A stretch of 64,000 nt of DNA, from the NCBI RefSeq assembly GCF_013372145.1, contig NZ_CP053827.1, positions 248,001-312,000 on the forward strand, written 5' to 3'. Each line of letters opens with the position of its first letter. The stretch's first letter is position 1. Shown one piece after another: positions 1 to 64,000 of the stretch. Source of the DNA: Campylobacter hyointestinalis subsp. hyointestinalis. GTDB lineage: Bacteria > Campylobacterota > Campylobacteria > Campylobacterales > Campylobacteraceae. The notes beneath the pieces are model-generated. The model was given only the letters and a program-made list of their open reading frames with translations, had not been told where the DNA came from and ran no database searches. The position numbers and the translations under genes are program-made.

Positions 1-977
1 CGGCTAATGCGAGTTTGATTTTAGGTAAATTTGAGTGTCAAAACTGCGAAAATTTAAATCCGCAAAATATCAAAAAAGTCTATGCGAGCAATCCGACTTT
101 GCTTTATTGCCTCTATAGCTTTGATAAAAGCTTGATAGCTGGACTTGTTTTTGAGTTTTGGGATATCGAAAAAAGATATCTTGATAAAAATGTGTATAGT
201 TTGCCAGTTGTAGGTGGATTTTACGGACAAGGTAGAGTGCCAAATATCGAAATGGTTTTAAGCTTAAAACCAGATCTTATCATAACTAGCAGAGGCACAA
301 AAGACGATCCAAAATACGGAGGAATTTTTAGAGCTTTAAAAATCCCAGTTTTGTATATAGATGATGAAGATAGCTTTGGAGTTGAATTGTACAAGGCATT
401 TGGAGAGGTTTTTGGCAACCAAAAAAGAGCAGATGAGCTGATATCTTACGCCGAGCAAAGTAAAAATTTGGCTAAAAGTTTAGCTGGTCTTAGCTTAGAT
501 AAACCAAGCGTATATTACGCTTTTGGTAGTGATGGGCTTGAGACTGAGTGCGCAAGCTCAAGTTTTATAAAACTCGTAGATCTAGCAGGTGGAGACAGTG
601 CCAAATTTAAATGTAAATCAAAAAACAAAATGAGCCGAGTAAAGGCGGATTTTGAAAAAATCTTGGCGGCAAACCCTGAAGTCATACTAGTCTATGAAAA
701 GGAATTTTTTGATAAAATTTGGAGTGATAAAAAGTGGAGCTTGATAAACGCAGTTAAAAATAAAAGAGTCTATCTCATACCCAGAAGCCCTTTTTCGTGG
801 GTAGGAAAACATGCTAGTTTTACAAAGCTTTTAGGGCTTAGATGGCTTATAGATGTTTTGCATAAAGACGCTTTAAACTTAGATGTAAGGCGTGAAGCTA
901 GTGAGTTTTACAGGCTATTTTTGTATGTGGATCTAAGTAAAGACGATCTGGATTTTATATTAAATGAAAAAAATTAG
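1..977 (+). CDS. FecB-type periplasmic metal-chelate binding protein (5' end outside window)
   Basis: Open from the first base, so start codon and signal peptide lie upstream; the TTG at 15 is not the likely start. About 325 residues are visible. The family hallmark is the stretch NIEMVLSLKPDLIITS near residue 80, typical of helical-backbone (FecB/BtuF/CeuE) binding proteins that deliver iron-siderophore, haem, cobalamin or nickel chelates to an ABC importer. The 3' end overlaps the permease start by 14 nt, so the four downstream genes form one operon. Ligand unknown; ExbB/ExbD/TonB downstream favour an iron chelate or haem taken up through an outer-membrane receptor, which is not in this window. 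Confidence 0.85.
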   Translation, partial: ANASLILGKFECQNCENLNPQNIKKVYASNPTLLYCLYSFDKSLIAGLVFEFWDIEKRYLDKNVYSLPVVGGFYGQGRVPNIEMVLSLKPDLIITSRGTKDDPKYGGIFRALKIPVLYIDDEDSFGVELYKAFGEVFGNQKRADELISYAEQSKNLAKSLAGLSLDKPSVYYAFGSDGLETECASSSFIKLVDLAGGDSAKFKCKSKNKMSRVKADFEKILAANPEVILVYEKEFFDKIWSDKKWSLINAVKNKRVYLIPRSPFSWVGKHASFTKLLGLRWLIDVLHKDALNLDVRREASEFYRLFLYVDLSKDDLDFILNEKN

Positions 978-1943
978 TTTTATTTTTATTTTTGCTCTGC
1001 TTGTTATATTTAGCGTTATATCTTTGACAAATGGTAAATTTGATATAAGTATGAGCGAATATCTAAGAGTTTTTACGGGGATTTTTAGCGGTGAGCAAAT
1101 TCCTGCTTCTGTTATCGTGCTTGATATCAGGCTTCCTAGAGTGATCGCAGCTATCATCATAGGATCAGCACTTGGCGTAGCAGGTGGTGCTTATCAAAAT
1201 ATGTTTATAAATCCATTAGTAAGTCCGTCTATCCTTGGAGTTTTGAGTGGTGCTAGTTTTGGCGCGGCGCTTGCTATGGTGATGGGTTTTGGTGTGTTTC
1301 ATCAGATGCTTTTTACTTTTATATTTGGTTTTGTTGCTGTTTTTTAGCAGTGATCATTGCTCTGTTTGGCGGAAGCAAAAATATGATAATGCTAGTTCTT
1401 GGCGGCGTTATATCAAGCTCTCTTTTTAGTTCGTTTTTAGCAGTTTTAAAGTATATAGCAGACCCAAATGAAACGCTTCCTGCGATAACTTATTTTCTTA
1501 TGGGAAGCCTGAGTTTTGCTACAAAAGAAGTTGTTTTTGTCGTTTTTATACCTATGGTTTTTGGTACTTTATCTCTTATATTTTTTGGCAAGCAGATAGA
1601 CGCTCTTAGTATGGGTGAAGAAGAAGCAAAAAGTCTTGGGGTAAATGTGAAGATGCTTAAAATTTGTGTTATATTTTTTGCTACTTTGATATCTGCTTTA
1701 AGCGTAATGCTAGCTGGAATCATAGGCTGGATAGGACTTATCGTGCCTCATATAGCTAGATTCGTTTATGGGGCAAACTCACGCACTATGCTGTTTAGTT
1801 CGGCATTTATAGGAGCTTTGTTTTTGCTTGTTTGTGATCTTTTAAGTAGGGAGCTTTTTACTTACGAAGTTCCTATTGGTATAGTTTCAAGCCTATTTGG
1901 AATCCCTATATTTTTAGCTGTTTTACTTAGGAGAAGATCTTGA
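964..1943 (+). pseudogene. FecCD-family permease of the metal-chelate ABC importer, split by a frameshift
   Basis: Two reading frames, 964-1347 (127 aa) and 1350-1943 (197 aa), together make the usual ~325-aa FecCD permease. The first has a membrane-anchored N terminus and the conserved RLPRVIAAIIIGSALGVAGG and NPLVSPSILGV motifs; the second has the IIGWIGLIVPHIAR motif and a last membrane segment. The break lies at the T6 run 1340-1345: one more T restores a continuous reading FVAVFLAVIIALFGG. As written, the protein would stop after about four helices and import should fail unless ribosomes slip or the run varies. It overlaps the binding-protein gene upstream and the ATPase gene downstream. 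Confidence 0.85.
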
Positions 1944-2668
1944 TAAAGCTAGTAAATTTAAACGTGAAATATGCTAAAAAAGAGGTATTAAAGCAAATTT
2001 GTTTTGAGTTTGAGGGTGGAATTTTAAATATACTTGGTGAAAACGGCTCTGGCAAGTCGAGTCTTTTAAAAGCTATTTTGGGGCTTATCAAATTTAGCGG
2101 AGATGTTTTGATAAACAGAGCTAATTTACGTTCTTTTAGTTCAAGAGAATTAGCAAGCCTTATAAGCTATATACCTCAATCAAATTTCACTCCGTTTAAC
2201 TATAGCGTACTTGATATGGTTTTGATGGGAAGACTTGCGTATAAGGGGCTTTTTGATAACTACTCTAAAAACGACCGACTTATAGCTATGCAATCCTTAG
2301 AAAGTCTTGGTATATTAAATTTAGTAAATGACGAGTTTTTAAACCTTAGCGGAGGACAAAAGCAGCTTGTTTTGATAGCTAGAGCTCTAGCTAGCAGAGC
2401 AAAAACTATCATAATGGACGAGCCTATAAACGGGCTTGATTTTGGCAATCAAATAAGGCTTTTAGAGATGATAAAAATGGTCGCTAGTAGCGGGTATGAT
2501 TTTATCATAACCACACATCACCCAAGACACGCTAGATTTATCGGTGGAAGGGCGATTTTGATAAAAAATGGTGAGATATTTAGAGACACTGCTAGTGAGC
2601 TTTTAGATAGCTCTTTGATATCCAAATTATACGGAGTTGATTATAAAAAATATGAGGAGTTACTATGA
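1940..2668 (+). CDS. ABC transporter ATPase of the metal-chelate importer (FecE/BtuD type)
   Basis: 242 aa, normal length for the family. Walker A GENGSGKSS near residue 34, Q-loop IPQSNF, signature LSGGQKQ near 139, Walker B TIIMDEP near 158 and a switch histidine in TTHHPRH. It energises uptake by the permease encoded just upstream. Starts at TTG inside a TTGA overlap with the permease stop, with GGAGA 6 nt upstream, and ends in an ATGA overlap with the methyltransferase, so translation of the set looks coupled. The gene itself is intact although its permease partner is frameshifted. Confidence 0.9.
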   Translation: MIKLVNLNVKYAKKEVLKQICFEFEGGILNILGENGSGKSSLLKAILGLIKFSGDVLINRANLRSFSSRELASLISYIPQSNFTPFNYSVLDMVLMGRLAYKGLFDNYSKNDRLIAMQSLESLGILNLVNDEFLNLSGGQKQLVLIARALASRAKTIIMDEPINGLDFGNQIRLLEMIKMVASSGYDFIITTHHPRHARFIGGRAILIKNGEIFRDTASELLDSSLISKLYGVDYKKYEELL

Positions 2669-3456
2669 TGATGAGTTCAAATTATGATGAGATAGATTTT
2701 GCTAGACTTTATATAGAGCAAAAAAAGATAAGCACTTTTAAGCCAAAAAGTAGTGCGGACTGGGATAAAAAAGCTTCTAGTATGAATGAAAGTGTGCATA
2801 AAAGTCATTACGTTGATGATTTTATCTCTAAGATAAAATTTGATAGTTCTACTAGTGTTTTAGATATGGGATGTGGTCCTGGAACTATAGGACTTAGGCT
2901 TGCAAAAGATGCTAAAAACGTACTTTGCTGCGATTATAGCGACGAGATGCTAAAATGCGTCAAGCAAAATGCAAAAAATTTAAATTTAGATAATGTAAGC
3001 GTTAAAAAGATATCATTTGAAGATAGCTGGAAAGAGCTTCCAAAATGCGACATAGTCACTGCTTCAAGGTGTCTTGAAGTGGATGATGCAAAAGACGCTT
3101 TAAAAAAGCTTATTAGCAAAGCAAATAAAGCAGTCTATATAACTTACAATATCGGAAGAAGTTTTTTAGGCGATGAGATAAGCAATATCTTGAGTGATAA
3201 AGTCTATCCAAAGCCTGATTATATTTATATTTTAAACATACTTTATCAGATGGGTTATCTTGCAAAAGTTGATTTTATAAGCCATAGTGATTGTAAATTT
3301 AAAGCTAGTAGTTTTGATGAGTTTATCGCTGCAGTGCAGTGGAGTTATGGTAAAAATGTGAGCGAAGCCGATAGGCAAAATTTAAGAGTTTATTATGAAA
3401 AAAACAGCACTATATATAAAGAAATGAATTGGGCTTTTATAGAAATTTTAGTTTAA
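2665..3456 (+). CDS. Class I SAM-dependent methyltransferase in the metal-chelate uptake operon
   Basis: 263 aa with SAM-binding motif [16 protein letters not shown] near residue 68, an acidic motif [11 protein letters not shown], and [12 protein letters not shown] at the motif IV position. Starts in an ATGA overlap with the ATPase gene, with AGGAG at 2653. The substrate cannot be deduced. Its place inside an importer operon suggests it modifies the imported ligand, or a metallophore or corrin/haem-type compound, but that is inference. It could also be an unrelated small-molecule methyltransferase carried along by operon structure. Confidence 0.8.
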
Positions 3457-3466
3457 GGTTTGCATT

Positions 3467-3889
3467 ATGGAAGCGGTTCTGTTTTTAAAGCAAAATGTTG
3501 TCATTATGGGAATTCTGGGTTTTATGAGCTTTTTCTCACTATATTTTAGCATAGAAAGAGTTCTGTTTTATAGCTTGATCGATACTAAGCATTATAAGAG
3601 CGCTAAAGAGCTTGAGATAGCGCTTACTAAAAATTTAACTTTTTTGTATGTGATATACTCAAACGCTCCTTACGTAGGGCTTTTAGGGACGGTTTGTGGG
3701 ATAATGATAACGTTTTATGACATGGGTGCTTCAGGAAACATAGACGCAAATACCATAATGATAGGACTTTCTTTAGCCCTTAAAGCTAGCGCTCTTGGTA
3801 TAGCAGTGGCGATCCCAACTTTGGCGGTATATAATTTGCTAAATAGAAAAGTAGATGTTTTGCTCGCTAAATTTGAGGAAACATTTTGA
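3467..3889 (+). CDS. exbB: ExbB-family proton channel protein of the TonB system
   Basis: 140 aa with three hydrophobic segments and the MotA/TolQ/ExbB signature [17 protein letters not shown] followed by [19 protein letters not shown]. This is the short form common in epsilonproteobacteria. With ExbD it forms the inner-membrane proton-driven motor that energises TonB-dependent outer-membrane receptors. It lies 10 nt after the methyltransferase gene and overlaps exbD by 4 nt, so it is likely transcribed with the ABC importer genes upstream and serves the same uptake route. Confidence 0.92.
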
Positions 3890-4266
3890 GACTTCCTAAA
3901 AATGACGGTCTAAATATAGTTCCTTTTATAGATATTATGCTAGTATTGCTCTGCATTGTGCTTAGCATATCGACGTTTATAGCTAGCGGACACATAAAGC
4001 TAAGTTTGCCAAATGCAGATTCTAGTATAAAAAATATAGAAAAAAGCCAGATTGTAATAAGCGTAGATAAAGAAAACAACTTATATTTTAATGACGGATT
4101 GGTAGATAAAGAAGCCTTAAAAAACGAAATATTTAAACTAGAAAATAGTGATTTTATAGAGATAAAAAGCGATAAAGAGAGTAAATTTGAGACTTTCGTG
4201 TGGATCATTGATATATTAAAAGAGAAAAACCATGAGAATTTCTCCATCGTCACAAAAAACGATTAG
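3886..4266 (+). CDS. exbD: ExbD-family protein of the TonB motor
   Basis: 126 aa: short cytoplasmic N terminus with [18 protein letters not shown], in which the aspartate of the single membrane helix (FIDIMLVLL) is the conserved proton-path residue, then a periplasmic domain. Starts at TTG in a TTGA overlap with exbB. The end overlaps the tonB start by 35 nt. Sequence and order exbB-exbD-tonB are standard for the family. Intact, unlike tonB. Confidence 0.92.
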
Positions 4267-4983
4267 TATAAATTTACTAGCGTTTTTGATATCGGCCGTT
4301 TTGCACGTTTGCGTTTTTGCTTACACTCTAAATTTGGATATCAAAACTCCAAAAGAGCAAACTAAACACAGCCTTAAGCTATCTCTCAATAAATTTGAAG
4401 CTTTAAATGACAATGTAAAAAGTGATGAAAAAGCTGAGAAGCCAAAAACTATTCCAGAAATGGCTAAAAAACTAGAAGAGCCAAAACAAGAATCTAACCC
4501 AAAAATTCCTAAAACTCCTAAAAAACCTATACCAAAAAAAGTGGAAAAAAGCAAACACCAAAAGAAAACATTTCAAATAAAGCAGATAATACAACCCAAA
4601 AAACGGCATTAGATCAAAACGCAATAGACGTAAATACAACTTCAAGCGCTCTTTTGCAAGATGAAAAAACAACTACTACTGGTGATATCTCAAAGCCTAT
4701 TTATCTAAAAAATGATGACGAGCTATTTATAAAGATAAAAAACGAGATCGTCAAAAACGTAACTTATCCAAGAACAGCAAGAAAACTAGGGCAACAAGGC
4801 GTGGTAAAAGTGGAGTTTGTCTTGGATAAAAATGGGCTAAAGAGCTACGGACTAAAAAAACAGAGCCGCTTTAGCTCACTAAATGCCGCAGCTCTTAAAG
4901 CTTTGAAAAATGCGAGTTCAAACTTTCCAAAAGTAGATAGCAAGTATCAAATTTCACTTGATATCGCTTTTGAACTCAAGTAA
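4232..4983 (+). pseudogene. tonB: TonB energy transducer, interrupted by a frameshift
   Basis: The first frame, 4232-4612, encodes the N-terminal membrane anchor ([20 protein letters not shown]) and a Pro/Lys-rich spacer. The second, open to 4983, encodes the C-terminal TonB domain with NVTYPRTARKLGQQGVVKVE and LNAAALKALKNASS. Adding one A to the A6 run at 4545-4550 (the A7 run at 4534-4540 is an alternative) joins both parts in frame as a ~250-aa TonB. As written, the receptor-contacting domain would not be made, so this motor should be uncoupled from its receptor. Confidence 0.85.
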
Positions 4984-5003
4984 AATGCTACTAAATTCAA
5001 AGC

Positions 5004-5582
5004 TCAAGCATTTATATTAAGTGCATTTGCGCCTAACTCTTCGATCCTTGAAGCAACTTTTTGTATGGCTTTGTCTATGGTTTGATTTGATATATCAGGA
5101 AGTTTTCCGCCCCAAAGTTTGCTAGCCTCTTCAAAACCTCTTTTCATACCTTCAAAACCCTTTTGTAGTTTATTTACGTCGTCTCCTGCGCCACTTATAA
5201 CGAAATTTGCGATGCGTTCGCTTGTTTTATCCACGCCAAAAAATCCATTTTCGCCTACTAGCTCTTGAAGTTCATCTTTATTCATCGAGCCTATATCTTT
5301 GCCCTCATAGCCTACTTGTGCGGCTAAATTTGATATCAAAGCCTTGCCTTGTTCGTTTGCACCGCTAAGTATATCCATAAGTGAGCTTTGAGCTTGAGTG
5401 TTGTTTGAAGAGAGGCTAAGACTTTGCTGTGAAAATTCCATAAAATACGCAGTGCTTATACCTTTAGCACCCATCTGTTTTAGTTCATCTATGCTTTTAT
5501 CTTTTGTGTTAAAAGTAGAACTTTTGTTGTTTGAAGTGGCAAATGTCTGATCATATCTGTTTAAAGCCGTATTGATTTGCAT
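5004..5582 (-). CDS. Conserved Campylobacter hypothetical protein, possibly flagellar-regulon or secreted
   Basis: 192 aa, soluble, rich in Ser/Asn/Gln at the N terminus, no signal peptide or membrane segment, no cysteine. The N terminus (MQINTALNRY, then a low-complexity Ser/Asn stretch) resembles the unstructured start of proteins exported by the flagellar apparatus, but this is only a resemblance. RBS AAGGAG lies just upstream. A sigma-28-like promoter (TAAA at 5634-5631, CGATAT from 5614) precedes it. It is convergent with tonB and unrelated to the iron genes. I do not recognise the family with certainty. Confidence 0.6.
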   Translation of the reverse strand: MQINTALNRYDQTFATSNNKSSTFNTKDKSIDELKQMGAKGISTAYFMEFSQQSLSLSSNNTQAQSSLMDILSGANEQGKALISNLAAQVGYEGKDIGSMNKDELQELVGENGFFGVDKTSERIANFVISGAGDDVNKLQKGFEGMKRGFEEASKLWGGKLPDISNQTIDKAIQKVASRIEELGANALNINA

Positions 5583-5610
5583 AATTTCTCCTTGAATTTG
5601 TATATATAAT

Positions 5611-5634
5611 ATCGTTCAAATTTGATTTGATTTA
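5611..5634 (-). promoter_or_regulatory. Possible sigma-28 (FliA) promoter of the 5004-5582 gene
   Basis: On the minus strand TAAA, 16 nt, then CGATAT. The FliA consensus is TAAA-N15-GCCGATAA, so the spacing is one base short of ideal and the two bases before CGAT are AA rather than GC. Suggestive only. Confidence 0.35.
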
Positions 5635-5702
5635 AGGCTTGTCTTATATGGTATTTTAGCAAAAATTTGATACAATTGCTAAAAATTTATCAAAGGATGA
5701 AA

Positions 5703-6917
5703 ATGAGCCATATTTTGATCATCGGCGCTGGCGGCGTGAGCCAAGTAGCGACCGTAAAATGTGCTATGAATACAAAAACTTTCACAAAGATAACTCTAGC
5801 AAGCAGAACAAAAAGCAAATGTGAAGCAATAGCTAAATTTATAAAAGAGCGTTTAAACGTGGATATAAACACGGTCAAAATAGACGCTGATGATACAAAA
5901 GCAGTCGTAAATTTGATAAAAGATATAAAAGCCGATTTGCTTTTAAACGTTGCTTTGCCTTATCAAGATCTAACCCTTATGGACGCTTGCGTGGAGGCTG
6001 GAATTCCATATATCGATACTGCAAACTACGAGCATCCAGATACTGCTAAATTTGAGTATAAGTTGCAATGGGCAAAAGATAGTGATTTTAAGAGTGCTAA
6101 CACTATGGCGCTTCTTGGTAGTGGATTTGATCCGGGCGTGACAAATGTATTTTGTGCTTATGCAAAACAAAACTTGTTTGATGAAATTTATGAGATCGAT
6201 ATCTTAGATTGTAACGCTGGAGATCATGGATACGCTTTTGCTACAAACTTTAATCCTGAGATAAATTTGCGTGAAGTAAGCGCAAAGGGCAGATACTGGG
6301 AAAATGGCAAATGGATAGAGACAGATCCTATGGAGATAATGTTTAAATGGGACTATCCAAAAGTAGGCGTAAAAGATAGCTATCTGCTCTATCACGAAGA
6401 GCTTGAGAGCTTAGTAAAAAATATACCTACGCTTAAAAGAATTCGCTTTTTTATGACATTTGGGCAAAGCTATCTGACTCATATGAAATGTCTTGAAAAC
6501 GTTGGAATGCTACGCATAGACGAAGTAGAACATAACGGCGTAAAAATCGTACCTATACAGTTTTTAAAGACACTTTTACCAGATCCTGCTAGTCTTGGGG
6601 AGCGTACAAAAGGTAAAACAAACATCGGCTGCGTGATAACAGGTATAAAAGATGATAAGCCAAGAAAAGTTTATATCTACAATGTCTGTGATCATGAAGA
6701 GTGCTACAAAGAGACGGGCGCTCAAGCAGTGAGCTACACCACAGGAGTTCCTGCGATGATAGGAAGTATGATGGTCGCTAATGGAATTTGGAGCAGTAAA
6801 GGCGTATTTAACATGGAGGATTTTGACGCAAAACCATTTATGGACGAGCTAAATAAACAAGGTTTGCCGTGGGAAATCATCGAAATGGATCCAAATAGCA
6901 ATAGGATAGTAAAATGA
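5703..6917 (+). CDS. Saccharopine dehydrogenase-like protein, probable carboxynorspermidine dehydrogenase
   Basis: 404 aa from ATG 5703, chosen because AAAGG (5692-5696) sits 6 nt upstream; ATG 5697 abuts it. N-terminal Rossmann motif HILIIGAGGVSQVA, then the family stretches CVEAGIPYIDTANYE and GSGFDPGVTNVFCAYA. In Campylobacter this family (Lys1-annotated, Cj0172c-like) makes carboxyspermidine/carboxynorspermidine from aspartate semialdehyde and a diamine for spermidine synthesis, not saccharopine for lysine breakdown. The partner decarboxylase is not nearby. The end overlaps the next small gene by 4 nt. Confidence 0.85.
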   Translation: MSHILIIGAGGVSQVATVKCAMNTKTFTKITLASRTKSKCEAIAKFIKERLNVDINTVKIDADDTKAVVNLIKDIKADLLLNVALPYQDLTLMDACVEAGIPYIDTANYEHPDTAKFEYKLQWAKDSDFKSANTMALLGSGFDPGVTNVFCAYAKQNLFDEIYEIDILDCNAGDHGYAFATNFNPEINLREVSAKGRYWENGKWIETDPMEIMFKWDYPKVGVKDSYLLYHEELESLVKNIPTLKRIRFFMTFGQSYLTHMKCLENVGMLRIDEVEHNGVKIVPIQFLKTLLPDPASLGERTKGKTNIGCVITGIKDDKPRKVYIYNVCDHEECYKETGAQAVSYTTGVPAMIGSMMVANGIWSSKGVFNMEDFDAKPFMDELNKQGLPWEIIEMDPNSNRIVK

Positions 6918-7174
6918 AGCATATCATCGTCATATCTCTCTTTTGTGTTTCTTTATTTGCCAGGAATTTAAAGATAGACTTTATAAGCGAAGATGGTCTA
7001 AAACTCACTATAGATGCCAAAGACTATTTGGCTTTAAATTTACCTTGCAAAGGCTGGAAAATAGGTGATGAACTTGAGATCTTAAGTGGCGATAAAAATG
7101 CAAGATGTCTAAATGCTGAGTATTTAAATTTACGTACTAAAACATCTTGTGAACTGCTTTGCGATGCGAAGTAA
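6914..7174 (+). CDS. Small exported hypothetical protein
   Basis: 86 aa. The first 16 residues (MKHIIVISLFCVSLFA) form a clear signal peptide, cleavage likely after FA. The mature part of about 70 residues has four cysteines (one in LPCKGW, one in NARC, and CELLC at the end), which suggests disulfides in the periplasm. ATGA overlap with the dehydrogenase gene implies coupled translation. No family recognised. Confidence 0.65.
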   Translation: MKHIIVISLFCVSLFARNLKIDFISEDGLKLTIDAKDYLALNLPCKGWKIGDELEILSGDKNARCLNAEYLNLRTKTSCELLCDAK

Positions 7175-7196
7175 ATTGAATTTAAGATTATTTAGC

Positions 7197-7202
7197 TATA
7201 AT
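7197..7202 (+). promoter_or_regulatory. -10 box of the rpmE promoter
   Basis: Perfect TATAAT (GCTATAATGCC context) 33 bases before the rpmE start. Upstream DNA is A/T-rich without a good -35, as usual for Campylobacter sigma-70 promoters. It probably drives rpmE, rsmI, rlmB and the genes beyond. Confidence 0.6.
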
Positions 7203-7234
7203 GCCAAGTTTTATAAAATTTAAAAGGACAAGCA

Positions 7235-7435
7235 ATGAAAAAAGATATACATCCAGAGTATGTTGAATGCACAGTTACTTGCGCTTGTGGAAACACATTT
7301 AAAAGCAAGTCAAATAAACCAGAGATCAGAGTTGATATCTGCAACGTATGCCATCCGTTTTTTACAGGTAGCGAAAAGATCGTAGATAGTGCAGGACGCG
7401 TTGATAAATTCAAGAAAAAATACAATATGAAATAA
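7235..7435 (+). CDS. rpmE: 50S ribosomal protein L31
   Basis: 66 aa, full family length. Starts [19 protein letters not shown] and carries the zinc-type cysteines (CAC near residue 16, [10 protein letters not shown] near 37), so this is the zinc-binding form rather than the cysteine-free paralogue. RBS AAAGGA at 7223. First gene of a translation-related run followed by two rRNA methyltransferases. Confidence 0.96.
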
Positions 7436-7439
7436 AACG

Positions 7440-8255
7440 TTGCTCTATTTTCTTCCGACCCCGATAGGGAATTTAGATGATATCTCAAAGAGATGCCTGG
7501 ACGTCTTAGAACTTTGTGAAATCATCATCTGCGAAGATACTAGAGTAACAAAATCCCTCATAACTCTTTTGAATGCTAAATTTGGTTTGCAGATCAGCCC
7601 AAAAGAGTTTTATTCTCTTCATACTCACAACGAAAAAGATTTTTTTGATAAATTTGATAAATCTAAGCTTGAAACTAGGATTTGTGTTTATGCAAGCGAC
7701 GCAGGAATGCCTTGTATAAGTGATCCAGGAATTTCACTAGTGAAATTTGCTCAGCAAAATAGTATAAAATATGAAGTTCTAAGCGGCGCAAACGCTCTTC
7801 TACTAGCAGCTGCAGCTAGCGGGATCATAGAAAAAGAATTTACATTTTTAGGATTTTTACCAAATTTAGGCAAAGAAAGACGCATAGCGATCCAAAATGC
7901 GTTAAATTCACTATATCCGGTGATCATATATGAGTCTCCAAAACGAATTTTAAGTCTAGTAGAAGATATAGCAAAATTATCGCCAGATAGAGAGATCTTT
8001 GCCATAAAAGAAGCTACGAAGAAATTTGAAACCAAATTTAAAGACAATGCTACAAATTTACTCACTATCTTAAAAGAATCAAATTTAAGCGGAGAGTGGT
8101 GCGTAGTCGTAGATAGATCTCCTGTTAGTGCATTTGAGCGCATAAGTCAGAGCGATATCTTAGCTCTTGATATACCACCAAAACAAAAGGCGAAATTACT
8201 TTGCAAAATCACAGGCGAGAACTCAAAAAAAATATATCAAAATTTGATAAAATAA
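7440..8255 (+). CDS. rsmI: 16S rRNA (cytidine-1402-2'-O)-methyltransferase RsmI
   Basis: 271 aa, tetrapyrrole-methylase fold. The start LYFLPTPIGNLDDISKRCLD fixes the TTG at 7440 as initiation codon, 5 nt after the rpmE stop. Other family motifs: IICEDTRVT, YASDAGMPCISDPG and EFTFLGFLP. Methylates the ribose of C1402 in the decoding centre using SAM. Co-transcribed with rpmE. Non-ATG start and tight spacing suggest coupling to rpmE translation. Confidence 0.94.
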   Translation: MLYFLPTPIGNLDDISKRCLDVLELCEIIICEDTRVTKSLITLLNAKFGLQISPKEFYSLHTHNEKDFFDKFDKSKLETRICVYASDAGMPCISDPGISLVKFAQQNSIKYEVLSGANALLLAAAASGIIEKEFTFLGFLPNLGKERRIAIQNALNSLYPVIIYESPKRILSLVEDIAKLSPDREIFAIKEATKKFETKFKDNATNLLTILKESNLSGEWCVVVDRSPVSAFERISQSDILALDIPPKQKAKLLCKITGENSKKIYQNLIK

Positions 8256-8291
8256 GCTAATTTTTAACGGCTTTAGGATATCATCATTCTT

Positions 8292-8972
8292 ATGATTATT
8301 TATGGAAAACAATTATTTTTACATTTATTAGACAAACATAAAGATAAGCTTATAAATATCTACTTAGCTAAAGAAGTTGAAAAGGATATCTTTAGTAAGA
8401 TCGCTAAAAGTGGTATCAAAATTCAAAAAGTAGACAATAAAAAAGCTCAAGCTTTGGCTCGCGGTGGAAATCATCAGGGCTTTTTGGCCGAAGTCAGTGA
8501 GTTTGAGTTTGCAAATTTAGATCTTATCAAAAAGCAAGATTTTATAGTGGTTTTATATGGACTTAGCGACGTTGGGAATATAGGCGGTATAGTGCGAAGT
8601 GCTTACGCACTTGGCGGGGGCGGCGTTATCATAGTAGCAAAAAACGCTGCTATGGAAGGTATAGTTAGAACTAGTAGTGGCGCTGCTTATGAGATCCCAG
8701 TAGCTTTAGTAAATGACGGGTTAAGTCTTTTAAATGAACTAAAACAAGTGGGATATAAAATTTACGGCTCTGATGCCAAAGGTAAAAATCCTAGCGAGTG
8801 TAAATTTGATAAAAAAACCGTACTTGTGATGGGTAGTGAAGGCGAAGGAATCCATAAAAAAGCTCTTGAAAAATGCGATGAAAGTTTAGGCATAAAAATG
8901 CGTGAAGGCTGGGATAGTTTAAATGTCAGCGTAGCGTTTGGAATATTATTTGATAGGATGATAAATGGCTAA
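8292..8972 (+). CDS. rlmB: TrmH/SpoU-family rRNA ribose 2'-O-methyltransferase (RlmB-like)
   Basis: 226 aa. N-terminal RNA-binding domain (about 1-75) with GGNHQGFLAEV, then a SPOUT domain with LYGLSDVGNIGGIVRSAYA, MGSEGEGI and LNVSVAFGILF, the three knot motifs that bind SAM. RlmB methylates G2251 of 23S rRNA; assignment to that exact site rests on family similarity. The last 8 nt overlap the RodZ-like gene. Confidence 0.88.
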   Translation: MIIYGKQLFLHLLDKHKDKLINIYLAKEVEKDIFSKIAKSGIKIQKVDNKKAQALARGGNHQGFLAEVSEFEFANLDLIKKQDFIVVLYGLSDVGNIGGIVRSAYALGGGGVIIVAKNAAMEGIVRTSSGAAYEIPVALVNDGLSLLNELKQVGYKIYGSDAKGKNPSECKFDKKTVLVMGSEGEGIHKKALEKCDESLGIKMREGWDSLNVSVAFGILFDRMING

Positions 8973-9882
8973 CGATATATTGAAAATCAGGGATATGGGT
9001 GCAAAGGAAGTATCAAAGCGTACGCATATAGAAGCCGAATATTTGGAGTATATGTGCGATAAAAACTTTGATAAGCTTAAAAAGCTAAACGCGATAGGTT
9101 TTGTTAAAATTCTATCAAGAGAGTATGATTGGGATCTTAGCGATTGGACTGAAGAGTTTAAGGCTTATTGTCTAGAGCATCCAGAAGACGGTGACTCTAT
9201 GTTCTGTGTAGCTCCAAAAATTCCTGCTTATACATCTACTAGTAGTTCTAATAGCAGCTCGTGGATATGGGTTGTTGTCTTTGTTATCATTATTTGTGGA
9301 TTTATATGGCTGTTTGGTTTTACAAAATATTTTGACGATATCGGCTCGTTTTTTGATGATAAAAATAAAAGCGTTACGTACTCTACTAGCCCAGTAGTAG
9401 AAGATGCTAAAGAGAATTTAAAAATAGAAACAAATATAACTATTCCTTTTGATGAAAAGATCATAGATGCAAATATCACGGATATGAATGAATCTCAAAG
9501 TAGCCAGATGAATGAAGTATCTGCTGAACAAGTGGCTATGCAAACAGAAGACAACATCACTTCATCGCAAGTAGATGATATACTAAAAATTTCAAGATCA
9601 AATTTATTTGCTACTATAAATCCTAAAAAAAGCGTTTGGATAGGCATCAAGTACCTAGATACAAATGAAAAAAGTTCTAAAACTACAAATAAACCTTTTG
9701 AAATAGATCTAAATAGAAATGCTATAGTAGTAGCGGGGCACGGTGATATAACTCTTGAGCTTAGTGATCAAAATAGAAGTTATAATTCAAAGAATTCCAT
9801 CAGATTTTTAGTTCAAAACGGTGAAATAAGACAGATAGATTACGATGAGTATGTTAATATAAACAAAGGCAAAGAGTGGTAA
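8965..9882 (+). CDS. RodZ-like membrane protein with N-terminal helix-turn-helix
   Basis: 305 aa. Residues 1-75 look like the atypical HTH of RodZ (IRDMGAKEVSKRTHIEAEYL). A Ser-rich linker is followed by one membrane helix (SWIWVVVFVIIICGFIWLFG, about 94-113), a Ser/Thr/Asn/Asp-rich periplasmic linker, and a C-terminal beta-rich domain of about 90 residues resembling the RodZ C-terminal domain. RodZ links MreB to the cell-wall machinery; assignment by architecture, not close identity. Overlaps rlmB at its start and the next gene at its end. Confidence 0.65.
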   Translation: MANDILKIRDMGAKEVSKRTHIEAEYLEYMCDKNFDKLKKLNAIGFVKILSREYDWDLSDWTEEFKAYCLEHPEDGDSMFCVAPKIPAYTSTSSSNSSSWIWVVVFVIIICGFIWLFGFTKYFDDIGSFFDDKNKSVTYSTSPVVEDAKENLKIETNITIPFDEKIIDANITDMNESQSSQMNEVSAEQVAMQTEDNITSSQVDDILKISRSNLFATINPKKSVWIGIKYLDTNEKSSKTTNKPFEIDLNRNAIVVAGHGDITLELSDQNRSYNSKNSIRFLVQNGEIRQIDYDEYVNINKGKEW

Positions 9883-10688
9883 GGGTATTACTATTTTTTC
9901 TTGTTTCAAGCCTATGTTTTAGTGCAAATTTAGATCTGAATTTAAAGAATTTATTGGGCGACAAAGTTTATGAACAAAACTCCGGTAAACTTAGAACGCT
10001 TTTTTCAAATGAAGCTATGTTTTTGGACGAAAACTCAAATCCAAACTACGATAAGATCACAAATTTACTAAGAACAAATTCTATTTTAAGCTTGAATTAT
10101 TCATCTCCTGCATATATGGATCTTACGTTTAAAAGTACTAGTTCTACCATACTTTTTTTAAAAGTCATAACTCAAAGTTTAAATAATCTTGGATATAACT
10201 ACTTTCTTACAAAAAACTTTTCTACTCAAAACTCACAAATCTCATGGCTTGTGACTATAAATACTCAGTTTATCTTAAATCCTGGAAATTTATATAAAGA
10301 GCTAAAACAAAATAATGTATATATAAAAGGTATTCACAAAACAGGTACGTTTTCTTATACTTATGATATAGATATGAGTAGGGCGATTTTAAAAACATTG
10401 CCTTATGAATCAGACACAACAGTTGAGCTTTCTAAACCACTAGAACCGTATTTTTTAAATATCAACGGTAAAAAAAATATAGAAATAATGGCAAATCCGG
10501 CTGATAATTGGATATCGCTTGTAAAAATATATGATAGAAATTTAAAACTCATCAGTCAGATAAAATCTGATATAAAAGAAAAAAGTTTAAATATTGAATT
10601 TCCGGACGATGCATTTTATATACTAATAGATGATGCTTTTAGTTTGGAAAATATAAAACGCGGTTTAAAAATTTATATAAAATCATAA
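9876..10688 (+). CDS. Exported hypothetical protein (paired with the RodZ-like gene)
   Basis: 270 aa from GTG 9876, the only start near the hydrophobic signal sequence VRVLLFFLVSSLCFSA. The mature protein is soluble, beta-rich by appearance, without cysteine, and no motif is recognised. It overlaps the RodZ-like gene by 7 nt and precedes the aminotransferase gene by 9 nt. From memory C. jejuni keeps the same order (Cj0152c, Cj0151c, Cj0150c), so it is a conserved Campylobacter envelope protein of unknown role. Confidence 0.7.
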   Translation: MVRVLLFFLVSSLCFSANLDLNLKNLLGDKVYEQNSGKLRTLFSNEAMFLDENSNPNYDKITNLLRTNSILSLNYSSPAYMDLTFKSTSSTILFLKVITQSLNNLGYNYFLTKNFSTQNSQISWLVTINTQFILNPGNLYKELKQNNVYIKGIHKTGTFSYTYDIDMSRAILKTLPYESDTTVELSKPLEPYFLNINGKKNIEIMANPADNWISLVKIYDRNLKLISQIKSDIKEKSLNIEFPDDAFYILIDDAFSLENIKRGLKIYIKS

Positions 10689-10697
10689 GGAGTTTTT

Positions 10698-11906
10698 ATG
10701 TTTGACGAGATTCGTTTTAATACAATTGAAAGACTACCAAACTATGCCTTTGCCGAAGTAAATGCTATAAAAATGGCTGCTAGGCGTGATGGTGCCGATA
10801 TAATCGACTTTTCTATGGGAAATCCCGATGGCAGAACGCCAGAGCATATCATAGATAAACTTTGTGAAAGTGCTAAAAAAGACAAAACTCACGGTTATAG
10901 CGTCTCTCAAGGTATATATAAACTTCGTTTAGCGATTTGCAATTGGTATAAAAGAAAATACGGCGTTTTGCTTGATCCTGAAACTGAAGCAGTCGCAACT
11001 ATGGGAAGCAAAGAGGGTTTTGTTCATTTGACTCAAGCTATAGTAAATCCAGGAGATGTCGCGATCGTGCCTGATCCTGCTTATCCTATACATACTCAAG
11101 CATTTATCATAGCTGGTGGCAATGTAGCGAAGATGCCTCTTGACTATAATGCCGAATTTGAGCTCGATGAAAATAAATTTTTTGAAAATTTACAACATAC
11201 TATCGATGAAAGTATCCCAAGACCAAAATATATAGTAGTAAATTTTCCGCACAATCCTACGACTGTAACTTGTCAAAAAAGTTTTTATGAGCGTTTAGTT
11301 GCAATGGCAAAGAAAGAGAGATTTTACATCATAAGCGATATAGCTTACGCAGAACTTAGTTTTGATGGATATAAAACCCCTAGCATCTTTGAAGTAGAAG
11401 GTGCAAAAGACGTTGCAGTCGAGTGCTATACTCTATCAAAATCATACAATATGGCAGGCTGGAGAGTCGGTTTTGTATGTGGAAATAAAAAACTAGTTGC
11501 TGCTCTTAAAAAGATAAAATCGTGGTTTGATTACGGTATGTTTACTCCTATTCAAGTAGCAGCTACTGTAGCACTTGATGGCGATCAAAATTGCGTTGAG
11601 CAAATTCGTCAAACATACGAAAAAAGAAGAGATATATTGATAGATGCATTTTGTTCTGCTGGATGGGAGATAGCAAAACCAAGAGCTAGTATGTTTGCGT
11701 GGGCAAAGCTTCCTACTCAAGTAGGAAATATCGGTAGCAAAGAGTTTGCAAAACAGTTACTAACAAAAGCTTGCGTAGCAGTTAGCCCTGGCGCTGGATT
11801 TGGCGTAGCGGGTGATAAATACGTAAGGATCGCGTTTATAGAAAATGAAAACCGTATCAGGCAAGCTGCGAGAAACATCAAAAAATATCTAAAAGAATTT
11901 GAATGA
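10698..11906 (+). CDS. alaC: PLP-dependent class I aminotransferase, alanine transaminase (AlaC) type
   Basis: 402 aa. Strong resemblance along its length to E. coli AlaC: DIIDFSMGNPDGRTPEHI, THGYSVSQGIYKLR, VVNFPHNPTTVT, and the PLP-lysine motif YTLSKSYNMAGWRVGF around residue 250. Probably converts pyruvate plus glutamate to alanine. Relatives are often labelled LL-diaminopimelate or aspartate aminotransferase in Campylobacter annotations, so the exact substrate is open. RBS AAGGAG at 10687. The 3' end overlaps hom by 4 nt, hinting at an amino-acid biosynthetic operon. Confidence 0.85.
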   Translation: MFDEIRFNTIERLPNYAFAEVNAIKMAARRDGADIIDFSMGNPDGRTPEHIIDKLCESAKKDKTHGYSVSQGIYKLRLAICNWYKRKYGVLLDPETEAVATMGSKEGFVHLTQAIVNPGDVAIVPDPAYPIHTQAFIIAGGNVAKMPLDYNAEFELDENKFFENLQHTIDESIPRPKYIVVNFPHNPTTVTCQKSFYERLVAMAKKERFYIISDIAYAELSFDGYKTPSIFEVEGAKDVAVECYTLSKSYNMAGWRVGFVCGNKKLVAALKKIKSWFDYGMFTPIQVAATVALDGDQNCVEQIRQTYEKRRDILIDAFCSAGWEIAKPRASMFAWAKLPTQVGNIGSKEFAKQLLTKACVAVSPGAGFGVAGDKYVRIAFIENENRIRQAARNIKKYLKEFE

Positions 11907-13171
11907 GAGTAGCGATACTTGGAGTAGGAACCGTTGGCAACGAGGTTGCTAACGTTTTGCTTAGAAATCAAAAATTAATTTCGGCTAGATCTGGTATGAA
12001 TATAACTCCTGTTGTTGGTGTTGTTCGCGATCTAAATAAAAAAAGAGATTCTAAAATACCTCTAACAGATGATATAAATAGCGTGATCGATAGAGATGAT
12101 ATAGATGTTTATGTCGAGCTTATGGGTGGTATAGATGGGCCTTATAAAATCGTTAGCAAAATCTTAGAAAAGAAAAAGCCTGTAGTTACCGCAAACAAAG
12201 CTATGCTTGCATATCATAGAAATGAGCTTGAAAAACTAGCTGGAGATACTCCTTTTGGTTACGAAGCTAGCGTAGCTGGGGGTATTCCTATCATAAAAGC
12301 TTTAAGAGAAGGTTTAAGTGCAAACCATATCCAAAAGATAGTCGGTATTATGAACGGTACTAGTAACTATATACTTACAAATATGATGCAAGGTGGCGTT
12401 AAATTTGATGAAGTGCTTAAAAAAGCTCAAGAATTAGGTTATGCCGAGGCCGATCCTACATTTGATATTGGTGGTTTTGATACTGCTCATAAGCTGCTTA
12501 TTTTAGCAAGTCTTGCGTATTCTGTTCATGCTAAACCAGAAGATATACTGATAGAAGGTATAGAAGGCATTACGAATGAAGATATATATTTTGCAAATGA
12601 ATTTGAGTATGCTATAAAGTTATTGGCTATAGCAAAAAGAAGAGAAGATAAAGTAGAACTTCGCGTACATCCAGCACTTATTCAAAAAGAAAAAATGATA
12701 GCAAAAGTAGATGGTGTGATGAACGCAGTAAGCGTCACTGGAGACGCTGTTGGCGAGAGCTTGTTTTATGGAGCTGGAGCTGGGGGAAGTGCTACTGCAA
12801 GTGCTGTTATAAGCGATCTTATCGATATCGCTAGAGAAGTTAAAAATCCTATGCTAGGCTATAAAGCTCCACTAGAAGTTTTGCCTCTTGGGCTTTTTAA
12901 GCCAAATGAGATAAAAACAAAGTATTATCTAAGGCTAAAAGTGGCTGATGAAGTTGGTGTTTTAGCTAAAATCACAAATTTAATGAGTCAAAATAATCTT
13001 TCTATAGATAGTTTTTTACAAAAACCTAGAATCGATAAAAGCCTTGATTTTAGTACTTTGTATTTTACAACGCATACTTGTTTAGAAGCTGATATGCTAA
13101 GAGTAGTAGGTCTTCTTGAGAGCGAGAGCTTTATAAAAGGTAGGCCTTTTATGATACGAATCGAAGAGTAA
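11903..13171 (+). CDS. hom: Homoserine dehydrogenase
   Basis: 422 aa. NAD(P)-binding GVGTVGNEVANVL at residues 5-17, catalytic region with KPVVTANKAMLA, VAGGIPIIKALREG, GIMNGTSNYILTNM and DPTFDIGGFDTAHKL, and a C-terminal ACT domain from about 345 (VADEVGVLAKITNLM) that usually mediates feedback by threonine. Reduces aspartate semialdehyde to homoserine for threonine and methionine. Starts in an ATGA overlap with the aminotransferase. Confidence 0.96.
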   Translation: MRVAILGVGTVGNEVANVLLRNQKLISARSGMNITPVVGVVRDLNKKRDSKIPLTDDINSVIDRDDIDVYVELMGGIDGPYKIVSKILEKKKPVVTANKAMLAYHRNELEKLAGDTPFGYEASVAGGIPIIKALREGLSANHIQKIVGIMNGTSNYILTNMMQGGVKFDEVLKKAQELGYAEADPTFDIGGFDTAHKLLILASLAYSVHAKPEDILIEGIEGITNEDIYFANEFEYAIKLLAIAKRREDKVELRVHPALIQKEKMIAKVDGVMNAVSVTGDAVGESLFYGAGAGGSATASAVISDLIDIAREVKNPMLGYKAPLEVLPLGLFKPNEIKTKYYLRLKVADEVGVLAKITNLMSQNNLSIDSFLQKPRIDKSLDFSTLYFTTHTCLEADMLRVVGLLESESFIKGRPFMIRIEE

Positions 13172-13173
13172 AT

Positions 13174-13512
13174 TTGGGTTTAAGAGAGTATATTTTCGGA
13201 TTTCATAGTGAAGATCTGGCTGCAGATTATCTTAAAAGTTTGGGTTTTGAGATAATCTGTAGAAATTTCCACTCAAAATTTGGCGAGATAGATATAATCG
13301 CAAAAAAAGATGATGTGTATCATTTTATAGAGGTTAAATCTACATCTAAGGATTATGAGACTGTATATAGAGTCACTCAAAAGAAAATTTATAAGATAAT
13401 AAAAACTATTAACTTTTATATGTTAAAATCTAGCATAAATTCAGATTATCAGATAGATTTAATATGCATAGAAAATGGTGAATTTAAATTTTTAGAAAAT
13501 ATAAGTTTTTAA
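13174..13512 (+). CDS. YraN/UPF0102-family endonuclease-like protein
   Basis: 112 aa from TTG 13174, two bases after the hom stop. Small PD-(D/E)XK nuclease fold: GFHSEDLAADYLKSLGFEII, then the active-site line FGEIDIIAKKDDVYHFIEVK with Asp, Glu and Lys at expected spacing. Family function is unsettled (related to Holliday-junction resolvases and genome upkeep). Lacks the usual Arg-rich C terminus seen in longer homologues but is otherwise complete. Confidence 0.85.
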   Translation: MGLREYIFGFHSEDLAADYLKSLGFEIICRNFHSKFGEIDIIAKKDDVYHFIEVKSTSKDYETVYRVTQKKIYKIIKTINFYMLKSSINSDYQIDLICIENGEFKFLENISF

Positions 13513-13547
13513 AATTTATATTGTCTTTTAATTTAAGCTTTTTAATG

Positions 13548-13553
13548 TATAAT
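13548..13553 (+). promoter_or_regulatory. -10 box of the trxA promoter
   Basis: Perfect TATAAT with an extended TG (AATGTATAATTT) 28 bases before the trxA start, in otherwise T-rich DNA. Suggests trxA is transcribed on its own. Confidence 0.6.
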
Positions 13554-13581
13554 TTTTTGAAAATTTATTAAGGAGAAAAAA

Positions 13582-13896
13582 ATGGGTAAATATATTGAAC
13601 TTACTTCAGAAAACTTCAATATAGCAAAAGAAGGCGTTGCGTTGGTTGATTTTTGGGCACCTTGGTGCGGACCTTGCAGAATGTTGGCTCCAGTTATTGA
13701 TGAGCTTGCTGGTGAGTTTGAAGGAAAAGCTAAAGTTTGCAAAGTAAATACGGATGAGGCTCAAGATTTGGCTGTTGAGTACGGTGTTCGCTCTATTCCA
13801 ACTCTACTTTTCTTTAAAGACGGACAAATAGTGGATCAAATGATAGGCGCTCAATCAAAAGTGGCTATCGCAGATAAAATCAATTCACTTTTATAA
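13582..13896 (+). CDS. trxA: Thioredoxin 1
   Basis: 104 aa, canonical length. Active site FWAPWCGPCRM near residue 30 and the cis-proline loop GVRSIPTLLFFKDG near 73. Reduced by the TrxB encoded just downstream and supplies electrons to peroxiredoxins, ribonucleotide reductase and others. RBS AAGGAG 7 nt upstream. A hairpin follows. Confidence 0.97.
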   Translation: MGKYIELTSENFNIAKEGVALVDFWAPWCGPCRMLAPVIDELAGEFEGKAKVCKVNTDEAQDLAVEYGVRSIPTLLFFKDGQIVDQMIGAQSKVAIADKINSLL

Positions 13897-13908
13897 TCTA
13901 ACTAAAAA

Positions 13909-13929
13909 AAAGGGGAAGATATCCCCTTT
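13909..13929 (+). terminator. Hairpin after trxA
   Basis: 8-bp stem AAAGGGGA / TCCCCTTT with a 5-nt loop. The A-run lies before the stem, so a T-tail exists only on the minus strand; on the plus strand it is a weaker terminator or attenuating hairpin. Confidence 0.5.
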
Positions 13930-14035
13930 ACGCTCACTATCTATCAATCTGATTTCAAAATTTAAAATTTATTTTTTTATAATTATCAATTTTACGTAAT
14001 TATACATGTATAAATTTATATTAAGGAGTTTAATT

Positions 14036-14977
14036 ATGTTAGATGTAGCAATAATAGGTGGTGGACCAGCAGGACTAAGCGCAGGACTTTACGCGACTAG
14101 AGGTGGACTTAAAAACGTGGTTATGTTTGAAAAAGGAATGCCTGGTGGTCAGATCACTAGTAGTTCTGAGATGGAGAACTATCCAGGCGTCGCTACTGTG
14201 ATGGACGGTATGAGTTTTATGGCTCCATGGACTGAGCAATGCACTAGGTTTGGTTTAAAACATGAGATGGCAAACGTAGAAAAAGTAGCGAAAAATAGCG
14301 ATGGAAGCTTTAGTATTTTTTTAGAAGGCGGTAAAGAAGAAAAAGCAAAAGCAGTCATTGTTTGCACCGGTTCTACTCCAAAAAGAGCAGGATTTAAAGG
14401 CGAAGATGAATTCTTTGGAAAAGGCGTTTCTACTTGTGCGACTTGTGATGGATTTTTCTATAAGAACAAAGAAGTTGCCGTTTTAGGTGGTGGCGATACT
14501 GCTCTTGAAGAAGCCCAATACCTAGCAAATATCTGCTCAAAAGTGTATTTGATACATAGAAGAGATGAGTTTAGAGCAGCTCCTGTTACTGTGGAAAAAG
14601 CTAAGAAAAATCCTAAAATCGAGTTTATAACAAGTGCTAGTGTAGATGAAGTTTACGGCGACAATATAGCCGGAGTAAAAGGTATAAAAGTCAAACTAAA
14701 AGACGGTAGCATACGTGATCTACAAGTTCCTGGTATATTTACGTTTGTTGGACTAAATGTAAGAAATGATGTTTTAAAAGGCGAAGACGGTAAGTTCATC
14801 TGTGATACTCTACCAACTGGACAAGTAAGGGTAAATTTAAAAATGCAAACAAATATTCCAGGACTTTTTGCAGCGGGCGACCTTAGAGAAGACGCTCCTA
14901 AACAAGTCGTTTGTGCAGCGGCAGATGGGGCAGTAGCAGCACTTTCAGCGATGAGCTACATAGAGAGTTTGCATTAA
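14036..14977 (+). CDS. trxB: Thioredoxin reductase
   Basis: 313 aa from ATG 14036, preferred because AAGGAG (14022-14027) precedes it; an in-frame ATG at 14006 would only add ten residues. FAD motif [15 protein letters not shown] at the N terminus, redox disulfide CATC at residues 134-137, NADPH motif [13 protein letters not shown]-terminal FAD motif [11 protein letters not shown]. Transfers electrons from NADPH to TrxA. Same pairing trxA-trxB as other campylobacters. Confidence 0.96.
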
Positions 14978-15019
14978 TATAAATAAGATTTTATTTAAGC
15001 CAAATTTATAGTTATCTGA

Positions 15020-15025
15020 TATAAT
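15020..15025 (+). promoter_or_regulatory. -10 box of the TraT-like gene
   Basis: Perfect TATAAT in the context CTGATATAATTAG, 31 bases before the ATG at 15057. No clear -35. Confidence 0.55.
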
Positions 15026-15056
15026 TAGGCTTAAATTTATCAATTAAGGTATTATA

Positions 15057-15836
15057 ATGAGAACATCATTTAAAGCCATACTTAGCAGTGTCGTTGCGGC
15101 TTCATTGATAGCTGGTTGTGCTACTACAACCTTGCAAACAAGCGCTAAAATGACGCAAAGTATATTTATAGATCCAGTCGCTAAAGACAAAAGAGTCGTC
15201 TTTGTCAGTATAAAAAATACCAGCGGACATGACATAAATTTGGAACAAAAAATTATCCAAGGTTTACAAGCAAAAGGTTATACTATAACAGATGATCCAG
15301 AAGTCGCTACTTACTTGTTGATGACTAATGTTTTGTATTGCGATGAGAAATCAGAAAATAATGCTGTTGGCGGTGCTGTGGCTTTAGGTGCCACAGGAGC
15401 TGCTATCAGCGGTTATAACAATGGTGGTGCTGGTAGTATGATAGCCGCAGGAGCCGCAGGAGCTTTGGTGGGCGGAGTATTAGGAAAGCTTACAGAAGAC
15501 ACTATTTGGCAGATGCAAGTCGATATAAATATCAGACAAAAAGCAAAAAATGGCACTGTTCTTAGTGAGACAGGAAATGTAAGCGGACAAGCTAGCGTGA
15601 AAGATAGAGCAAAGTCAGGCTTTACAAACTCATTTGGTGGCGATATAAGAAACGTAAATGCCACAGGAGCTTTACAAAGCAATCAAATAGATACTAAAAA
15701 TCAGACTTATGAGACGGATTATATAGAGAAAAAAACTATGATATTTGCCGAAGCTACGAAAACAGGACTTCAGCTTCCAGAAGCAACTCCTATACTAGAA
15801 GAAAAGATAGCTTCACAGATAGTAGGTCTGTTTTGA
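15057..15836 (+). CDS. TraT-family outer-membrane lipoprotein
   Basis: 259 aa. Lipoprotein signal with lipobox SLIAGC, cleavage before Cys21. Then TraT-type features: RVVFVSIKNTSGHD, GLQAKGYTITDDPEVATYLL and a long Gly/Ala-rich membrane-inserting segment (about 103-145). TraT of F plasmids blocks surface exclusion and complement; chromosomal Campylobacter copies are annotated as complement-resistance proteins. No conjugation genes are nearby, so it is a resident envelope protein. A terminator follows directly, making a single-gene unit. Confidence 0.82.
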   Translation: MRTSFKAILSSVVAASLIAGCATTTLQTSAKMTQSIFIDPVAKDKRVVFVSIKNTSGHDINLEQKIIQGLQAKGYTITDDPEVATYLLMTNVLYCDEKSENNAVGGAVALGATGAAISGYNNGGAGSMIAAGAAGALVGGVLGKLTEDTIWQMQVDINIRQKAKNGTVLSETGNVSGQASVKDRAKSGFTNSFGGDIRNVNATGALQSNQIDTKNQTYETDYIEKKTMIFAEATKTGLQLPEATPILEEKIASQIVGLF

Positions 15837-15841
15837 TCATC

Positions 15842-15862
15842 AGTCGGAGATGCCCTCCGACT
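15842..15862 (+). terminator. Rho-independent terminator after the TraT-like gene
   Basis: 8-bp perfect stem AGTCGGAG / CTCCGACT, 5-nt loop ATGCC, followed by TTATAT. Confidence 0.75.
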
Positions 15863-15948
15863 TTATATACGAAAATTATCCAAATTTATTAACCGTTTTA
15901 TAAATAACTTTATGCTAAAATCCACGAAAATTACACTTAAGGTTTAGT

Positions 15949-16713
15949 ATGATAAAGATCGGCATACACGGCGCAAGCGGTAAAATGGGCACTGAGATAA
16001 TCTCAAATTTAAAAAATAGTGATTTAGCAAAAGTCAGCGTAGCTTATAGCATAGATCCAGTGCTTTGTGATACGGGCGATGCTTTAGTCACTGATGATTT
16101 AAAAGTTTTATTTGATAATAGCGATGTTATCATAGACTTTACTATAAAAGAAGGTGCGCTAAATTTGATAAACTACGCAAGGACCTATCCAAAACCTTTA
16201 GTTATCGGTACAACTGGGCTTGGTAGTGAAGGCGAGGAGCTTTTAGGACTTGCAAGTTCTCTTATGCCTATACTTCAAGCTACAAATATGAGTTTAGGCG
16301 TAGCCGTACTAAACAGACTAGTAGGGCTTGCTAGTAAAGCTCTTAGTGAGTTTGATATCGAGATAGTAGAGATGCATCATCGACATAAAAAAGACGCTCC
16401 TAGTGGCACAGCACTTACCTTAGCTACTCACGCAGCAAAAGCTAGAAATTTAAATTTAAGTAGCGTCAGGGTGAGTAGTAGAGATGGAATGGTTGGAGCG
16501 AGAAGCAAAGACGAGATAGCTGTTATGGCTCTTCGAGGCGGAGATGTAGTAGGTCGCCATACCGTAGGATTTTACAATGATGGGGAGTTTATAGAGCTAA
16601 ATCATACCGCAACTTCTAGAGCTACTTTCGCAAAAGGTGCTATAAAAGCTGCGATTTGGCTAGAGGGCAAACAAGCAGGGCTTTATAGTATATATGATTG
16701 TTTAGGAATTTAA
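15949..16713 (+). CDS. dapB: 4-hydroxy-tetrahydrodipicolinate reductase
   Basis: 254 aa. N-terminal NAD(P) motif [32 protein letters not shown], and the catalytic/substrate motif [19 protein letters not shown]. Third step of the diaminopimelate-lysine pathway that feeds peptidoglycan. RBS AAGG 8 nt upstream. Stands alone between its own promoter region and a terminator; purF follows after about 400 bases. Confidence 0.96.
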
Positions 16714-16725
16714 GCCAAATAAGTT

Positions 16726-16756
16726 AAAGACGGATTTGACTTTAGAATTCGTCTTT
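16726..16756 (+). terminator. Rho-independent terminator after dapB
   Basis: 11-bp stem AAAGACGGATT / AATTCGTCTTT with one G-T pair and a 9-nt loop, ending in a short T run. Confidence 0.75.
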
Positions 16757-17120
16757 TGTAACTAAATTTAATCTTTATTTTTATCTTACGTTTGTTTCAT
16801 TAGCAACTCTTTTTATATTTTTTCATTTTATACCATTACTTTGTTATTTTTAGTCTATATTGCTATAAAATATATTTTAGTGGTTTTTATAGTACCTTTT
16901 ACTATCTTTTTTAGAGGGCATATCCTTACTATGATTTAAGGTGTTATTACTTTGCTTAGTTCAAAAAGCTATTTTAGATGTTTGATGACAAATTGTATGA
17001 TTTTTAAGGTTTATTTTATCTTATGTTTTTGGCAAATTCCAAAATTGTTTTGACTTTTAAGGCTTTAAAATACTTTTTATAGTAAAATACATATTTAAGA
17101 TCATAAATTTAAGGCAGACA
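16757..17120 (+). other. Long A/T-rich intergenic region upstream of purF
   Basis: About 360 bases with no ORF carrying a plausible RBS and no tRNA. Near the purF end, TATAGTAAAATAC (about 17077-17089) is a likely purF -10 region. The remainder holds several T runs and no convincing long hairpin. It may include a small RNA or 5' leader, but nothing specific can be shown by eye. Confidence 0.4.
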
Positions 17121-18461
17121 ATGTGTGCAATAGTCGGGGTTATAAATTCAAAAGACGCTGCAAAAACGGCTTATTACGGGCTATTTTCTATGCAGCACAG
17201 AGGTCAAGAGGCTAGTGGTATCAGTGCAAGCAATAATCATCATATCAAAACTATAAAAAATCGCGGTCTAGTAACTGAAGTGTTTGATAGTAGCAGCTTT
17301 GAAGTGCTAAAAGGTGAAATGGCTATCGGACATAATCGCTACAGTACAGCTGGAAGCGACAGCGTGTTAGACGCTCAACCTGTGAGCGCTAAGTATTCTT
17401 TAGGCGAGATAAGTATAGTCCATAATGGAAATTTGATAAATAAAGATGAAGTTCGCAAAAGCCTTGTTGAAGATGGCGCTATATTTCAGTCAAATATGGA
17501 CACAGAAAACATACTTCATTTGATAGCAAGAAGCAAAAAAGAGCATCTGCAAGACCGCATAGTAGAAGCCGTAAAGCAGATAAAAGGAGCTTACTGCCTT
17601 TTGATACTTAGTAGATCAAAAATGTTTGTTTTACGTGATCCTTATGGCATAAGACCACTGAGTATCGGTAGGCTTAAAGATGGTGGATATATAGTATCTA
17701 GTGAGACTTGTTCATTTGATCTTGTTGGAGCTACTTTTTTAAGAGATGTAAAGCCAGGCGAAATGCTGATTTTTGAAGAGGGAAAAAGTGAGTTTAAGAG
17801 CATACAACTTTTTGGACAAACAGATCCTAGAATTTGCGCTTTTGAGTATATATATTTTGCTAGGCCAGATAGCGTGATAGATGGTAAAAATGTCTACGAT
17901 ATCCGTAAAAAGCTAGGTCAAACATTAGCTAAAAAATCAAAAATAAAAGCCGATCTTGTCATCCCAGTACCAGACTCAGGCGTGCCAGCAGCTCTTGGAT
18001 ATGCAAGGCAGAGTGGAATTCCTTTTGAGATGGCAATAGTAAGAAACCACTATGTAGGAAGAACATTTATCGAGCCTACTCAAGAGATGAGAAATCTCAA
18101 AGTCAAACTTAAACTAAATCCTATGAGTGATGTTTTAAAAGGTAAAAGCGTAGTCGTGATAGATGATAGCATCGTAAGAGGAACGACTAGTAAGAAGATC
18201 GTAGAGCTTTTAAGACATGCAGGGGCAAAAGAGATCCATATGAAGATCGCAGCTCCAGAGATAAAATTTCCTGAGAAATACGGTATAGACACACCGAGCT
18301 TTGCCGAACTCATAAGTGCAAATATGAATGCTAGCGAAGTATGTAAATTCATAGGTGCTGATAGTTTGGAGTTTTTAAGTATAGATGAGCTTACAAACGC
18401 TCTTGGAAATGAGAGAAAATACTCGCTCGTTAGCTTTGATGGGGATTATTTTATAAAATAA
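17121..18461 (+). CDS. purF: Amidophosphoribosyltransferase
   Basis: 446 aa. Starts MCAIVGVI, so Cys2 becomes the N-terminal nucleophile of the glutamine amidotransferase domain (with MQHRGQEASGI and GHNRYSTAG). C-terminal phosphoribosyltransferase domain contains VVVIDDSIVRGTTSKK near residue 350, the PRPP loop. Commits PRPP to purine synthesis. Its stop lies only 2 bases from the stop of the convergent DUF2393 gene, without a terminator between them. Confidence 0.97.
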   Translation: MCAIVGVINSKDAAKTAYYGLFSMQHRGQEASGISASNNHHIKTIKNRGLVTEVFDSSSFEVLKGEMAIGHNRYSTAGSDSVLDAQPVSAKYSLGEISIVHNGNLINKDEVRKSLVEDGAIFQSNMDTENILHLIARSKKEHLQDRIVEAVKQIKGAYCLLILSRSKMFVLRDPYGIRPLSIGRLKDGGYIVSSETCSFDLVGATFLRDVKPGEMLIFEEGKSEFKSIQLFGQTDPRICAFEYIYFARPDSVIDGKNVYDIRKKLGQTLAKKSKIKADLVIPVPDSGVPAALGYARQSGIPFEMAIVRNHYVGRTFIEPTQEMRNLKVKLKLNPMSDVLKGKSVVVIDDSIVRGTTSKKIVELLRHAGAKEIHMKIAAPEIKFPEKYGIDTPSFAELISANMNASEVCKFIGADSLEFLSIDELTNALGNERKYSLVSFDGDYFIK

Positions 18462-18463
18462 TC

Positions 18464-19006
18464 CTAATGACAATAGAGTTTATAATGATAAGTTGGGGTT
18501 CTAAAAGTAGCTGGGTAAGGTAAAGAGACGCTAAAAGCTCTTGACTCGCTCGGCTTTAAATTCGTGCCTATCTTGAACTCCATCTCTACTGAGCTTCTGG
18601 CTTCTGGCTTGGATTTTAAAGTATCTAAAAAGCCTTTTTGTTTAAATATATTTCCATCTAAAACGCCTTTTTCTACCGGTGAGTTTGTGAGTTTCATCTC
18701 AAGAGTACAACTCGTGATAGTGTAATCCCCGATATTTCTTATGGTGCCGAAAAATACCATACTTTCGTTGAGCAAAACTCGATCGTAATTAAGATTTTCT
18801 ATCCTAGCTTTTTTTGTATATTGATCTATGCTAAGCATGGCAAATATCGCTAGACAAGTCATCACGAATATATTTAGTCCTACCATACTGATTATAACAG
18901 ATATCCGTTCTTCTTTTTTTAAAGCCAAAATCAAAAATAGTATGAAAAATACACAGATAATAACTAGCGCTATGATATGAAAAATTGTAAAATACATCAG
19001 AAACAC
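18464..19006 (-). CDS. DUF2393-family membrane protein (downstream copy)
   Basis: 180 aa. Two N-terminal hydrophobic helices (IIALVIICVFFILFLILAL and a second about 35-60), then an extracytoplasmic beta-rich domain of about 110 residues containing GTIRNIGDYTITSCTLEMKL. Matches what I know of DUF2393, a family largely of epsilonproteobacteria with no known role. The start overlaps the end of its paralogue upstream by 10 nt; both follow hisIE in one operon. Confidence 0.75.
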   Translation of the reverse strand: MFLMYFTIFHIIALVIICVFFILFLILALKKEERISVIISMVGLNIFVMTCLAIFAMLSIDQYTKKARIENLNYDRVLLNESMVFFGTIRNIGDYTITSCTLEMKLTNSPVEKGVLDGNIFKQKGFLDTLKSKPEARSSVEMEFKIGTNLKPSESRAFSVSLPYPATFRTPTYHYKLYCH

Positions 19007-19530
19007 TCCGAATTTATAGTTGTATTATAATCTATCGGCTTAAAATTATTTATGATTAGCCTTAAGTTTTTTGTAGTGTTTATGTCTATCTGCTCGTTGA
19101 TAACGCTTTTTTGTACCTTAAAGGGCTTTAGAGAGTTTATATAATTTTTAAATTTATTATCTGAATGGGTGTAGAATTTGACTTTTACACTACAATAAGA
19201 AAATGGTTTTTTGGATAGATTGGTTAAATTTAAATCTACTATAAGAGTATCTGAAAAGCTTAGCTGCTTGATAAAATTTAGATCCAACTCTCTTTTCCTT
19301 ATATTTTCATCAATTATCTTATGTGTGTAGATGATACCAAAAATGATAAAACAGACATCTAGTATGAGTATAAAACTAGCAAAAAATGGTCTTTTTACTA
19401 CCAAAATGATAACTAAAAAAAGTACTACTAAAAAAATAAGTAAAACCCAAAGTATGGCAAAATAGTCAATAAATACAAAATGTGCCGTATAAAATCGCAC
19501 CATCTCTTTTAGACTATTTATCGCGTGCAT
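18997..19530 (-). CDS. DUF2393-family membrane protein (upstream copy)
   Basis: 177 aa. Same design as the gene after it: two N-terminal helices (YFAILWVLLIFLVVLFLVII and a second near 50-70), then a soluble domain with VDLNLTNLSKKPFSYCSVKV. The NLSKKPFSYC segment corresponds to NIGDYTITSC in the downstream copy, supporting an old tandem duplication. Overlaps the hisIE end by 17 nt. Function unknown. Confidence 0.75.
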   Translation of the reverse strand: MHAINSLKEMVRFYTAHFVFIDYFAILWVLLIFLVVLFLVIILVVKRPFFASFILILDVCFIIFGIIYTHKIIDENIRKRELDLNFIKQLSFSDTLIVDLNLTNLSKKPFSYCSVKVKFYTHSDNKFKNYINSLKPFKVQKSVINEQIDINTTKNLRLIINNFKPIDYNTTINSECF

Positions 19531-20254
19531 TTTTCTCCTCTATGCCGCTTATCCCCTCTCTTCTTTTTAGTTCATCTATAATACGCGATGGATGTAAATC
19601 GAAGTTTGCTAACGCAACTACGATATGAAAAAATATATCTGCGGCTTCGTATATCACGTCATAGCTAGGGTCGCCAACCTTATGTTCGCCAAAACTTTCT
19701 TTGCCAAGTTCCTTGTATTTTTTAAATTTAGATAGATCTTTGAGTGCAAAACAAAACTCTCCGGCTTCTTCACAGATTTTTTTGAGATATGCGTTTTCGC
19801 CTTTTGAGTAGAGTTTTGCTATATACGAGTTTTGTGTATCGCAGTTTAGTTTTCTATCAAGCGCGACGTGGTATAGATGATCGAAGATATCGTATTTTTC
19901 ATTTTTTATAAATTCGGTATTTGTAAGCGTTTTTGAAGTGAGTGAAATTTCATTGAAAAAGCAAGATTTTTTACCGGTATGACAAGCTACACCGCCTTTT
20001 TGTTCGACTTTTATGAGTAGCGAGTCATTGTCACAGTCGAGTAAAGCGGATCTGATTATTTGGATATTTCCGCTCTCTTCACCTTTTTTCCAAATTCTAT
20101 TTTTTGTGCGTGAAAAATAGTGGGCAAAACCTGTTTTTAGGCTTAAATTTAAAGCTTCTTCATTCATATAAGCCATCATCAAAACTTCATTTGAACTCTC
20201 TTCTTGAACGATAACAGGTAAAAGCCCGTCTATTTTATCCCAATTCACGCACAC
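19514..20254 (-). CDS. hisI: Bifunctional phosphoribosyl-AMP cyclohydrolase / phosphoribosyl-ATP pyrophosphatase
   Basis: 246 aa fusion (hisIE). Cyclohydrolase domain about 1-115: MMAYMNEEALNLSLKTG, FSRTKNRIWKKGEESGN, LLDCDNDSLLIKVEQ, ACHTGKKSCF with zinc-binding cysteines. Pyrophosphatase domain about 125-246: KICEEAGEFCFALKD and DVIYEAADIFFHIVVAL, the MazG-like metal-binding helices. Steps 2 and 3 of histidine synthesis. Leads an operon with the two DUF2393 genes. Confidence 0.95.
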   Translation of the reverse strand: MCVNWDKIDGLLPVIVQEESSNEVLMMAYMNEEALNLSLKTGFAHYFSRTKNRIWKKGEESGNIQIIRSALLDCDNDSLLIKVEQKGGVACHTGKKSCFFNEISLTSKTLTNTEFIKNEKYDIFDHLYHVALDRKLNCDTQNSYIAKLYSKGENAYLKKICEEAGEFCFALKDLSKFKKYKELGKESFGEHKVGDPSYDVIYEAADIFFHIVVALANFDLHPSRIIDELKRREGISGIEEKNARDK

Positions 20255-20266
20255 CTTTATTCCTTT

Positions 20267-21352
20267 TTATTTTTGTTCCATCACGCTTTGTTTAGGCCTA
20301 TCTTTCGTATCTACCCAGATATTTGGCACGGCTCCTCCAGGAGTTAAAAATATCTTAGCATCGGTATTTACTTTTAGAGCTTCGTTAAACTCTTTTTGAG
20401 TTTGAATTTGTTTTAGTTGTAGCAAGTTATTATCTAAGCTTTTTGCCACTTCTTTGTTCGCATAAGCTTGAGCGTTTGCTTCTATCTTAACAGCGTCTGC
20501 TTTACCTTGAGCTTCTATCTTAACAGCGTCTGCATTACCCTTTGCAAGAGCTGCTTTTTTGAGAGCTTCTTGGTTTGCTCGTTCTACTTCGTATTTTGTT
20601 CGTTCAGCTTCTTGTTTTGCTATTTGAACGCGTTCTATCTGCTCTTTTACTTTTGGTGGAAGTATTATTTCACGAAGTTGAACACTTAAAAGCTCAACTG
20701 GCTTGTTTTGCTGACTGTCTATGTCTGTCCTTATGCCATTATCTATGGCTACTGCTATATCGTTACGACGCTCTGGAAGCTCTTCTGCGGTGTATTTACC
20801 AGTCACGTTTCTAACGACGTTTCTAACGACTGGATCTATGATCTTACTTTCCCAGCTAAAGCCCCACGCAGCGATAGTTTGAGGCGCGTTTAAGGGATTT
20901 AGTCTGTACTGGACTGTTATATCCATACTGACTGGAAGTCCTCTAGAGTCAAGAACTGAGATAGTATCTTTAGTTTCGATACCGCTACCACGGTAATTTG
21001 CTTCATTTCTACCTTCGCTTGAAGTATAGTTTATGATACGAACTTTAGTATCGACGATCCTAACTTCTTGTATGAAAGGTATAAAAAAGTGAAAGCCTGG
21101 CTGAAGTGGGCTTGGATCAAACTTACCCGCTGTGGATTTGATACCGACTTCACCTGAGTTGATGACGACAAATGGCTTTGCTATGGCCAGAACAGCGATG
21201 ATAATGATAATGGCATAAACTACGCCACTTACTTTACTAAAACCGTTAAAATTTGGAATATTTGGCTTTTTAAAGTTAAAATTCGGCTTATTATCGCCTC
21301 CGCCACCGTTTCCGTTTTTTTTATTAAAATAATCATTTAAATCTGCTGGCAA
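20267..21352 (-). CDS. SPFH/prohibitin-family membrane protein (HflK-like)
   Basis: 361 aa. Gly/Asn-rich cytoplasmic start, one membrane helix (VVYAIIIIIAVLAIAKPFVV, about 44-63), the SPFH/Band 7 domain (SGEVGIKSTAGKFDPSPLQP, VDITVQYRLNPLNA-like core), then a long Ala/Glu/Lys coiled coil (about 230-320) with an 11-residue repeat. Such proteins oligomerise as membrane cages and modulate FtsH or lipid domains. There is no HflC partner next to it, so it is a stand-alone prohibitin-like protein. Confidence 0.85.
   Translation of the reverse strand: MPADLNDYFNKKNGNGGGGDNKPNFNFKKPNIPNFNGFSKVSGVVYAIIIIIAVLAIAKPFVVINSGEVGIKSTAGKFDPSPLQPGFHFFIPFIQEVRIVDTKVRIINYTSSEGRNEANYRGSGIETKDTISVLDSRGLPVSMDITVQYRLNPLNAPQTIAAWGFSWESKIIDPVVRNVVRNVTGKYTAEELPERRNDIAVAIDNGIRTDIDSQQNKPVELLSVQLREIILPPKVKEQIERVQIAKQEAERTKYEVERANQEALKKAALAKGNADAVKIEAQGKADAVKIEANAQAYANKEVAKSLDNNLLQLKQIQTQKEFNEALKVNTDAKIFLTPGGAVPNIWVDTKDRPKQSVMEQK
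20478..20533 (-). repeat. 33-bp-period direct repeat within the SPFH gene
   Basis: A 23-nt block at 20478-20500 recurs exactly at 20511-20533. It encodes the repeated ADAVKIEA unit of the coiled coil (11-residue period). Near-perfect nucleotide identity indicates recent duplication and makes copy-number change possible. Confidence 0.85.
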
Positions 21353-21370
21353 ATCGTTTCCTTTGTAAAT

Positions 21371-22294
21371 TTATTTTGCGTATGTTAAGAAATGCTCATA
21401 TTTTGGATTTTTACCCATTACAACATCAAAATACGCTTGTTGTAATCTTGTAGCTACTTCGCCTCTTTTACCGCTACCGATGATTCTGCTGTCTATATTG
21501 CTGATCGGAGTGACTTCTGCTGCTGTTCCAGTAAAAAATGCTTCATCTGCATTGTAGGCTTCATCTCTAGTGATGCGGTGACGTACGACTTCGTATCCTA
21601 GGTCTTTTGCTATGGCTATGACTGTTTTTTGAGTGATGCTTTCTAAGCTTGTATCGTTTGGTGGAGTGATTATAACGCCATCTTTTACTATAAAGAAGCA
21701 TTCGCCGCTACCCTCAGCGATAAATCCTTGCGGATCAAGAAGTAAGGCTTCATCACAACCAGCCTCTTGAGCTTCGAAATTTGCCATTTGAGAGTTGAAG
21801 TAATTTGCACTTGCTTTTGCTTTTGCCATCATAGAAAAAGGAGCTGGTTTCATCCAAGATGAAATCTTGACTTTGATACCTTTTTCAAGTGCTTCATCGC
21901 CCATATAAGCACCCCATTGCCACGCTGCGATCGCGACATTTACAGGACATCCGATATGACTAACGCCCATTTTACCATACCCTAAAAATACAAGTGGGCG
22001 GATATAGACGTTATCGTTATAAGTGTTGCTTTTTAGAAGTTCTACGTGGGCTTTATTTATCTCTTCTTGTGTAAAAGGTATTTTTATCCCACAAGCTTTT
22101 GCAGACTCAAAAAGTCTTTTTGTATGTTCGGCGAGTTTAAAGATAGCCAAACCTTTTGGAGTTTGATACGCCCTTACGCCTTCAAATACCGCATTTCCGT
22201 AGTGTAGTGAGTGAGACAAAACGTGAACGGTCGCGTCTTTCCATGCTATTAATTTACCATCAAACCATATATGCTCTGCTTCTAGTAGTGCCAT
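21371..22294 (-). CDS. ilvE: Branched-chain amino acid aminotransferase
   Basis: 307 aa, fold-type IV PLP enzyme. HSLHYGNAVFEGVRAY near residue 28, PLP lysine at about residue 160 in AKAKASANYFNSQ, EALLLDPQGFIAEGSGECFF, and FFTGTAAEVTPI. Transfers amino groups to and from Leu, Ile and Val keto acids. Single gene upstream of the SPFH gene on the same strand, 18 nt apart, RBS AAAGG before the ATG. Confidence 0.95.
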   Translation of the reverse strand: MALLEAEHIWFDGKLIAWKDATVHVLSHSLHYGNAVFEGVRAYQTPKGLAIFKLAEHTKRLFESAKACGIKIPFTQEEINKAHVELLKSNTYNDNVYIRPLVFLGYGKMGVSHIGCPVNVAIAAWQWGAYMGDEALEKGIKVKISSWMKPAPFSMMAKAKASANYFNSQMANFEAQEAGCDEALLLDPQGFIAEGSGECFFIVKDGVIITPPNDTSLESITQKTVIAIAKDLGYEVVRHRITRDEAYNADEAFFTGTAAEVTPISNIDSRIIGSGKRGEVATRLQQAYFDVVMGKNPKYEHFLTYAK

Positions 22295-22470
22295 TTTTTA
22301 CCTTTCGTTATTATAAATTTTTGCCTGATTTTATCCTAAATTTGATTAATATCTTTTGAATAATGCAAAATTTGACCTAGTCTTTGACGAAGTTATAGAA
22401 ATGTCTAAATGATTGGTAGTTATATTTGTGCTATTAGATTCGTTGTTTAAATTTTTTAAATTTAAAATGC

Positions 22471-22476
22471 TATAAT
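22471..22476 (+). promoter_or_regulatory. -10 box of the tautomerase-peroxiredoxin operon
   Basis: Perfect TATAAT with extended TG (AATGCTATAATCC) 32 bases before the start at 22509. Confidence 0.6.
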
Positions 22477-22508
22477 CCGTGCATTAAATTTAAAATAAAG
22501 GGAATAAT

Positions 22509-22709
22509 ATGCCGATTATAAACATAAAGCTTACTGCTCCTATGCCAAGCCGTGAAAAACTAGATGAAATCGCAGTCAAAATCACAGATATAATGGTAAA
22601 TGATCTAGGTAAAAACCCAGCTAGAGTAGTGATAAATTTCGATGAAATTCGCCCTGAGGCGACGTATTTTGGAGCCAAATCAGTCCAAGCGATAAAGGAG
22701 GGCAAATAA
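22509..22709 (+). CDS. 4-oxalocrotonate tautomerase-family protein
   Basis: 66 aa, exact family length. Catalytic Pro is residue 2 (MPIINIKLTAPMPSREK) and becomes N-terminal after Met removal; the family helix and IVNDLGK-like segment follow. Physiological substrate unknown in Campylobacter (a related protein is DmpI in Helicobacter). The stop is immediately followed by the ATG of the peroxiredoxin gene, so the two are made together. Confidence 0.9.
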   Translation: MPIINIKLTAPMPSREKLDEIAVKITDIMVNDLGKNPARVVINFDEIRPEATYFGAKSVQAIKEGK

Positions 22710-23267
22710 ATGGCGTGTTGCAAGAAAAAAGATCCAAGTTGCCCAGTAGAAGTAAAAGCGTCTGCTCAAACTTCGGCTTTTTTGCCTGAAGATATAGAGA
22801 GAAAAGTCACGTTGGCTTCTGGTGAGCTCGCTCCAGACTTTGAGCTAGAAAACGCAGATGGCGTAAAAATCGCACTTAAAGATTTCAAAGGTAAAAACGT
22901 AGTTTTATACTTTTATCCAAAAGATAACACTCCTGGTTGCACGACTGAAGCGTGCGAATTTAGTGCAAATTACGATGATTTTATCGCTAATGATACTATA
23001 ATAATAGGCATTAGCCCTGATAGCGTCAAATCACACTCAAATTTCACCCAAAAACAGAGTCTTAAACACATACTTTTAAGCGATCCAGATAAAGAAGTGG
23101 CAAAGGCTTATGGAGTATGGCAAGTACGTAAAAACTACGGTAAAGAGTATCTTGGCATAGTACGAACGACTTTTGTTATAGATAAAACAGGACGTATCGC
23201 AAAAGTATATAAAAGCGTAAAAGCTGCCGGTCACGCTCTTAAAGTTTTAGCAGATTTAGTAAAATAA
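22710..23267 (+). CDS. bcp: Bcp-family thiol peroxidase with Cys-rich N-terminal extension
   Basis: 185 aa; ordinary Bcp is about 150. Core starts at about 36 (GELAPDFELENADG); peroxidatic Cys77 and resolving Cys82 lie in NTPGCTTEACEF, the atypical 2-Cys spacing of Bcp. The first 30 residues are extra and begin MACCKKKDPSC with three cysteines, which could bind metal or accept electrons. Detoxifies hydroperoxides with thioredoxin as donor. Zero-spacing junction with the tautomerase gene. Confidence 0.9.
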   Translation: MACCKKKDPSCPVEVKASAQTSAFLPEDIERKVTLASGELAPDFELENADGVKIALKDFKGKNVVLYFYPKDNTPGCTTEACEFSANYDDFIANDTIIIGISPDSVKSHSNFTQKQSLKHILLSDPDKEVAKAYGVWQVRKNYGKEYLGIVRTTFVIDKTGRIAKVYKSVKAAGHALKVLADLVK

Positions 23268-23275
23268 TTTTAAAA

Positions 23276-23308
23276 AGATTTAAAGCGCTTTCAAAGTGCT
23301 TTAAATCT
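23276..23308. terminator. Bidirectional terminator between bcp and the DUF748 gene
   Basis: Long stem: AGATTTAAAGCGCTT pairs with AGTGCTTTAAATCT (one G-T pair), tiny loop, between two convergent genes. A/T-rich flanks serve as tails on both strands. Confidence 0.8.
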
Positions 23309-23338
23309 ATATATTATTGCGCAATCAAAACGATTTTG

Positions 23339-26300
23339 TCACTTTGTTTTTATATTTATTTTCATAGATACTTTTTTATCTTCTTTAGCTCCGTTAGCAT
23401 CAGTTATATCAAGGACTTCTATCTGACTTTCATTGACACCGCTTTCTAGCAATCTTTTACGTAGATTCTCCACTCTTTTTGCCGCTATATTTAAGATCTT
23501 GTCTTCTGAGACTTTTGTCAAATTTATGAGCTTTTCTATAGCAACGTCGGCATTTACAAAGTTTTCGTTGTTTATTTTTTGTCTAAAGAGCGTTTTTGTA
23601 GCATTTTCATAGTTTAGATCTTTAGTATTCATAATTAGAGTTATCTCTCTTTGTACGGCTCTGCTTGCTATGGCGTAAGTATCTGTTTTAGTGCTGTATG
23701 TAGGTGATAAAGTAAATACGATATCTGGTTTTTTCTGAGCGATATCTGCTAATTTTTTGATTTTATCTTCGCTTGTCTCTAGTAAAAATGCACTTCCAGG
23801 AGCAAAGTCTATACTGCTAAGCTCATCTACGCTTATACCAAGTGCGTTTCCTATAAATCTAAATGGGCTCGTAACTACATCGCTAAATAGTTGAAAAATA
23901 GCTTTCCATACTATACTTGCATAGCTAAACTCAGGGCTGTTTAGATCGCCCCAGATAGGTAGATCGACGTCTATTTGGTTGTTTGAGTCCTTTAGTATAG
24001 ATATAGCTAGCTTTAAAGGAAGACTTACGGCGTCTTTGCTAGGAATTTCGCGTCCTAGAGTAAGGTTATCGAAATTTAGCGAGTTTGAGGCATTTAAAAT
24101 GGAATTTTTTATCTTATAGTTTAGATTTACGTTGAGTCTGCCATCATCTATCTCATATCCTAAAAATTTGACCGAATACGGCGTAACGTTTTTCAAATTT
24201 ATATTTTTAAATCGCAATATAAGATCTGTATTAGAAGTAGGGTTAAAAGGCATAGTGGTGACCAAGATCTCGCTAAATCCGTAGTTTGCAACAACCCCGT
24301 GAAGTGCGATATTGCTAGTTTTGTTACTTGATATCTCGTTTATGGTTGTTGAAATTTTAGTTATATTTGTATCAAAAACTATAGGTAAGCTTTCATCTTT
24401 AAACTCCAAAGAACCATTTTTTATATTGATGTTTTTTAAATTTATGTTTAAAGCTGGATTATCATTGCTAGTTTGCTTTGCATCTTTTGTTTTGATGAGA
24501 TTTAAGATATTTAGCTCTTTTTGCTTTGAAACTGCTAATTTAAGATTAGGATTTTCTAGTTTGATATTTGATATAAAAAGGTTGTTTTTTTGGAAATTTA
24601 TATGCCCCGTAAGGCTTTTAAACGAACCTAAAAGTTCGTTTTTCTCATCATTTATAGAAAAATTATTTATGGCAAGGTCTGCTTTTGTTTTTATGAATTT
24701 ATCAAAGCTTGTCTTTGCATTTAGGCTTAAATTCGCATTTAAATTTTGCGTGTTTATATGTTCTTTTAAGTATGGTTTGATAAAATGCAAGTTGTGTAGC
24801 TTAAGCTTTAAGTTTGAGTCGAATTTTAACTTGCTAGTATCTATTAAATTACTACTTTTTAGATCCAAAATCGGATCTTTTATGTCTAAATTTAGTGCAA
24901 ACTTATCTTTATTTTGGATATTTTTTGCCGTTATTTCTATATTTTTTAGTTTGTTTTGGCTAAATGGATCACTGAGGTTTAGTGAGCCATTTTTTAGACT
25001 GAAATTTTGTACGTTGTAGTCAAATTCTTTACTATTTTTGCTTGTTTTATTGCTACTTTTAGGTATTAAATTTAAAAAAGAATTTACGAGTTTAGAGCCT
25101 TTATCGTCTATAAAGCTAGCAAAATTCGGGTTTTGAACGCTTACGTTTTTTATGGAAAGATTATTATCCAAAAAATTTAGATCATCTATGATAAATGATT
25201 TAAGTTCTAGATGATTTTTTTTATCTAGATGTGAATTTGCTTCTAAAATGGAGATATTTTTTGCGCTTATAAGTTCGTTTTTTAACTCAAATTTACTTAG
25301 ATCAAACTTACTTATATCTAAATTTAATCCTTGTTTTGCGGCGCTAAAATTTGCCAACTTTAGTAGATCTATATTTAGATTGGTGCCGAATTTTTGGCTA
25401 TACGTTATAGTTTGGTTTGTTAAGTTCATATCACCTAGTTTTGCATCAAATCCTTCAAATTTAGTTTTAAATTTAGAAGCCACGATCTCTTTTGCTTGTA
25501 CTTTTATGTTGAAATCTTCATTACTATTTTCAAGCTCAAGGCTAAAGTGTGGGACATAAAAAGAGCTAAGCGCGAATTTATTTGTATTTTGAGAGATATT
25601 TAAGTCTTTTATGAGTGTATTTACATCTGCTTTTATACTTAAATTTTCATCAAAAACCAGCTTATAATCTATCTTTGAGCTTAAAGTTGCACTCTCAACG
25701 CTAAGGGGCATATCTTGTAAAAATGAGACCCAAATAGGATTTATCTTTAATTCTCTGAGTTCTAAAATTCCGTCTATTTTCACTGGATTAAAACTAGCAT
25801 TTGCATCAATAGTTAGGTGATTTGCTAGGTTTGAATCAGCTAAGAGAGAGTGAAATCCCAGCTTTTTATCTTTTGTGGATAAATTTGACAACTTATAGTT
25901 CATATTTTGCAAATTAAGCTTAAAACCACTCTTTAGATCTAGATAGTCGAATATTGCGTTTGTTATCTCGAGATTTTTTATCTTATACTCAAAGTTTAGT
26001 CCGTCGCTTTGCGGCTCACTTTTGCTTGTTTGATTAACATCATTTTGGAGTAAAAATGAAAAATTAAAGGTGTTATTTTCATCTTTTTGGACAAATACTT
26101 GAGGATTTTGGAGTTTTAACGTTTTTATATTTATGGTTTTATCAAATAAATTTGATGGTTCAAGATCTACGTAAATAGCGTCAAATCTAATGATAGGCAA
26201 TTTTTGCGAAACCTCTACGCCAGTGATGTTTGCTTCAAACGTGAAAGGATTTATCCAAATATCTTTTAGTGTTAAGTTTAAGTCTTTTTCAAGAGCGATT

Positions 26301-26404
26301 TTCGTAGCGTAATGAGTTATAAGTTTTGGGGCTATAAAAAAGCCAAATGCTGCGTATAGTGCAACGAGAAAGCAGATAATCACCGCAGTTATTTTAGTTT
26401 TCAT
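23339..26404 (-). CDS. Giant DUF748/AsmA-like envelope protein
   Basis: 1021 aa. One N-terminal membrane helix (ITAVIICFLVALYAAFGFFI, about 5-24), then a very long periplasmic region of repeated beta-strand pattern (many NLxxxNxxF lines). The C-terminal third, with DVDLPIWGDLNSPEFSYAS, SIDFAPGSAFLLETSEDKI and an OmpA-like tail about 880-1021, is the DUF748 signature. Proteins of this AsmA/TamB-like class are thought to bridge the periplasm and carry lipids. Stands alone. Confidence 0.82.
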   Translation of the reverse strand: MKTKITAVIICFLVALYAAFGFFIAPKLITHYATKIALEKDLNLTLKDIWINPFTFEANITGVEVSQKLPIIRFDAIYVDLEPSNLFDKTINIKTLKLQNPQVFVQKDENNTFNFSFLLQNDVNQTSKSEPQSDGLNFEYKIKNLEITNAIFDYLDLKSGFKLNLQNMNYKLSNLSTKDKKLGFHSLLADSNLANHLTIDANASFNPVKIDGILELRELKINPIWVSFLQDMPLSVESATLSSKIDYKLVFDENLSIKADVNTLIKDLNISQNTNKFALSSFYVPHFSLELENSNEDFNIKVQAKEIVASKFKTKFEGFDAKLGDMNLTNQTITYSQKFGTNLNIDLLKLANFSAAKQGLNLDISKFDLSKFELKNELISAKNISILEANSHLDKKNHLELKSFIIDDLNFLDNNLSIKNVSVQNPNFASFIDDKGSKLVNSFLNLIPKSSNKTSKNSKEFDYNVQNFSLKNGSLNLSDPFSQNKLKNIEITAKNIQNKDKFALNLDIKDPILDLKSSNLIDTSKLKFDSNLKLKLHNLHFIKPYLKEHINTQNLNANLSLNAKTSFDKFIKTKADLAINNFSINDEKNELLGSFKSLTGHINFQKNNLFISNIKLENPNLKLAVSKQKELNILNLIKTKDAKQTSNDNPALNINLKNINIKNGSLEFKDESLPIVFDTNITKISTTINEISSNKTSNIALHGVVANYGFSEILVTTMPFNPTSNTDLILRFKNINLKNVTPYSVKFLGYEIDDGRLNVNLNYKIKNSILNASNSLNFDNLTLGREIPSKDAVSLPLKLAISILKDSNNQIDVDLPIWGDLNSPEFSYASIVWKAIFQLFSDVVTSPFRFIGNALGISVDELSSIDFAPGSAFLLETSEDKIKKLADIAQKKPDIVFTLSPTYSTKTDTYAIASRAVQREITLIMNTKDLNYENATKTLFRQKINNENFVNADVAIEKLINLTKVSEDKILNIAAKRVENLRKRLLESGVNESQIEVLDITDANGAKEDKKVSMKINIKTK

Positions 26405-26514
26405 AGATCTCTCCTTTTTAGTGCTTAATTATATAAAAAAATGAGTACAAAGTAGATAAATTTAATAAATTTAAAAACCGCATTTTGCTATCATAAAAAC
26501 AAAAAGGTTTAAAT

Positions 26515-27582
26515 TTGTTAGTCCATATATGCTGTAGCGTCGATAGTCACTACTTTTTACAAAAGCTTAAAAAAGTATATCCAAACGAGCGAATTATCGG
26601 TTATTTTTATGATCCAAACATTCATCCTTATAGCGAGTTTTTGTTGCGTTATAAAGACGTAAAAAGAAGCTGTAAAAAGCTAGGGATCGAGCTTATATGT
26701 GGAGACTATGACTATGAAAGTTGGCTTAGCGGTACGAAAGGACTTGAAAAAGAGCCTGAAAAAGGTAAAAGGTGCGAGTATTGTTTTGATTTTCGTGTAG
26801 GAAATTCTGCTAAAATGGCGTTAAATTTAGGCTGTAAAAGGCTTACTACAACGCTTTTAATGAGTCCAAAAAAAGACTTTACTCAGCTAAAAAATGCACT
26901 AAAAAATGCCGTAAAAGATACGAGTTTAGAACCTGTGGCAGTGGATTTCCGTAAGAATGGCGGGACAATGGAACAGTTTGATCTAGCTAAAAAAGATAAG
27001 CTTTATCATCAAAATTACTGTGGTTGTGTATTTGCTCTAGAAAAACAAAGAGCCAAAGATGAGATCTTTGACGAGCTTTTTGAGCCTTTGGGCGGGCAGG
27101 TTCAGTTTGGCTCTATAAAAAGCCGTTTAAAATTATATAAAAAAGTTAGAAAATATGAAAAAAACGGTATAGAATTTGATCTAGTGAGAAAAAAAATACT
27201 AAACTATCGTCTGAAATTTGCAAAAGTTTGTGTTGATGGTGTTCTTGTGCCTAGTTATATGCTGTTTTATTCGCATTTTGGTAGAAATACGCTTAAATTT
27301 ACTCTTCATAGTGGGGGTGAGCTGATAAATGTAATGAACGAGGGCGCTAAGCTCTTAAGTCTTGCTAAGTTTAATGAGCTTGGCGGATTTGATTATAAAG
27401 ATGTTTTGAAGCTTATGAGATGTCCGCCTAAATTAGGACGCGAACTAAAAGTAAGAAAACTTATAGAAGTCGGTTTTAGCTTATCTCCTATCATCGTACT
27501 TGATGAGATAAGGGCTGGAAAGTTTGAAGTACAAGCTAGTAGTGTTATCTATCCGCAGATCATAGAAAAGGTAAAAATTTAA
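26515..27582 (+). CDS. queH: Epoxyqueuosine reductase QueH
   Basis: 355 aa from TTG 26515, fixed by the family start LVHICCSVDSHYF with the adjacent cysteines of the active centre. Further conserved cysteine motifs: KGKRCEYCFDFRVG near 85 and YHQNYCGCVFALEKQR near 167, ligands of the Fe-S and metal sites. Last step of queuosine synthesis in tRNA, replacing the cobalamin enzyme QueG. The C-terminal ~150 residues extend beyond the minimal QueH core, as in other campylobacters. Confidence 0.9.
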   Translation: MLVHICCSVDSHYFLQKLKKVYPNERIIGYFYDPNIHPYSEFLLRYKDVKRSCKKLGIELICGDYDYESWLSGTKGLEKEPEKGKRCEYCFDFRVGNSAKMALNLGCKRLTTTLLMSPKKDFTQLKNALKNAVKDTSLEPVAVDFRKNGGTMEQFDLAKKDKLYHQNYCGCVFALEKQRAKDEIFDELFEPLGGQVQFGSIKSRLKLYKKVRKYEKNGIEFDLVRKKILNYRLKFAKVCVDGVLVPSYMLFYSHFGRNTLKFTLHSGGELINVMNEGAKLLSLAKFNELGGFDYKDVLKLMRCPPKLGRELKVRKLIEVGFSLSPIIVLDEIRAGKFEVQASSVIYPQIIEKVKI

Positions 27583-27652
27583 AAAAGCTCTTTAAATTTA
27601 TGAAAGTATGTTTTACTAAGATCAAGTAGAGTTTTATTTAAGCTAATTTTTA

Positions 27653-27681
27653 TTGACAAATAAAAGGCTTTTGGGTATAAT
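27653..27681 (+). promoter_or_regulatory. Consensus sigma-70 promoter of tRNA-Asn
   Basis: TTGACA (27653-27658), exactly 17 nt, TATAAT (27676-27681), with transcription likely to start just before the tRNA at 27704. An unusually perfect promoter for Campylobacter, as expected for a stable RNA gene. Confidence 0.85.
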
Positions 27682-27703
27682 TCATATTCTTTTTTATATG
27701 CAT

Positions 27704-27778
27704 TCCGGATTAGCTCAGCGGTAGAGTAGTCGGCTGTTAACCGATTGGTCGCTGGTTCGAATCCAGCATCCGGAGCCA
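27704..27778 (+). tRNA. tRNA-Asn (anticodon GTT)
   Basis: 75 nt cloverleaf including encoded CCA: acceptor arms TCCGGAT / ATCCGGA with G discriminator, D-arm containing AGCTCAGCGGTAGAG, anticodon stem around CTGTTAA with anticodon GTT, and T-arm GCTGGTTCGAATCCAGC. Directly followed by the stop codon of the convergent hypothetical gene at 27779; no integrated element uses its 3' end here. Confidence 0.97.
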
Positions 27779-28162
27779 CTATCTATCATCTTTTTTTGAT
27801 CCCATTATTATTTCAGTTTTTGTTCTAAGCTTTTTATTTATAAATCTTTTCTCTCTATCACTTAGCTTATCTTTGCTATCTTCATCTTCTTTTAGAGGTT
27901 TTGATTTTTGTGGTCTTTGTTTTGATAGTCCAAATAAAATATATATCGCAAAAAATATACAAGATATAGACAATATCCACTTTGCAAAAAGTGCATATCC
28001 TATGATATCTTCTTGCTTTGTTAGCTTGAGATATTCTATTACGTCGGCATATATGAATTGTGAAATGAGCACTAAAAATATAAGCGTCAAGATCAGTGCA
28101 AGTCGTTTTCTAAATTTGTAAATAAACGTCCAAAATATGGCTGATTTTATACCTTTTATCAC
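27779..28162 (-). CDS. Small two-helix membrane protein of unknown function
   Basis: 127 aa. Basic N terminus, helices about 19-41 (LALILTLIFLVLISQFIYA) and 58-79 (WILSISCIFFAIYILFGL), then a highly charged Lys/Glu/Asp tail. Its stop touches the tRNA-Asn 3' end. Eight nt separate it from the gene upstream, so they form a pair. No family recognised. Confidence 0.6.
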   Translation of the reverse strand: MIKGIKSAIFWTFIYKFRKRLALILTLIFLVLISQFIYADVIEYLKLTKQEDIIGYALFAKWILSISCIFFAIYILFGLSKQRPQKSKPLKEDEDSKDKLSDREKRFINKKLRTKTEIIMGSKKDDR

Positions 28163-28170
28163 TGTTTTTC

Positions 28171-28479
28171 CTAGACTAGAAAATCAAGCCCTAGTATAGC
28201 TAAAGCCGCTACTATGGTTTTGTTCTTTAAGCTATCTACTATACGACTTTTTTCATCTGTTAGCATTATCTCAAGCTCATCATCGTTAAAATCATCAAAA
28301 CTTTTGTGATTCATAGCCAGTTTGGCTTTTAGGGCAAGAACTGCTTTTTCTTGTATCTTTGTATCTACTTTATTTTTAAGTTTGCTACCGCCAAGCTTTG
28401 CATAATCAAATGTTTTTTGTAGTTTTGAGCTTGCTGCTTTGATAGCTCTGTTTGCTTTTATTTTTTTAGTTATATTCAA
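28171..28479 (-). CDS. Small basic hypothetical protein
   Basis: 102 aa, Lys-rich helical N-terminal two thirds, acidic patch DDFNDDELEIMLTDE near 60-75, and a hydrophobic end (KTIVAALAILGLDFLV) that could insert in the membrane. RBS AAGG-like (TTAAAGGTCT) upstream. First of a two-gene unit with the 127-aa membrane protein. Unknown function. Confidence 0.6.
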   Translation of the reverse strand: MNITKKIKANRAIKAASSKLQKTFDYAKLGGSKLKNKVDTKIQEKAVLALKAKLAMNHKSFDDFNDDELEIMLTDEKSRIVDSLKNKTIVAALAILGLDFLV

Positions 28480-28588
28480 AATTAGACCTTTAAATTTTTA
28501 AAATTATATTTGAAAAGTGTAAATATTTATAGTTTGAGATAATAAGGCTTTGTTTTGGTATGATAAAAATAAATAATAAAAAGTAAAA

Positions 28589-28612
28589 TTGCCCCTATAA
28601 AAAAAGGGGCAA
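28589..28612 (-). terminator. Rho-independent terminator of the cytochrome bc1 operon
   Basis: Minus-strand stem TTGCCCCT / AGGGGCAA with an A/T loop, then a T-rich tail. It begins 5 nt beyond the petC stop. Confidence 0.85.
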
Positions 28613-28616
28613 AATA

Positions 28617-29642
28617 TTAGTGTAATTTAGACCAAATTTTCTTTTTCCAAAGTAGTGCAAATATACCAAGTATAAAGAAATAACCCATCATATATAGACC
28701 AGTTGTTTCACGCTCAGCTTTTTTGCTATCTCCTGCTTGGCTCATATAAGCAATTGCTTGATTTTGAGCCTTCTCATTTAGTCCGACACGTGGCATAGAA
28801 GTGCCAGGAAGAAGTTTTTGAGTATCGTTTATAAAGTTATGCAAGTAATCAATACTTCTTGAACGGATATACATAGAAAGATCTGGAGGCGTAGTGCCAA
28901 GATAGCTTGCTATGCTTTGTTTGTTACCGTTTGTATAGACGCCCTCATATTTCATATCATGACATCTCGCACAAGCATTTACAAATACTTCTTTATCGCT
29001 CATCTCTTTTGGAGCTATACTTTTAAAGTAAGCTACTAGGTCAGCAATCTCACTGTTTAGATCACCGCCAGCACCCATAAACGCAGTCATAGGGAATGGA
29101 TTTTCATCGCCGAATTTATGACCGACTTTTAGTGCGGTAACCGGATCTTTGATAAGAGCGGCTAGGAATTTAGGATCATAAAGATATCCAGCAGTGCTAA
29201 GATCAGGAGGAGCTACGCCAAAGCTTTCACTAGCGGCTCTTGGATCCATAGGCTCAGGAACATTTGCTGATGCTATACCGTGACATCCTGTACAACCTGC
29301 TGCATTTACGAGCTCGGCACCTCTGTTTGCGTCGCCTTTAGCAAGATCTATAGAGTTTATATCATCCCAAAATGCTGTATATTTGTCCAAAGTAGCTTTG
29401 TCTATATCTGCTATTTTTTGAGCTGATTTTATAGCTTCTTCGTTATTGCTCGCTTTTGCTGTTTGCAAGGCGGCTTGAGAATTTGCCGCGTTTAATTTAG
29501 CAAGGTCTATATCTTCTTTTGCAAAATCAAAATTTGCCGGTTCTACGTGAGGGTGCAAAACTGAATGTGCGTAAGGCTCAACTCCCCAGTAGATGATACC
29601 AGTGACTATTACGACTACGATGAACGCCTTTAACTCTTTCAT
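28617..29642 (-). CDS. petC: Di-haem cytochrome c1 subunit of the bc1 complex
   Basis: 341 aa. N-terminal helix (about 7-21), two haem c motifs CTGCH (Cys117, His121) and CARCH (Cys224, His228), and a C-terminal anchor (YMMGYFFILGIFALLWKKK). The two-haem form instead of a mono-haem cytochrome c1 is typical of epsilonproteobacteria. Likely Met ligands lie in NPFPMTAFMG and LPGTSMPRVG. Passes electrons from the Rieske centre to cytochrome c553 and the cbb3 oxidase. Overlaps petB by 4 nt. Confidence 0.95.
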   Translation of the reverse strand: MKELKAFIVVVIVTGIIYWGVEPYAHSVLHPHVEPANFDFAKEDIDLAKLNAANSQAALQTAKASNNEEAIKSAQKIADIDKATLDKYTAFWDDINSIDLAKGDANRGAELVNAAGCTGCHGIASANVPEPMDPRAASESFGVAPPDLSTAGYLYDPKFLAALIKDPVTALKVGHKFGDENPFPMTAFMGAGGDLNSEIADLVAYFKSIAPKEMSDKEVFVNACARCHDMKYEGVYTNGNKQSIASYLGTTPPDLSMYIRSRSIDYLHNFINDTQKLLPGTSMPRVGLNEKAQNQAIAYMSQAGDSKKAERETTGLYMMGYFFILGIFALLWKKKIWSKLH

Positions 29643-30886
29643 TTATTCCCCTTTCTTTCGCGTATTGTTATGATAGGCAATACTACTAACAATAAAACTA
29701 GATAACCAACAGAAGCATAGAAGCCTACCCAAGCATTAAAGCCTGTTGGAGGAAGCTTTCCATAAACTGTTAGTATGATCAAGTCGATGATAAGAAGCCA
29801 AAACCACACGAAGAATGCCTTTCTTTTGTGGGCTGGAGCAACTACATCGCTTCTATCATAAAGAGGCATAAAAAATAATGAAATACCGGCAAATGCGAAT
29901 GCAAGCAAACCAATATCAGCAGCTTTCATAGGTCCTATATCAAAGAAGAATCCACGTAAAATTTCATATTGCCACAAGAAATACCACTCAGGATAGATGT
30001 GAGTAGGAGTTTTTGAAGCGTTTGCAGGATCAAAGTTTATAGGATCCATAGCAAAGCTAAAATGGAAAGATACCAAATAAGTAAAGAAAATCATAAAAAA
30101 TGATATATACATAAAGTCTTTACTTAAAAATCCAGGCCAAAATGGTATGACTTTTGAATTTTTTGTGTCACCGCTTAAGTATTTTTCAGCTTCAAGTTCA
30201 AAGTCTATCTCTTCACCTTCTAGGTTATTTACATGAGGAACTCTTAGAGTGTAGAAGTGGATAACTACAACCATGATAATTACTATAGGAAGTAAACAAA
30301 CGTGTAGCATAAAAAATCTAGTAAGAGTAGGATCGCTAACTGCGTAATCTCCTCTTATCCATTCAACGACTGCTTCACCTATAACAGGAATTCCGCCAAA
30401 TAGTTGAGTGATAACTTGTGCTGCCCAGTAGCTCATTTGTCCCCAAGGCAACATATATCCGCTGAATGCTTCAGCTGAAAATATAAGGAAAAGAAGCATA
30501 CCGCTTATCCATATCATCTCGCGACCTTTTTTGTATGAACCATAATAAATTCCTACAAATGCGTGGATATAAAGTATCAAAAATATAACTGAAGCCGCAA
30601 CTGCGTGCATATGACGCCATAGCCAACCATACTCGACTTCTTTCATAATAGTGTAATTTACGCTATCAAAAGCCAAATTTGCATCTGGTTTGTAGTACAT
30701 AACTAGCAAAAGACCAGTCACAAACAAAACTGTAAATAACGTCGTAAGGATAACACCCATTGCCCAAAGGAAATTTATATTTTTTGGGATCCAGTATTGT
30801 CCAGCTAAAACATTCCATAACTTAGTGATAGCGATACGTTGCTCGAACCAATCATAAACACTAGTAGCTTTTGTAATATGTGCCAT
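29639..30886 (-). CDS. petB: Cytochrome b subunit of the bc1 complex
   Basis: 415 aa polytopic protein. Haem-ligand histidines in WLWRHMHAVAAS and ILYIHAFVG (second helix region) and in MLHVCLLPIV and VVVIHFYTLRVPHV (fourth). Quinol-site motif PEWYFLW near residue 300. Oxidises menaquinol and pumps protons in the inner membrane. Between petA (14 nt) and petC (4-nt overlap). Confidence 0.96.
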   Translation of the reverse strand: MAHITKATSVYDWFEQRIAITKLWNVLAGQYWIPKNINFLWAMGVILTTLFTVLFVTGLLLVMYYKPDANLAFDSVNYTIMKEVEYGWLWRHMHAVAASVIFLILYIHAFVGIYYGSYKKGREMIWISGMLLFLIFSAEAFSGYMLPWGQMSYWAAQVITQLFGGIPVIGEAVVEWIRGDYAVSDPTLTRFFMLHVCLLPIVIIMVVVIHFYTLRVPHVNNLEGEEIDFELEAEKYLSGDTKNSKVIPFWPGFLSKDFMYISFFMIFFTYLVSFHFSFAMDPINFDPANASKTPTHIYPEWYFLWQYEILRGFFFDIGPMKAADIGLLAFAFAGISLFFMPLYDRSDVVAPAHKRKAFFVWFWLLIIDLIILTVYGKLPPTGFNAWVGFYASVGYLVLLLVVLPIITIRERKGNK

Positions 30887-30900
30887 TTTCTCCCTTTCTC

Positions 30901-31404
30901 TTAAGCTAAGCCGACGAGTTTCTTGTATTCAGGACCTTCTTCGCCTAAAACAAGTTTTGTACCGTCGATTCTAAATGGTGGGATATCTAGTGGGCGTGGT
31001 GGCGGTCCAAAAGTATTCACTCCACTTGCGTCAAATTCACCTCCGTGACATGCGCATTTAAAAGTATTTTGACTAGCTGACCAGCTAGGGATACAGCCAA
31101 GGTGTGTGCAAAGTCCGATAGCTACCATGTATTTATCGTTTCCGATAACTATATCTCTATTTGGATTTGCTTTCATTTCATCATTTTTTTTGATGATGAA
31201 AATAGGTTTTTTACGCCATTCTACTTGGCGGAACTCTCCAGCTTGCATAGGGCTTAGATCAACAGTCGTAAATCCAGCTGCCTTTACACTAGGAAGCGGA
31301 TCCCATGTTTTTTTCATACCAACAAGAGCAAATGCGCCGCCCACTGCAGCGACTGCGCCAAATGCCATGCCTATGAAATCACGTCTTTGCTTCTCTACAG
31401 ACAT
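30901..31404 (-). CDS. petA: Rieske iron-sulfur subunit of the bc1 complex
   Basis: 167 aa. Tat-type signal anchor: RRDFIGMAFGAVAAVGG. Cluster ligands Cys99 and His101 in CTHLGC and Cys117/119 with His120 in CACHGG. Short relative to mitochondrial forms but normal for Campylobacter. First gene of petABC; about 220 bases of A/T-rich DNA upstream must hold the promoter, though no single -10 stands out. Confidence 0.96.
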   Translation of the reverse strand: MSVEKQRRDFIGMAFGAVAAVGGAFALVGMKKTWDPLPSVKAAGFTTVDLSPMQAGEFRQVEWRKKPIFIIKKNDEMKANPNRDIVIGNDKYMVAIGLCTHLGCIPSWSASQNTFKCACHGGEFDASGVNTFGPPPRPLDIPPFRIDGTKLVLGEEGPEYKKLVGLA

Positions 31405-31623
31405 TTATTTCCTTTCGATTTGATTTATTATTTGTTTTGATCAAATTTGGTTTTAGTCAAGCTCATCACGTAATACTAAATTTAAATAATAGTAATGCAA
31501 AATCACCTGATAACTTGTAATTATAGTATTTTAAAATTAAAAAACTATTTAATCTGTTTATTTAAATTTTATATATATGAGCAAATTCATTGCATATTAA
31601 TATTATTTAAATTTTTAACGCTT

Positions 31624-32226
31624 TTATGAAAACAAAAATGTAAAAGCTAAGATCATCATAATGACGCCCGTGATAAACTCAAGGATTTTCCAAGATATAG
31701 GTTTGTTAAATAGTGGTATCAATACTCTAGCGCCGTATCCTAAGCTAAAGAAAAACAGAAAAGAAGCGCTCATAGCTCCGAGTCCGAACATCCATGCTAA
31801 ACTCCCAAAGCTAGTAGAAACACTACCTAGTAAAATCACAGTATCAAGATATACGTGAGGATTTAGCCAAGTGAATGCAAGTACTAAAAGAACTGTTTTT
31901 AGTCTGCTTGAGCCTAAATTTTGTGAAGTTTGCATGCTATGTGAAAGTCTAAATGACGAGTAAAAGCTTTTTAAAGAGTAAATAAATAAAAATATAAACG
32001 CAAAATATCTTGCAAATGTTTCTATGTATTGAAATTTTTGGATAGCAACGCCAAATCCCAAAATTCCAGCCCATATCATCAAAGCATCGCTAAAAGCACA
32101 TATAAGGCAGACTAGAAATATAAATTCCTTTTTGATGCCTTGTCTTAGCACAAAGGCGTTTTGAGCGCCTATAGGTAAAATCAGCGAAAGCCCAAGCAAG
32201 AAGCCTGAGATAAAAGCGTTTATCAC
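31624..32226 (-). CDS. LysE/ArgO-family amino acid exporter
   Basis: 200 aa, six hydrophobic segments, family start [20 protein letters not shown] and the [17 protein letters not shown] motif. Exports basic amino acids in characterised relatives; substrate here unproven. Overlaps the mnmG stop by 4 nt, so probably transcribed with mnmG. Confidence 0.88.
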
Positions 32227-34091
32227 TTACTTTGCTTTTGGAGCGATTTTATGGCTATATGGAGTATATCGATAGCTGCTGGAGTTATACCGCTGATGTT
32301 TGAAGCCGCCGCTAGCGTAGGCGGAGCAAATTTATTTAGTTTTTCGACGACTTCATTACTTAGTCCGCTTATACTTTTAAACTCAAGATCTTTAGGAATT
32401 TCAACATTTAAAAGTCCTTTCATCTTTTCTACTTCAAGGCGTTGTTGAGAAATGTAATGGTAGTATTTTGCCCCAGTTAGAATTTGGTTTAGGCTATTTT
32501 CATCTAAATTTGCAAAAAAGTCATCTAGTTTTTTTAACTTTTCTATAGTAAATGTTTTGCGTGCGACTATCTTTTGTAGTGGCATTTTTTCGTTGATATT
32601 GTCTTCGTTTAAGCTTGCTAAAAACTCTAAGTTTTGTTTTGTAGGACTTAGCTCTTTTGTAAGCAAGATTTCCATACCTTTTTTTAAATTTGAACGTAAA
32701 TTTAGCATATCTTCGTACGCATCTTTTGGTAAAAGTCCTATGTTAAATCCATACTCGCTAAGACGCAGGTTTGCATTATCTTCACGTAAAAGCAAACGAT
32801 ACTCGGCTCTGGACGTAAACATTCTATAGGGCTCTTTTGTACCTTTTGTGACTAGATCGTCGATAAGAACGCCTATATAGCTCTCATCACGGCGCAATAC
32901 CAGCGGATCTTTTCCTTGCAAACTTAAAGTAGCGTTTATGCCAGCCATTAGCCCTTGAGCTGCGGCTTCTTCGTATCCTGTGGTACCATTTATCTGTCCT
33001 GCTAGGTAAAGTCCGCTAACTTTTTTTGTTTCTAAGCTATGTTTAAGCTCTGTAGGCATCACGTAGTCATACTCTATAGCATATCCGTGGCGAACTATTT
33101 TAGCATTTTCAAAGCCTTTAACAGAGTGTAGCATATCTACTTGAGCATCATAAGGCAAACTTGTTGAAAAACCATTTATATAGTACTCTGTAGCTTCTAT
33201 AGTCTGAGGTTCGATGAAGAGATGATGGCGATCTCTATCGCCAAAACGATTTATCTTGTCTTCTATACTAGGACAATACCTAGGACCGATCCCTTCTATC
33301 TGACCTGTAAATAGTGGGGCTCTATCAAAATTTGATCTTATGATATCGTGAGTAGTTTCATTTGTATAGGCTATATAACAAGGTAGTTGAGTTGGATTAA
33401 AATCTTTTGTGCGGAAGCTAAACTGAGCTGGATTTGCGTCGCCTTCTTGAACTTCTAAAACGCTAAAATCTATGCTGCTAGCAAGTACTCTAGGGCAAGT
33501 GCCGGTTTTTAGTCTGCCCATTTCTAAATTTAAGCTTTTTAGTGAGCTTGAGAGATTTTTACTGCTTAGTTCTCCGACGCGTCCGGCTTCAAGTTTGGCT
33601 AGTCCTACGTGGATGAGCCCATTTAAAAATGTTCCTGTAGTGATGATGAGTTTTTGTGTTTTGTATCTGTTATCTAAGTGAGTTTTTACGCCTGAGATTT
33701 TTCCATTCTGTGTCAAAATCTCAGTAGCTATCTCTTGAGTGACTTCTAAATTTGGAGTATTTAAAAGTAAATTTCGCATATAAACTCTGTATTTATCCAT
33801 ATCGATTTGAGCTCTACTTCCGCGTACTGCTGGACCTTTGCTTTCATTTAAAAGACGAAATTGAATCCCGCAAGCATCCGTAGTAAGAGCCATTTGTCCC
33901 CCAAGAGCGTCTATCTCTTTTACCAAGTGACCTTTGGCTAGGCCGCCTATAGCAGGGTTACAGCTAGCTGCTCCGATCTGCTCTGCAAGTATGGTTATAA
34001 GCATTGTTTTAGCGCCCATTCTTGCCGCTGCTAAAGAGGCTTCTATACCGGCGTGTCCTCCGCCCACGACTATCACATCATAATTCATCAT
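32223..34091 (-). CDS. mnmG: tRNA uridine-5-carboxymethylaminomethyl modification enzyme MnmG (GidA)
   Basis: 622 aa. FAD motif [64 protein letters not shown], and the C-terminal helical domain ([15 protein letters not shown] upstream of it). With MnmE installs cmnm5 at U34 of several tRNAs. Starts at one of two adjacent ATGs. Its promoter region is cut short by the transposon whose left end lies 70 bp upstream; TACAAT at 34127-34122 remains as a possible -10. Confidence 0.96.
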
Positions 34092-34152
34092 TTCAAACCT
34101 TGTTGTTTTTTTAAGCGAAGGATTGTATCAAATTTAGTGTAAAAAAAGTATA

Positions 34153-34160
34153 AATTTAAA
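34153..34160 (+). repeat. Left target-site duplication of the R-M transposon
   Basis: AATTTAAA immediately before the left terminal repeat, identical to 37060-37067. Eight bases is the duplication length known for IS1595 elements. Confidence 0.8.
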
Positions 34161-34184
34161 GGCTATGTTTTTATTAAGTATTGA
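34161..34184 (+). repeat. Left terminal inverted repeat
   Basis: Begins GGCTATGTTTTTAT and ends GTATTGA; differs from the reverse complement of the right repeat only at positions 5, 15, 16 and 17. Confidence 0.85.
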
Positions 34185-34244
34185 AATTTAAGCTTTATTT
34201 TGCTAAAATATCTACATTAAAAATAGCACAATAAAGGCGGTAAA

Positions 34245-35267
34245 ATGGCAACTTCTAACGCAGAACTTGAAATCGTAAAACAGCTTTTTAGCACTCTAAG
34301 CGATGATGATAAAAAATCATTTCTAAAATCTATCAAAAACAAAGAAAAATCAGAGCAAAATTTAATACTCTCAAAAGAGATAAAAGCGTGTCCGCATTGC
34401 AAATCTACTAATTTTGTGAAAAATGGAAAAAAAGATGGCAAACAAAGATTTATGTGTATGGATTGTCATAAGACATTTACTGTTACAAATAACTCAATCT
34501 TTTTTAAAACCCAAAAAGACCTTGAAATTTGGCAAAAATATATCCATTGTATGATTGAAAAATACTCACTTAGAAAAACCGCTGAAATTTGTGGCATTGC
34601 ACTATCTACTGCGTTTTTTTGGCGACATAAAATCTTAGACACATTGCAAAAAATGCAAGATGAAGTAAAACTTAATGGCATAGTAGAAGCAGATGAAACA
34701 TTTATGCCTATCTCATATAAAGGTCATCACAAGGATTTTAACTTTCCACGCTTAGCAAAGAAAAGAGGAACTGCAAACACTAAGCGTGGCTTATCAAAAG
34801 AACTTGTTTGCATACCTTGCGTAGTAAATTTAAATGGCAAATCAATAGCAAAAATATCTAATCTGGGTAAGCCAAATATTGCTAGTTTATCCAAAGTAAT
34901 ACAAGGCAAAGTTGAGAAAGAAAGCGTATTTGTAACTGATAGCCTACGCTCATATTTAAAACTATCAAATGAAATGAGCCTAAACCATATCTGCATACCA
35001 CGAAACAAACATAGTAACGGCTCGTTTAATATTCAAGTCGTAAATAACTACCATAGCAGACTTAAATCAATGCTTGTGTATAATTTTAAAGGTGTGGCTA
35101 CTAAGTATCTAAATAATTATCTTGTCTATCACAACTTTGTAAATTTTGCAAAAGAGAGTAGAAAAGATAAAGAACAAATTTTGCTAAACCATATACTAAA
35201 CACAAATTGCATAAGCCAAAGCATAAGCGTAGCAAATAGACCTGCCGTGCCGTTATTGGTAGCGTAA
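34245..35267 (+). CDS. IS1595-family (ISXO2-like) transposase
   Basis: 340 aa. N-terminal zinc ribbon CPHC...CMDC (about 46-72), then a helical DNA-binding segment (SLRKTAEICGIALSTAFFWR), then the DDE domain: first Asp in GIVEADETFMP, second in VFVTDSLRSYLKL, and the family-specific VNNYHSRLKSML replacing the usual third-acid region. Length normal for the family. RBS AAAGGCGG precedes the ATG. Methyltransferase gene follows after 29 nt on the same strand, probably on the same transcript. Confidence 0.93.
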   Translation: MATSNAELEIVKQLFSTLSDDDKKSFLKSIKNKEKSEQNLILSKEIKACPHCKSTNFVKNGKKDGKQRFMCMDCHKTFTVTNNSIFFKTQKDLEIWQKYIHCMIEKYSLRKTAEICGIALSTAFFWRHKILDTLQKMQDEVKLNGIVEADETFMPISYKGHHKDFNFPRLAKKRGTANTKRGLSKELVCIPCVVNLNGKSIAKISNLGKPNIASLSKVIQGKVEKESVFVTDSLRSYLKLSNEMSLNHICIPRNKHSNGSFNIQVVNNYHSRLKSMLVYNFKGVATKYLNNYLVYHNFVNFAKESRKDKEQILLNHILNTNCISQSISVANRPAVPLLVA

Positions 35268-35296
35268 GCTGTAAAAAATTTAAAAAAGGAATAAAA

Positions 35297-36205
35297 TTGT
35301 CATATAAAAAATATTTAAACAATGTTACATTGGGTGATTGCTGTGAGCTAATGAAAAATATTCCTAATAATTATATTTCAGGCTGCATAACTGACCCACC
35401 ATATAATTATGAATTTTTTGGTAGAAATTGGGATAATGTAGAAATAAAACGCAGAAAAAATAAAGCAAATAACAATAAAAATATATTGGTAAAAAATATA
35501 CCTTATGGCAGTGGGTTAGCAGGAGGAGTTAAAAATGAAAGATGGTATAAAAAAAATAGGGATAATATTTTAGAATATCAATCTTGGGTGGAGCATTGGG
35601 GGAAAGAGTTATATAGAATTTTAAAGCCTGGTGCGTTTATAATGGTATTTAATAGCAATAGGAGTGTGGCACATATTCAAATAGCACTTGAAAACGTGGG
35701 TTTTTATACCAAAGATATGTTTATATGGATAAGAAATAGTGGTATTCCAAAAGGCTTAAATGCTTATGAAAAAATGAAAAAAGATGGATATGAATTGGCA
35801 GAAAATTGGAAAGGCTGGCATAGTGCAACAAGAAACAATTACGAGGCAGTATCTGTCTTGCAAAAACCAATAGAAAACAATTATGTAAACAATGTAAAGA
35901 AATACGGAGTAGGACTTTTAAAAACAGAAGGCTATATAAATCATAATGGCTTTCTATCAAATATATTTGAAGGCTATCAAAGAGATAAAAAAGATGATTT
36001 CAATAAGCATATAACGGTTAAACCAATAAAACTTATAGAAAAATTAGCAGAGATGATTGTTCCAAAACAAACAAATAATATTATAATTGACCCTTTTATG
36101 GGAAGTGGGACAACAGCATTAGCTTGTAAAAATTTAGGTATTCCATATATTGGTTTTGAATTAAATGAAGAGTATATTAAAATAGCAAATATGCGATTAT
36201 CTTAA
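35297..36205 (+). CDS. Type II DNA methyltransferase (N6-adenine or N4-cytosine) of the transposon-borne R-M system
   Basis: 302 aa from TTG 35297, RBS AAAGGA 6 nt upstream. Catalytic motif IV TDPPYNYEFFGRNWD near residue 32 comes before the SAM motif DPFMGSGTTALACKNLG near 268, giving beta-class order (N6_N4_Mtase). The central region is probably the target-recognition part. DPPY does not separate N6-A from N4-C. It protects DNA from the endonuclease encoded convergently; the two genes meet at TTAA (36202-36205), which contains both stop codons. The DNA is visibly more A/T-rich than flanking housekeeping genes. Confidence 0.92.
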   Translation: MSYKKYLNNVTLGDCCELMKNIPNNYISGCITDPPYNYEFFGRNWDNVEIKRRKNKANNNKNILVKNIPYGSGLAGGVKNERWYKKNRDNILEYQSWVEHWGKELYRILKPGAFIMVFNSNRSVAHIQIALENVGFYTKDMFIWIRNSGIPKGLNAYEKMKKDGYELAENWKGWHSATRNNYEAVSVLQKPIENNYVNNVKKYGVGLLKTEGYINHNGFLSNIFEGYQRDKKDDFNKHITVKPIKLIEKLAEMIVPKQTNNIIIDPFMGSGTTALACKNLGIPYIGFELNEEYIKIANMRLS

Positions 36206-36768
36206 AAATCATATTTGGCTTTTAAACAAGCCAAATATTGAACTATATCTATTCCACCATAGTTTATGATAAAATCAAAAGCATCTTTGTCAGAGATAAT
36301 TTCCCAACCGCCGTTTATAGCAGCAGTAATAGCCGCTGGTAGGTTATCGTTTCTTAAAATCAGGAAAACTGGATTATATCCCATTTCTTTTAACATTTTT
36401 CCATATAATTTAAATTTTTTCAGCGTTCCACTATCGCCTGAACCAATTCGATATTTAGCATCAATTGCCAAATTACCTATGAAATAATCTACAGGGTGGT
36501 CTGTTCCAAAATCAACACTTTCTGGTGGCTTAAATAGATTATTGGAAGTAAAAAGCTCTTTGGTTATTAATTCCCAAACTCTTCCAAGCTCTCTATTCCA
36601 ATATTGCATATTTTGCATTTTTGTTTCATAAGTTATATTAAAAAAATCCATTAAAATATCTGAGTCAGAAACAATTGTGTCAAATTTCTTTGATTTAAAA
36701 TTACTTTTATATTGCGACAAAATATCAATAACATTACGTTCTATTTGCTCTATAACTATATTCATCAT
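36202..36768 (-). CDS. Type II restriction endonuclease, possibly ApaLI-like
   Basis: 188 aa. A PD-(D/E)XK-type centre is visible: VDFGTDHPVDYFIGNLAIDAK around residues 85-105, with Asp and the DAK pair, then YRIGSGDSGTLKKFKLYGK. The GSGDSGTLKKFK part resembles ApaLI-family enzymes (GTGCAC) as I remember them; that identity and hence specificity are tentative. Starts in an ATGA overlap with the controller gene, with GGAG 8 nt before, so it is made after and coupled to the controller. Confidence 0.8.
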   Translation of the reverse strand: MMNIVIEQIERNVIDILSQYKSNFKSKKFDTIVSDSDILMDFFNITYETKMQNMQYWNRELGRVWELITKELFTSNNLFKPPESVDFGTDHPVDYFIGNLAIDAKYRIGSGDSGTLKKFKLYGKMLKEMGYNPVFLILRNDNLPAAITAAINGGWEIISDKDAFDFIINYGGIDIVQYLACLKAKYDF

Positions 36769-36971
36769 TTTAGTAACTCCGACAAATCAGCTCCTAGAGC
36801 TTTTGCAATTTTATAAGCATTTATTAGGGTAATATTTTTCTCACATCTTTCTATACTGCCAATATAAGTTCTATGCAGACTAGATAATTCTGCTAACTTT
36901 TCCTGAGTAATATTTAGTGCTTGTCGTCTTTTGCGAACATTTTTTGCAAATATGTTTAAAATGGAAATCAT
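36765..36971 (-). CDS. Xre/HTH controller (C) protein of the R-M system
   Basis: 68 aa, a single HTH_3 domain: NVRKRRQALNITQEKLAELS, then recognition helix region LHRTYIGSIERCEKNIT and INAYKIAKALGADLSELL. Size and position immediately before the endonuclease gene fit C proteins, which delay endonuclease expression on entry to a new cell and activate, then repress, their own promoter. No RBS precedes ATG 36971; the -10 at 36986-36981 places transcription start at the ATG, so a leaderless mRNA is likely. Confidence 0.85.
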   Translation of the reverse strand: MISILNIFAKNVRKRRQALNITQEKLAELSSLHRTYIGSIERCEKNITLINAYKIAKALGADLSELLK

Positions 36972-36978
36972 AATTTAT

Positions 36979-37039
36979 ATTTTATAAATAAGTAACAAAA
37001 TAAATCAACACTCTATTGATAGCATTTTTTAGAAATCAA
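36979..37039 (-). promoter_or_regulatory. Controller-gene promoter with operator-like half-sites
   Basis: Minus strand: -35 TTGATT (37008-37003), 16 nt, -10 TATAAA (36986-36981). Half-sites ATCAA (37004-37008), TTGAT (37016-37020) and ATCAA (37035-37039) form two inverted pairs; the first overlaps the -35 and the last overlaps the inner end of the right terminal repeat. Confidence 0.5.
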
Positions 37040-37059
37040 TACACTATAAAAACAGAGCC
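37036..37059 (-). repeat. Right terminal inverted repeat
   Basis: Read on the minus strand it begins GGCTCTGTTTTTAT and ends GTATTGA, matching the left repeat at 20 of 24 positions. Confidence 0.85.
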
Positions 37060-37067
37060 AATTTAAA
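37060..37067 (+). repeat. Right target-site duplication of the R-M transposon
   Basis: AATTTAAA directly after the right repeat, identical to 34153-34160. The word is common in this genome, so the exact placement at both ends is the stronger evidence. Confidence 0.8.
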
Positions 37068-37099
37068 TTATGCTGATTATTTATTATTAGTACATGTAT

Positions 37100-38479
37100 T
37101 CATGGTTTTAGTTCCAAATCATAATCTTTTCCGCTGTAAAATCTTTTTCTGCTAGCATTGAATGCATTATCAAATAGACTTCTTGTATTGTTAAAATCTT
37201 TGCTTTTTATTCCTGCAATATCCATAAAAGCATGAATAAAATCATCACTCATAAATGGCAAATTTTGAGCATTTTGTATCTTTTTTATAATATCTGGACG
37301 ATTTTGTTTTAGTTGCGAACTGACGTAAATCATAAAAGGAATTTCTACCATATATCTTGAGGCCATGGTATCACTATGTCCTGCAAAATCTCTAAAATCA
37401 TAAACTTCTTCACCATGATCGCTAAGATAAAATACAATTGCTTCATCATCTTTAAATTTATCCATTATATCACTTACTATTTTATCATTATAAAGTATTG
37501 CATTTACGTAATTGGCTACTATTTTGGATTGTTTTTTATCTAGATTAATATCGGTTTTGATATCTTGATAAGTAAATTTTTCAAAATTTGCTGGATATCT
37601 CTCTTTATATCCTCTATGTGTACCAAGAAGATGAAATATATAAAAGCTATTTTCTTTTGTTTGCGGTAAAGTTTTAAAAATATCAAGTAAAATACCATCA
37701 TACGTTAGTGGCGATTTGCCATCAACTCTTTGACTTGAATATTTTGTAATATGACTTCTTTTTGCTATTACAGAGTAAGAGTTTCCATATGAGGCTACTG
37801 ATTCTTGATTGCTAAGCCAAAATGTTTTATATCCGGCAAGTTTTAAAATGTCAATCAAATTCATATGCTTATACCAAGCTGTAGATGAATTTTCATAGTT
37901 TTTAAATGTTAGAACGCTTTCTAAAGCTTGATTTGTATGTGAATATGATGATATTATATCGTTAAAAATAAAAAGTTCTCCATTTTTGGTTTTTTGGCTT
38001 AAATTCTGCGTGTTTTTTAATGGATATCCATATAAATTCATATAGTTTCTTTGTGTGCTTTCACCGATTATTAAAGCTATTTTTGGAATTGCATTTTTTA
38101 TTTCAACTTGATAATTTGTAGATTTTATGGATTTGTCTAAATTTCCTTCCATAATTTTTATCTCTTTTAACATCTCATTTTGGTTGATGAATGTTTGATA
38201 AATAATGTCTATCCATTGCTTGAGATACATTTTATCATTTGTTATGAAGCTATCAAATTTTTTAATTAGCACTCCGGTTGATATGATAAAAATTATCAAA
38301 AGAATGATTTTAAATTTTTTAGTGAGTATTTTTAGATTGTCTTTGTTTGATTTAGTACAAAAAAATAAAATAGAAAAAGCAGTAAAACCAAGTAAAAATG
38401 GAAGTGGCTTCGTTATATATGAGTTTAGGAATTCTAGCGACTCATTTGGATTTGTAGATAAAAGTGTATCAAAAAACAC
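37100..38479 (-). CDS. eptC: Phosphoethanolamine transferase (EptC/EptA-like sulfatase family), main part
   Basis: 459 aa from ATG 38479; the natural protein is longer (about 540) and begins in the separate fragment 38502-38768. Two membrane segments remain (about 30-50, 57-77), then the periplasmic alkaline-phosphatase-like domain: catalytic Thr in LIIGESTQRNYMNLYGYP, HLLGTH, and metal ligands in FYLSDHGEEVYDFRD and AGHSD. Adds phosphoethanolamine to lipid A or to FlgG in C. jejuni. The same frame is open without a stop upstream of 38479 to about 38610, so the ATG here is not the original start. Function uncertain because of the frameshift. Confidence 0.8.
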   Translation of the reverse strand: MFFDTLLSTNPNESLEFLNSYITKPLPFLLGFTAFSILFFCTKSNKDNLKILTKKFKIILLIIFIISTGVLIKKFDSFITNDKMYLKQWIDIIYQTFINQNEMLKEIKIMEGNLDKSIKSTNYQVEIKNAIPKIALIIGESTQRNYMNLYGYPLKNTQNLSQKTKNGELFIFNDIISSYSHTNQALESVLTFKNYENSSTAWYKHMNLIDILKLAGYKTFWLSNQESVASYGNSYSVIAKRSHITKYSSQRVDGKSPLTYDGILLDIFKTLPQTKENSFYIFHLLGTHRGYKERYPANFEKFTYQDIKTDINLDKKQSKIVANYVNAILYNDKIVSDIMDKFKDDEAIVFYLSDHGEEVYDFRDFAGHSDTMASRYMVEIPFMIYVSSQLKQNRPDIIKKIQNAQNLPFMSDDFIHAFMDIAGIKSKDFNNTRSLFDNAFNASRKRFYSGKDYDLELKP

Positions 38480-38501
38480 TAAATTTAATGTGTCATGAAA
38501 A

Positions 38502-38768
38502 TTAATAATAAGAAATATTTCTACTATACCAATTAATGCAAAAATAATGACAAAAATACGTTGAATAATTATGCATATATATGGGTAAAAAACTAAGTAT
38601 ATAAAAAAGGCAGAAAAATACTAAAAAATTTGAAATAAGATGTGCGATGCATTGTTTTTGCATTCTATAAAATTCATTTATACCCCCCCCTATGACAATA
38701 TTATAGAAAAGCATACTCAAAAATAATTCAACAAGCAAAATATAAAATAATCTTCTATTTAAAATCAT
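38502..38768 (-). pseudogene. N-terminal fragment of the eptC-like gene, with a G8 tract
   Basis: 88-aa frame with first membrane helix RRLFYILLVELFLSMLFYNI and start of a second (LISNFLVFFCLFYIL). After that the reading leaves the coding frame. Dropping one T from either T6 run (minus strand, 38608-38603 or 38592-38587) joins it to the main part as a continuous set of helices. The G8 run at 38690-38683 is in the open state here: G7 or G9 would hit a stop within three codons. Confidence 0.75.
38683..38690 (-). repeat. Poly-G (G8) tract inside the eptC-like coding region
   Basis: Eight G on the coding strand, codons for Gly-Gly-Gly. Runs of eight or more G are typical slippage sites for phase variation in Campylobacter surface-modification genes. 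It is the only such tract noticed in the window. Confidence 0.85.
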
Positions 38769-38891
38769 TTTGATCCTTAAAATTATAGTTTAAATATATG
38801 TATAATAGCAAAAAAATATTATTTCCAAAGTAAAATTTGTAAAAATGAGCTAAATTTAATATAATTTCTTATCAAATTTTAGGATAAGATA

Positions 38892-39512
38892 ATGTTTAAT
38901 GGGCTGATTAGAGAGATTGCAAAAGTTAAAAGTTTTGATGGCAAATTTTTAAGTTTAGAAGCTAAATTTAGACCGAGTTTAGGTGACAGCATAGCGATAA
39001 ATGGAGCTTGTTTGAGTGTCGTTAGCATTCAAAATGATGGTTTTAGCGTAGAGCTTAGTAGCGAAAGTTCTAAGAGTTTAGCCATAGAAAATTATAAAGA
39101 TAAAGTCCATATAGAGCCTGCGATGAAGATAGGCGATAGGATAGATGGGCATTTGTTGCAAGGTCATATTGACGCTGTAGGTGAGATAATAACTATCAAA
39201 AAGTTGCTAAGCGGGACTGATTTTTTTATAAAACTCCCAAAAGATATTATGCATTTAGTGGCAAATAAAGGAAGCATCGCAGTTGATGGTGTGAGTCTTA
39301 CGATAAATGAAGTTTTTGAAGATAGCATAAGACTTACTATCATACCTATTAGCTTTAGAGATACGCTTTTTGGCGAGTTTAAAGTAGGTAGGCGAGTAAA
39401 TATCGAAACAGACCTTTTGGCTAGATATGTAGAGCGGATTTTGGGTATCAAAAATAGCCACAACAAAAAACTATCGTGGCAAGAAGCGGATTTTTATGCT
39501 AGTTTGTATTGA
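38892..39512 (+). CDS. ribE: Riboflavin synthase (alpha subunit)
   Basis: 206 aa. Start MFNGLIREIAKV instead of the usual MFTGL. Two lumazine-binding halves: SLGDSIAINGACLSV with DGHLLQGHIDAVG in the first and NKGSIAVDGVSLTINEV in the second. Dismutates two 6,7-dimethyl-8-ribityllumazine molecules to riboflavin. Overlaps pgeF by 17 nt. RBS AGGATAAG just upstream. Confidence 0.94.
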   Translation: MFNGLIREIAKVKSFDGKFLSLEAKFRPSLGDSIAINGACLSVVSIQNDGFSVELSSESSKSLAIENYKDKVHIEPAMKIGDRIDGHLLQGHIDAVGEIITIKKLLSGTDFFIKLPKDIMHLVANKGSIAVDGVSLTINEVFEDSIRLTIIPISFRDTLFGEFKVGRRVNIETDLLARYVERILGIKNSHNKKLSWQEADFYASLY

Positions 39513-40173
39513 AAATAATGACGTTTTAGCCGGATTTAGCACTAAAAAAGGTGGTGTTTCGAGCGGCGTTTATGAAAGCTTAAATTTAGCTACTCATGTT
39601 GGCGATGACAGACAAAACGTACTTGAAAATAGAGAAATTTTAAGGCGTAAAATCGGCGCGAAAAAGCTGATTTTTATGGATCAAATTCACTGCGATGAGA
39701 TTTTTGAAGTATTAAGTTTAGATGATGAAATTCCGCCTTGCGATGCTCTTATCACTAGTCTAAAAAACGTAGCATTATGCGTCTTGGTGGCTGATTGTTC
39801 GCCTGTGCTGATATATGATAAGCTTCAAGGCAAAATAGCTGCTATCCACGCAGGACGCGCTGGAGTAACACTTCAAATAGTTACAAAAACGATCAAAAAA
39901 ATGGGATCAAAGGCTATAAATTTAAAAGTAGTAGTAGGTGCAAATATAAGCGGGAAATGTTATGATATAGGAAATTTAGATCTAGGTGAGTTTAATAAAT
40001 TTAAAAACGGAGTTAAATTTAATATGAATGCGGCTTTAAAATGTGAGCTTGATAGTTTTGGTGTGAGAGATTATGAATTTAGTGATATTTGCACACATTG
40101 CGACGAGAGATTTTTTTCATACAGAAGAGATGGTGTGACAGGAAGATTTTGCGGATTTATCTACCTAAAATAG
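39496..40173 (+). CDS. pgeF: PgeF/YfiH-family (laccase-domain) protein
   Basis: 225 aa. Metal/active-site motifs: FMDQIHCDEIF, CVLVADCSPVLIYD, AAIHAGRAGV, and the C-terminal ICTHCDERFFSYRRDG. In E. coli PgeF removes wrongly incorporated residues from UDP-MurNAc-peptides; homologues were earlier called polyphenol oxidases or purine nucleosidases. ATG at 39496 lies inside the ribE end, so expression is coupled. Confidence 0.9.
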   Translation: MLVCIENNDVLAGFSTKKGGVSSGVYESLNLATHVGDDRQNVLENREILRRKIGAKKLIFMDQIHCDEIFEVLSLDDEIPPCDALITSLKNVALCVLVADCSPVLIYDKLQGKIAAIHAGRAGVTLQIVTKTIKKMGSKAINLKVVVGANISGKCYDIGNLDLGEFNKFKNGVKFNMNAALKCELDSFGVRDYEFSDICTHCDERFFSYRRDGVTGRFCGFIYLK

Positions 40174-40205
40174 GTAAATTTAAAAATATAGATTAAAGGA
40201 ATACA

Positions 40206-40427
40206 ATGCATTATGACGAGTTTAAACCTAGTGATTTAAATTTGATACTTATAGCTCAAAATGCCAAAAAATTTGGTATCGATTTTATGAGCAATCCACG
40301 TACTTTAGAACTATTATTTTCCAAAAAACAGACAAAGATCGCTCAGCCAAATTTAGAAGCTTTATCTCATATATTTGAAGTTTTAGAACGTATCAAACAA
40401 AATAGTCAGCTAAGCAATAAACCTTAA
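40206..40427 (+). CDS. Small conserved hypothetical protein
   Basis: 73 aa, soluble, helical by appearance (DLNLILIAQNAKKFGIDFMS, NLEALSHIFEVLERIKQ), no cysteine, no signal. RBS AAAGGA 6 nt before the ATG. 32 nt after pgeF, so likely in the same unit. Family not recognised. Confidence 0.6.
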   Translation: MHYDEFKPSDLNLILIAQNAKKFGIDFMSNPRTLELLFSKKQTKIAQPNLEALSHIFEVLERIKQNSQLSNKP

Positions 40428-40575
40428 ATCATATTTAAATTTATAAAAATATAAGCAAAAAAAAGATAAAATCCAAACTTCATTTCACATATGCTAATCC
40501 TTGTTTAGTTGCAGTTAATGTCGCTGTTAAGGAGCATAGAGGAATAAACTAATCAAATTTTTTAAGGAGAAACTC

Positions 40576-41355
40576 ATGGTTACTATGAGAGATTTACTAG
40601 AGTGTGGTGTGCATTTTGGTCACCAAACAAGACGCTGGAATCCAAAGATGAAAAAATTCATTTTTGGCGAGAGAAAAGGTATCTATATAATAGATTTACA
40701 AAAGACTATTAGATACTTCAGATACACATATAATGTTGTTAGAGACGCTGCAGCTGAGGGCAAAACTATACTATTTGTCGGTACAAAAAAACAAGCTGGT
40801 ATAGCAGTAAAAGAGTACGCAGAAAAATGCGGAATGCCTTATGTAAATCACAGATGGCTTGGTGGTATGATGACAAACTTTGGAACTATAAAACAATCAA
40901 TAAGAAAACTTGAAGTTATAGAAGCTATGGAAGAAGACGGCTCTATAAACTTACTTACTAAAAAAGAAGCTTTGATGCTAAGACGCAAAAAAGAGAAGCT
41001 TTTAGCAACTCTTGGCGGTATCAGAAATATGAAAAGCTTACCTGATATGATGTTTATAATTGACACTGTAAAAGAGAAAATCGCAGTTGCTGAGGCAAAC
41101 AAACTAAGAATGCCAGTAGTTGCTCCTATCGATACAAACTGCGATCCAGACACTATCGACTTCCCGATACCTGGAAATGACGATGCTATAAGAAGCGTTC
41201 AATTATTCTGCCAAGAGATGGCTGAAGCTATCAACGAAGGTAAGGCTTTAAGAGATCAAGACGAAACAGAGCAAGAAGTAGCTCCAGTAAGTCAAGAAGA
41301 AAAAGACGAAGTCGTGGCTGAGGCTATGAGCGAAGCTGATTTTGAGGAGCAATAA
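40576..41355 (+). CDS. rpsB: 30S ribosomal protein S2
   Basis: 259 aa. Start [20 protein letters not shown], then [32 protein letters not shown] and [11 protein letters not shown]. Acidic Glu-rich tail of about 30 residues. RBS AAGGAG before ATG. Upstream 148 bases include GATAAAAT as a possible -10 and a leader that could host S2 autoregulation. Stop overlaps the tsf start by one base. Confidence 0.97.
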
Positions 41356-42419
41356 TGGAAATAAGCGCAAGTATGGTAAAAGAGCTCCGTGAAAGTACCG
41401 GAGCTGGTATGATGGACTGCAAAAAGGCTCTCCAAGAATCAAATGGAGATATGCAAAAAGCAGTTGATATACTAAGAGAAAAAGGTCTTGGTAAAGCAGC
41501 CAAAAAAGCTGATCGTTTAGCGAGTGAAGGCCTTGTAAGCGTAGTCGTAAGTCAGGACAACAAGACTGCAACTATAACTGAGATTAACTCTGAAACTGAT
41601 TTTGTGGCTAAAAATGCGACTTTTGTAGACCTAGTTAAAAACACAACTGTTCATGTTCAAAGCAACTCTATAAATACAGTTGAAGAGCTAAAAGAGAGTT
41701 CTATCAACGGTGTTAAATTTGAAGAGTATTTTCAAAGCCAGATCGCAACTATCGGCGAAAATTTGGTTGTAAGAAGATTTGAAACTATCAAAGCTGGAGT
41801 AAATGGCGCAGTTGCCGGATATATTCACTCAAATAGCCGTGTGGGCGTTTTGATAGGAGCAGCTTGCGACTCTGAGGCAACAGCTAGTAAAATTCATGAT
41901 TTCCTAAGAAATCTTTGTATGCATGCTGCTGCTATGAAACCTCAAGTTATAAGCTATAAAGAGTTTGACCCTGAGTTTGTAGAAAAAGAGTATCTAGCTC
42001 TTAAAGGTGAGCTTGAAAAAGAAAATGAAGAGCTAGTTCGTCTTAAAAAACCTCTTCATAAAATACCGGAGTTTGCAAGCCGTGCTCAGCTAAATGATGA
42101 AATCATTGCAAAGGTTACTGAGCATTTAAAAGAAGAGCTTAAAAAACAAGGCAAACCTGAAGCTATCTGGGATAAAATCCTTCCTGGACAAATCGATAGA
42201 TATATAGCGGATAATACTCAACTAGATCAACGCCTTACTCTTTTAGGACAATTTTATGTAATGGACGATAAAAAAACTATCGAACAAGTTATCGCTGAAG
42301 AAGCAAAAAAACTTGGCGGTAGCATCGAGATCGTAAGCTATGTACGCTTTGAAGTAGGCGAAGGCTTAGAGAAAAAGACAGAAGACTTTGCAGCTGAAGT
42401 AGCAGCTCAAATGGCTTAA
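41355..42419 (+). CDS. tsf: Elongation factor Ts
   Basis: 354 aa, the longer epsilonproteobacterial form. N-terminal UBA-like domain with LRESTGAGMMDCKKALQES, then the dimerisation core with TEINSETDFVAKNATF, the EF-Tu contact. Recycles EF-Tu-GDP. Follows rpsB as in most bacteria. Confidence 0.97.
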   Translation: MEISASMVKELRESTGAGMMDCKKALQESNGDMQKAVDILREKGLGKAAKKADRLASEGLVSVVVSQDNKTATITEINSETDFVAKNATFVDLVKNTTVHVQSNSINTVEELKESSINGVKFEEYFQSQIATIGENLVVRRFETIKAGVNGAVAGYIHSNSRVGVLIGAACDSEATASKIHDFLRNLCMHAAAMKPQVISYKEFDPEFVEKEYLALKGELEKENEELVRLKKPLHKIPEFASRAQLNDEIIAKVTEHLKEELKKQGKPEAIWDKILPGQIDRYIADNTQLDQRLTLLGQFYVMDDKKTIEQVIAEEAKKLGGSIEIVSYVRFEVGEGLEKKTEDFAAEVAAQMA

Positions 42420-42421
42420 TA

Positions 42422-43060
42422 ATGCTAAAAGCGGTAAATTTATCCCATAAATTTGACTATCCGCTTTTTAGTGATCTAAATTTAGATATAAATCCCGCCA
42501 CTACCACAGCCATAACAGGCGTGAGTGGTAGCGGGAAATCTACTATCTTACATATTCTTTCCACGCTTTTAAAACCTGCTAGTGGCGAAGTTATATACAA
42601 TGAAAAATCAATTTATAATATAAATGAAAATGAGCTTTTAAAAATTAGGCGCTTAGAATTTGGGATAATATTTCAAGCACACTATCTTTTTAAGGGTTTT
42701 AATGCTTACGAAAATATCGAGCTTGCAAACGTACTAAGCGGACATAAGATCAATATAGAACTTTTAAAAAAGTTAAAAATAGACCACGTGATGAACCAAA
42801 AAATCGGCGAACTTAGTGGCGGACAGCAACAAAGAGTTAGCATAGCAAGAGTTATGAGTAAAAAACCGCGTATTATATTTGCAGATGAGCCGACTGGAAA
42901 TTTAGATAAAAATACGGCAAATGAAGTTATGGACGTGATATTTGACTACGTTAAAAATGAAAATGCTGCGCTTGTGATAGTAACACACGATGAAGATTTA
43001 GCAAGCAAGTGTGATTTTAAATTTAGGCTAAGTGAGCAAAAATTAGAGCAATTAAGCTAA
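42422..43060 (+). CDS. ABC transporter ATPase, LolD/FtsE-like
   Basis: 212 aa. Walker A TGVSGSGKSTIL near 38, Q-loop IIFQAHYLFKGFNA, signature LSGGQQQRVSIARV near 135 and Walker B IIFADEPTGNLD. The NLDKNTANEVMD continuation is typical of the LolD/MacB-type group that drives periplasmic lipoprotein or peptide export. No permease gene is adjacent; C. jejuni has the same orphan placement between tsf and fliR. Two nt after the tsf stop. Confidence 0.88.
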   Translation: MLKAVNLSHKFDYPLFSDLNLDINPATTTAITGVSGSGKSTILHILSTLLKPASGEVIYNEKSIYNINENELLKIRRLEFGIIFQAHYLFKGFNAYENIELANVLSGHKINIELLKKLKIDHVMNQKIGELSGGQQQRVSIARVMSKKPRIIFADEPTGNLDKNTANEVMDVIFDYVKNENAALVIVTHDEDLASKCDFKFRLSEQKLEQLS

Positions 43061-43095
43061 ATTTTGCTAAATTTATAAAAAATTAGAGCAAAATT

Positions 43096-43869
43096 ATGGA
43101 GTTTGTCAATTTCTTAGGTCAAAATAATGTAGTAACATTTTTTCTTCTTTTTGTAAGAACTGGTGCATTGATGATATTTTTTCCATTTTTTAGCCATATG
43201 CAAATTCCAGTTGTTGTAAAAACCACTTTAGCTTTTATGCTTACTATTTTTTTATTTCCTTTAGCAGACTCTTCTTTAAACCTTGCAAATTTACAGATAG
43301 AATATCTCATATTAGAAACATTTGCTGAGCTTATGTTTGGACTTTGTGCTGGAGTGCTTTTGATGCTTGTTTTTGGAGCTATCCAGCTAGCAGGTGAACA
43401 GATATCAATGATAATGGGTTTTTCTATGGCTAGCGTTATAGATCCGCAAAGTGGTATGAACTCACCGCTTATCTCAAATATACTAAATTTCATAGTTTTG
43501 CTTGCATTTTTGCTATTTGATGGACATCATATCATATTGCAATTTATAGCTTATTCGCTAAATTTTATTCCGCTTGGTGGATTTTATCCAGATGAAAATA
43601 TAGTAAGATATACCGCAAAAGGTGTCATGAATCTATTTTTATTTGGTTTTATTATATCGTTTCCTATTTTGGCACTATCTCTTTTAGCTGATCTTATCTT
43701 TGGTATGCTTATGAAAACTATGCCGCAGTTTAACCTTTTAGTCGTAGGTTTTCCTATAAAGATCGCAATAGGATTTGTAGTTTTAGCAGCTATAATCTCT
43801 GCTCTCGTAAAACTTTTTACCACTTTAATGATGAGAGTTTTTAATGATTTACCAAGCTTATTTTTTTAA
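43096..43869 (+). CDS. fliR: Flagellar export apparatus protein FliR
   Basis: 257 aa, about six membrane helices. Family hallmarks FVRTGALMIFFPFFS, IQLAGEQISMIMGFSMASVIDPQ and LPLADLIFGM-like segment LLADLIFGMLMKTMPQFN. Part of the FliPQR gate of the flagellar type III secretion system in the inner membrane. Sits in the translation gene cluster rather than in a flagellar operon, as in C. jejuni. Confidence 0.95.
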   Translation: MEFVNFLGQNNVVTFFLLFVRTGALMIFFPFFSHMQIPVVVKTTLAFMLTIFLFPLADSSLNLANLQIEYLILETFAELMFGLCAGVLLMLVFGAIQLAGEQISMIMGFSMASVIDPQSGMNSPLISNILNFIVLLAFLLFDGHHIILQFIAYSLNFIPLGGFYPDENIVRYTAKGVMNLFLFGFIISFPILALSLLADLIFGMLMKTMPQFNLLVVGFPIKIAIGFVVLAAIISALVKLFTTLMMRVFNDLPSLFF

Positions 43870-43931
43870 ATAAAGCTTTTAATAATGAAAAATAGCGTAA
43901 AATACATAAAATTATTGTGTAAGGGGCTAAA

Positions 43932-45173
43932 ATGAAAGTTATTGTAGTAAATGATAATCCAGCTGTTTCTCGTCTTATCAATATAAGTCTTACAAGACTT
44001 GGCTATGAATTTAACGAAGTCAAAAATCTAGAAGATATAACTAGTAAGGATAATGAGCTACTAATATGCGATAGCTCTCTTTTTGATAAAGACGTAGATT
44101 ATAGTTCTTATGCTAAAAATATTTTATATTTGGTTCCTAGAGGTAGTAAAATAGATGAAAATGCTCAAATATTGGAAAAACCATTTTTGCCGACGGATTT
44201 TATAGAGACTGTAGAAAAAATAATCAGCCCTAAAAATCACGATAAAGCTGAAGATAAAAATAGCGATTTTAACGATCTAGATGCTTATGATAACGTAAAG
44301 CTAGGAAATGAATTTGGAGAGTTTAAAGATATTAAAGACGCTGATTTTGAAGATAATCAAGATGAGATAGAAGCTTCAAATGATAGCTTTTTAGATCTTG
44401 ATGATGACGATAAAGCGACTAATAACGCTTTAACTGATGAAAAATCAGATGAAAAATCAGAACCAGATGAAATACAAAACGATCAAGCTCAAAATACTCA
44501 AATACAAATAAAAGAAGACGAAAACGCGAAAGATGAGCTAGATGGTGATTTAAATTTAGATGATCTTGAAAGTGAAAAGATAGATGAGAATGGCGAAAAA
44601 GAAGATGAGCTTGATGAGCTAAATGATGAAGATGTTAAAGAGAATATCCAAACTAAAAATAGCGATAAAGAGCTTGATGAACTTAGTAGTATGATCGATG
44701 AGATAGACCAAATGGATCTAGATGCTAAAGATCTTAATGAAAACGATATAGAAGAGTATAGCGATATAAAAGAGCAAGATGTGGATGAATTTGCCTTTGA
44801 GGATATAGAAAGCTTAAAAGAAGATCTTGATTTGCAAGATATAGAAGATGAAAAACAAACTATAGTTGATGAACCAGAACAAGAAAATATAGATGACGAT
44901 ACTCAAAATTTGAAAGATTTAGAAGAAGATATGGAACCAAATGAAAATTTACAAAATCTCGATGAGATAAAAGAAGATGAGATAAAACAAGCTTTAGACG
45001 AGCCTATCATTGAGACAACGCAAAATCTACCACAGACAAAAGATGCATTGCCCGGCGAGTTGGCACAAAATATAGGAAAAGAGCTAGAAACTCTGCTAAG
45101 TAGTGGATCTTTAAAAGAGGTCTTAAAAGGACTAAATATAAAGATAAATATCAGTTTTGAGGAAAAAGAGTGA
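43932..45173 (+). CDS. Highly acidic protein with a receiver-like N-terminal domain
   Basis: 413 aa. Residues 1-95 follow the CheY/receiver pattern: Asp8 in VVNDNP after the first strand, Asp47 in LLICDSS at the phosphoacceptor place, and Lys83 in LEKPFLPTDF. About 100-370 is Asp/Glu-rich low-complexity sequence; the last 40 residues return to ordinary composition (GELAQNIGKELETLLSSGSL). C. jejuni has a 'highly acidic protein' here (Cj1178c). Function unknown; the receiver reading is mine. Overlaps gmk by 4 nt. Confidence 0.75.
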   Translation: MKVIVVNDNPAVSRLINISLTRLGYEFNEVKNLEDITSKDNELLICDSSLFDKDVDYSSYAKNILYLVPRGSKIDENAQILEKPFLPTDFIETVEKIISPKNHDKAEDKNSDFNDLDAYDNVKLGNEFGEFKDIKDADFEDNQDEIEASNDSFLDLDDDDKATNNALTDEKSDEKSEPDEIQNDQAQNTQIQIKEDENAKDELDGDLNLDDLESEKIDENGEKEDELDELNDEDVKENIQTKNSDKELDELSSMIDEIDQMDLDAKDLNENDIEEYSDIKEQDVDEFAFEDIESLKEDLDLQDIEDEKQTIVDEPEQENIDDDTQNLKDLEEDMEPNENLQNLDEIKEDEIKQALDEPIIETTQNLPQTKDALPGELAQNIGKELETLLSSGSLKEVLKGLNIKINISFEEKE

Positions 45174-45781
45174 GCGGACAAATTCTTATCTTAAGTGGTC
45201 CTAGCGGAAGTGGAAAAAGTACGCTTTTATCAAAATTGATGAAGGAATTTGATGGTATTTATTTTTCCATTTCAAGCACTACTAGAAGTATAAGAGAAGG
45301 CGAGATTGCTGGAGTAAGCTATCATTATATCAGCGAAGATGAGTTTAAAAGGGGCATAGACGAGGGTAAATTTTTAGAATGGGCACAAGTACATAAGAAT
45401 TATTATGGAACTAGTCTTGAGCCAGTTGAAGCAGCTCTAAAAGCTGGAAAGATCGTCATCTTTGATATAGACGTGCAAGGTTTTCATCTAGCACAAAAAA
45501 AATACGGCGAAATCATAACATCGGTTTTTGTCACTACCAAAAATAGAGACGAACTAAAAAAACGACTAAAACTTAGAGGTACTGATAGCGATGAAGTTAT
45601 AGAAAATAGGCTTTTTAACGCCGCTACTGAGATGGCTCACATAAGTGAATACGACTACTTGATCATCAATGAAAATCTAGAAAAATCATATCTAGATTTA
45701 AGGGCTATTTTTAGCTCTCTTTTGGTAAAAGTCGAAAATTATGCCGTAAATCAAGTGATAGATGATTGGTGCAATAAGTAA
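45170..45781 (+). CDS. gmk: Guanylate kinase
   Basis: 203 aa from GTG 45170, in a GTGA overlap with the preceding gene. P-loop LSGPSGSGKSTLLSKL, GMP-binding STTRSIREGE and YHYISEDEF, lid with KKRLKLRGTDS. Phosphorylates GMP to GDP. Confidence 0.96.
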   Translation: MSGQILILSGPSGSGKSTLLSKLMKEFDGIYFSISSTTRSIREGEIAGVSYHYISEDEFKRGIDEGKFLEWAQVHKNYYGTSLEPVEAALKAGKIVIFDIDVQGFHLAQKKYGEIITSVFVTTKNRDELKKRLKLRGTDSDEVIENRLFNAATEMAHISEYDYLIINENLEKSYLDLRAIFSSLLVKVENYAVNQVIDDWCNK

Positions 45782-45842
45782 TTTATCTGTTTGTTAAATT
45801 TATAATTTTATGTTAGAATATTTTTAAAATTAAGGAGAAAAT

Positions 45843-46055
45843 ATGGGTAGTTTTAGTATGGGACACTGGCTAATAGTACTTGCTATAGTCGTTTTATTAT
45901 TTGGAGCAAAAAAGATACCAGAACTAGCAAAAGGTGTCGGTAAAGGTATAAAAAGTTTTAAAAAAGAGATGGAAGATGAGCCAGTAGAAAAAATAGAAAA
46001 AGCTGAAGATACACAGAATGTTCAAAAACAAAACGAAACCACAAAGAACGTTTGA
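45843..46055 (+). CDS. tatA: Twin-arginine translocase subunit TatA
   Basis: 70 aa. Short N-terminal helix [20 protein letters not shown], hinge and amphipathic helix [17 protein letters not shown], charged tail. Forms the pore ring of the Tat system that would export petA and the RR-containing aldo/keto reductase found in this window. RBS AAGGAG upstream, and TTAGAATA about 30 nt before the ATG is a possible -10. The stop overlaps argS by one base. Confidence 0.95.
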
Positions 46056-47647
46056 TGAAAAACAGTGTTAAAGCTGAAATTTACAGTATTTTAGAGCGTG
46101 ACTTTATCTTAGAAAAACCAAAAGATAAAAATTTAGCCCACTACGCAACTCCGCTTGCATTTAGCTTGGCTAAAGAGCTTAAAAAATCTCCTATGCTTAT
46201 AGCGGAGGAAATTGCAAATAAATTTAAAAATAGCAAGTTGTTTGATGCTATCTCGATAAACGGATATCTAAATTTCAAGCTCAAAGGTGAGTTTTTAGAT
46301 GATTTAGCAACCAAAGCTTTAAAACTTGATAACGCTTTTGGCACTAATATATCAAATAAAGAGAGTATCTTTATCGAGTATATCAGCGCAAATCCAACTG
46401 GACCTTTGCATATAGGGCATGTAAGAGGCGCGGTTTATGGCGATACATTAGCAAGGATAGCTAGACATATAGGAAAAGATGTTTTTACAGAGTACTATAT
46501 AAATGATGCAGGAAATCAGATAGATCTACTTGGTGTATCCATAAGTCTTTTTGCCCGTGAAGTTTTATTTAGTGAAAATGTGCAGTATCCTGAGAAATAT
46601 TATCGTGGCGAATATATCGAAGATATCGCTAGACTTGCGCTTGATAAATTTGGCAAAGAGATATTTTATGATGAAAGTAGAAATTTAGAGCTTGCAGAAT
46701 TTGGTAAAGATGAGGTTTTGAAGGTCATTAAAAAAGATCTTAGCGACGTTGGTATATTTATAGAAAGCTGGGCTAGTGAAAAAGCGCTTTATGACGGTCT
46801 TGAACTAACTATAAAAAAGCTTGAAAATAGTGGTGAGATGTACGAAAAAGACGGTACTATCTATATAGCCTCTACAAAACTAGGCGATGACAACGATAGA
46901 GTTGTAGTAAGAAATGATGGTAGACCTACATATCTAGCTGGAGATATAGTTTATCACAATGCTAAATTTGAGAAGAATTTTGATCATTATATAAATATTT
47001 GGGGAGCAGATCATCACGGATATATAGCTAGGCTAAAAGCTGCTATACATTTTTTAGGTTATGATGAAAATCGTCTTGAAGTTATATTGATGCAGATGGT
47101 TAGCTTGTTAAAAGAGGGAAAACCGTTTAAGATGAGCAAGCGTGCAGGTACTAGTGTGCTTATGAGTGATATCTTAAGTGAGATAGGAAGCGACGCGCTT
47201 AGATTTATATTTATCTCAAAAGCAAATACGAGCAGTCTTGAGTTTGATATAGATGAGCTTAAAAAGCAAGATAGCTCAAACCCTATTTTTTATATAAATT
47301 ACGCACACGCTAGAATAAATCAAATTTTCGCAAAAGCCAAAAAGTCACCTAGCGACGTCATAAATGCTGATCTTTCAAGCTTGGACGAAAATGCGAAAAA
47401 TCTCCTTTTTGAAGCTCTTTTATTGCCTGAGGTTTTAGAAGATGCGTTTAGTTCAAGATCTTTACATAAGCTACCCGACTATCTTAAAACTTTAAGTGCG
47501 AGTTTCCATAAGTTCTATAATGAAAATCGCGTGGTAGGCGCTAGTAATGAAAATGAGTACTTAAAGCTATTTTCAGTCGTGGCTCTAAGCATTAAAGTAG
47601 CCCTAAATCTTATGGGGATCAAGGCAAAAGAGAAGATGGAGCATTGA
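46055..47647 (+). CDS. argS: Arginyl-tRNA synthetase
   Basis: 530 aa from ATG 46055 (TGATG junction with tatA; the in-frame TTG one codon earlier is unlikely). Class I motifs: NPTGPLHIGHVRGAVYGD for HIGH and FKMSKRAGTSVLM for KMSK, plus the C-terminal anticodon-binding DALR domain from about 410. Its 3' end overlaps the convergent LysR gene by 29 nt. Confidence 0.96.
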   Translation: MKNSVKAEIYSILERDFILEKPKDKNLAHYATPLAFSLAKELKKSPMLIAEEIANKFKNSKLFDAISINGYLNFKLKGEFLDDLATKALKLDNAFGTNISNKESIFIEYISANPTGPLHIGHVRGAVYGDTLARIARHIGKDVFTEYYINDAGNQIDLLGVSISLFAREVLFSENVQYPEKYYRGEYIEDIARLALDKFGKEIFYDESRNLELAEFGKDEVLKVIKKDLSDVGIFIESWASEKALYDGLELTIKKLENSGEMYEKDGTIYIASTKLGDDNDRVVVRNDGRPTYLAGDIVYHNAKFEKNFDHYINIWGADHHGYIARLKAAIHFLGYDENRLEVILMQMVSLLKEGKPFKMSKRAGTSVLMSDILSEIGSDALRFIFISKANTSSLEFDIDELKKQDSSNPIFYINYAHARINQIFAKAKKSPSDVINADLSSLDENAKNLLFEALLLPEVLEDAFSSRSLHKLPDYLKTLSASFHKFYNENRVVGASNENEYLKLFSVVALSIKVALNLMGIKAKEKMEH

Positions 47648-48494
47648 GCTTGTAGATGATGCTATCTTTTAGCTCATCTACAAATCTTAAAAAATCAGCG
47701 TCCATATCTTTTTTCGCATGAAAAACTATACTTAGATCTCTTTTAAATTTGATATTTTTAATACGCACTTCATATAGATCTTTTGATAATGCAAATTTAG
47801 GTAAAACACTAAAAAATTTCTTACCTATCAAAGCTTTTTTTATCGCTTCTGTAGAGTTTATTTCCAAAGATATATTTAATCTTACGTCGCTTGGAATTTG
47901 AGATAAAAAAGTCTGCCTTGTACCTGAGCCATTTTCTCTTAATATCCAGCTAAATTTGGCCAACTCGTCGATATAAAACTCTTTATCCGCGTAATTTTTA
48001 TCTCCTGTTACGACTACTAGCTCATCATCGCAAATTTTTATTTTTGAGATATTTTTATCGTAGATATCGCTCTCTATCACTCCTAAATCACATTTATGCT
48101 CTAACAACTCATTTACGATATCATACGTATTTTTTATGTTGAATTTGATGTTAAATTTATCATTTAGCTCTGCTATGATATCTGCTAAAAGATAGTTTCC
48201 GGTATTTTGGCTGGCTAAAATATTTAAATTTAAAATAGATCTGCTTTGCATTTTAAGCTCTACTTCTTTAAGCGAGTTATATATCGGTGTTATCATTTCG
48301 AGAAATGCTTTACCTTTTTGATTTAAGATGAGATTTTTATTTATTCTATCAAAAAGTAGCCCGTTTAACGAGTTTTCTAGCTCTTTTATGGAGTTTGAAA
48401 GTGCAGATTGTGATATATCAAATTCCTTTGCACTTGTGCTTACATTTTTTAGCTCACATAGCTTTAAGAAGTGTTCTATCTGTTTTATCGTCAT
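47619..48494 (-). CDS. LysR-family transcription regulator
   Basis: 291 aa from ATG 48494 (MTIKQIEHFLKLCEL); the longer open frame to 48557 starts with unlikely hydrophobic residues. N-terminal winged HTH with VSTSAKEFDISQSALSNSIK and ELENSLNGLLFDR, then an effector-binding domain with GVIESDI and ENGSGTRQTF. Divergent from the YeiH-like gene, exactly like yeiE-yeiH in E. coli, so it probably regulates that gene. Confidence 0.88.
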   Translation of the reverse strand: MTIKQIEHFLKLCELKNVSTSAKEFDISQSALSNSIKELENSLNGLLFDRINKNLILNQKGKAFLEMITPIYNSLKEVELKMQSRSILNLNILASQNTGNYLLADIIAELNDKFNIKFNIKNTYDIVNELLEHKCDLGVIESDIYDKNISKIKICDDELVVVTGDKNYADKEFYIDELAKFSWILRENGSGTRQTFLSQIPSDVRLNISLEINSTEAIKKALIGKKFFSVLPKFALSKDLYEVRIKNIKFKRDLSIVFHAKKDMDADFLRFVDELKDSIIYKLNAPSSLLP

Positions 48495-48563
48495 ATTTAT
48501 CCATATATAAAATATATGATTATAACATAAAAAATATATTTTCCATATCAAAGTCATTTTTAG

Positions 48564-48569
48564 TATAAT
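48564..48569 (+). promoter_or_regulatory. -10 box of the YeiH-like gene
   Basis: TATAAT in TTAGTATAATTC, 20 bases before ATG 48590. The A/T-rich, partly palindromic 95-bp divergent region with the LysR gene (ATATAAAATATAT at 48504-48516) is the obvious operator site. Confidence 0.55.
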
Positions 48570-48589
48570 TCATAAAAAAAAGGAAAAAT

Positions 48590-49615
48590 ATGACTCATAA
48601 AGATATTTATATCAAAAGACGAGTAAAAGCTTGGATTTTTATGATGATACTTGGAGTTTGCGCTTATAGTCTTTCACTAACAGAACCGTTTGCAAAACTT
48701 GGTATATCAGCACTTATCATAGCTGTAGTTTTAGGTGCTTTTTTTGGAAATACCGCTCATTCTTTAGTCACTCTTGTGAGCAAAACAGGAGTTCTAGCTG
48801 TTTGTACAAAGCAAATTTTAAGACTTGGCGTTATATTTTACGGCTTTCGTATCACTATGGATGAAGCTTTAAGCGTAGGATTTGGCGGTGTTGTCTCGGC
48901 TGCGATCATTGTTTTTAGTACATTTTTACTTGGGTATTTCATAGGTATAAAACTCGGGCTTGATAAAAAATCGGCAGTTCTTATTAGCTCAGGCTCTAGT
49001 ATATGTGGTGCGGCGGCCGTCTTGGCTACAAATAGTGTAGTAAACGCTGATTCAAACAGAGTCGCCGTGGCGATTTGTACGGTTGTCGTCTTTGGAAGCT
49101 TGGGAATGTTTCTATATCCTTTGATCTACAATCTTGGTTTTAGCGGACTTAGTGAGCTAGAAGCAGGGTTTATGAGCGGGGTTAGCTTACACGAAGTAGC
49201 TCACGCAGTAGCAGCGGGAAATGCCATAGGAGAAGACGGCGCTAGAGTTGCTGTCATTGTTAAGATGCTCAGAGTTTTGATGCTAGTGCCATTTTTGATC
49301 TTGTTAAGCGTGTTTAGCTTATATTTTTTATGCGAAAAGAAAAAAGGTGATAAAAGAGGGTCTTTCCCTTACTTCGCAGTTTGGTTTATAGTGGCTTTAG
49401 TGGTCGGCTCATTACCGTTTTTTCCTAGAGACACGCTGATGCCATTGATAAATTTATCTGATACGTTTATGCTATGCGTGGCGATGGGAGCTCTTGGGCT
49501 TACTATCACGAAAAATGCTTTAAAAAGTGCTGGAAAAATACCTTTTATATTGGCTACTATTTTGTTTTTTTGGTTGATGTTTTTAGGATTTATTTTGGCT
49601 AAAAGTTTTATTTGA
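48590..49615 (+). CDS. YeiH/UPF0324-family membrane protein, putative sulfate/sulfite exporter
   Basis: 341 aa with about ten helices. Family motifs: LRLGVIFYGFRITM, VLISSGSSICGAAAVLATN, GVSLHEVAHAVAAGNAIG. The family is annotated as putative sulfate exporter, with little direct proof. Divergent LysR gene implies induction by a small molecule. Followed by a strong hairpin. Confidence 0.88.
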   Translation: MTHKDIYIKRRVKAWIFMMILGVCAYSLSLTEPFAKLGISALIIAVVLGAFFGNTAHSLVTLVSKTGVLAVCTKQILRLGVIFYGFRITMDEALSVGFGGVVSAAIIVFSTFLLGYFIGIKLGLDKKSAVLISSGSSICGAAAVLATNSVVNADSNRVAVAICTVVVFGSLGMFLYPLIYNLGFSGLSELEAGFMSGVSLHEVAHAVAAGNAIGEDGARVAVIVKMLRVLMLVPFLILLSVFSLYFLCEKKKGDKRGSFPYFAVWFIVALVVGSLPFFPRDTLMPLINLSDTFMLCVAMGALGLTITKNALKSAGKIPFILATILFFWLMFLGFILAKSFI

Positions 49616-49617
49616 TA

Positions 49618-49648
49618 AGCCTTTTAAAATAGAAGAATTTAAAAGGCT
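49618..49648. terminator. Bidirectional terminator between the YeiH-like gene and nadD-rsfS
   Basis: Perfect 11-bp stem AGCCTTTTAAA / TTTAAAAGGCT, 9-nt loop, between convergent genes. Confidence 0.8.
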
Positions 49649-49654
49649 GCAAAT

Positions 49655-50509
49655 TTATTTTTTAAGATCTTTTAAAAATTCTTCTATATTGTATTTTGCT
49701 CTGTAAGCTTCGCTCATAAGATGGATCATGATATCGCCTAGGTCGATCACTGTCCAGTCATCGCTGCTCTCAACGCCTAGAAATTCTTCACCATTTGGTT
49801 TGAGTTCAGTTTTTAGATCGTCTAAAAGTGCGTAAGCATGGCGACCAGTAAGAGTCGTGGCTATGATGACGAATTTAGCTAAATATTCGCGACCTTGCAT
49901 ATCTACAACTTCGATATTTTCAGCTTTTTTTTCATCAAGTAGTTTCGTGATCCTATTTATCCTGTCTTGCATTTGTTTTTCCTCGTAAAATTTGATAACG
50001 TCCCTGCGTATAAGTTCTGGAACATTAGAAAAGTCAAGCTCGTCTCTGACTTTTGTCGATGAGATTTTAACATTTAAATCTAGTTTTTGCAAATTCGGCG
50101 GTACATAAATATCATCCCTTGAGGCGACTACGAACTTTACCAAGGTATTTAAAATGTTAAATTTATACCATTTTTCTAAATTTGCAAGCTGATCCGCGCC
50201 GATGATGAGATAGATCATACCCGGATTATAAATTTTTTTAAAATGCAAAACGCTTTCTAGGCTAGGTACGGCTCTATTTTGTTCTATTTCAAACTTACTA
50301 ATCTCTACTTTTTTTAAATTTCCCCAAAGAGTTTCGCACCAAACAAGGCGTTTTTTGGGATCTGTGCTAAATTTAGATTTAAATGGATTTAAAAATGTTG
50401 GGACAATGATGAGCTTATCTATATCTAAAACTAGCAAAGCGGTTTTTACTATTGCGTTATGACCGTTATGAGGAGGATCAAAACTTCCGCCGAAAATTGC
50501 AATATTCAA
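49655..50509 (-). CDS. nadD: NadD-RsfS fusion: nicotinate-mononucleotide adenylyltransferase + ribosome silencing factor
   Basis: 284 aa in one frame. Residues 1-180: NadD with nucleotidyltransferase motifs FGGSFDPPHNGH and ISSTKVRDEL. Residues 180-284: RsfS/Iojap with VVDMQGREYLAKFVIIAT and SSDDWTVIDLGDIMIHLMS. They are normally separate neighbours of about 180 and 105 aa. At the joint, ATG 49972 begins MQDRINRITKLL, preceded by AGGA, so a separate RsfS can still be initiated inside the fused gene. Couples NAD synthesis with a factor that blocks 50S-30S joining. Divergent from gapA. Confidence 0.85.
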   Translation of the reverse strand: MNIAIFGGSFDPPHNGHNAIVKTALLVLDIDKLIIVPTFLNPFKSKFSTDPKKRLVWCETLWGNLKKVEISKFEIEQNRAVPSLESVLHFKKIYNPGMIYLIIGADQLANLEKWYKFNILNTLVKFVVASRDDIYVPPNLQKLDLNVKISSTKVRDELDFSNVPELIRRDVIKFYEEKQMQDRINRITKLLDEKKAENIEVVDMQGREYLAKFVIIATTLTGRHAYALLDDLKTELKPNGEEFLGVESSDDWTVIDLGDIMIHLMSEAYRAKYNIEEFLKDLKK

Positions 50510-50568
50510 TATTTTTTAACCTTTTTTTTAGTAGAATTAAACTTAATTATACCCAAAAAAGGAATAAA

Positions 50569-51561
50569 ATGGCGCTTAAAATTGCAATCAATGGTTTTGG
50601 AAGAATCGGTAGATGTGCTGCAAGAATTATATTAAATAATCCTGAGTATGAACTTGCTGTTATAAACGATACCGCTGAGCGAAAGATGACTAGATATCTA
50701 CTGAAATACGACACCGTTCATGGCGAATTTGATAAAGAAGTAAATGTTATAGATAATAATTATATCGAAGTGGACGGTAAAAAGATCAGGGTTTATTCTA
50801 CTCGTGAGATTGAGAGTTTAGATCTAGAGGGTATCGACGTTGTTTTAGAATGTACAGGTAAATTTCTCACAACTGAAAAATGTGAAGCATATCTAAAACA
50901 AGGCGCTAAAAAAGTAGTTATGAGCGCACCTGCAAAAGACGATACTCCTACTTTTGTCTTAGGTGTAAATTCAAACACTTATAAAGGCGAAAAGATAGTG
51001 TCAAATGCGAGCTGTACGACAAACTGTTTGGGTCCTGTTACTAGAGTATTAGAAGATCTTTATGGTATAGAGAAAGGTCTTATGACTACTATCCACGCTT
51101 ATACAAACGGTCAAAGTTTAGTAGATGTAAAGTGCCGTGACTTTCGCCGTAGTAGAGCCGCTGCGGCAAATATAATACCTACTAGCACGGGCGCAGCAAA
51201 AGCTATGAAGCTTGTTATGCCAAGCTTGAACGGTAAGCTCCACGGACAGAGTGTTAGAGTTCCTGTGCCAAATGTTTCTATGGTCGATCTTACTGCGGTT
51301 TTGGGTAAAAGCGTGAGTAAAGAAGAGCTAAACGCTGCTTTTGTAAATGCTAGTAAGACAAGTCTAAAAGGCATTATGGCTGTTGATTTTGATGAAAGAG
51401 TTAGTAGCGATTTTAACACTTCTAATTACTCAAGCATAGTTGCAGCCGATCTTACTCAAGTAATTTGCGGCGATATGATAAAAGTTATGGCGTGGTATGA
51501 TAATGAGTGGGGTTATACTTCAAGACTCGTAGAGATGGCTAAATTTATAAGCGAGAGATGA
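50569..51561 (+). CDS. gapA: Glyceraldehyde-3-phosphate dehydrogenase
   Basis: 330 aa from ATG 50569 (RBS AAAGGA 6 nt before); the frame is open further upstream but that part overlaps nadD and is not protein-like. NAD motif [18 protein letters not shown], catalytic Cys149 in [11 protein letters not shown], phosphate site [12 protein letters not shown]. Two nt before pgk. In campylobacters, which lack phosphofructokinase, it serves mainly gluconeogenesis. Confidence 0.97.
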
Positions 51562-51562
51562 T

Positions 51563-52768
51563 ATGAGCGAGATAATTTCTATAAAAGATATAAATTTTAA
51601 AAGCGGTAGTAAGGTTTTTGTAAGATGCGATTTTAACACTCCTATGGATGAGTTTTATAATATCACAGATGACAGAAGGATCCGCTCAGCGATCCCTACT
51701 ATCAGATACATTTTAGATCAAGGTTGCTCTGTTGTTTTGGCGAGTCATTTAGGACGTCCAAAAAACGGCTACGAAGAAAAGTTTTCTTTACTTCCAGTAG
51801 CAAAGAGGTTAGGCAGGCTTTTAGATAGAGATATAATCTTTGCTACTGATGTAGTAGGAAATGACGCAAAGAACAAAGTAGCTTCTTTAAAACAAGGAGA
51901 AGTTCTTTTACTAGAAAATCTTCGTTTCGAAAAAGGTGAAACGAAAGACGATGAAAACTTAGCTAAAGAGCTAAGTAAATTTGGGGATTATTACGTAAAT
52001 GACGCTTTTGGAGTATGCCATAGAGCTCATAGCTCGGTTCATGCTATTACAAAACTATTTGACGATGAGCATAAGGCTGCTGGATTTTTACTGATAAAAG
52101 AGATTGAATTTGCTAGAAATTTGATAAAAAAACCGACTAGACCGTTTGTGGCAGTCGTGGGCGGAAGCAAGGTCAGCGGAAAGCTTCAAGCACTTACAAA
52201 TTTACTTCCTAGAGTTGATAAACTCATCATCGGCGGCGGTATGGCGTTTACCTTTTTAAAGGCTATTGGTGAAAATATCGGAAATTCTCTTCTTGAAGAA
52301 GATCTTGTAGAAGAAGCTGCAAATATACTTAAAAAAGGACGCGAACTAGGCGTTAAAATTTATTTGCCAGTTGATGTAGTTGCGGCTCAAACATTTAGTG
52401 CTGACTCTGCTATAAAGTACGTCTCTGTTCAAGAAATTCCAAATGGTTGGATGGGGCTTGATATAGGTCCAGCTAGCATTAGACTATTTAGAGAAGTCTT
52501 GAGTGACGCGCAAACCATATGGTGGAATGGTCCTATGGGCGTGTTTGAGATGGATAAATTTAGCAAAGGTAGCATAAAAATGAGCCATGCTATAGCTGAG
52601 GGTTTTGCTACTTCAGTAGTCGGCGGTGGTGATACGGCTGATGTTGTAGAGCGCGCCGGAGACGCAGATGAGATGACGTTTATCTCGACTGGCGGTGGAG
52701 CGAGTTTGGAGCTTATAGAAGGCAAAGAGCTTCCAGGCGTTAAAGTATTGCTCAAAGCTGAATCTTGA
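51563..52768 (+). CDS. pgk: Phosphoglycerate kinase
   Basis: 401 aa. Substrate motifs [24 protein letters not shown], the hinge region [12 protein letters not shown], and nucleotide site [11 protein letters not shown] with [13 protein letters not shown]. Second gene of the gapA-pgk-tpiA-fabI run. ATG follows the gapA stop by two bases (GATATG). Confidence 0.97.
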
Positions 52769-52865
52769 GTCTGATAGCAGCACGAAGTGGATGCTTGCAT
52801 ACTCAAATAAATTTAGATAATAGACTAACATATCTGTTTTTACTAGAAGCATTAAAGGGTCATAA

Positions 52866-54376
<1,511 letters not shown>

Positions 54377-54395
54377 ATTTGATAAAAGTGTTTTA

Positions 54396-54725
54396 TTAAA
54401 AACACTTTTCTTTTTGAGTAATTCTATTTAATTCTGGCAAATTAAGCTGGATATTTTGAATTTCATTTAAAGCATTTTTACAATATGAGTTCATATTTTC
54501 ATTAAGTCCATAGTAAGCCCATACACCTTTTCTCTCAACACTTAAAAAGCCGGCGTCTTTTAGGATTTTTAAGTGCCTTGAAAGACGTGATTGTATCATT
54601 TGTAAAGAATTTTGTAAATCACATACGCAAAGAGTGCCATATTTGTGTAAAAAAGCTAGAATTTTTACTCTACTTTCATCATTCAAAGCCCCAGTAATTT
54701 TTAAAAAATCATCTAAATTTTCCAT
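54396..54725 (-). CDS. arsR: ArsR-family metalloregulator
   Basis: 109 aa winged HTH. KYGTLCVCDLQNSLQMIQSR holds the Cys-x-Cys-Asp (CVCD) signature of arsenic/antimony sensors, followed by the recognition helix SRLSRHLKILKDAG. Cysteines in the last three residues region (KCF) may add a ligand. Lies 7 nt after arsP in the same operon; the likely operator is the inverted repeat upstream of arsP. Confidence 0.9.
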   Translation of the reverse strand: MENLDDFLKITGALNDESRVKILAFLHKYGTLCVCDLQNSLQMIQSRLSRHLKILKDAGFLSVERKGVWAYYGLNENMNSYCKNALNEIQNIQLNLPELNRITQKEKCF

Positions 54726-54732
54726 TTTATTC

Positions 54733-55692
54733 CTACAAAAATATATCTATTAATACTCCAAATATTATAGCGATAAAAAGCACACAAGAGATAAATATCA
54801 GTAAGAAATTCATTTTAAAAATGCGTTTTAGTAAGATGAGTTCTGGTAAAGAACAGCCTCCCCCAGATATTAAAAAGCTCATCACTGCTCCTAAAGATAC
54901 GCCACAATCCATCAAAGATAGACCTATAGGGATGATGGCTTCGACTCTGATATAAAGCAAAACTCCGACAAAAGCAGCTATTACGACACTAAAGATCTCG
55001 AATTCTTGTAGATAAGTTTGCAAAAATTCTTTTGGAACAAAACCGTGGATAAGAGCTCCGATGCCCATACCTATGACGATATACGGAAGTAGTTTTTTAT
55101 AATCTTTTAACACTTTTATAAATAGATCTTTATAGCTACTTTTAGTTTGAGAATTTAAGCTCTGTTTTTGAGTGCTAAAATTTATTATTTTAGTTTGGCA
55201 GCAGTTTTGTTTGCTTATATTGTGATGATTTGATGGCGTGAAATACTCTTTTTTGATAAAATCATCGTTTAAAAATTTATCAGAGTTAAATTTAGAAATA
55301 CTCAAAGAAAATATAAAAACAAAAACGAAAATAAATAATATATAAAATAAGCTGAGTTTTAAACCAAAAGATATGACTAGCATAGCGATGATTATCGGGT
55401 TTACAAGTGGTGAGACTAAAAGATAAGCCACGCTCACTCCAAAGCTTACCCTTGCTTTTAGCAAAGCAATTAGCAAAGGTATGGTAGAGCAAGAGCAAAA
55501 AGGTGTTAAAGCTCCTAAAAACATAGCTTTGATATAGCTCAAAAGAGAGTTTGCACTTAGATATCTCTCTATTTTCTTAGAAAATTTCTGATTTAATAGT
55601 GCCACTATAAAAGCAATCGCGATAAATAAAACAGAAAGTTCAATAAAATAAAATATAAAAGCTTTAATGCTTTCAAGAAGTTTTTCTAACAT
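54733..55692 (-). CDS. arsP: ArsP-like membrane permease (organoarsenical efflux)
   Basis: 319 aa, about eight helices in two halves around a hydrophilic loop (about 135-190). TPFCSCSTIPLL near 62, its mirror SGGGCSLPELILLK near 275, and an extra pair NCCQ in the loop. ArsP of C. jejuni exports trivalent organoarsenicals. RBS AAGGGG before the ATG. Paired with arsR, so arsenical-inducible expression is likely. Confidence 0.85.
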   Translation of the reverse strand: MLEKLLESIKAFIFYFIELSVLFIAIAFIVALLNQKFSKKIERYLSANSLLSYIKAMFLGALTPFCSCSTIPLLIALLKARVSFGVSVAYLLVSPLVNPIIIAMLVISFGLKLSLFYILFIFVFVFIFSLSISKFNSDKFLNDDFIKKEYFTPSNHHNISKQNCCQTKIINFSTQKQSLNSQTKSSYKDLFIKVLKDYKKLLPYIVIGMGIGALIHGFVPKEFLQTYLQEFEIFSVVIAAFVGVLLYIRVEAIIPIGLSLMDCGVSLGAVMSFLISGGGCSLPELILLKRIFKMNFLLIFISCVLFIAIIFGVLIDIFL

Positions 55693-55721
55693 CTATTCCC
55701 CTTATAAAATAAATTTTTGTA

Positions 55722-55750
55722 ATCATATCATAAAAATTATAATATGTCAA
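55722..55750 (-). promoter_or_regulatory. Consensus promoter of arsP-arsR
   Basis: Minus strand TTGACA (55750-55745), 17 nt, TATGAT (55727-55722): near-perfect sigma-70 promoter, unusual for this genome. Confidence 0.75.
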
Positions 55751-55766
55751 GATATATTGATATATT
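55741..55766. promoter_or_regulatory. Probable ArsR operator upstream of arsP
   Basis: Inverted repeat: AATATGTCAA (55741-55750), 6-nt spacer, TTGATATATT (55757-55766); 9 of 10 positions pair. It overlaps the -35 box of the arsP promoter, as expected for repression by ArsR. Confidence 0.65.
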
Positions 55767-55792
55767 ATATTATTCTTTTGAATTAAAATAGA

Positions 55793-55838
55793 AATAACTA
55801 AGTTGGGGAAATGGGAGTACCCTAACTAAGGTGTTATT
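55793..55838 (-). terminator. Hairpin downstream of dnaX
   Basis: AATAAC (55793-55798) pairs with GTTATT (55833-55838), continued by an inner TTGGGG / CCCTAA stem with a mismatch; A/T-rich beyond. Lies just after the dnaX stop; could equally be an arsP leader-independent hairpin. Confidence 0.4.
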
Positions 55839-55841
55839 TAT

Positions 55842-57413
55842 CTAATCATTATCTTTCAAAATCTCAGGTTCGCCAAATAGTCTTTTTAGCTCTCTCGCAT
55901 TTGAGTTGAGTTGTGCTAGAAGAGGATCTTCGTCTTTTTTTGTGAAGACTGGTATGCTGAGTTTTGTCTCAATGTTTTGAGATTGTTCTATAGCTAACTT
56001 TTTATCTGGGACTTGAGGTAGCTCGCTTTCTAAAAGTTTTTGGACTGCTTTGTTTTCTTTATGCTCAGCTTCTACCTTTTTTATTTCTATTTTTGCGCTA
56101 TTTCCAAAGCATTTGCGCAGTATTTCCATTATGATAGCAGATGACCTTCTAAGAATTTCTTGATTTTTACCGCTTGCACTTGAGTTTAGTATCAAAATAT
56201 TATCTTTAAATTCGACAAATTTCACGCACTCATCAAAGCAACTTCCAAGATCAAAATCTCTATCGTAAATTTGATTTAAAAAGTCTTGATAAGGAGTTTG
56301 AATTTTCTTTATCTGTATTTGCTCTGGTGCTACTATGCTTGTTTGCACAAGCTCTAGTTTACTGTCTTTGAGCTCTTTTATAGCGTCATCTATGCTAGTT
56401 AGATTAAAAGCTTCAAGCATCATAAAAAGCGCTAAATACAAGGCAAACTCAGGATCACTGCCTTGACCTAGCATATTTTTTGTTTCAGACAATATCCTAA
56501 AAAATCGCTCAAAAATAAGTATAGAAAACTTTGAGTTTTGATTTATAAATTTATCTTTTAAATTTATAATGAGTTCGTCGATGATCAGCTCTGCGTCGCT
56601 TCGGCTAAGTTCTTTTAATAAATTTAAAAGAGTGTTTTTATCTCTGCTAGCTACTACTTCAAGGATCTCTTCTATCTTTTGCGGATCAAGAAGTCCAAGC
56701 ATATCTGCGACTGATTTTTGACTAACGAATTCGTGAGAGAAGATAATGGCTTGATCAAGTAAAGTTAGAGTATCTCTAAGGCTTCCAGATCCACTTCTTG
56801 AGAGTATCTCAAGTGCTTTTTGTTCGTATTTTATACCTTCTTTGTTTAGTATAAACTCAAGATGTTTTAGTATATTTGACTTTGATATTGGTTTAAATCT
56901 AAAGTGCTGTGTACGTGAGAGTATCGTGGCTGGAAGCTTAAGCGGATCAGTGGTCGCTAGTATAAACTTTATGTATTCTGGCGGTTCTTCAAGTGTTTTT
57001 AGTAAAGCATTAAATGCTTCTTTTGTGAGCATATGAACTTCGTCGATGATAAAGATCTTAAATCTAGCGCTTGATGGAGAGTATTTTGTATGTTCGATGA
57101 GCTCTCTTATATCATCGATTTTTCTGTGACTAGCGGCGTCCATCTCGATGATGTCTAGGTGACGTCCTTCGTTTGCCATAATGCAGTTTGCACAAATCTC
57201 ACAAGGATGCGAGCTGATACCTTTCTCACAAAGCAAAGCTTTGGCAAATATCCTAGCACTGCTTGTTTTACCACTTCCCCTTAATCCTGAAAAAAGATAC
57301 GCATGACCAAGTCTGCTAGAGTCAAGTGCGTGAGATAAGCTATTAGCTACAACGTCTTGACCGATAAGCTCATCAAAGCTCTTTGGGCGGTATTTTAGGG
57401 CTAGTGCTTTCAA
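55842..57413 (-). CDS. dnaX: DNA polymerase III subunit gamma/tau
   Basis: 523 aa. Clamp-loader ATPase: Walker A SGLRGSGKTSSARIFAKAL near 42, zinc cysteines HPCEICANC near 75, Walker B IFIIDEVHML, sensor ILATTDPLKLPATILSR (arginine finger region). C-terminal third is divergent. No clear slippage heptamer for a shorter gamma form noticed. 8 nt after rho on the same strand. Confidence 0.95.
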   Translation of the reverse strand: MKALALKYRPKSFDELIGQDVVANSLSHALDSSRLGHAYLFSGLRGSGKTSSARIFAKALLCEKGISSHPCEICANCIMANEGRHLDIIEMDAASHRKIDDIRELIEHTKYSPSSARFKIFIIDEVHMLTKEAFNALLKTLEEPPEYIKFILATTDPLKLPATILSRTQHFRFKPISKSNILKHLEFILNKEGIKYEQKALEILSRSGSGSLRDTLTLLDQAIIFSHEFVSQKSVADMLGLLDPQKIEEILEVVASRDKNTLLNLLKELSRSDAELIIDELIINLKDKFINQNSKFSILIFERFFRILSETKNMLGQGSDPEFALYLALFMMLEAFNLTSIDDAIKELKDSKLELVQTSIVAPEQIQIKKIQTPYQDFLNQIYDRDFDLGSCFDECVKFVEFKDNILILNSSASGKNQEILRRSSAIIMEILRKCFGNSAKIEIKKVEAEHKENKAVQKLLESELPQVPDKKLAIEQSQNIETKLSIPVFTKKDEDPLLAQLNSNARELKRLFGEPEILKDND

Positions 57414-57421
57414 GCTTTTTC

Positions 57422-58759
57422 CTAATCGTTCATACTTCCAAGAAGCTCTTCGTTGCTAGCGGTTTTAAGCATTTTTGAGTATAAGAATTTGAGCGCTTCT
57501 ACATCTTCCATTGTTGCTATGATATTTCTTATAGCCCAAATTTTGCCTAATTTGTCTGGACCTTGAAGAAGTTCGTCTTTTCTAGTACCTGATTTTAAGA
57601 TGTTGATAGCTGGATAAATTCTCCTATCGCTGATGTTTCTATCTAGCACGATCTCGCTATTTCCAGTACCCTTAAACTCTTCAAATATCACGTCATCCAT
57701 ACGTGAGCCTGTGTCTATTAGAGCTGTTGCGACTATGGTTAGGCTTCCGCCATTTTCTATATTTCTTGCTGCACCGAAAAATCTTTTTGGTTTATGTAAA
57801 GCGTTTGCATCTACGCCACCACTTAATACCTTACCGCTACTTGGAGTTGCAGTGTTATAAGCACGAGCCAAACGAGTGATGCTATCAAGCAAGATCACTA
57901 CATCTTTACCCATTTCTACTAAACGTTTTGCTTTTTCTATAACAAGCTCAGCGACCCTTACGTGATTTAGCGCAGGCAAGTCAAAAGTCGAGCTAAATAC
58001 CTCTCCTCTTACTGAGCGTTCCATATCAGTAACTTCTTCTGGACGCTCATCTATAAGAAGAACTATGAGTTCAACTTCTGGATGATTTCTAGCTATCCCG
58101 TGAGCTAGTTCTTTCATAAGCTCGGTTTTACCTGTTCTTGGAGGAGCGACTATGAGTCCGCGCTGTCCTTTTCCTATCGGCGTAAAAAGGTCTAAAACGC
58201 GCCCAGTTAGCTTCATCGGGTCATATTCTAATTTCAATTTTTGAGTTGGAAAAATCGGTGTTAGGTTGTCAAATAGCGGTCTTTCTTTAGCTTCTTGGAT
58301 GGATTTATAATTTATAGCTTCTATTTTTAAAAGAGCGTAATATTTTTCTTGTTCTCTTGGCTCTCTAACTTGTCCTGTTATGATATCTCCGACACGAAGA
58401 GCAAATTTTTTGATTTGGCTAAGACTTACGTATGTGTCATTTGCCGAGTCGCTTAAATTTGCATCTGTTGCCCTTAAAAATCCATATCCGTCTGGAACTA
58501 TTTCTAAAATACCTGTAAATAGTATAAATCCACCTTGTTTTGTTTGTGCTTTTAGTATCTCAAATACGAGCTCTTGACGGCGAAATTCGCGTGGATTTTC
58601 CACTCCTACTTCGTCTGCTATGGCTACTAGGTTGTTAAGGTCGAGTTGTCTTAATTCTTCGATTTTGTATCCATCAACTGGAATATGAGTACGCGAATGT
58701 TGCTTTTTATTGTTCCCTGCGTTGTAGGATTGCTCTTTGACATTGTCTTTATTTTCCAT
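57422..58759 (-). CDS. rho: Transcription termination factor Rho
   Basis: 445 aa. N-terminal RNA-binding part: [20 protein letters not shown], then cold-shock-like RNA site [16 protein letters not shown]. Hexameric ATPase: Walker [21 protein letters not shown] near 190, Walker [19 protein letters not shown]-loop [20 protein letters not shown]. First 25 residues are a short polar extension. RBS AAGAGG upstream of the ATG. Confidence 0.97.
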
Positions 58760-58940
58760 TAAACCTCTTTAAATTTTTGTGATAATATGCAGTCACAATG
58801 AATAAAATATGTAGTTTTGAAGTTGAGATTTTATACAAAAAATATAAACTTGTCAAGATTGATGCCTTAATATCATCAGATTAACGCCGTATTTTAAATT
58901 TTAATAATCAAGACAAGTTCGGCTGAATTATTTTTTTGAT

Positions 58941-59822
58941 TTAGTACCATCCAAATAATGATTTGTTTGTATCTAAGTGTGAAATTTTAGTTAAATCTTC
59001 ATCATCAAGACTAAAATCAAAAATATCTATATTTTCTATCATTCTGCTTTTTTTGCTGGTTTTTGGGATAGCGATGATGCCGTTTTGTATCAAGTATCTA
59101 AGCCCGATTTGTGCTATAGTTTTACCGTGTTTTTTAGCAATTTTGTCTAAAACAAGATTTGAAAAATACCCGTTTTTGCCGTTTGCAAAAGGACTCCAAG
59201 CCTCTAAACGCGTATCTTTCATGACTGCTCTTAGTTCTTTTTGCATAAAAAACACATGAGTTTCCATTTGGTTTATCATAGGCGTTATTTTGACATCTTT
59301 TACAAAATCAACATATTTTTTAGCGGTAAAATTTGAAATCCCAATAGCCCTTAAAATGCCGTTTTCATAGAGCTCTTCCATAGCTTTATACATCTGTTTT
59401 GAGCTAGAATACGCCCCGTGTATAAGAAGTAGGTCTATATATTCAAGCTTAAGCTTTTTAAGGGCTACATTTATGGACTTTAAAGTCTCTTTATAGCTCA
59501 TATTTTGTGATAGTTTTGTAGTGATGAAGAGCTCTTGTAATGGCACTTTGCTTATGCGCAAAGCTTCTCCTACCTCTTCTTCATTGCCATACATTTGGGC
59601 TGTGTCTATAAGCCTATATCCTACGCTTAGCGCGTCTAAAACGCATTTGGTAGTATCGCTCAAATCATATGTTCCATAGCCTAAAATAGGCATTTTTACG
59701 CCATTATTTAAAATTACGCTTGGAATTTGTGGCTTGTTTGTAGCAAATAAATTTGAGTTCATAAGCGCTAATCCTCCGCTAAATTTGACTAAATTTGATA
59801 TAAATTCTCTTCTTGTTTGCAT
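58941..59822 (-). CDS. Aldo/keto reductase with a twin-arginine-like leader
   Basis: 293 aa. Leader MQTRREFISNLVKFSGGLAL has an RR motif and hydrophobic stretch like a Tat signal, then the AKR barrel: GYRLIDTAQMYGNEEEVG (Asp, Tyr), FITTKLSQN (Lys), IDLLLIHGAY (His), ISNFTAK, and AIPKTSKKSRMIEN for NADP binding. A periplasmic AKR would be odd because NADPH is cytoplasmic; it may fold with cofactor before Tat export. Substrate unknown. Confidence 0.85.
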   Translation of the reverse strand: MQTRREFISNLVKFSGGLALMNSNLFATNKPQIPSVILNNGVKMPILGYGTYDLSDTTKCVLDALSVGYRLIDTAQMYGNEEEVGEALRISKVPLQELFITTKLSQNMSYKETLKSINVALKKLKLEYIDLLLIHGAYSSSKQMYKAMEELYENGILRAIGISNFTAKKYVDFVKDVKITPMINQMETHVFFMQKELRAVMKDTRLEAWSPFANGKNGYFSNLVLDKIAKKHGKTIAQIGLRYLIQNGIIAIPKTSKKSRMIENIDIFDFSLDDEDLTKISHLDTNKSLFGWY

Positions 59823-60004
59823 TTTGTACTCCTTGTTTATTATACAATAAAAGTAAAAAATAAAAGTAGAACGATACTCCAGATCTCTTGCCTTATCCTA
59901 TAAAAATCGTTTTTTAAATTTATTTGTGACAAAAATAAAACAGATTATTTTATACCTTAAGCGATATTTTTATATAATTATCTAAATTTAAAATATGGAT
60001 CTTT

Positions 60005-62365
60005 ATGGGTAAATTTAAATGTCTTCATTGTAAAAGCGAGTTTGATACTAGCGGTGCGATTTTAGACGAAAATGGCAATGAATTTTGCTGTAATGGCTGT
60101 AAAAATGTATTTGCTTTTTTGAGTTCAAATGGGCTTGATGAGTTTTACGATAGGCTTGGAAAACAGACGCATATAAAAGCAAAAAAAGTAGAAGAGTTTA
60201 AAGATGAGTCTAGTAAAAGTTTTTACAAAAATTATGTTAAAAATAGCAACGGCTTTTGCGAAATTTATCTTATTATAGAAGGAATTCACTGCTCAGCTTG
60301 CGTATGGCTAAATGAAAAAGTTTTATCAAATTTAAATGGCATAGTCGAAATAGAAATAAATACCGCATCAAATAAGGCTCACATAAAATGGGACGATAGC
60401 ATAGTAAAATTGCCTGAAATTTTAAATATGATTATGGCTATTGGCTACAATCCTGTGCCTTATGACCCAAACAAAGCAGAGGCAAGAGCTTCGCAAAAAA
60501 GAAGGGAATTTTATGCAAAAATGCTTACTGGGCTTTTTTGCACGATGAATATAATGTGGATTGCAGTAGCACTTTACTCTGGATATTTTAGCGGAATGAG
60601 TAGTGAGATAAAAGACATCTTGCATTTTGCTGAGTTTGTTCTTTCTAGCCCTGTGCTTTTTTATACCGGTAGTGAGTTTTTTAAATCTGCTTATTTGGGG
60701 CTGAAAAACAAAAGAGTAGGTATGGATTTAAGTGTAGCTGTCGGGGCTAGCATGGCGTATTTTTACTCAGTTTATGCGATGCTTTCACGCAGTGGCGAAG
60801 TATATTTTGATAGTGTAGCGATGATAATCACCTTTGTGTTTATAGGGAAATTTTTAGAGGTTATAAGCAAAAAAAGAGCTATTGATAACTTAGATAGTTT
60901 AAGCGGTATGCTAGTTAGTGAAGTTAGCGTGAAAAATGGTGATGATTATGAGCTAAAAAGCGTCAATGATGTAAAAATAGGCGATATCTTAGCTTTGCGT
61001 CAGTCAGAAAGAGTTCAGATAGATGGTATTGTAAAAAGTGGAGTTGGGAGCTTTGATTATTCGAGTTTGAGTGGTGAGAGCTTGCCTGTGCTGTTAAAAA
61101 GTGGTGATGAGATAATAAGCGGTGCGATATGTGTAGATGGAGCTTTGGAGTATGAAGCAAAGAAAACTTTTGAAAGTTCTATGCTTAGTAAAATCATCTC
61201 TTTGCTTGAAAATGCAAGTTTTAAAAAGCCACGCATCGAAGAGTTTGCAAATCAAATTTCGGGTAAATTTTCTATTGTAATTTTGCTTTTAGGAATGCTT
61301 ACATTTATATTTTGGAGCTTTAACTCTAGTGTGTCAAATGCAGTAATCATCGCTGTTTCTGTTATAATCATCGCTTGTCCTTGTGCTCTGAGCTTAGCTA
61401 CGCCAGTAGCTAGCTTGATAGGTCTTGGGGTGAGCTTGAAAAAAGGTGTGATATTTAAAGAAGCAAGGATATTAGAGAGTTTAGCAAAGTGCAAATGTAT
61501 AGTTTTTGATAAAACTGGCACTCTTACTAAAGCTAAACTGACTTTGGTAAAAGCTACTAAATTTGAAGAATTTGATGAAAACTTGCTTTATTCTTTGCTT
61601 AGTGTTTCTACTCATCCAGTAAGCGTTGCACTTAAAAGCTCATTAGAGGGGAAAATTTACCCTTTACAAGAAGTGCAAAATGTATTGGCTCGTGGAGTAA
61701 AAGCTAAATTTAATGGTATTAGCTTAGTTGGTGGAAGTAGTGAGTTTATGCGTGAGCTTGGAATTTATGCAGATTTTAGTGATGCGAATTATTGTTTTGC
61801 GATAAATGGTAGAGTGGTTGCTTTGTTTGAGCTAGAAGACGAGCTAAGAAGTGATGCAAAAGATGTCATAACAAAGCTGATAGATAGCGGTTTTAAGGTC
61901 GTTATGCTGACTGGAGATGATAAAAAAGTAGCTAAAAAAGTAGCTAAAACACTTGGTATAGATGAGTTTTATGCTGGAGTTGATCCTATTAGAAAATCTG
62001 CTATCATAAAAGAGTTAAATTTAAATATGCCTACTGTTATGGTAGGAGATGGTATAAATGACAGCGTTGCGCTGAGCATGGCAAGTGTGGGTATATGCCT
62101 TGGAAGTGGCGCTGCTATCAGCGTAGAAAAAAGCGATGTTATCTTGCTAAATGATAATCTAAGTAGCCTAAAAGATGCCATAGATATCTCTAGATATACA
62201 TTTAAAGCTATTAAACAAAATCTCGCTTTTTCGCTTATTTATAACGCTATAACCGTGCCTCTAGCTATGGCAGGGTTCATCATACCGCTATTTGCTGCAC
62301 TTTCTATGTCTTTTAGCTCGGTAATAGTTGTTTTAAACTCATCTAAGATCAAATTTAAAGGTTAA
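60005..62365 (+). CDS. ccoI: Copper-translocating P1B-type ATPase CcoI/FixI
   Basis: 786 aa. N-terminal cysteine-rich part (CLHCKSEFD, FCCNGCKNVF) and an HMA-like GIHCSACVWLNEKV. ATPase motifs: SLSGESLPVLL, IIACPCALSLATPV (CPC in helix), FDKTGTLTKAKL, STHPVSVAL and MVGDGINDSVALSMA. Supplies copper for cbb3 cytochrome oxidase maturation, consistent with ccoS directly downstream. RBS is poor; TATAAT at 59973-59978 is the likely -10. Confidence 0.94.
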   Translation: MGKFKCLHCKSEFDTSGAILDENGNEFCCNGCKNVFAFLSSNGLDEFYDRLGKQTHIKAKKVEEFKDESSKSFYKNYVKNSNGFCEIYLIIEGIHCSACVWLNEKVLSNLNGIVEIEINTASNKAHIKWDDSIVKLPEILNMIMAIGYNPVPYDPNKAEARASQKRREFYAKMLTGLFCTMNIMWIAVALYSGYFSGMSSEIKDILHFAEFVLSSPVLFYTGSEFFKSAYLGLKNKRVGMDLSVAVGASMAYFYSVYAMLSRSGEVYFDSVAMIITFVFIGKFLEVISKKRAIDNLDSLSGMLVSEVSVKNGDDYELKSVNDVKIGDILALRQSERVQIDGIVKSGVGSFDYSSLSGESLPVLLKSGDEIISGAICVDGALEYEAKKTFESSMLSKIISLLENASFKKPRIEEFANQISGKFSIVILLLGMLTFIFWSFNSSVSNAVIIAVSVIIIACPCALSLATPVASLIGLGVSLKKGVIFKEARILESLAKCKCIVFDKTGTLTKAKLTLVKATKFEEFDENLLYSLLSVSTHPVSVALKSSLEGKIYPLQEVQNVLARGVKAKFNGISLVGGSSEFMRELGIYADFSDANYCFAINGRVVALFELEDELRSDAKDVITKLIDSGFKVVMLTGDDKKVAKKVAKTLGIDEFYAGVDPIRKSAIIKELNLNMPTVMVGDGINDSVALSMASVGICLGSGAAISVEKSDVILLNDNLSSLKDAIDISRYTFKAIKQNLAFSLIYNAITVPLAMAGFIIPLFAALSMSFSSVIVVLNSSKIKFKG

Positions 62366-62367
62366 AA

Positions 62368-62598
62368 ATGGGAGCGATCATAGCTATAATGCTTGGAATT
62401 TCTACATTTCTTGGAGCCTTGGCTCTTTTTGGGCTAATTTGGGGTGTGAAAAATAGACAATTTGATGATTATTCCAAATTTTTAGATGGTACAAAGTATG
62501 ATAGCGAGGATTCACTCAATGATGCATATAAGATGGAAAAAAGAAAAGAAGAGCTTATAAAAAAGAAAAAAGAAAGCGGTTATCGCCCACCTGATTAA
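62368..62598 (+). CDS. ccoS: cbb3-type cytochrome oxidase assembly protein CcoS
   Basis: 76 aa. One N-terminal helix (AIIAIMLGISTFLGALALFG) followed by the family motif IWGVKNRQFDDYSK, then a charged Lys/Glu tail. Required for cofactor insertion in the cbb3 oxidase. Starts two nt after the ccoI stop. Confidence 0.93.
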   Translation: MGAIIAIMLGISTFLGALALFGLIWGVKNRQFDDYSKFLDGTKYDSEDSLNDAYKMEKRKEELIKKKKESGYRPPD

Positions 62599-62645
62599 AG
62601 TAAATTTGCACCCAAATTTGATAAATTTAGGATGCAAATTTTACT
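62599..62645. terminator. Hairpin between ccoS and the cytochrome c gene
   Basis: AGTAAATTTGCA (62599-62610) pairs with TGCAAATTTTACT (62633-62645) with one bulged base, between convergent genes. Confidence 0.65.
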
Positions 62646-62651
62646 AAAAGC

Positions 62652-62966
62652 TTATTTTAAAGTTGAGATATAGTCATTAACTGCGACCATATCAGCTTCG
62701 CTTAGTGGAGCCATTTGACCTTTCATAATTCCGCCCATACCAACTTTACCTTTACCGCCATTTAATGTTCCGTCTTTGTATGCTTTCATATCTGCTAGAC
62801 GTGTTGCAGCATCTATCTCAGTGAGTACTGGAACTTTATTTAGGTATTTTTTCTCAGCTTTTGCGCCGTGGCAAACTGCGCATTTTTTGAAAATAGTCGC
62901 GCCATCAGCCGCAAAAGCGCTACATGCGAAAGCAGCTATAACAGAAACAAATAAAATCTTTTTCAT
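62652..62966 (-). CDS. Periplasmic mono-haem cytochrome c553 (copy 1)
   Basis: 104 aa. Sec signal (KKILFVSVIAAFACSAFA), haem site CAVCHG near residue 32, Met ligand in GIMKGQM near 80, C-terminal helix SEADMVAVNDYISTLK. Shuttles electrons from the bc1 complex to the cbb3 oxidase or cytochrome c peroxidase. Strikingly similar to the neighbouring copy at 63105, indicating tandem duplication. Confidence 0.92.
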   Translation of the reverse strand: MKKILFVSVIAAFACSAFAADGATIFKKCAVCHGAKAEKKYLNKVPVLTEIDAATRLADMKAYKDGTLNGGKGKVGMGGIMKGQMAPLSEADMVAVNDYISTLK

Positions 62967-63073
62967 TTTTTGTCCTTAATAAATAGAAATGTTCGTTATT
63001 ATAATGATAAAAGGCTAAATTTTCGTTTAATAGAATTTGTATAATAAATGCTTAAGATTTGCGGTGATTGCGG

Positions 63074-63100
63074 ATAAAAAAAGCAGCGATTTCGCTGCTT
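63074..63100 (-). terminator. Rho-independent terminator of cytochrome c553 copy 2
   Basis: Minus strand: AAGCAGCGA / TCGCTGCTT, short loop, then T7 (63080-63074). Textbook form. Confidence 0.9.
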
Positions 63101-63104
63101 AATA

Positions 63105-63419
63105 TTATTTCAAAGTTGAAATATAGTCATTGACAGCAGCCATATCAGCTTCGCTTAGTGTAGCCATTTGACCTTTCATTACGCCGCCCATTCCAAATTT
63201 ACCTTTACCGCCTTCTACTGTGCCAGCTTTATACTCTTTCATAAGAGCAAGTCTCTCAGCAGCGTCTACCGTAGTAAGTACTGGAACTTTGTTTAGATAG
63301 CTTTTCTCAGCTTTTGCGCCGTGACAAGCTTTACATTTGTTAAAAATAGTCGCACCATCAGCAGCGTACAAACTACAGCTCAAAGCAGCAAGTGCAGAGA
63401 TAAATAAAATTTTTCTCAT
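63105..63419 (-). CDS. Periplasmic mono-haem cytochrome c553 (copy 2)
   Basis: 104 aa from ATG 63419; an ATG at 63434 is less likely because the AGGGAG between the two serves as RBS. Signal RKILFISALAALSCSLYA, haem site CKACHG, Met ligand GVMKGQM, same C-terminal SEADMAAVNDYISTLK as copy 1. Haem-site and linker residues differ, so the redox potentials or partners may differ. Own terminator, so separately transcribed from copy 1. Confidence 0.92.
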   Translation of the reverse strand: MRKILFISALAALSCSLYAADGATIFNKCKACHGAKAEKSYLNKVPVLTTVDAAERLALMKEYKAGTVEGGKGKFGMGGVMKGQMATLSEADMAAVNDYISTLK

Positions 63420-63559
63420 AATAATCTCCCTCAAATAAAAAAATTAATTTTAAAATTATATATTCGTTTTATAAAATTAATAGTAAACGAGATGATTAAA
63501 TTTTGATAAATAAAAATAAATCATAAAAATTTAATGTAAAATCGTGTAAAATGCACTTT

Positions 63560-64000
63560 ATGAAAAAAATAAAAGCGATTTTTTTAGATAGAGACGGAGT
63601 TATAAATAAAGACTTGGGTTATGTTAGTAAAATCGATGATTTCGTGTTTTGTGATGGTATTTTTGAAGCTTTGCGCGGATTTTTGAAGCTTGGTTTTGCG
63701 CTATTTGTAGTTACGAATCAATCTGGCATAGGAAGAGGATATTACACTGAGGATGATTTTTTAAATTTAACTAAATTTATGCTTGATAGATTTAAAAAAG
63801 AAGACATTGACATAAAAAAAATATATTATTGCCCTCATGTTCCAGAAGAAAACTGCGATTGTAGAAAACCAAAGCCGGGTATGATTTTAAAGGCTTTGAG
63901 CGAATTTGATATAAATTTAGAAAGTTCTATGATGATAGGTGATAAAAATAGCGATATACTAGCCGCAAACTCCGCAGGTATCGATAATTGCTATTTAATC
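63560..64000 (+). CDS. gmhB: D-glycero-D-manno-heptose-1,7-bisphosphate 7-phosphatase (3' end outside window)
   Basis: About 147 residues before the window ends. HAD motif I AIFLDRDGVINKD (nucleophile and acid/base Asp), motif II FVVTNQSGIGRGYY, zinc loop CPHVPEENCDCRKPKPGM, motif IV MMIGDKNSDI. Step in ADP-heptose synthesis for the lipooligosaccharide core. Start taken at ATG 63560; the in-frame ATG at 63551 would add three residues. No clear RBS before either. Confidence 0.92.
   Translation, partial: MKKIKAIFLDRDGVINKDLGYVSKIDDFVFCDGIFEALRGFLKLGFALFVVTNQSGIGRGYYTEDDFLNLTKFMLDRFKKEDIDIKKIYYCPHVPEENCDCRKPKPGMILKALSEFDINLESSMMIGDKNSDILAANSAGIDNCYLI

Follow-up and report, generated by a model that had tools for sequence, protein, structure and literature searches.

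That one gene can give rise to two proteins, a long one and a C-terminal one translated from its own start, is known from Cas11, which arises by internal in-frame initiation inside cas8/cas10 with an SD site before the internal ATG, a start that was tested by mutation and mass spectrometry (PMC11899642, citing McBride et al. 2020). The proteins considered here, NadD and RsfS, are unrelated to Cas8 and Cas11. RsfA/RsfS of E. coli is a ribosome silencing factor that binds L14 (uL14) (PMC3400551). In the separate nadD-rsfS pairs of Campylobacterales, nadD has its own stop near the rsfS start and no fused protein is encoded. The locus discussed here lies within a 64,000-nucleotide stretch of DNA from Campylobacter hyointestinalis subsp. 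hyointestinalis, referred to in full as the window, and it resembles these separate pairs (for example those of the C. jejuni/coli/volucris group) in gene order, domains, SD-start arrangement, and SD strength, but carries both domains in one frame. Other loci, for example in Campylobacter concisus, Sulfurospirillum cavolei, and Sulfurovum sp. AR, likewise have both domains in one frame and keep the internal start, although these were joined by other routes and most are older than the fusion in the window. A NadD with a C-terminal extension also defines the NCBIfam family NF005519 (PRK07152, 361 aa), but the match to this family is confined to the NadD part, and the window protein scores 138 against a cut-off of 315. 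No report of a NadD-RsfS fusion was found in the literature searched, which was covered in part, and such fusion proteins must already sit in sequence databases.

In the window, one 284-codon open frame (50509-49655, minus strand) begins with TTG and runs without a stop between the NadD and RsfS domains. Its parts are listed below.

49655-50509, minus strand: fused nadD-rsfS frame, 284 aa, TTG start, stop at 49657-49655
49976-50509, minus strand: NadD part, residues 1-178, placed by domain matches and motifs
49655-49972, minus strand: RsfS part, the 105-aa frame from the internal ATG, placed by domain matches
49970-49972, minus strand: internal ATG, the retained rsfS start codon, kept as ATG or TTG in all fused relatives
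49980-49984, minus strand: GAGGA, SD-like site of the internal start, pairing -5.9 kcal/mol
49973-49984, minus strand: junction spacer and site of a net 2-nt insertion, 12 nt here versus 10 nt in separate sisters

Pfam matches within the fused protein cover residues 5-156 (CTP_transf_like) and 186-278 (RsfS). The NadD part scores 132.3 bits against TIGR00482 (cut-off 112.45) over the full domain, residues 5-177, and contains the GGSFDPxHxGH and ISSTxxR nucleotide-binding motifs, which are nearly invariant in the alignment of relatives; the passage of the curated cut-off and the presence of these motifs point to a putative NaMN adenylyltransferase. The C-terminal part scores 89.9 bits against the RsfS/YbeB model TIGR00090 (cut-off 56.9; the family is also described by PF02410) and is a predicted RsfS by both score and modeled fold. 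AlphaFold2, supplied with 15 fused sequences, returned a model (mean pLDDT 90, pTM 0.78) in which a NadD fold and an RsfS fold are linked by a single continuous helix at residues 165-193. Foldseek matched the NadD fold to 1kaq and 2h29 and the RsfS fold to proteins on pre-50S particles (9ss4 and 7bl2, TM by target 0.86 and 0.82). No further protein match to a second nadD or rsfS copy was found in the genome (one contig, 1.75 Mb). The initial annotation had read nadD and rsfS as one frame with no stop at the joint and had estimated products of about 33 and 12 kDa. The frame is indeed open for its whole length with both domains complete, and the computed masses are 32.8 kDa for the fused protein and 12.2 kDa for the product from the internal ATG.

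On its 5′ side, nadD is divergent from gapA (ATG 50569, plus strand) across a gap of about 59 bp (window 50510-50568), so the nadD and gapA promoters must overlap. Two features in or near this gap bear on nadD expression.

50520-50529, minus strand: AAAAAAAAGG, weak SD-like site of the nadD TTG start, pairing -3.3 kcal/mol
50547-50552, minus strand: TATAAT, a possible -10 box of a nadD promoter, picked out by eye and missed by the consensus scan

The joint itself reads VIKFYEEKQ-MQDRI and is encoded by TACGAGGAAAAACAAATGCAAGAC. A comparison of the nadD 3′ end among relatives, as the initial annotation had proposed, was informative about how this joint came about. Among the genomes of the same genus that were compared, only one other is fused (G014, 96% identity); in 12 other genomes of the genus with linked nadD and rsfS the genes are separate, and in two more (G005 and G012) the locus is fragmented. 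One such fragment (L034, G005:C102:1-2000) has nadD in two opposite-strand pieces; misassembly of this fragmented MAG is the probable cause. In the nearest separate loci, from G013 and G003, nadD overlaps rsfS by 11 nt in a different frame, and the junctions read TTTTACAAGGAAAAAG-ATG and TTTTACAAGGAAAAAA-ATG as against TTTTACGAGGAAAAACAA-ATG in the window. The increase of the spacer from 10 to 12 nt shifted nadD from the out-of-frame overlap into the rsfS frame. The locus is best read as a normal nadD-rsfS pair in which a net 2-nt insertion, immediately 5′ of the rsfS start, has recently brought the two frames together. A difference of this kind, a 2-nt indel in an A-rich stretch, might also be put down to a sequencing or assembly error. 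We give that explanation next to no probability: more than 100 independent fused loci exist, and sequencing error is ruled out as the source of this fusion because the independent genome G014 shares the joint.

The fusion was initially treated as exceptional, a view that does not survive wider sampling, in which it proves common within the order. Junctions were collected from about 160 Campylobacterales genomes and 80 named records, all sampled loci being from this order, and one-frame loci made up 121 of the 243 with both genes on the same strand (71 representatives at 90% identity), a proportion that should not be read as a frequency because the second genome batch was picked largely for its fused look, and some records duplicate one genome. 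By record titles and shared contigs, fused loci fall in the Campylobacteraceae (including C. concisus), Sulfurospirillaceae (S. cavolei), Sulfurovaceae, Sulfurimonadaceae, Arcobacteraceae, and Helicobacteraceae, and nadD and rsfS are neighbors in most relatives whether fused or separate. The routes to a single frame vary: a 1-nt change in the C. concisus group, CAA in place of an in-frame TAA in the Sulfurovum group, and, at three loci (L209, L213, and L222), apparent loss of the NadD tail after ISSTxxR with a direct join to RsfS in which AAGGA...ATG/TTG is retained.

What these loci have in common is the internal start. A start codon with an SD-like site is present at the joint in all 71 representatives, and the internal start was also found in each of the 120 fused loci rechecked, with one locus that has a large insert (L061) left out. 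The start codon is ATG in 66 representatives and TTG in five; in those five the Leu at the start residue is coded by TTG every time, whereas TTG accounts for 3-11% of Leu codons in the same genes. Anti-SD pairing averages -5.45 kcal/mol in fused loci and -5.53 kcal/mol before separate rsfS genes (Mann-Whitney p = 0.74). Pairing of -4.5 or lower is seen at 96% of internal starts compared with 4.7% of 297 control in-frame ATGs from the same genes, a contrast slightly biased in favor of the internal start, which was taken as the best candidate within a 49-nt stretch. When codons were resampled with the peptide held fixed, using codon usage derived from the fused genes themselves, mean pairing was -2.07. 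With a median per-gene p of 0.08, it is the set as a whole, and not the individual gene, that carries the SD signal; the pooled Fisher p of 6e-23 ignores the relatedness of the fused genes. Arg codons directly before the start are AGG in 40 of 44 cases as opposed to 54 of 645 elsewhere. The SD motif also occupies all three codon registers (39, 22, and 10 representatives), which indicates that nucleotides, and not the peptide, are being kept.

The window offers a single instance of this pattern. The internal ATG at 49972 with AGGA upstream had been correctly located in the initial annotation, and GAGGA (49984-49980) is separated from the ATG (49972-49970) by 7 nt in RNA that is almost without structure. 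The long ORFs of the window contain 303 further in-frame internal ATGs, of which 11 are preceded by SD pairing just as strong. The site by itself is mildly unusual, and the significance comes from the 71 diverged fused genes. Because the fusion in this lineage is young, extending to two species, its intact SD proves nothing alone, and the youth of the fusion would suit an account in which only the fused protein is made and the internal SD and ATG are leftovers. We consider this account very unlikely in view of the universal retention of the site among diverged fused genes and of two further observations. Four-fold sites match at only 30-57% between diverged fused genes, near saturation, and yet the SD persists. 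In three fused genera, same-residue codons within the SD are identical in 96%, 100%, and 100% of comparisons versus 61%, 81%, and 50% over the remainder of the gene; the constraint is weaker in family f7 (69% versus 59%, from few comparisons). For the fused set, a vestigial SD is ruled out by this synonymous constraint together with four-fold saturation. The internal start appears to be conserved beyond protein constraint across the fused set, to which the pair of loci from the window's genus is too young to contribute, and the argument for a kept start is one that comes from lineages other than that of the window. Conservation of this kind across the fused set and an in-frame start with an SD site at a domain border are the points shared with Cas8/Cas11. 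The likeness is one of working and not of proven membership.

We think it probable that fused loci make both NadD-RsfS and free RsfS, with the rsfS start under selection and the fusion nearly neutral. The dual output that had been suggested for the window now has strong comparative sequence support in the conserved starts with SD-like sites and in the synonymous constraint on them. In the proposed mechanism, ribosomes would start at the nadD TTG (SD -3.3) and read through to give the 32.8-kDa NadD-RsfS, and since nadD has no stop of its own here, every full-length NadD would carry an RsfS tail. Ribosomes would also initiate at ATG 49972 (SD -5.9, poorly structured RNA) to give the 12.2-kDa free RsfS. 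With a weak SD and a TTG start for nadD and a stronger SD inside the gene, free RsfS would probably be made at the higher rate. The internal SD is the stronger of the two in 39 of 48 representatives with a readable nadD start, and therefore free RsfS may be the main form of RsfS and would do the ribosome work. Free RsfS might instead come from proteolytic cleavage, or from an internal promoter, and not from internal initiation on the long message. A promoter within the gene would use the same SD and ATG, and there are promoter-like matches 5′ of that start (e.g., 50093-50064 and 50242-50214, minus strand), but these are weak and close to the background of AT-rich sequence, shuffles of which give a mean of 5.4 such matches. 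Cleavage would give no reason for a start codon and SD to be kept at the nucleotide level. Both sources strike us as quite improbable relative to internal initiation. No terminator was found between the NadD and RsfS domains at the window locus.

Whether the long form matters in its own right is best approached through the history of the fusion. On a tree of NadD and RsfS with the junction omitted (163 rows), parsimony gives 33 changes between the fused and separate states compared with a mean of 52 for shuffled labels, and at least 23 changes when only branches with support of at least 95 are counted; the tree is built on a single short locus and includes many MAGs, and gene transfer or assembly errors would inflate these counts. 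Some separate loci are nested among fused ones (such as L145 in genus g31 of family f20, and L248 beside L122 and L149), which implies that a working rsfS start was needed before the split. An alternative that keeps the dual output holds that the fusion itself was selected, with the long form serving to link NAD synthesis with ribosome silencing; it might, for instance, bring NadD to the large subunit or render RsfS responsive to NAD precursors. Fusions did arise many times, whole groups are mostly fused (f20 and the C. concisus group), and the model joins the domains by a continuous helix. We nevertheless judge this alternative unlikely because the state flips to and fro among near relatives, linker length and sequence vary freely, SD strength is equal in the fused and separate states, and nothing connects the two activities. 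The same doubt attaches to the bolder picture of a device, evolved again and again, that makes two proteins from one gene and in which the long form has a role of its own, either as a rigid NadD-RsfS rod or as an RsfS that senses NAD precursors. If it were true, the rod would bring NAD synthesis to the large ribosomal subunit, and free RsfS would compete for the uL14 site. The initial proposal of a tie between ribosome hibernation and NAD synthesis through the fusion finds no support: the state has changed at least 23-33 times, often between near relatives, which is what a nearly neutral fusion would lead one to expect. Under the nearly neutral reading that we prefer, selection would retain the rsfS start in each lineage and leave the relative frame of the two genes at the joint free to drift. 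With free RsfS available in either state, joining or splitting the frames would change little, which would explain the frequent switching, and fusion and fission would recur.

These loci amount to an experiment on the joining and splitting of bacterial genes that nature has run many times, one that shows how a gene fusion can be near-neutral and reversible and that provides strong evidence for an internal translation start kept by selection inside a coding sequence. Annotation lists one product at fused loci where two are probably made. The same loci make it possible to test cleanly, in the laboratory, whether RsfS still functions with a different enzyme attached to it.

Several loci in the sample depart from the common arrangement. 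At L061 (G058:C1:1818000-1821000), the NadD-RsfS frame has 582 aa, and its NadD domain is interrupted midway by a long, repeat-like insert of low complexity. In family f18 (L075 in G089, L087 in G106, and the genomes G120 and G132), nadD and rsfS are close but on opposite strands and no longer form one operon. In L101-L107 (genera g10 and g11 of family f1) and in family f14, RsfS was found with no NadD match to this query, which suggests a diverged or replaced NaMN adenylyltransferase in these groups. Finally, RsfS matches lie within open frames of 645-649 aa at G156:C1:1577604-1577933 and G120:C1:1420574-1420900; this may be a further fusion of RsfS, or the length of the frames may be due to chance.
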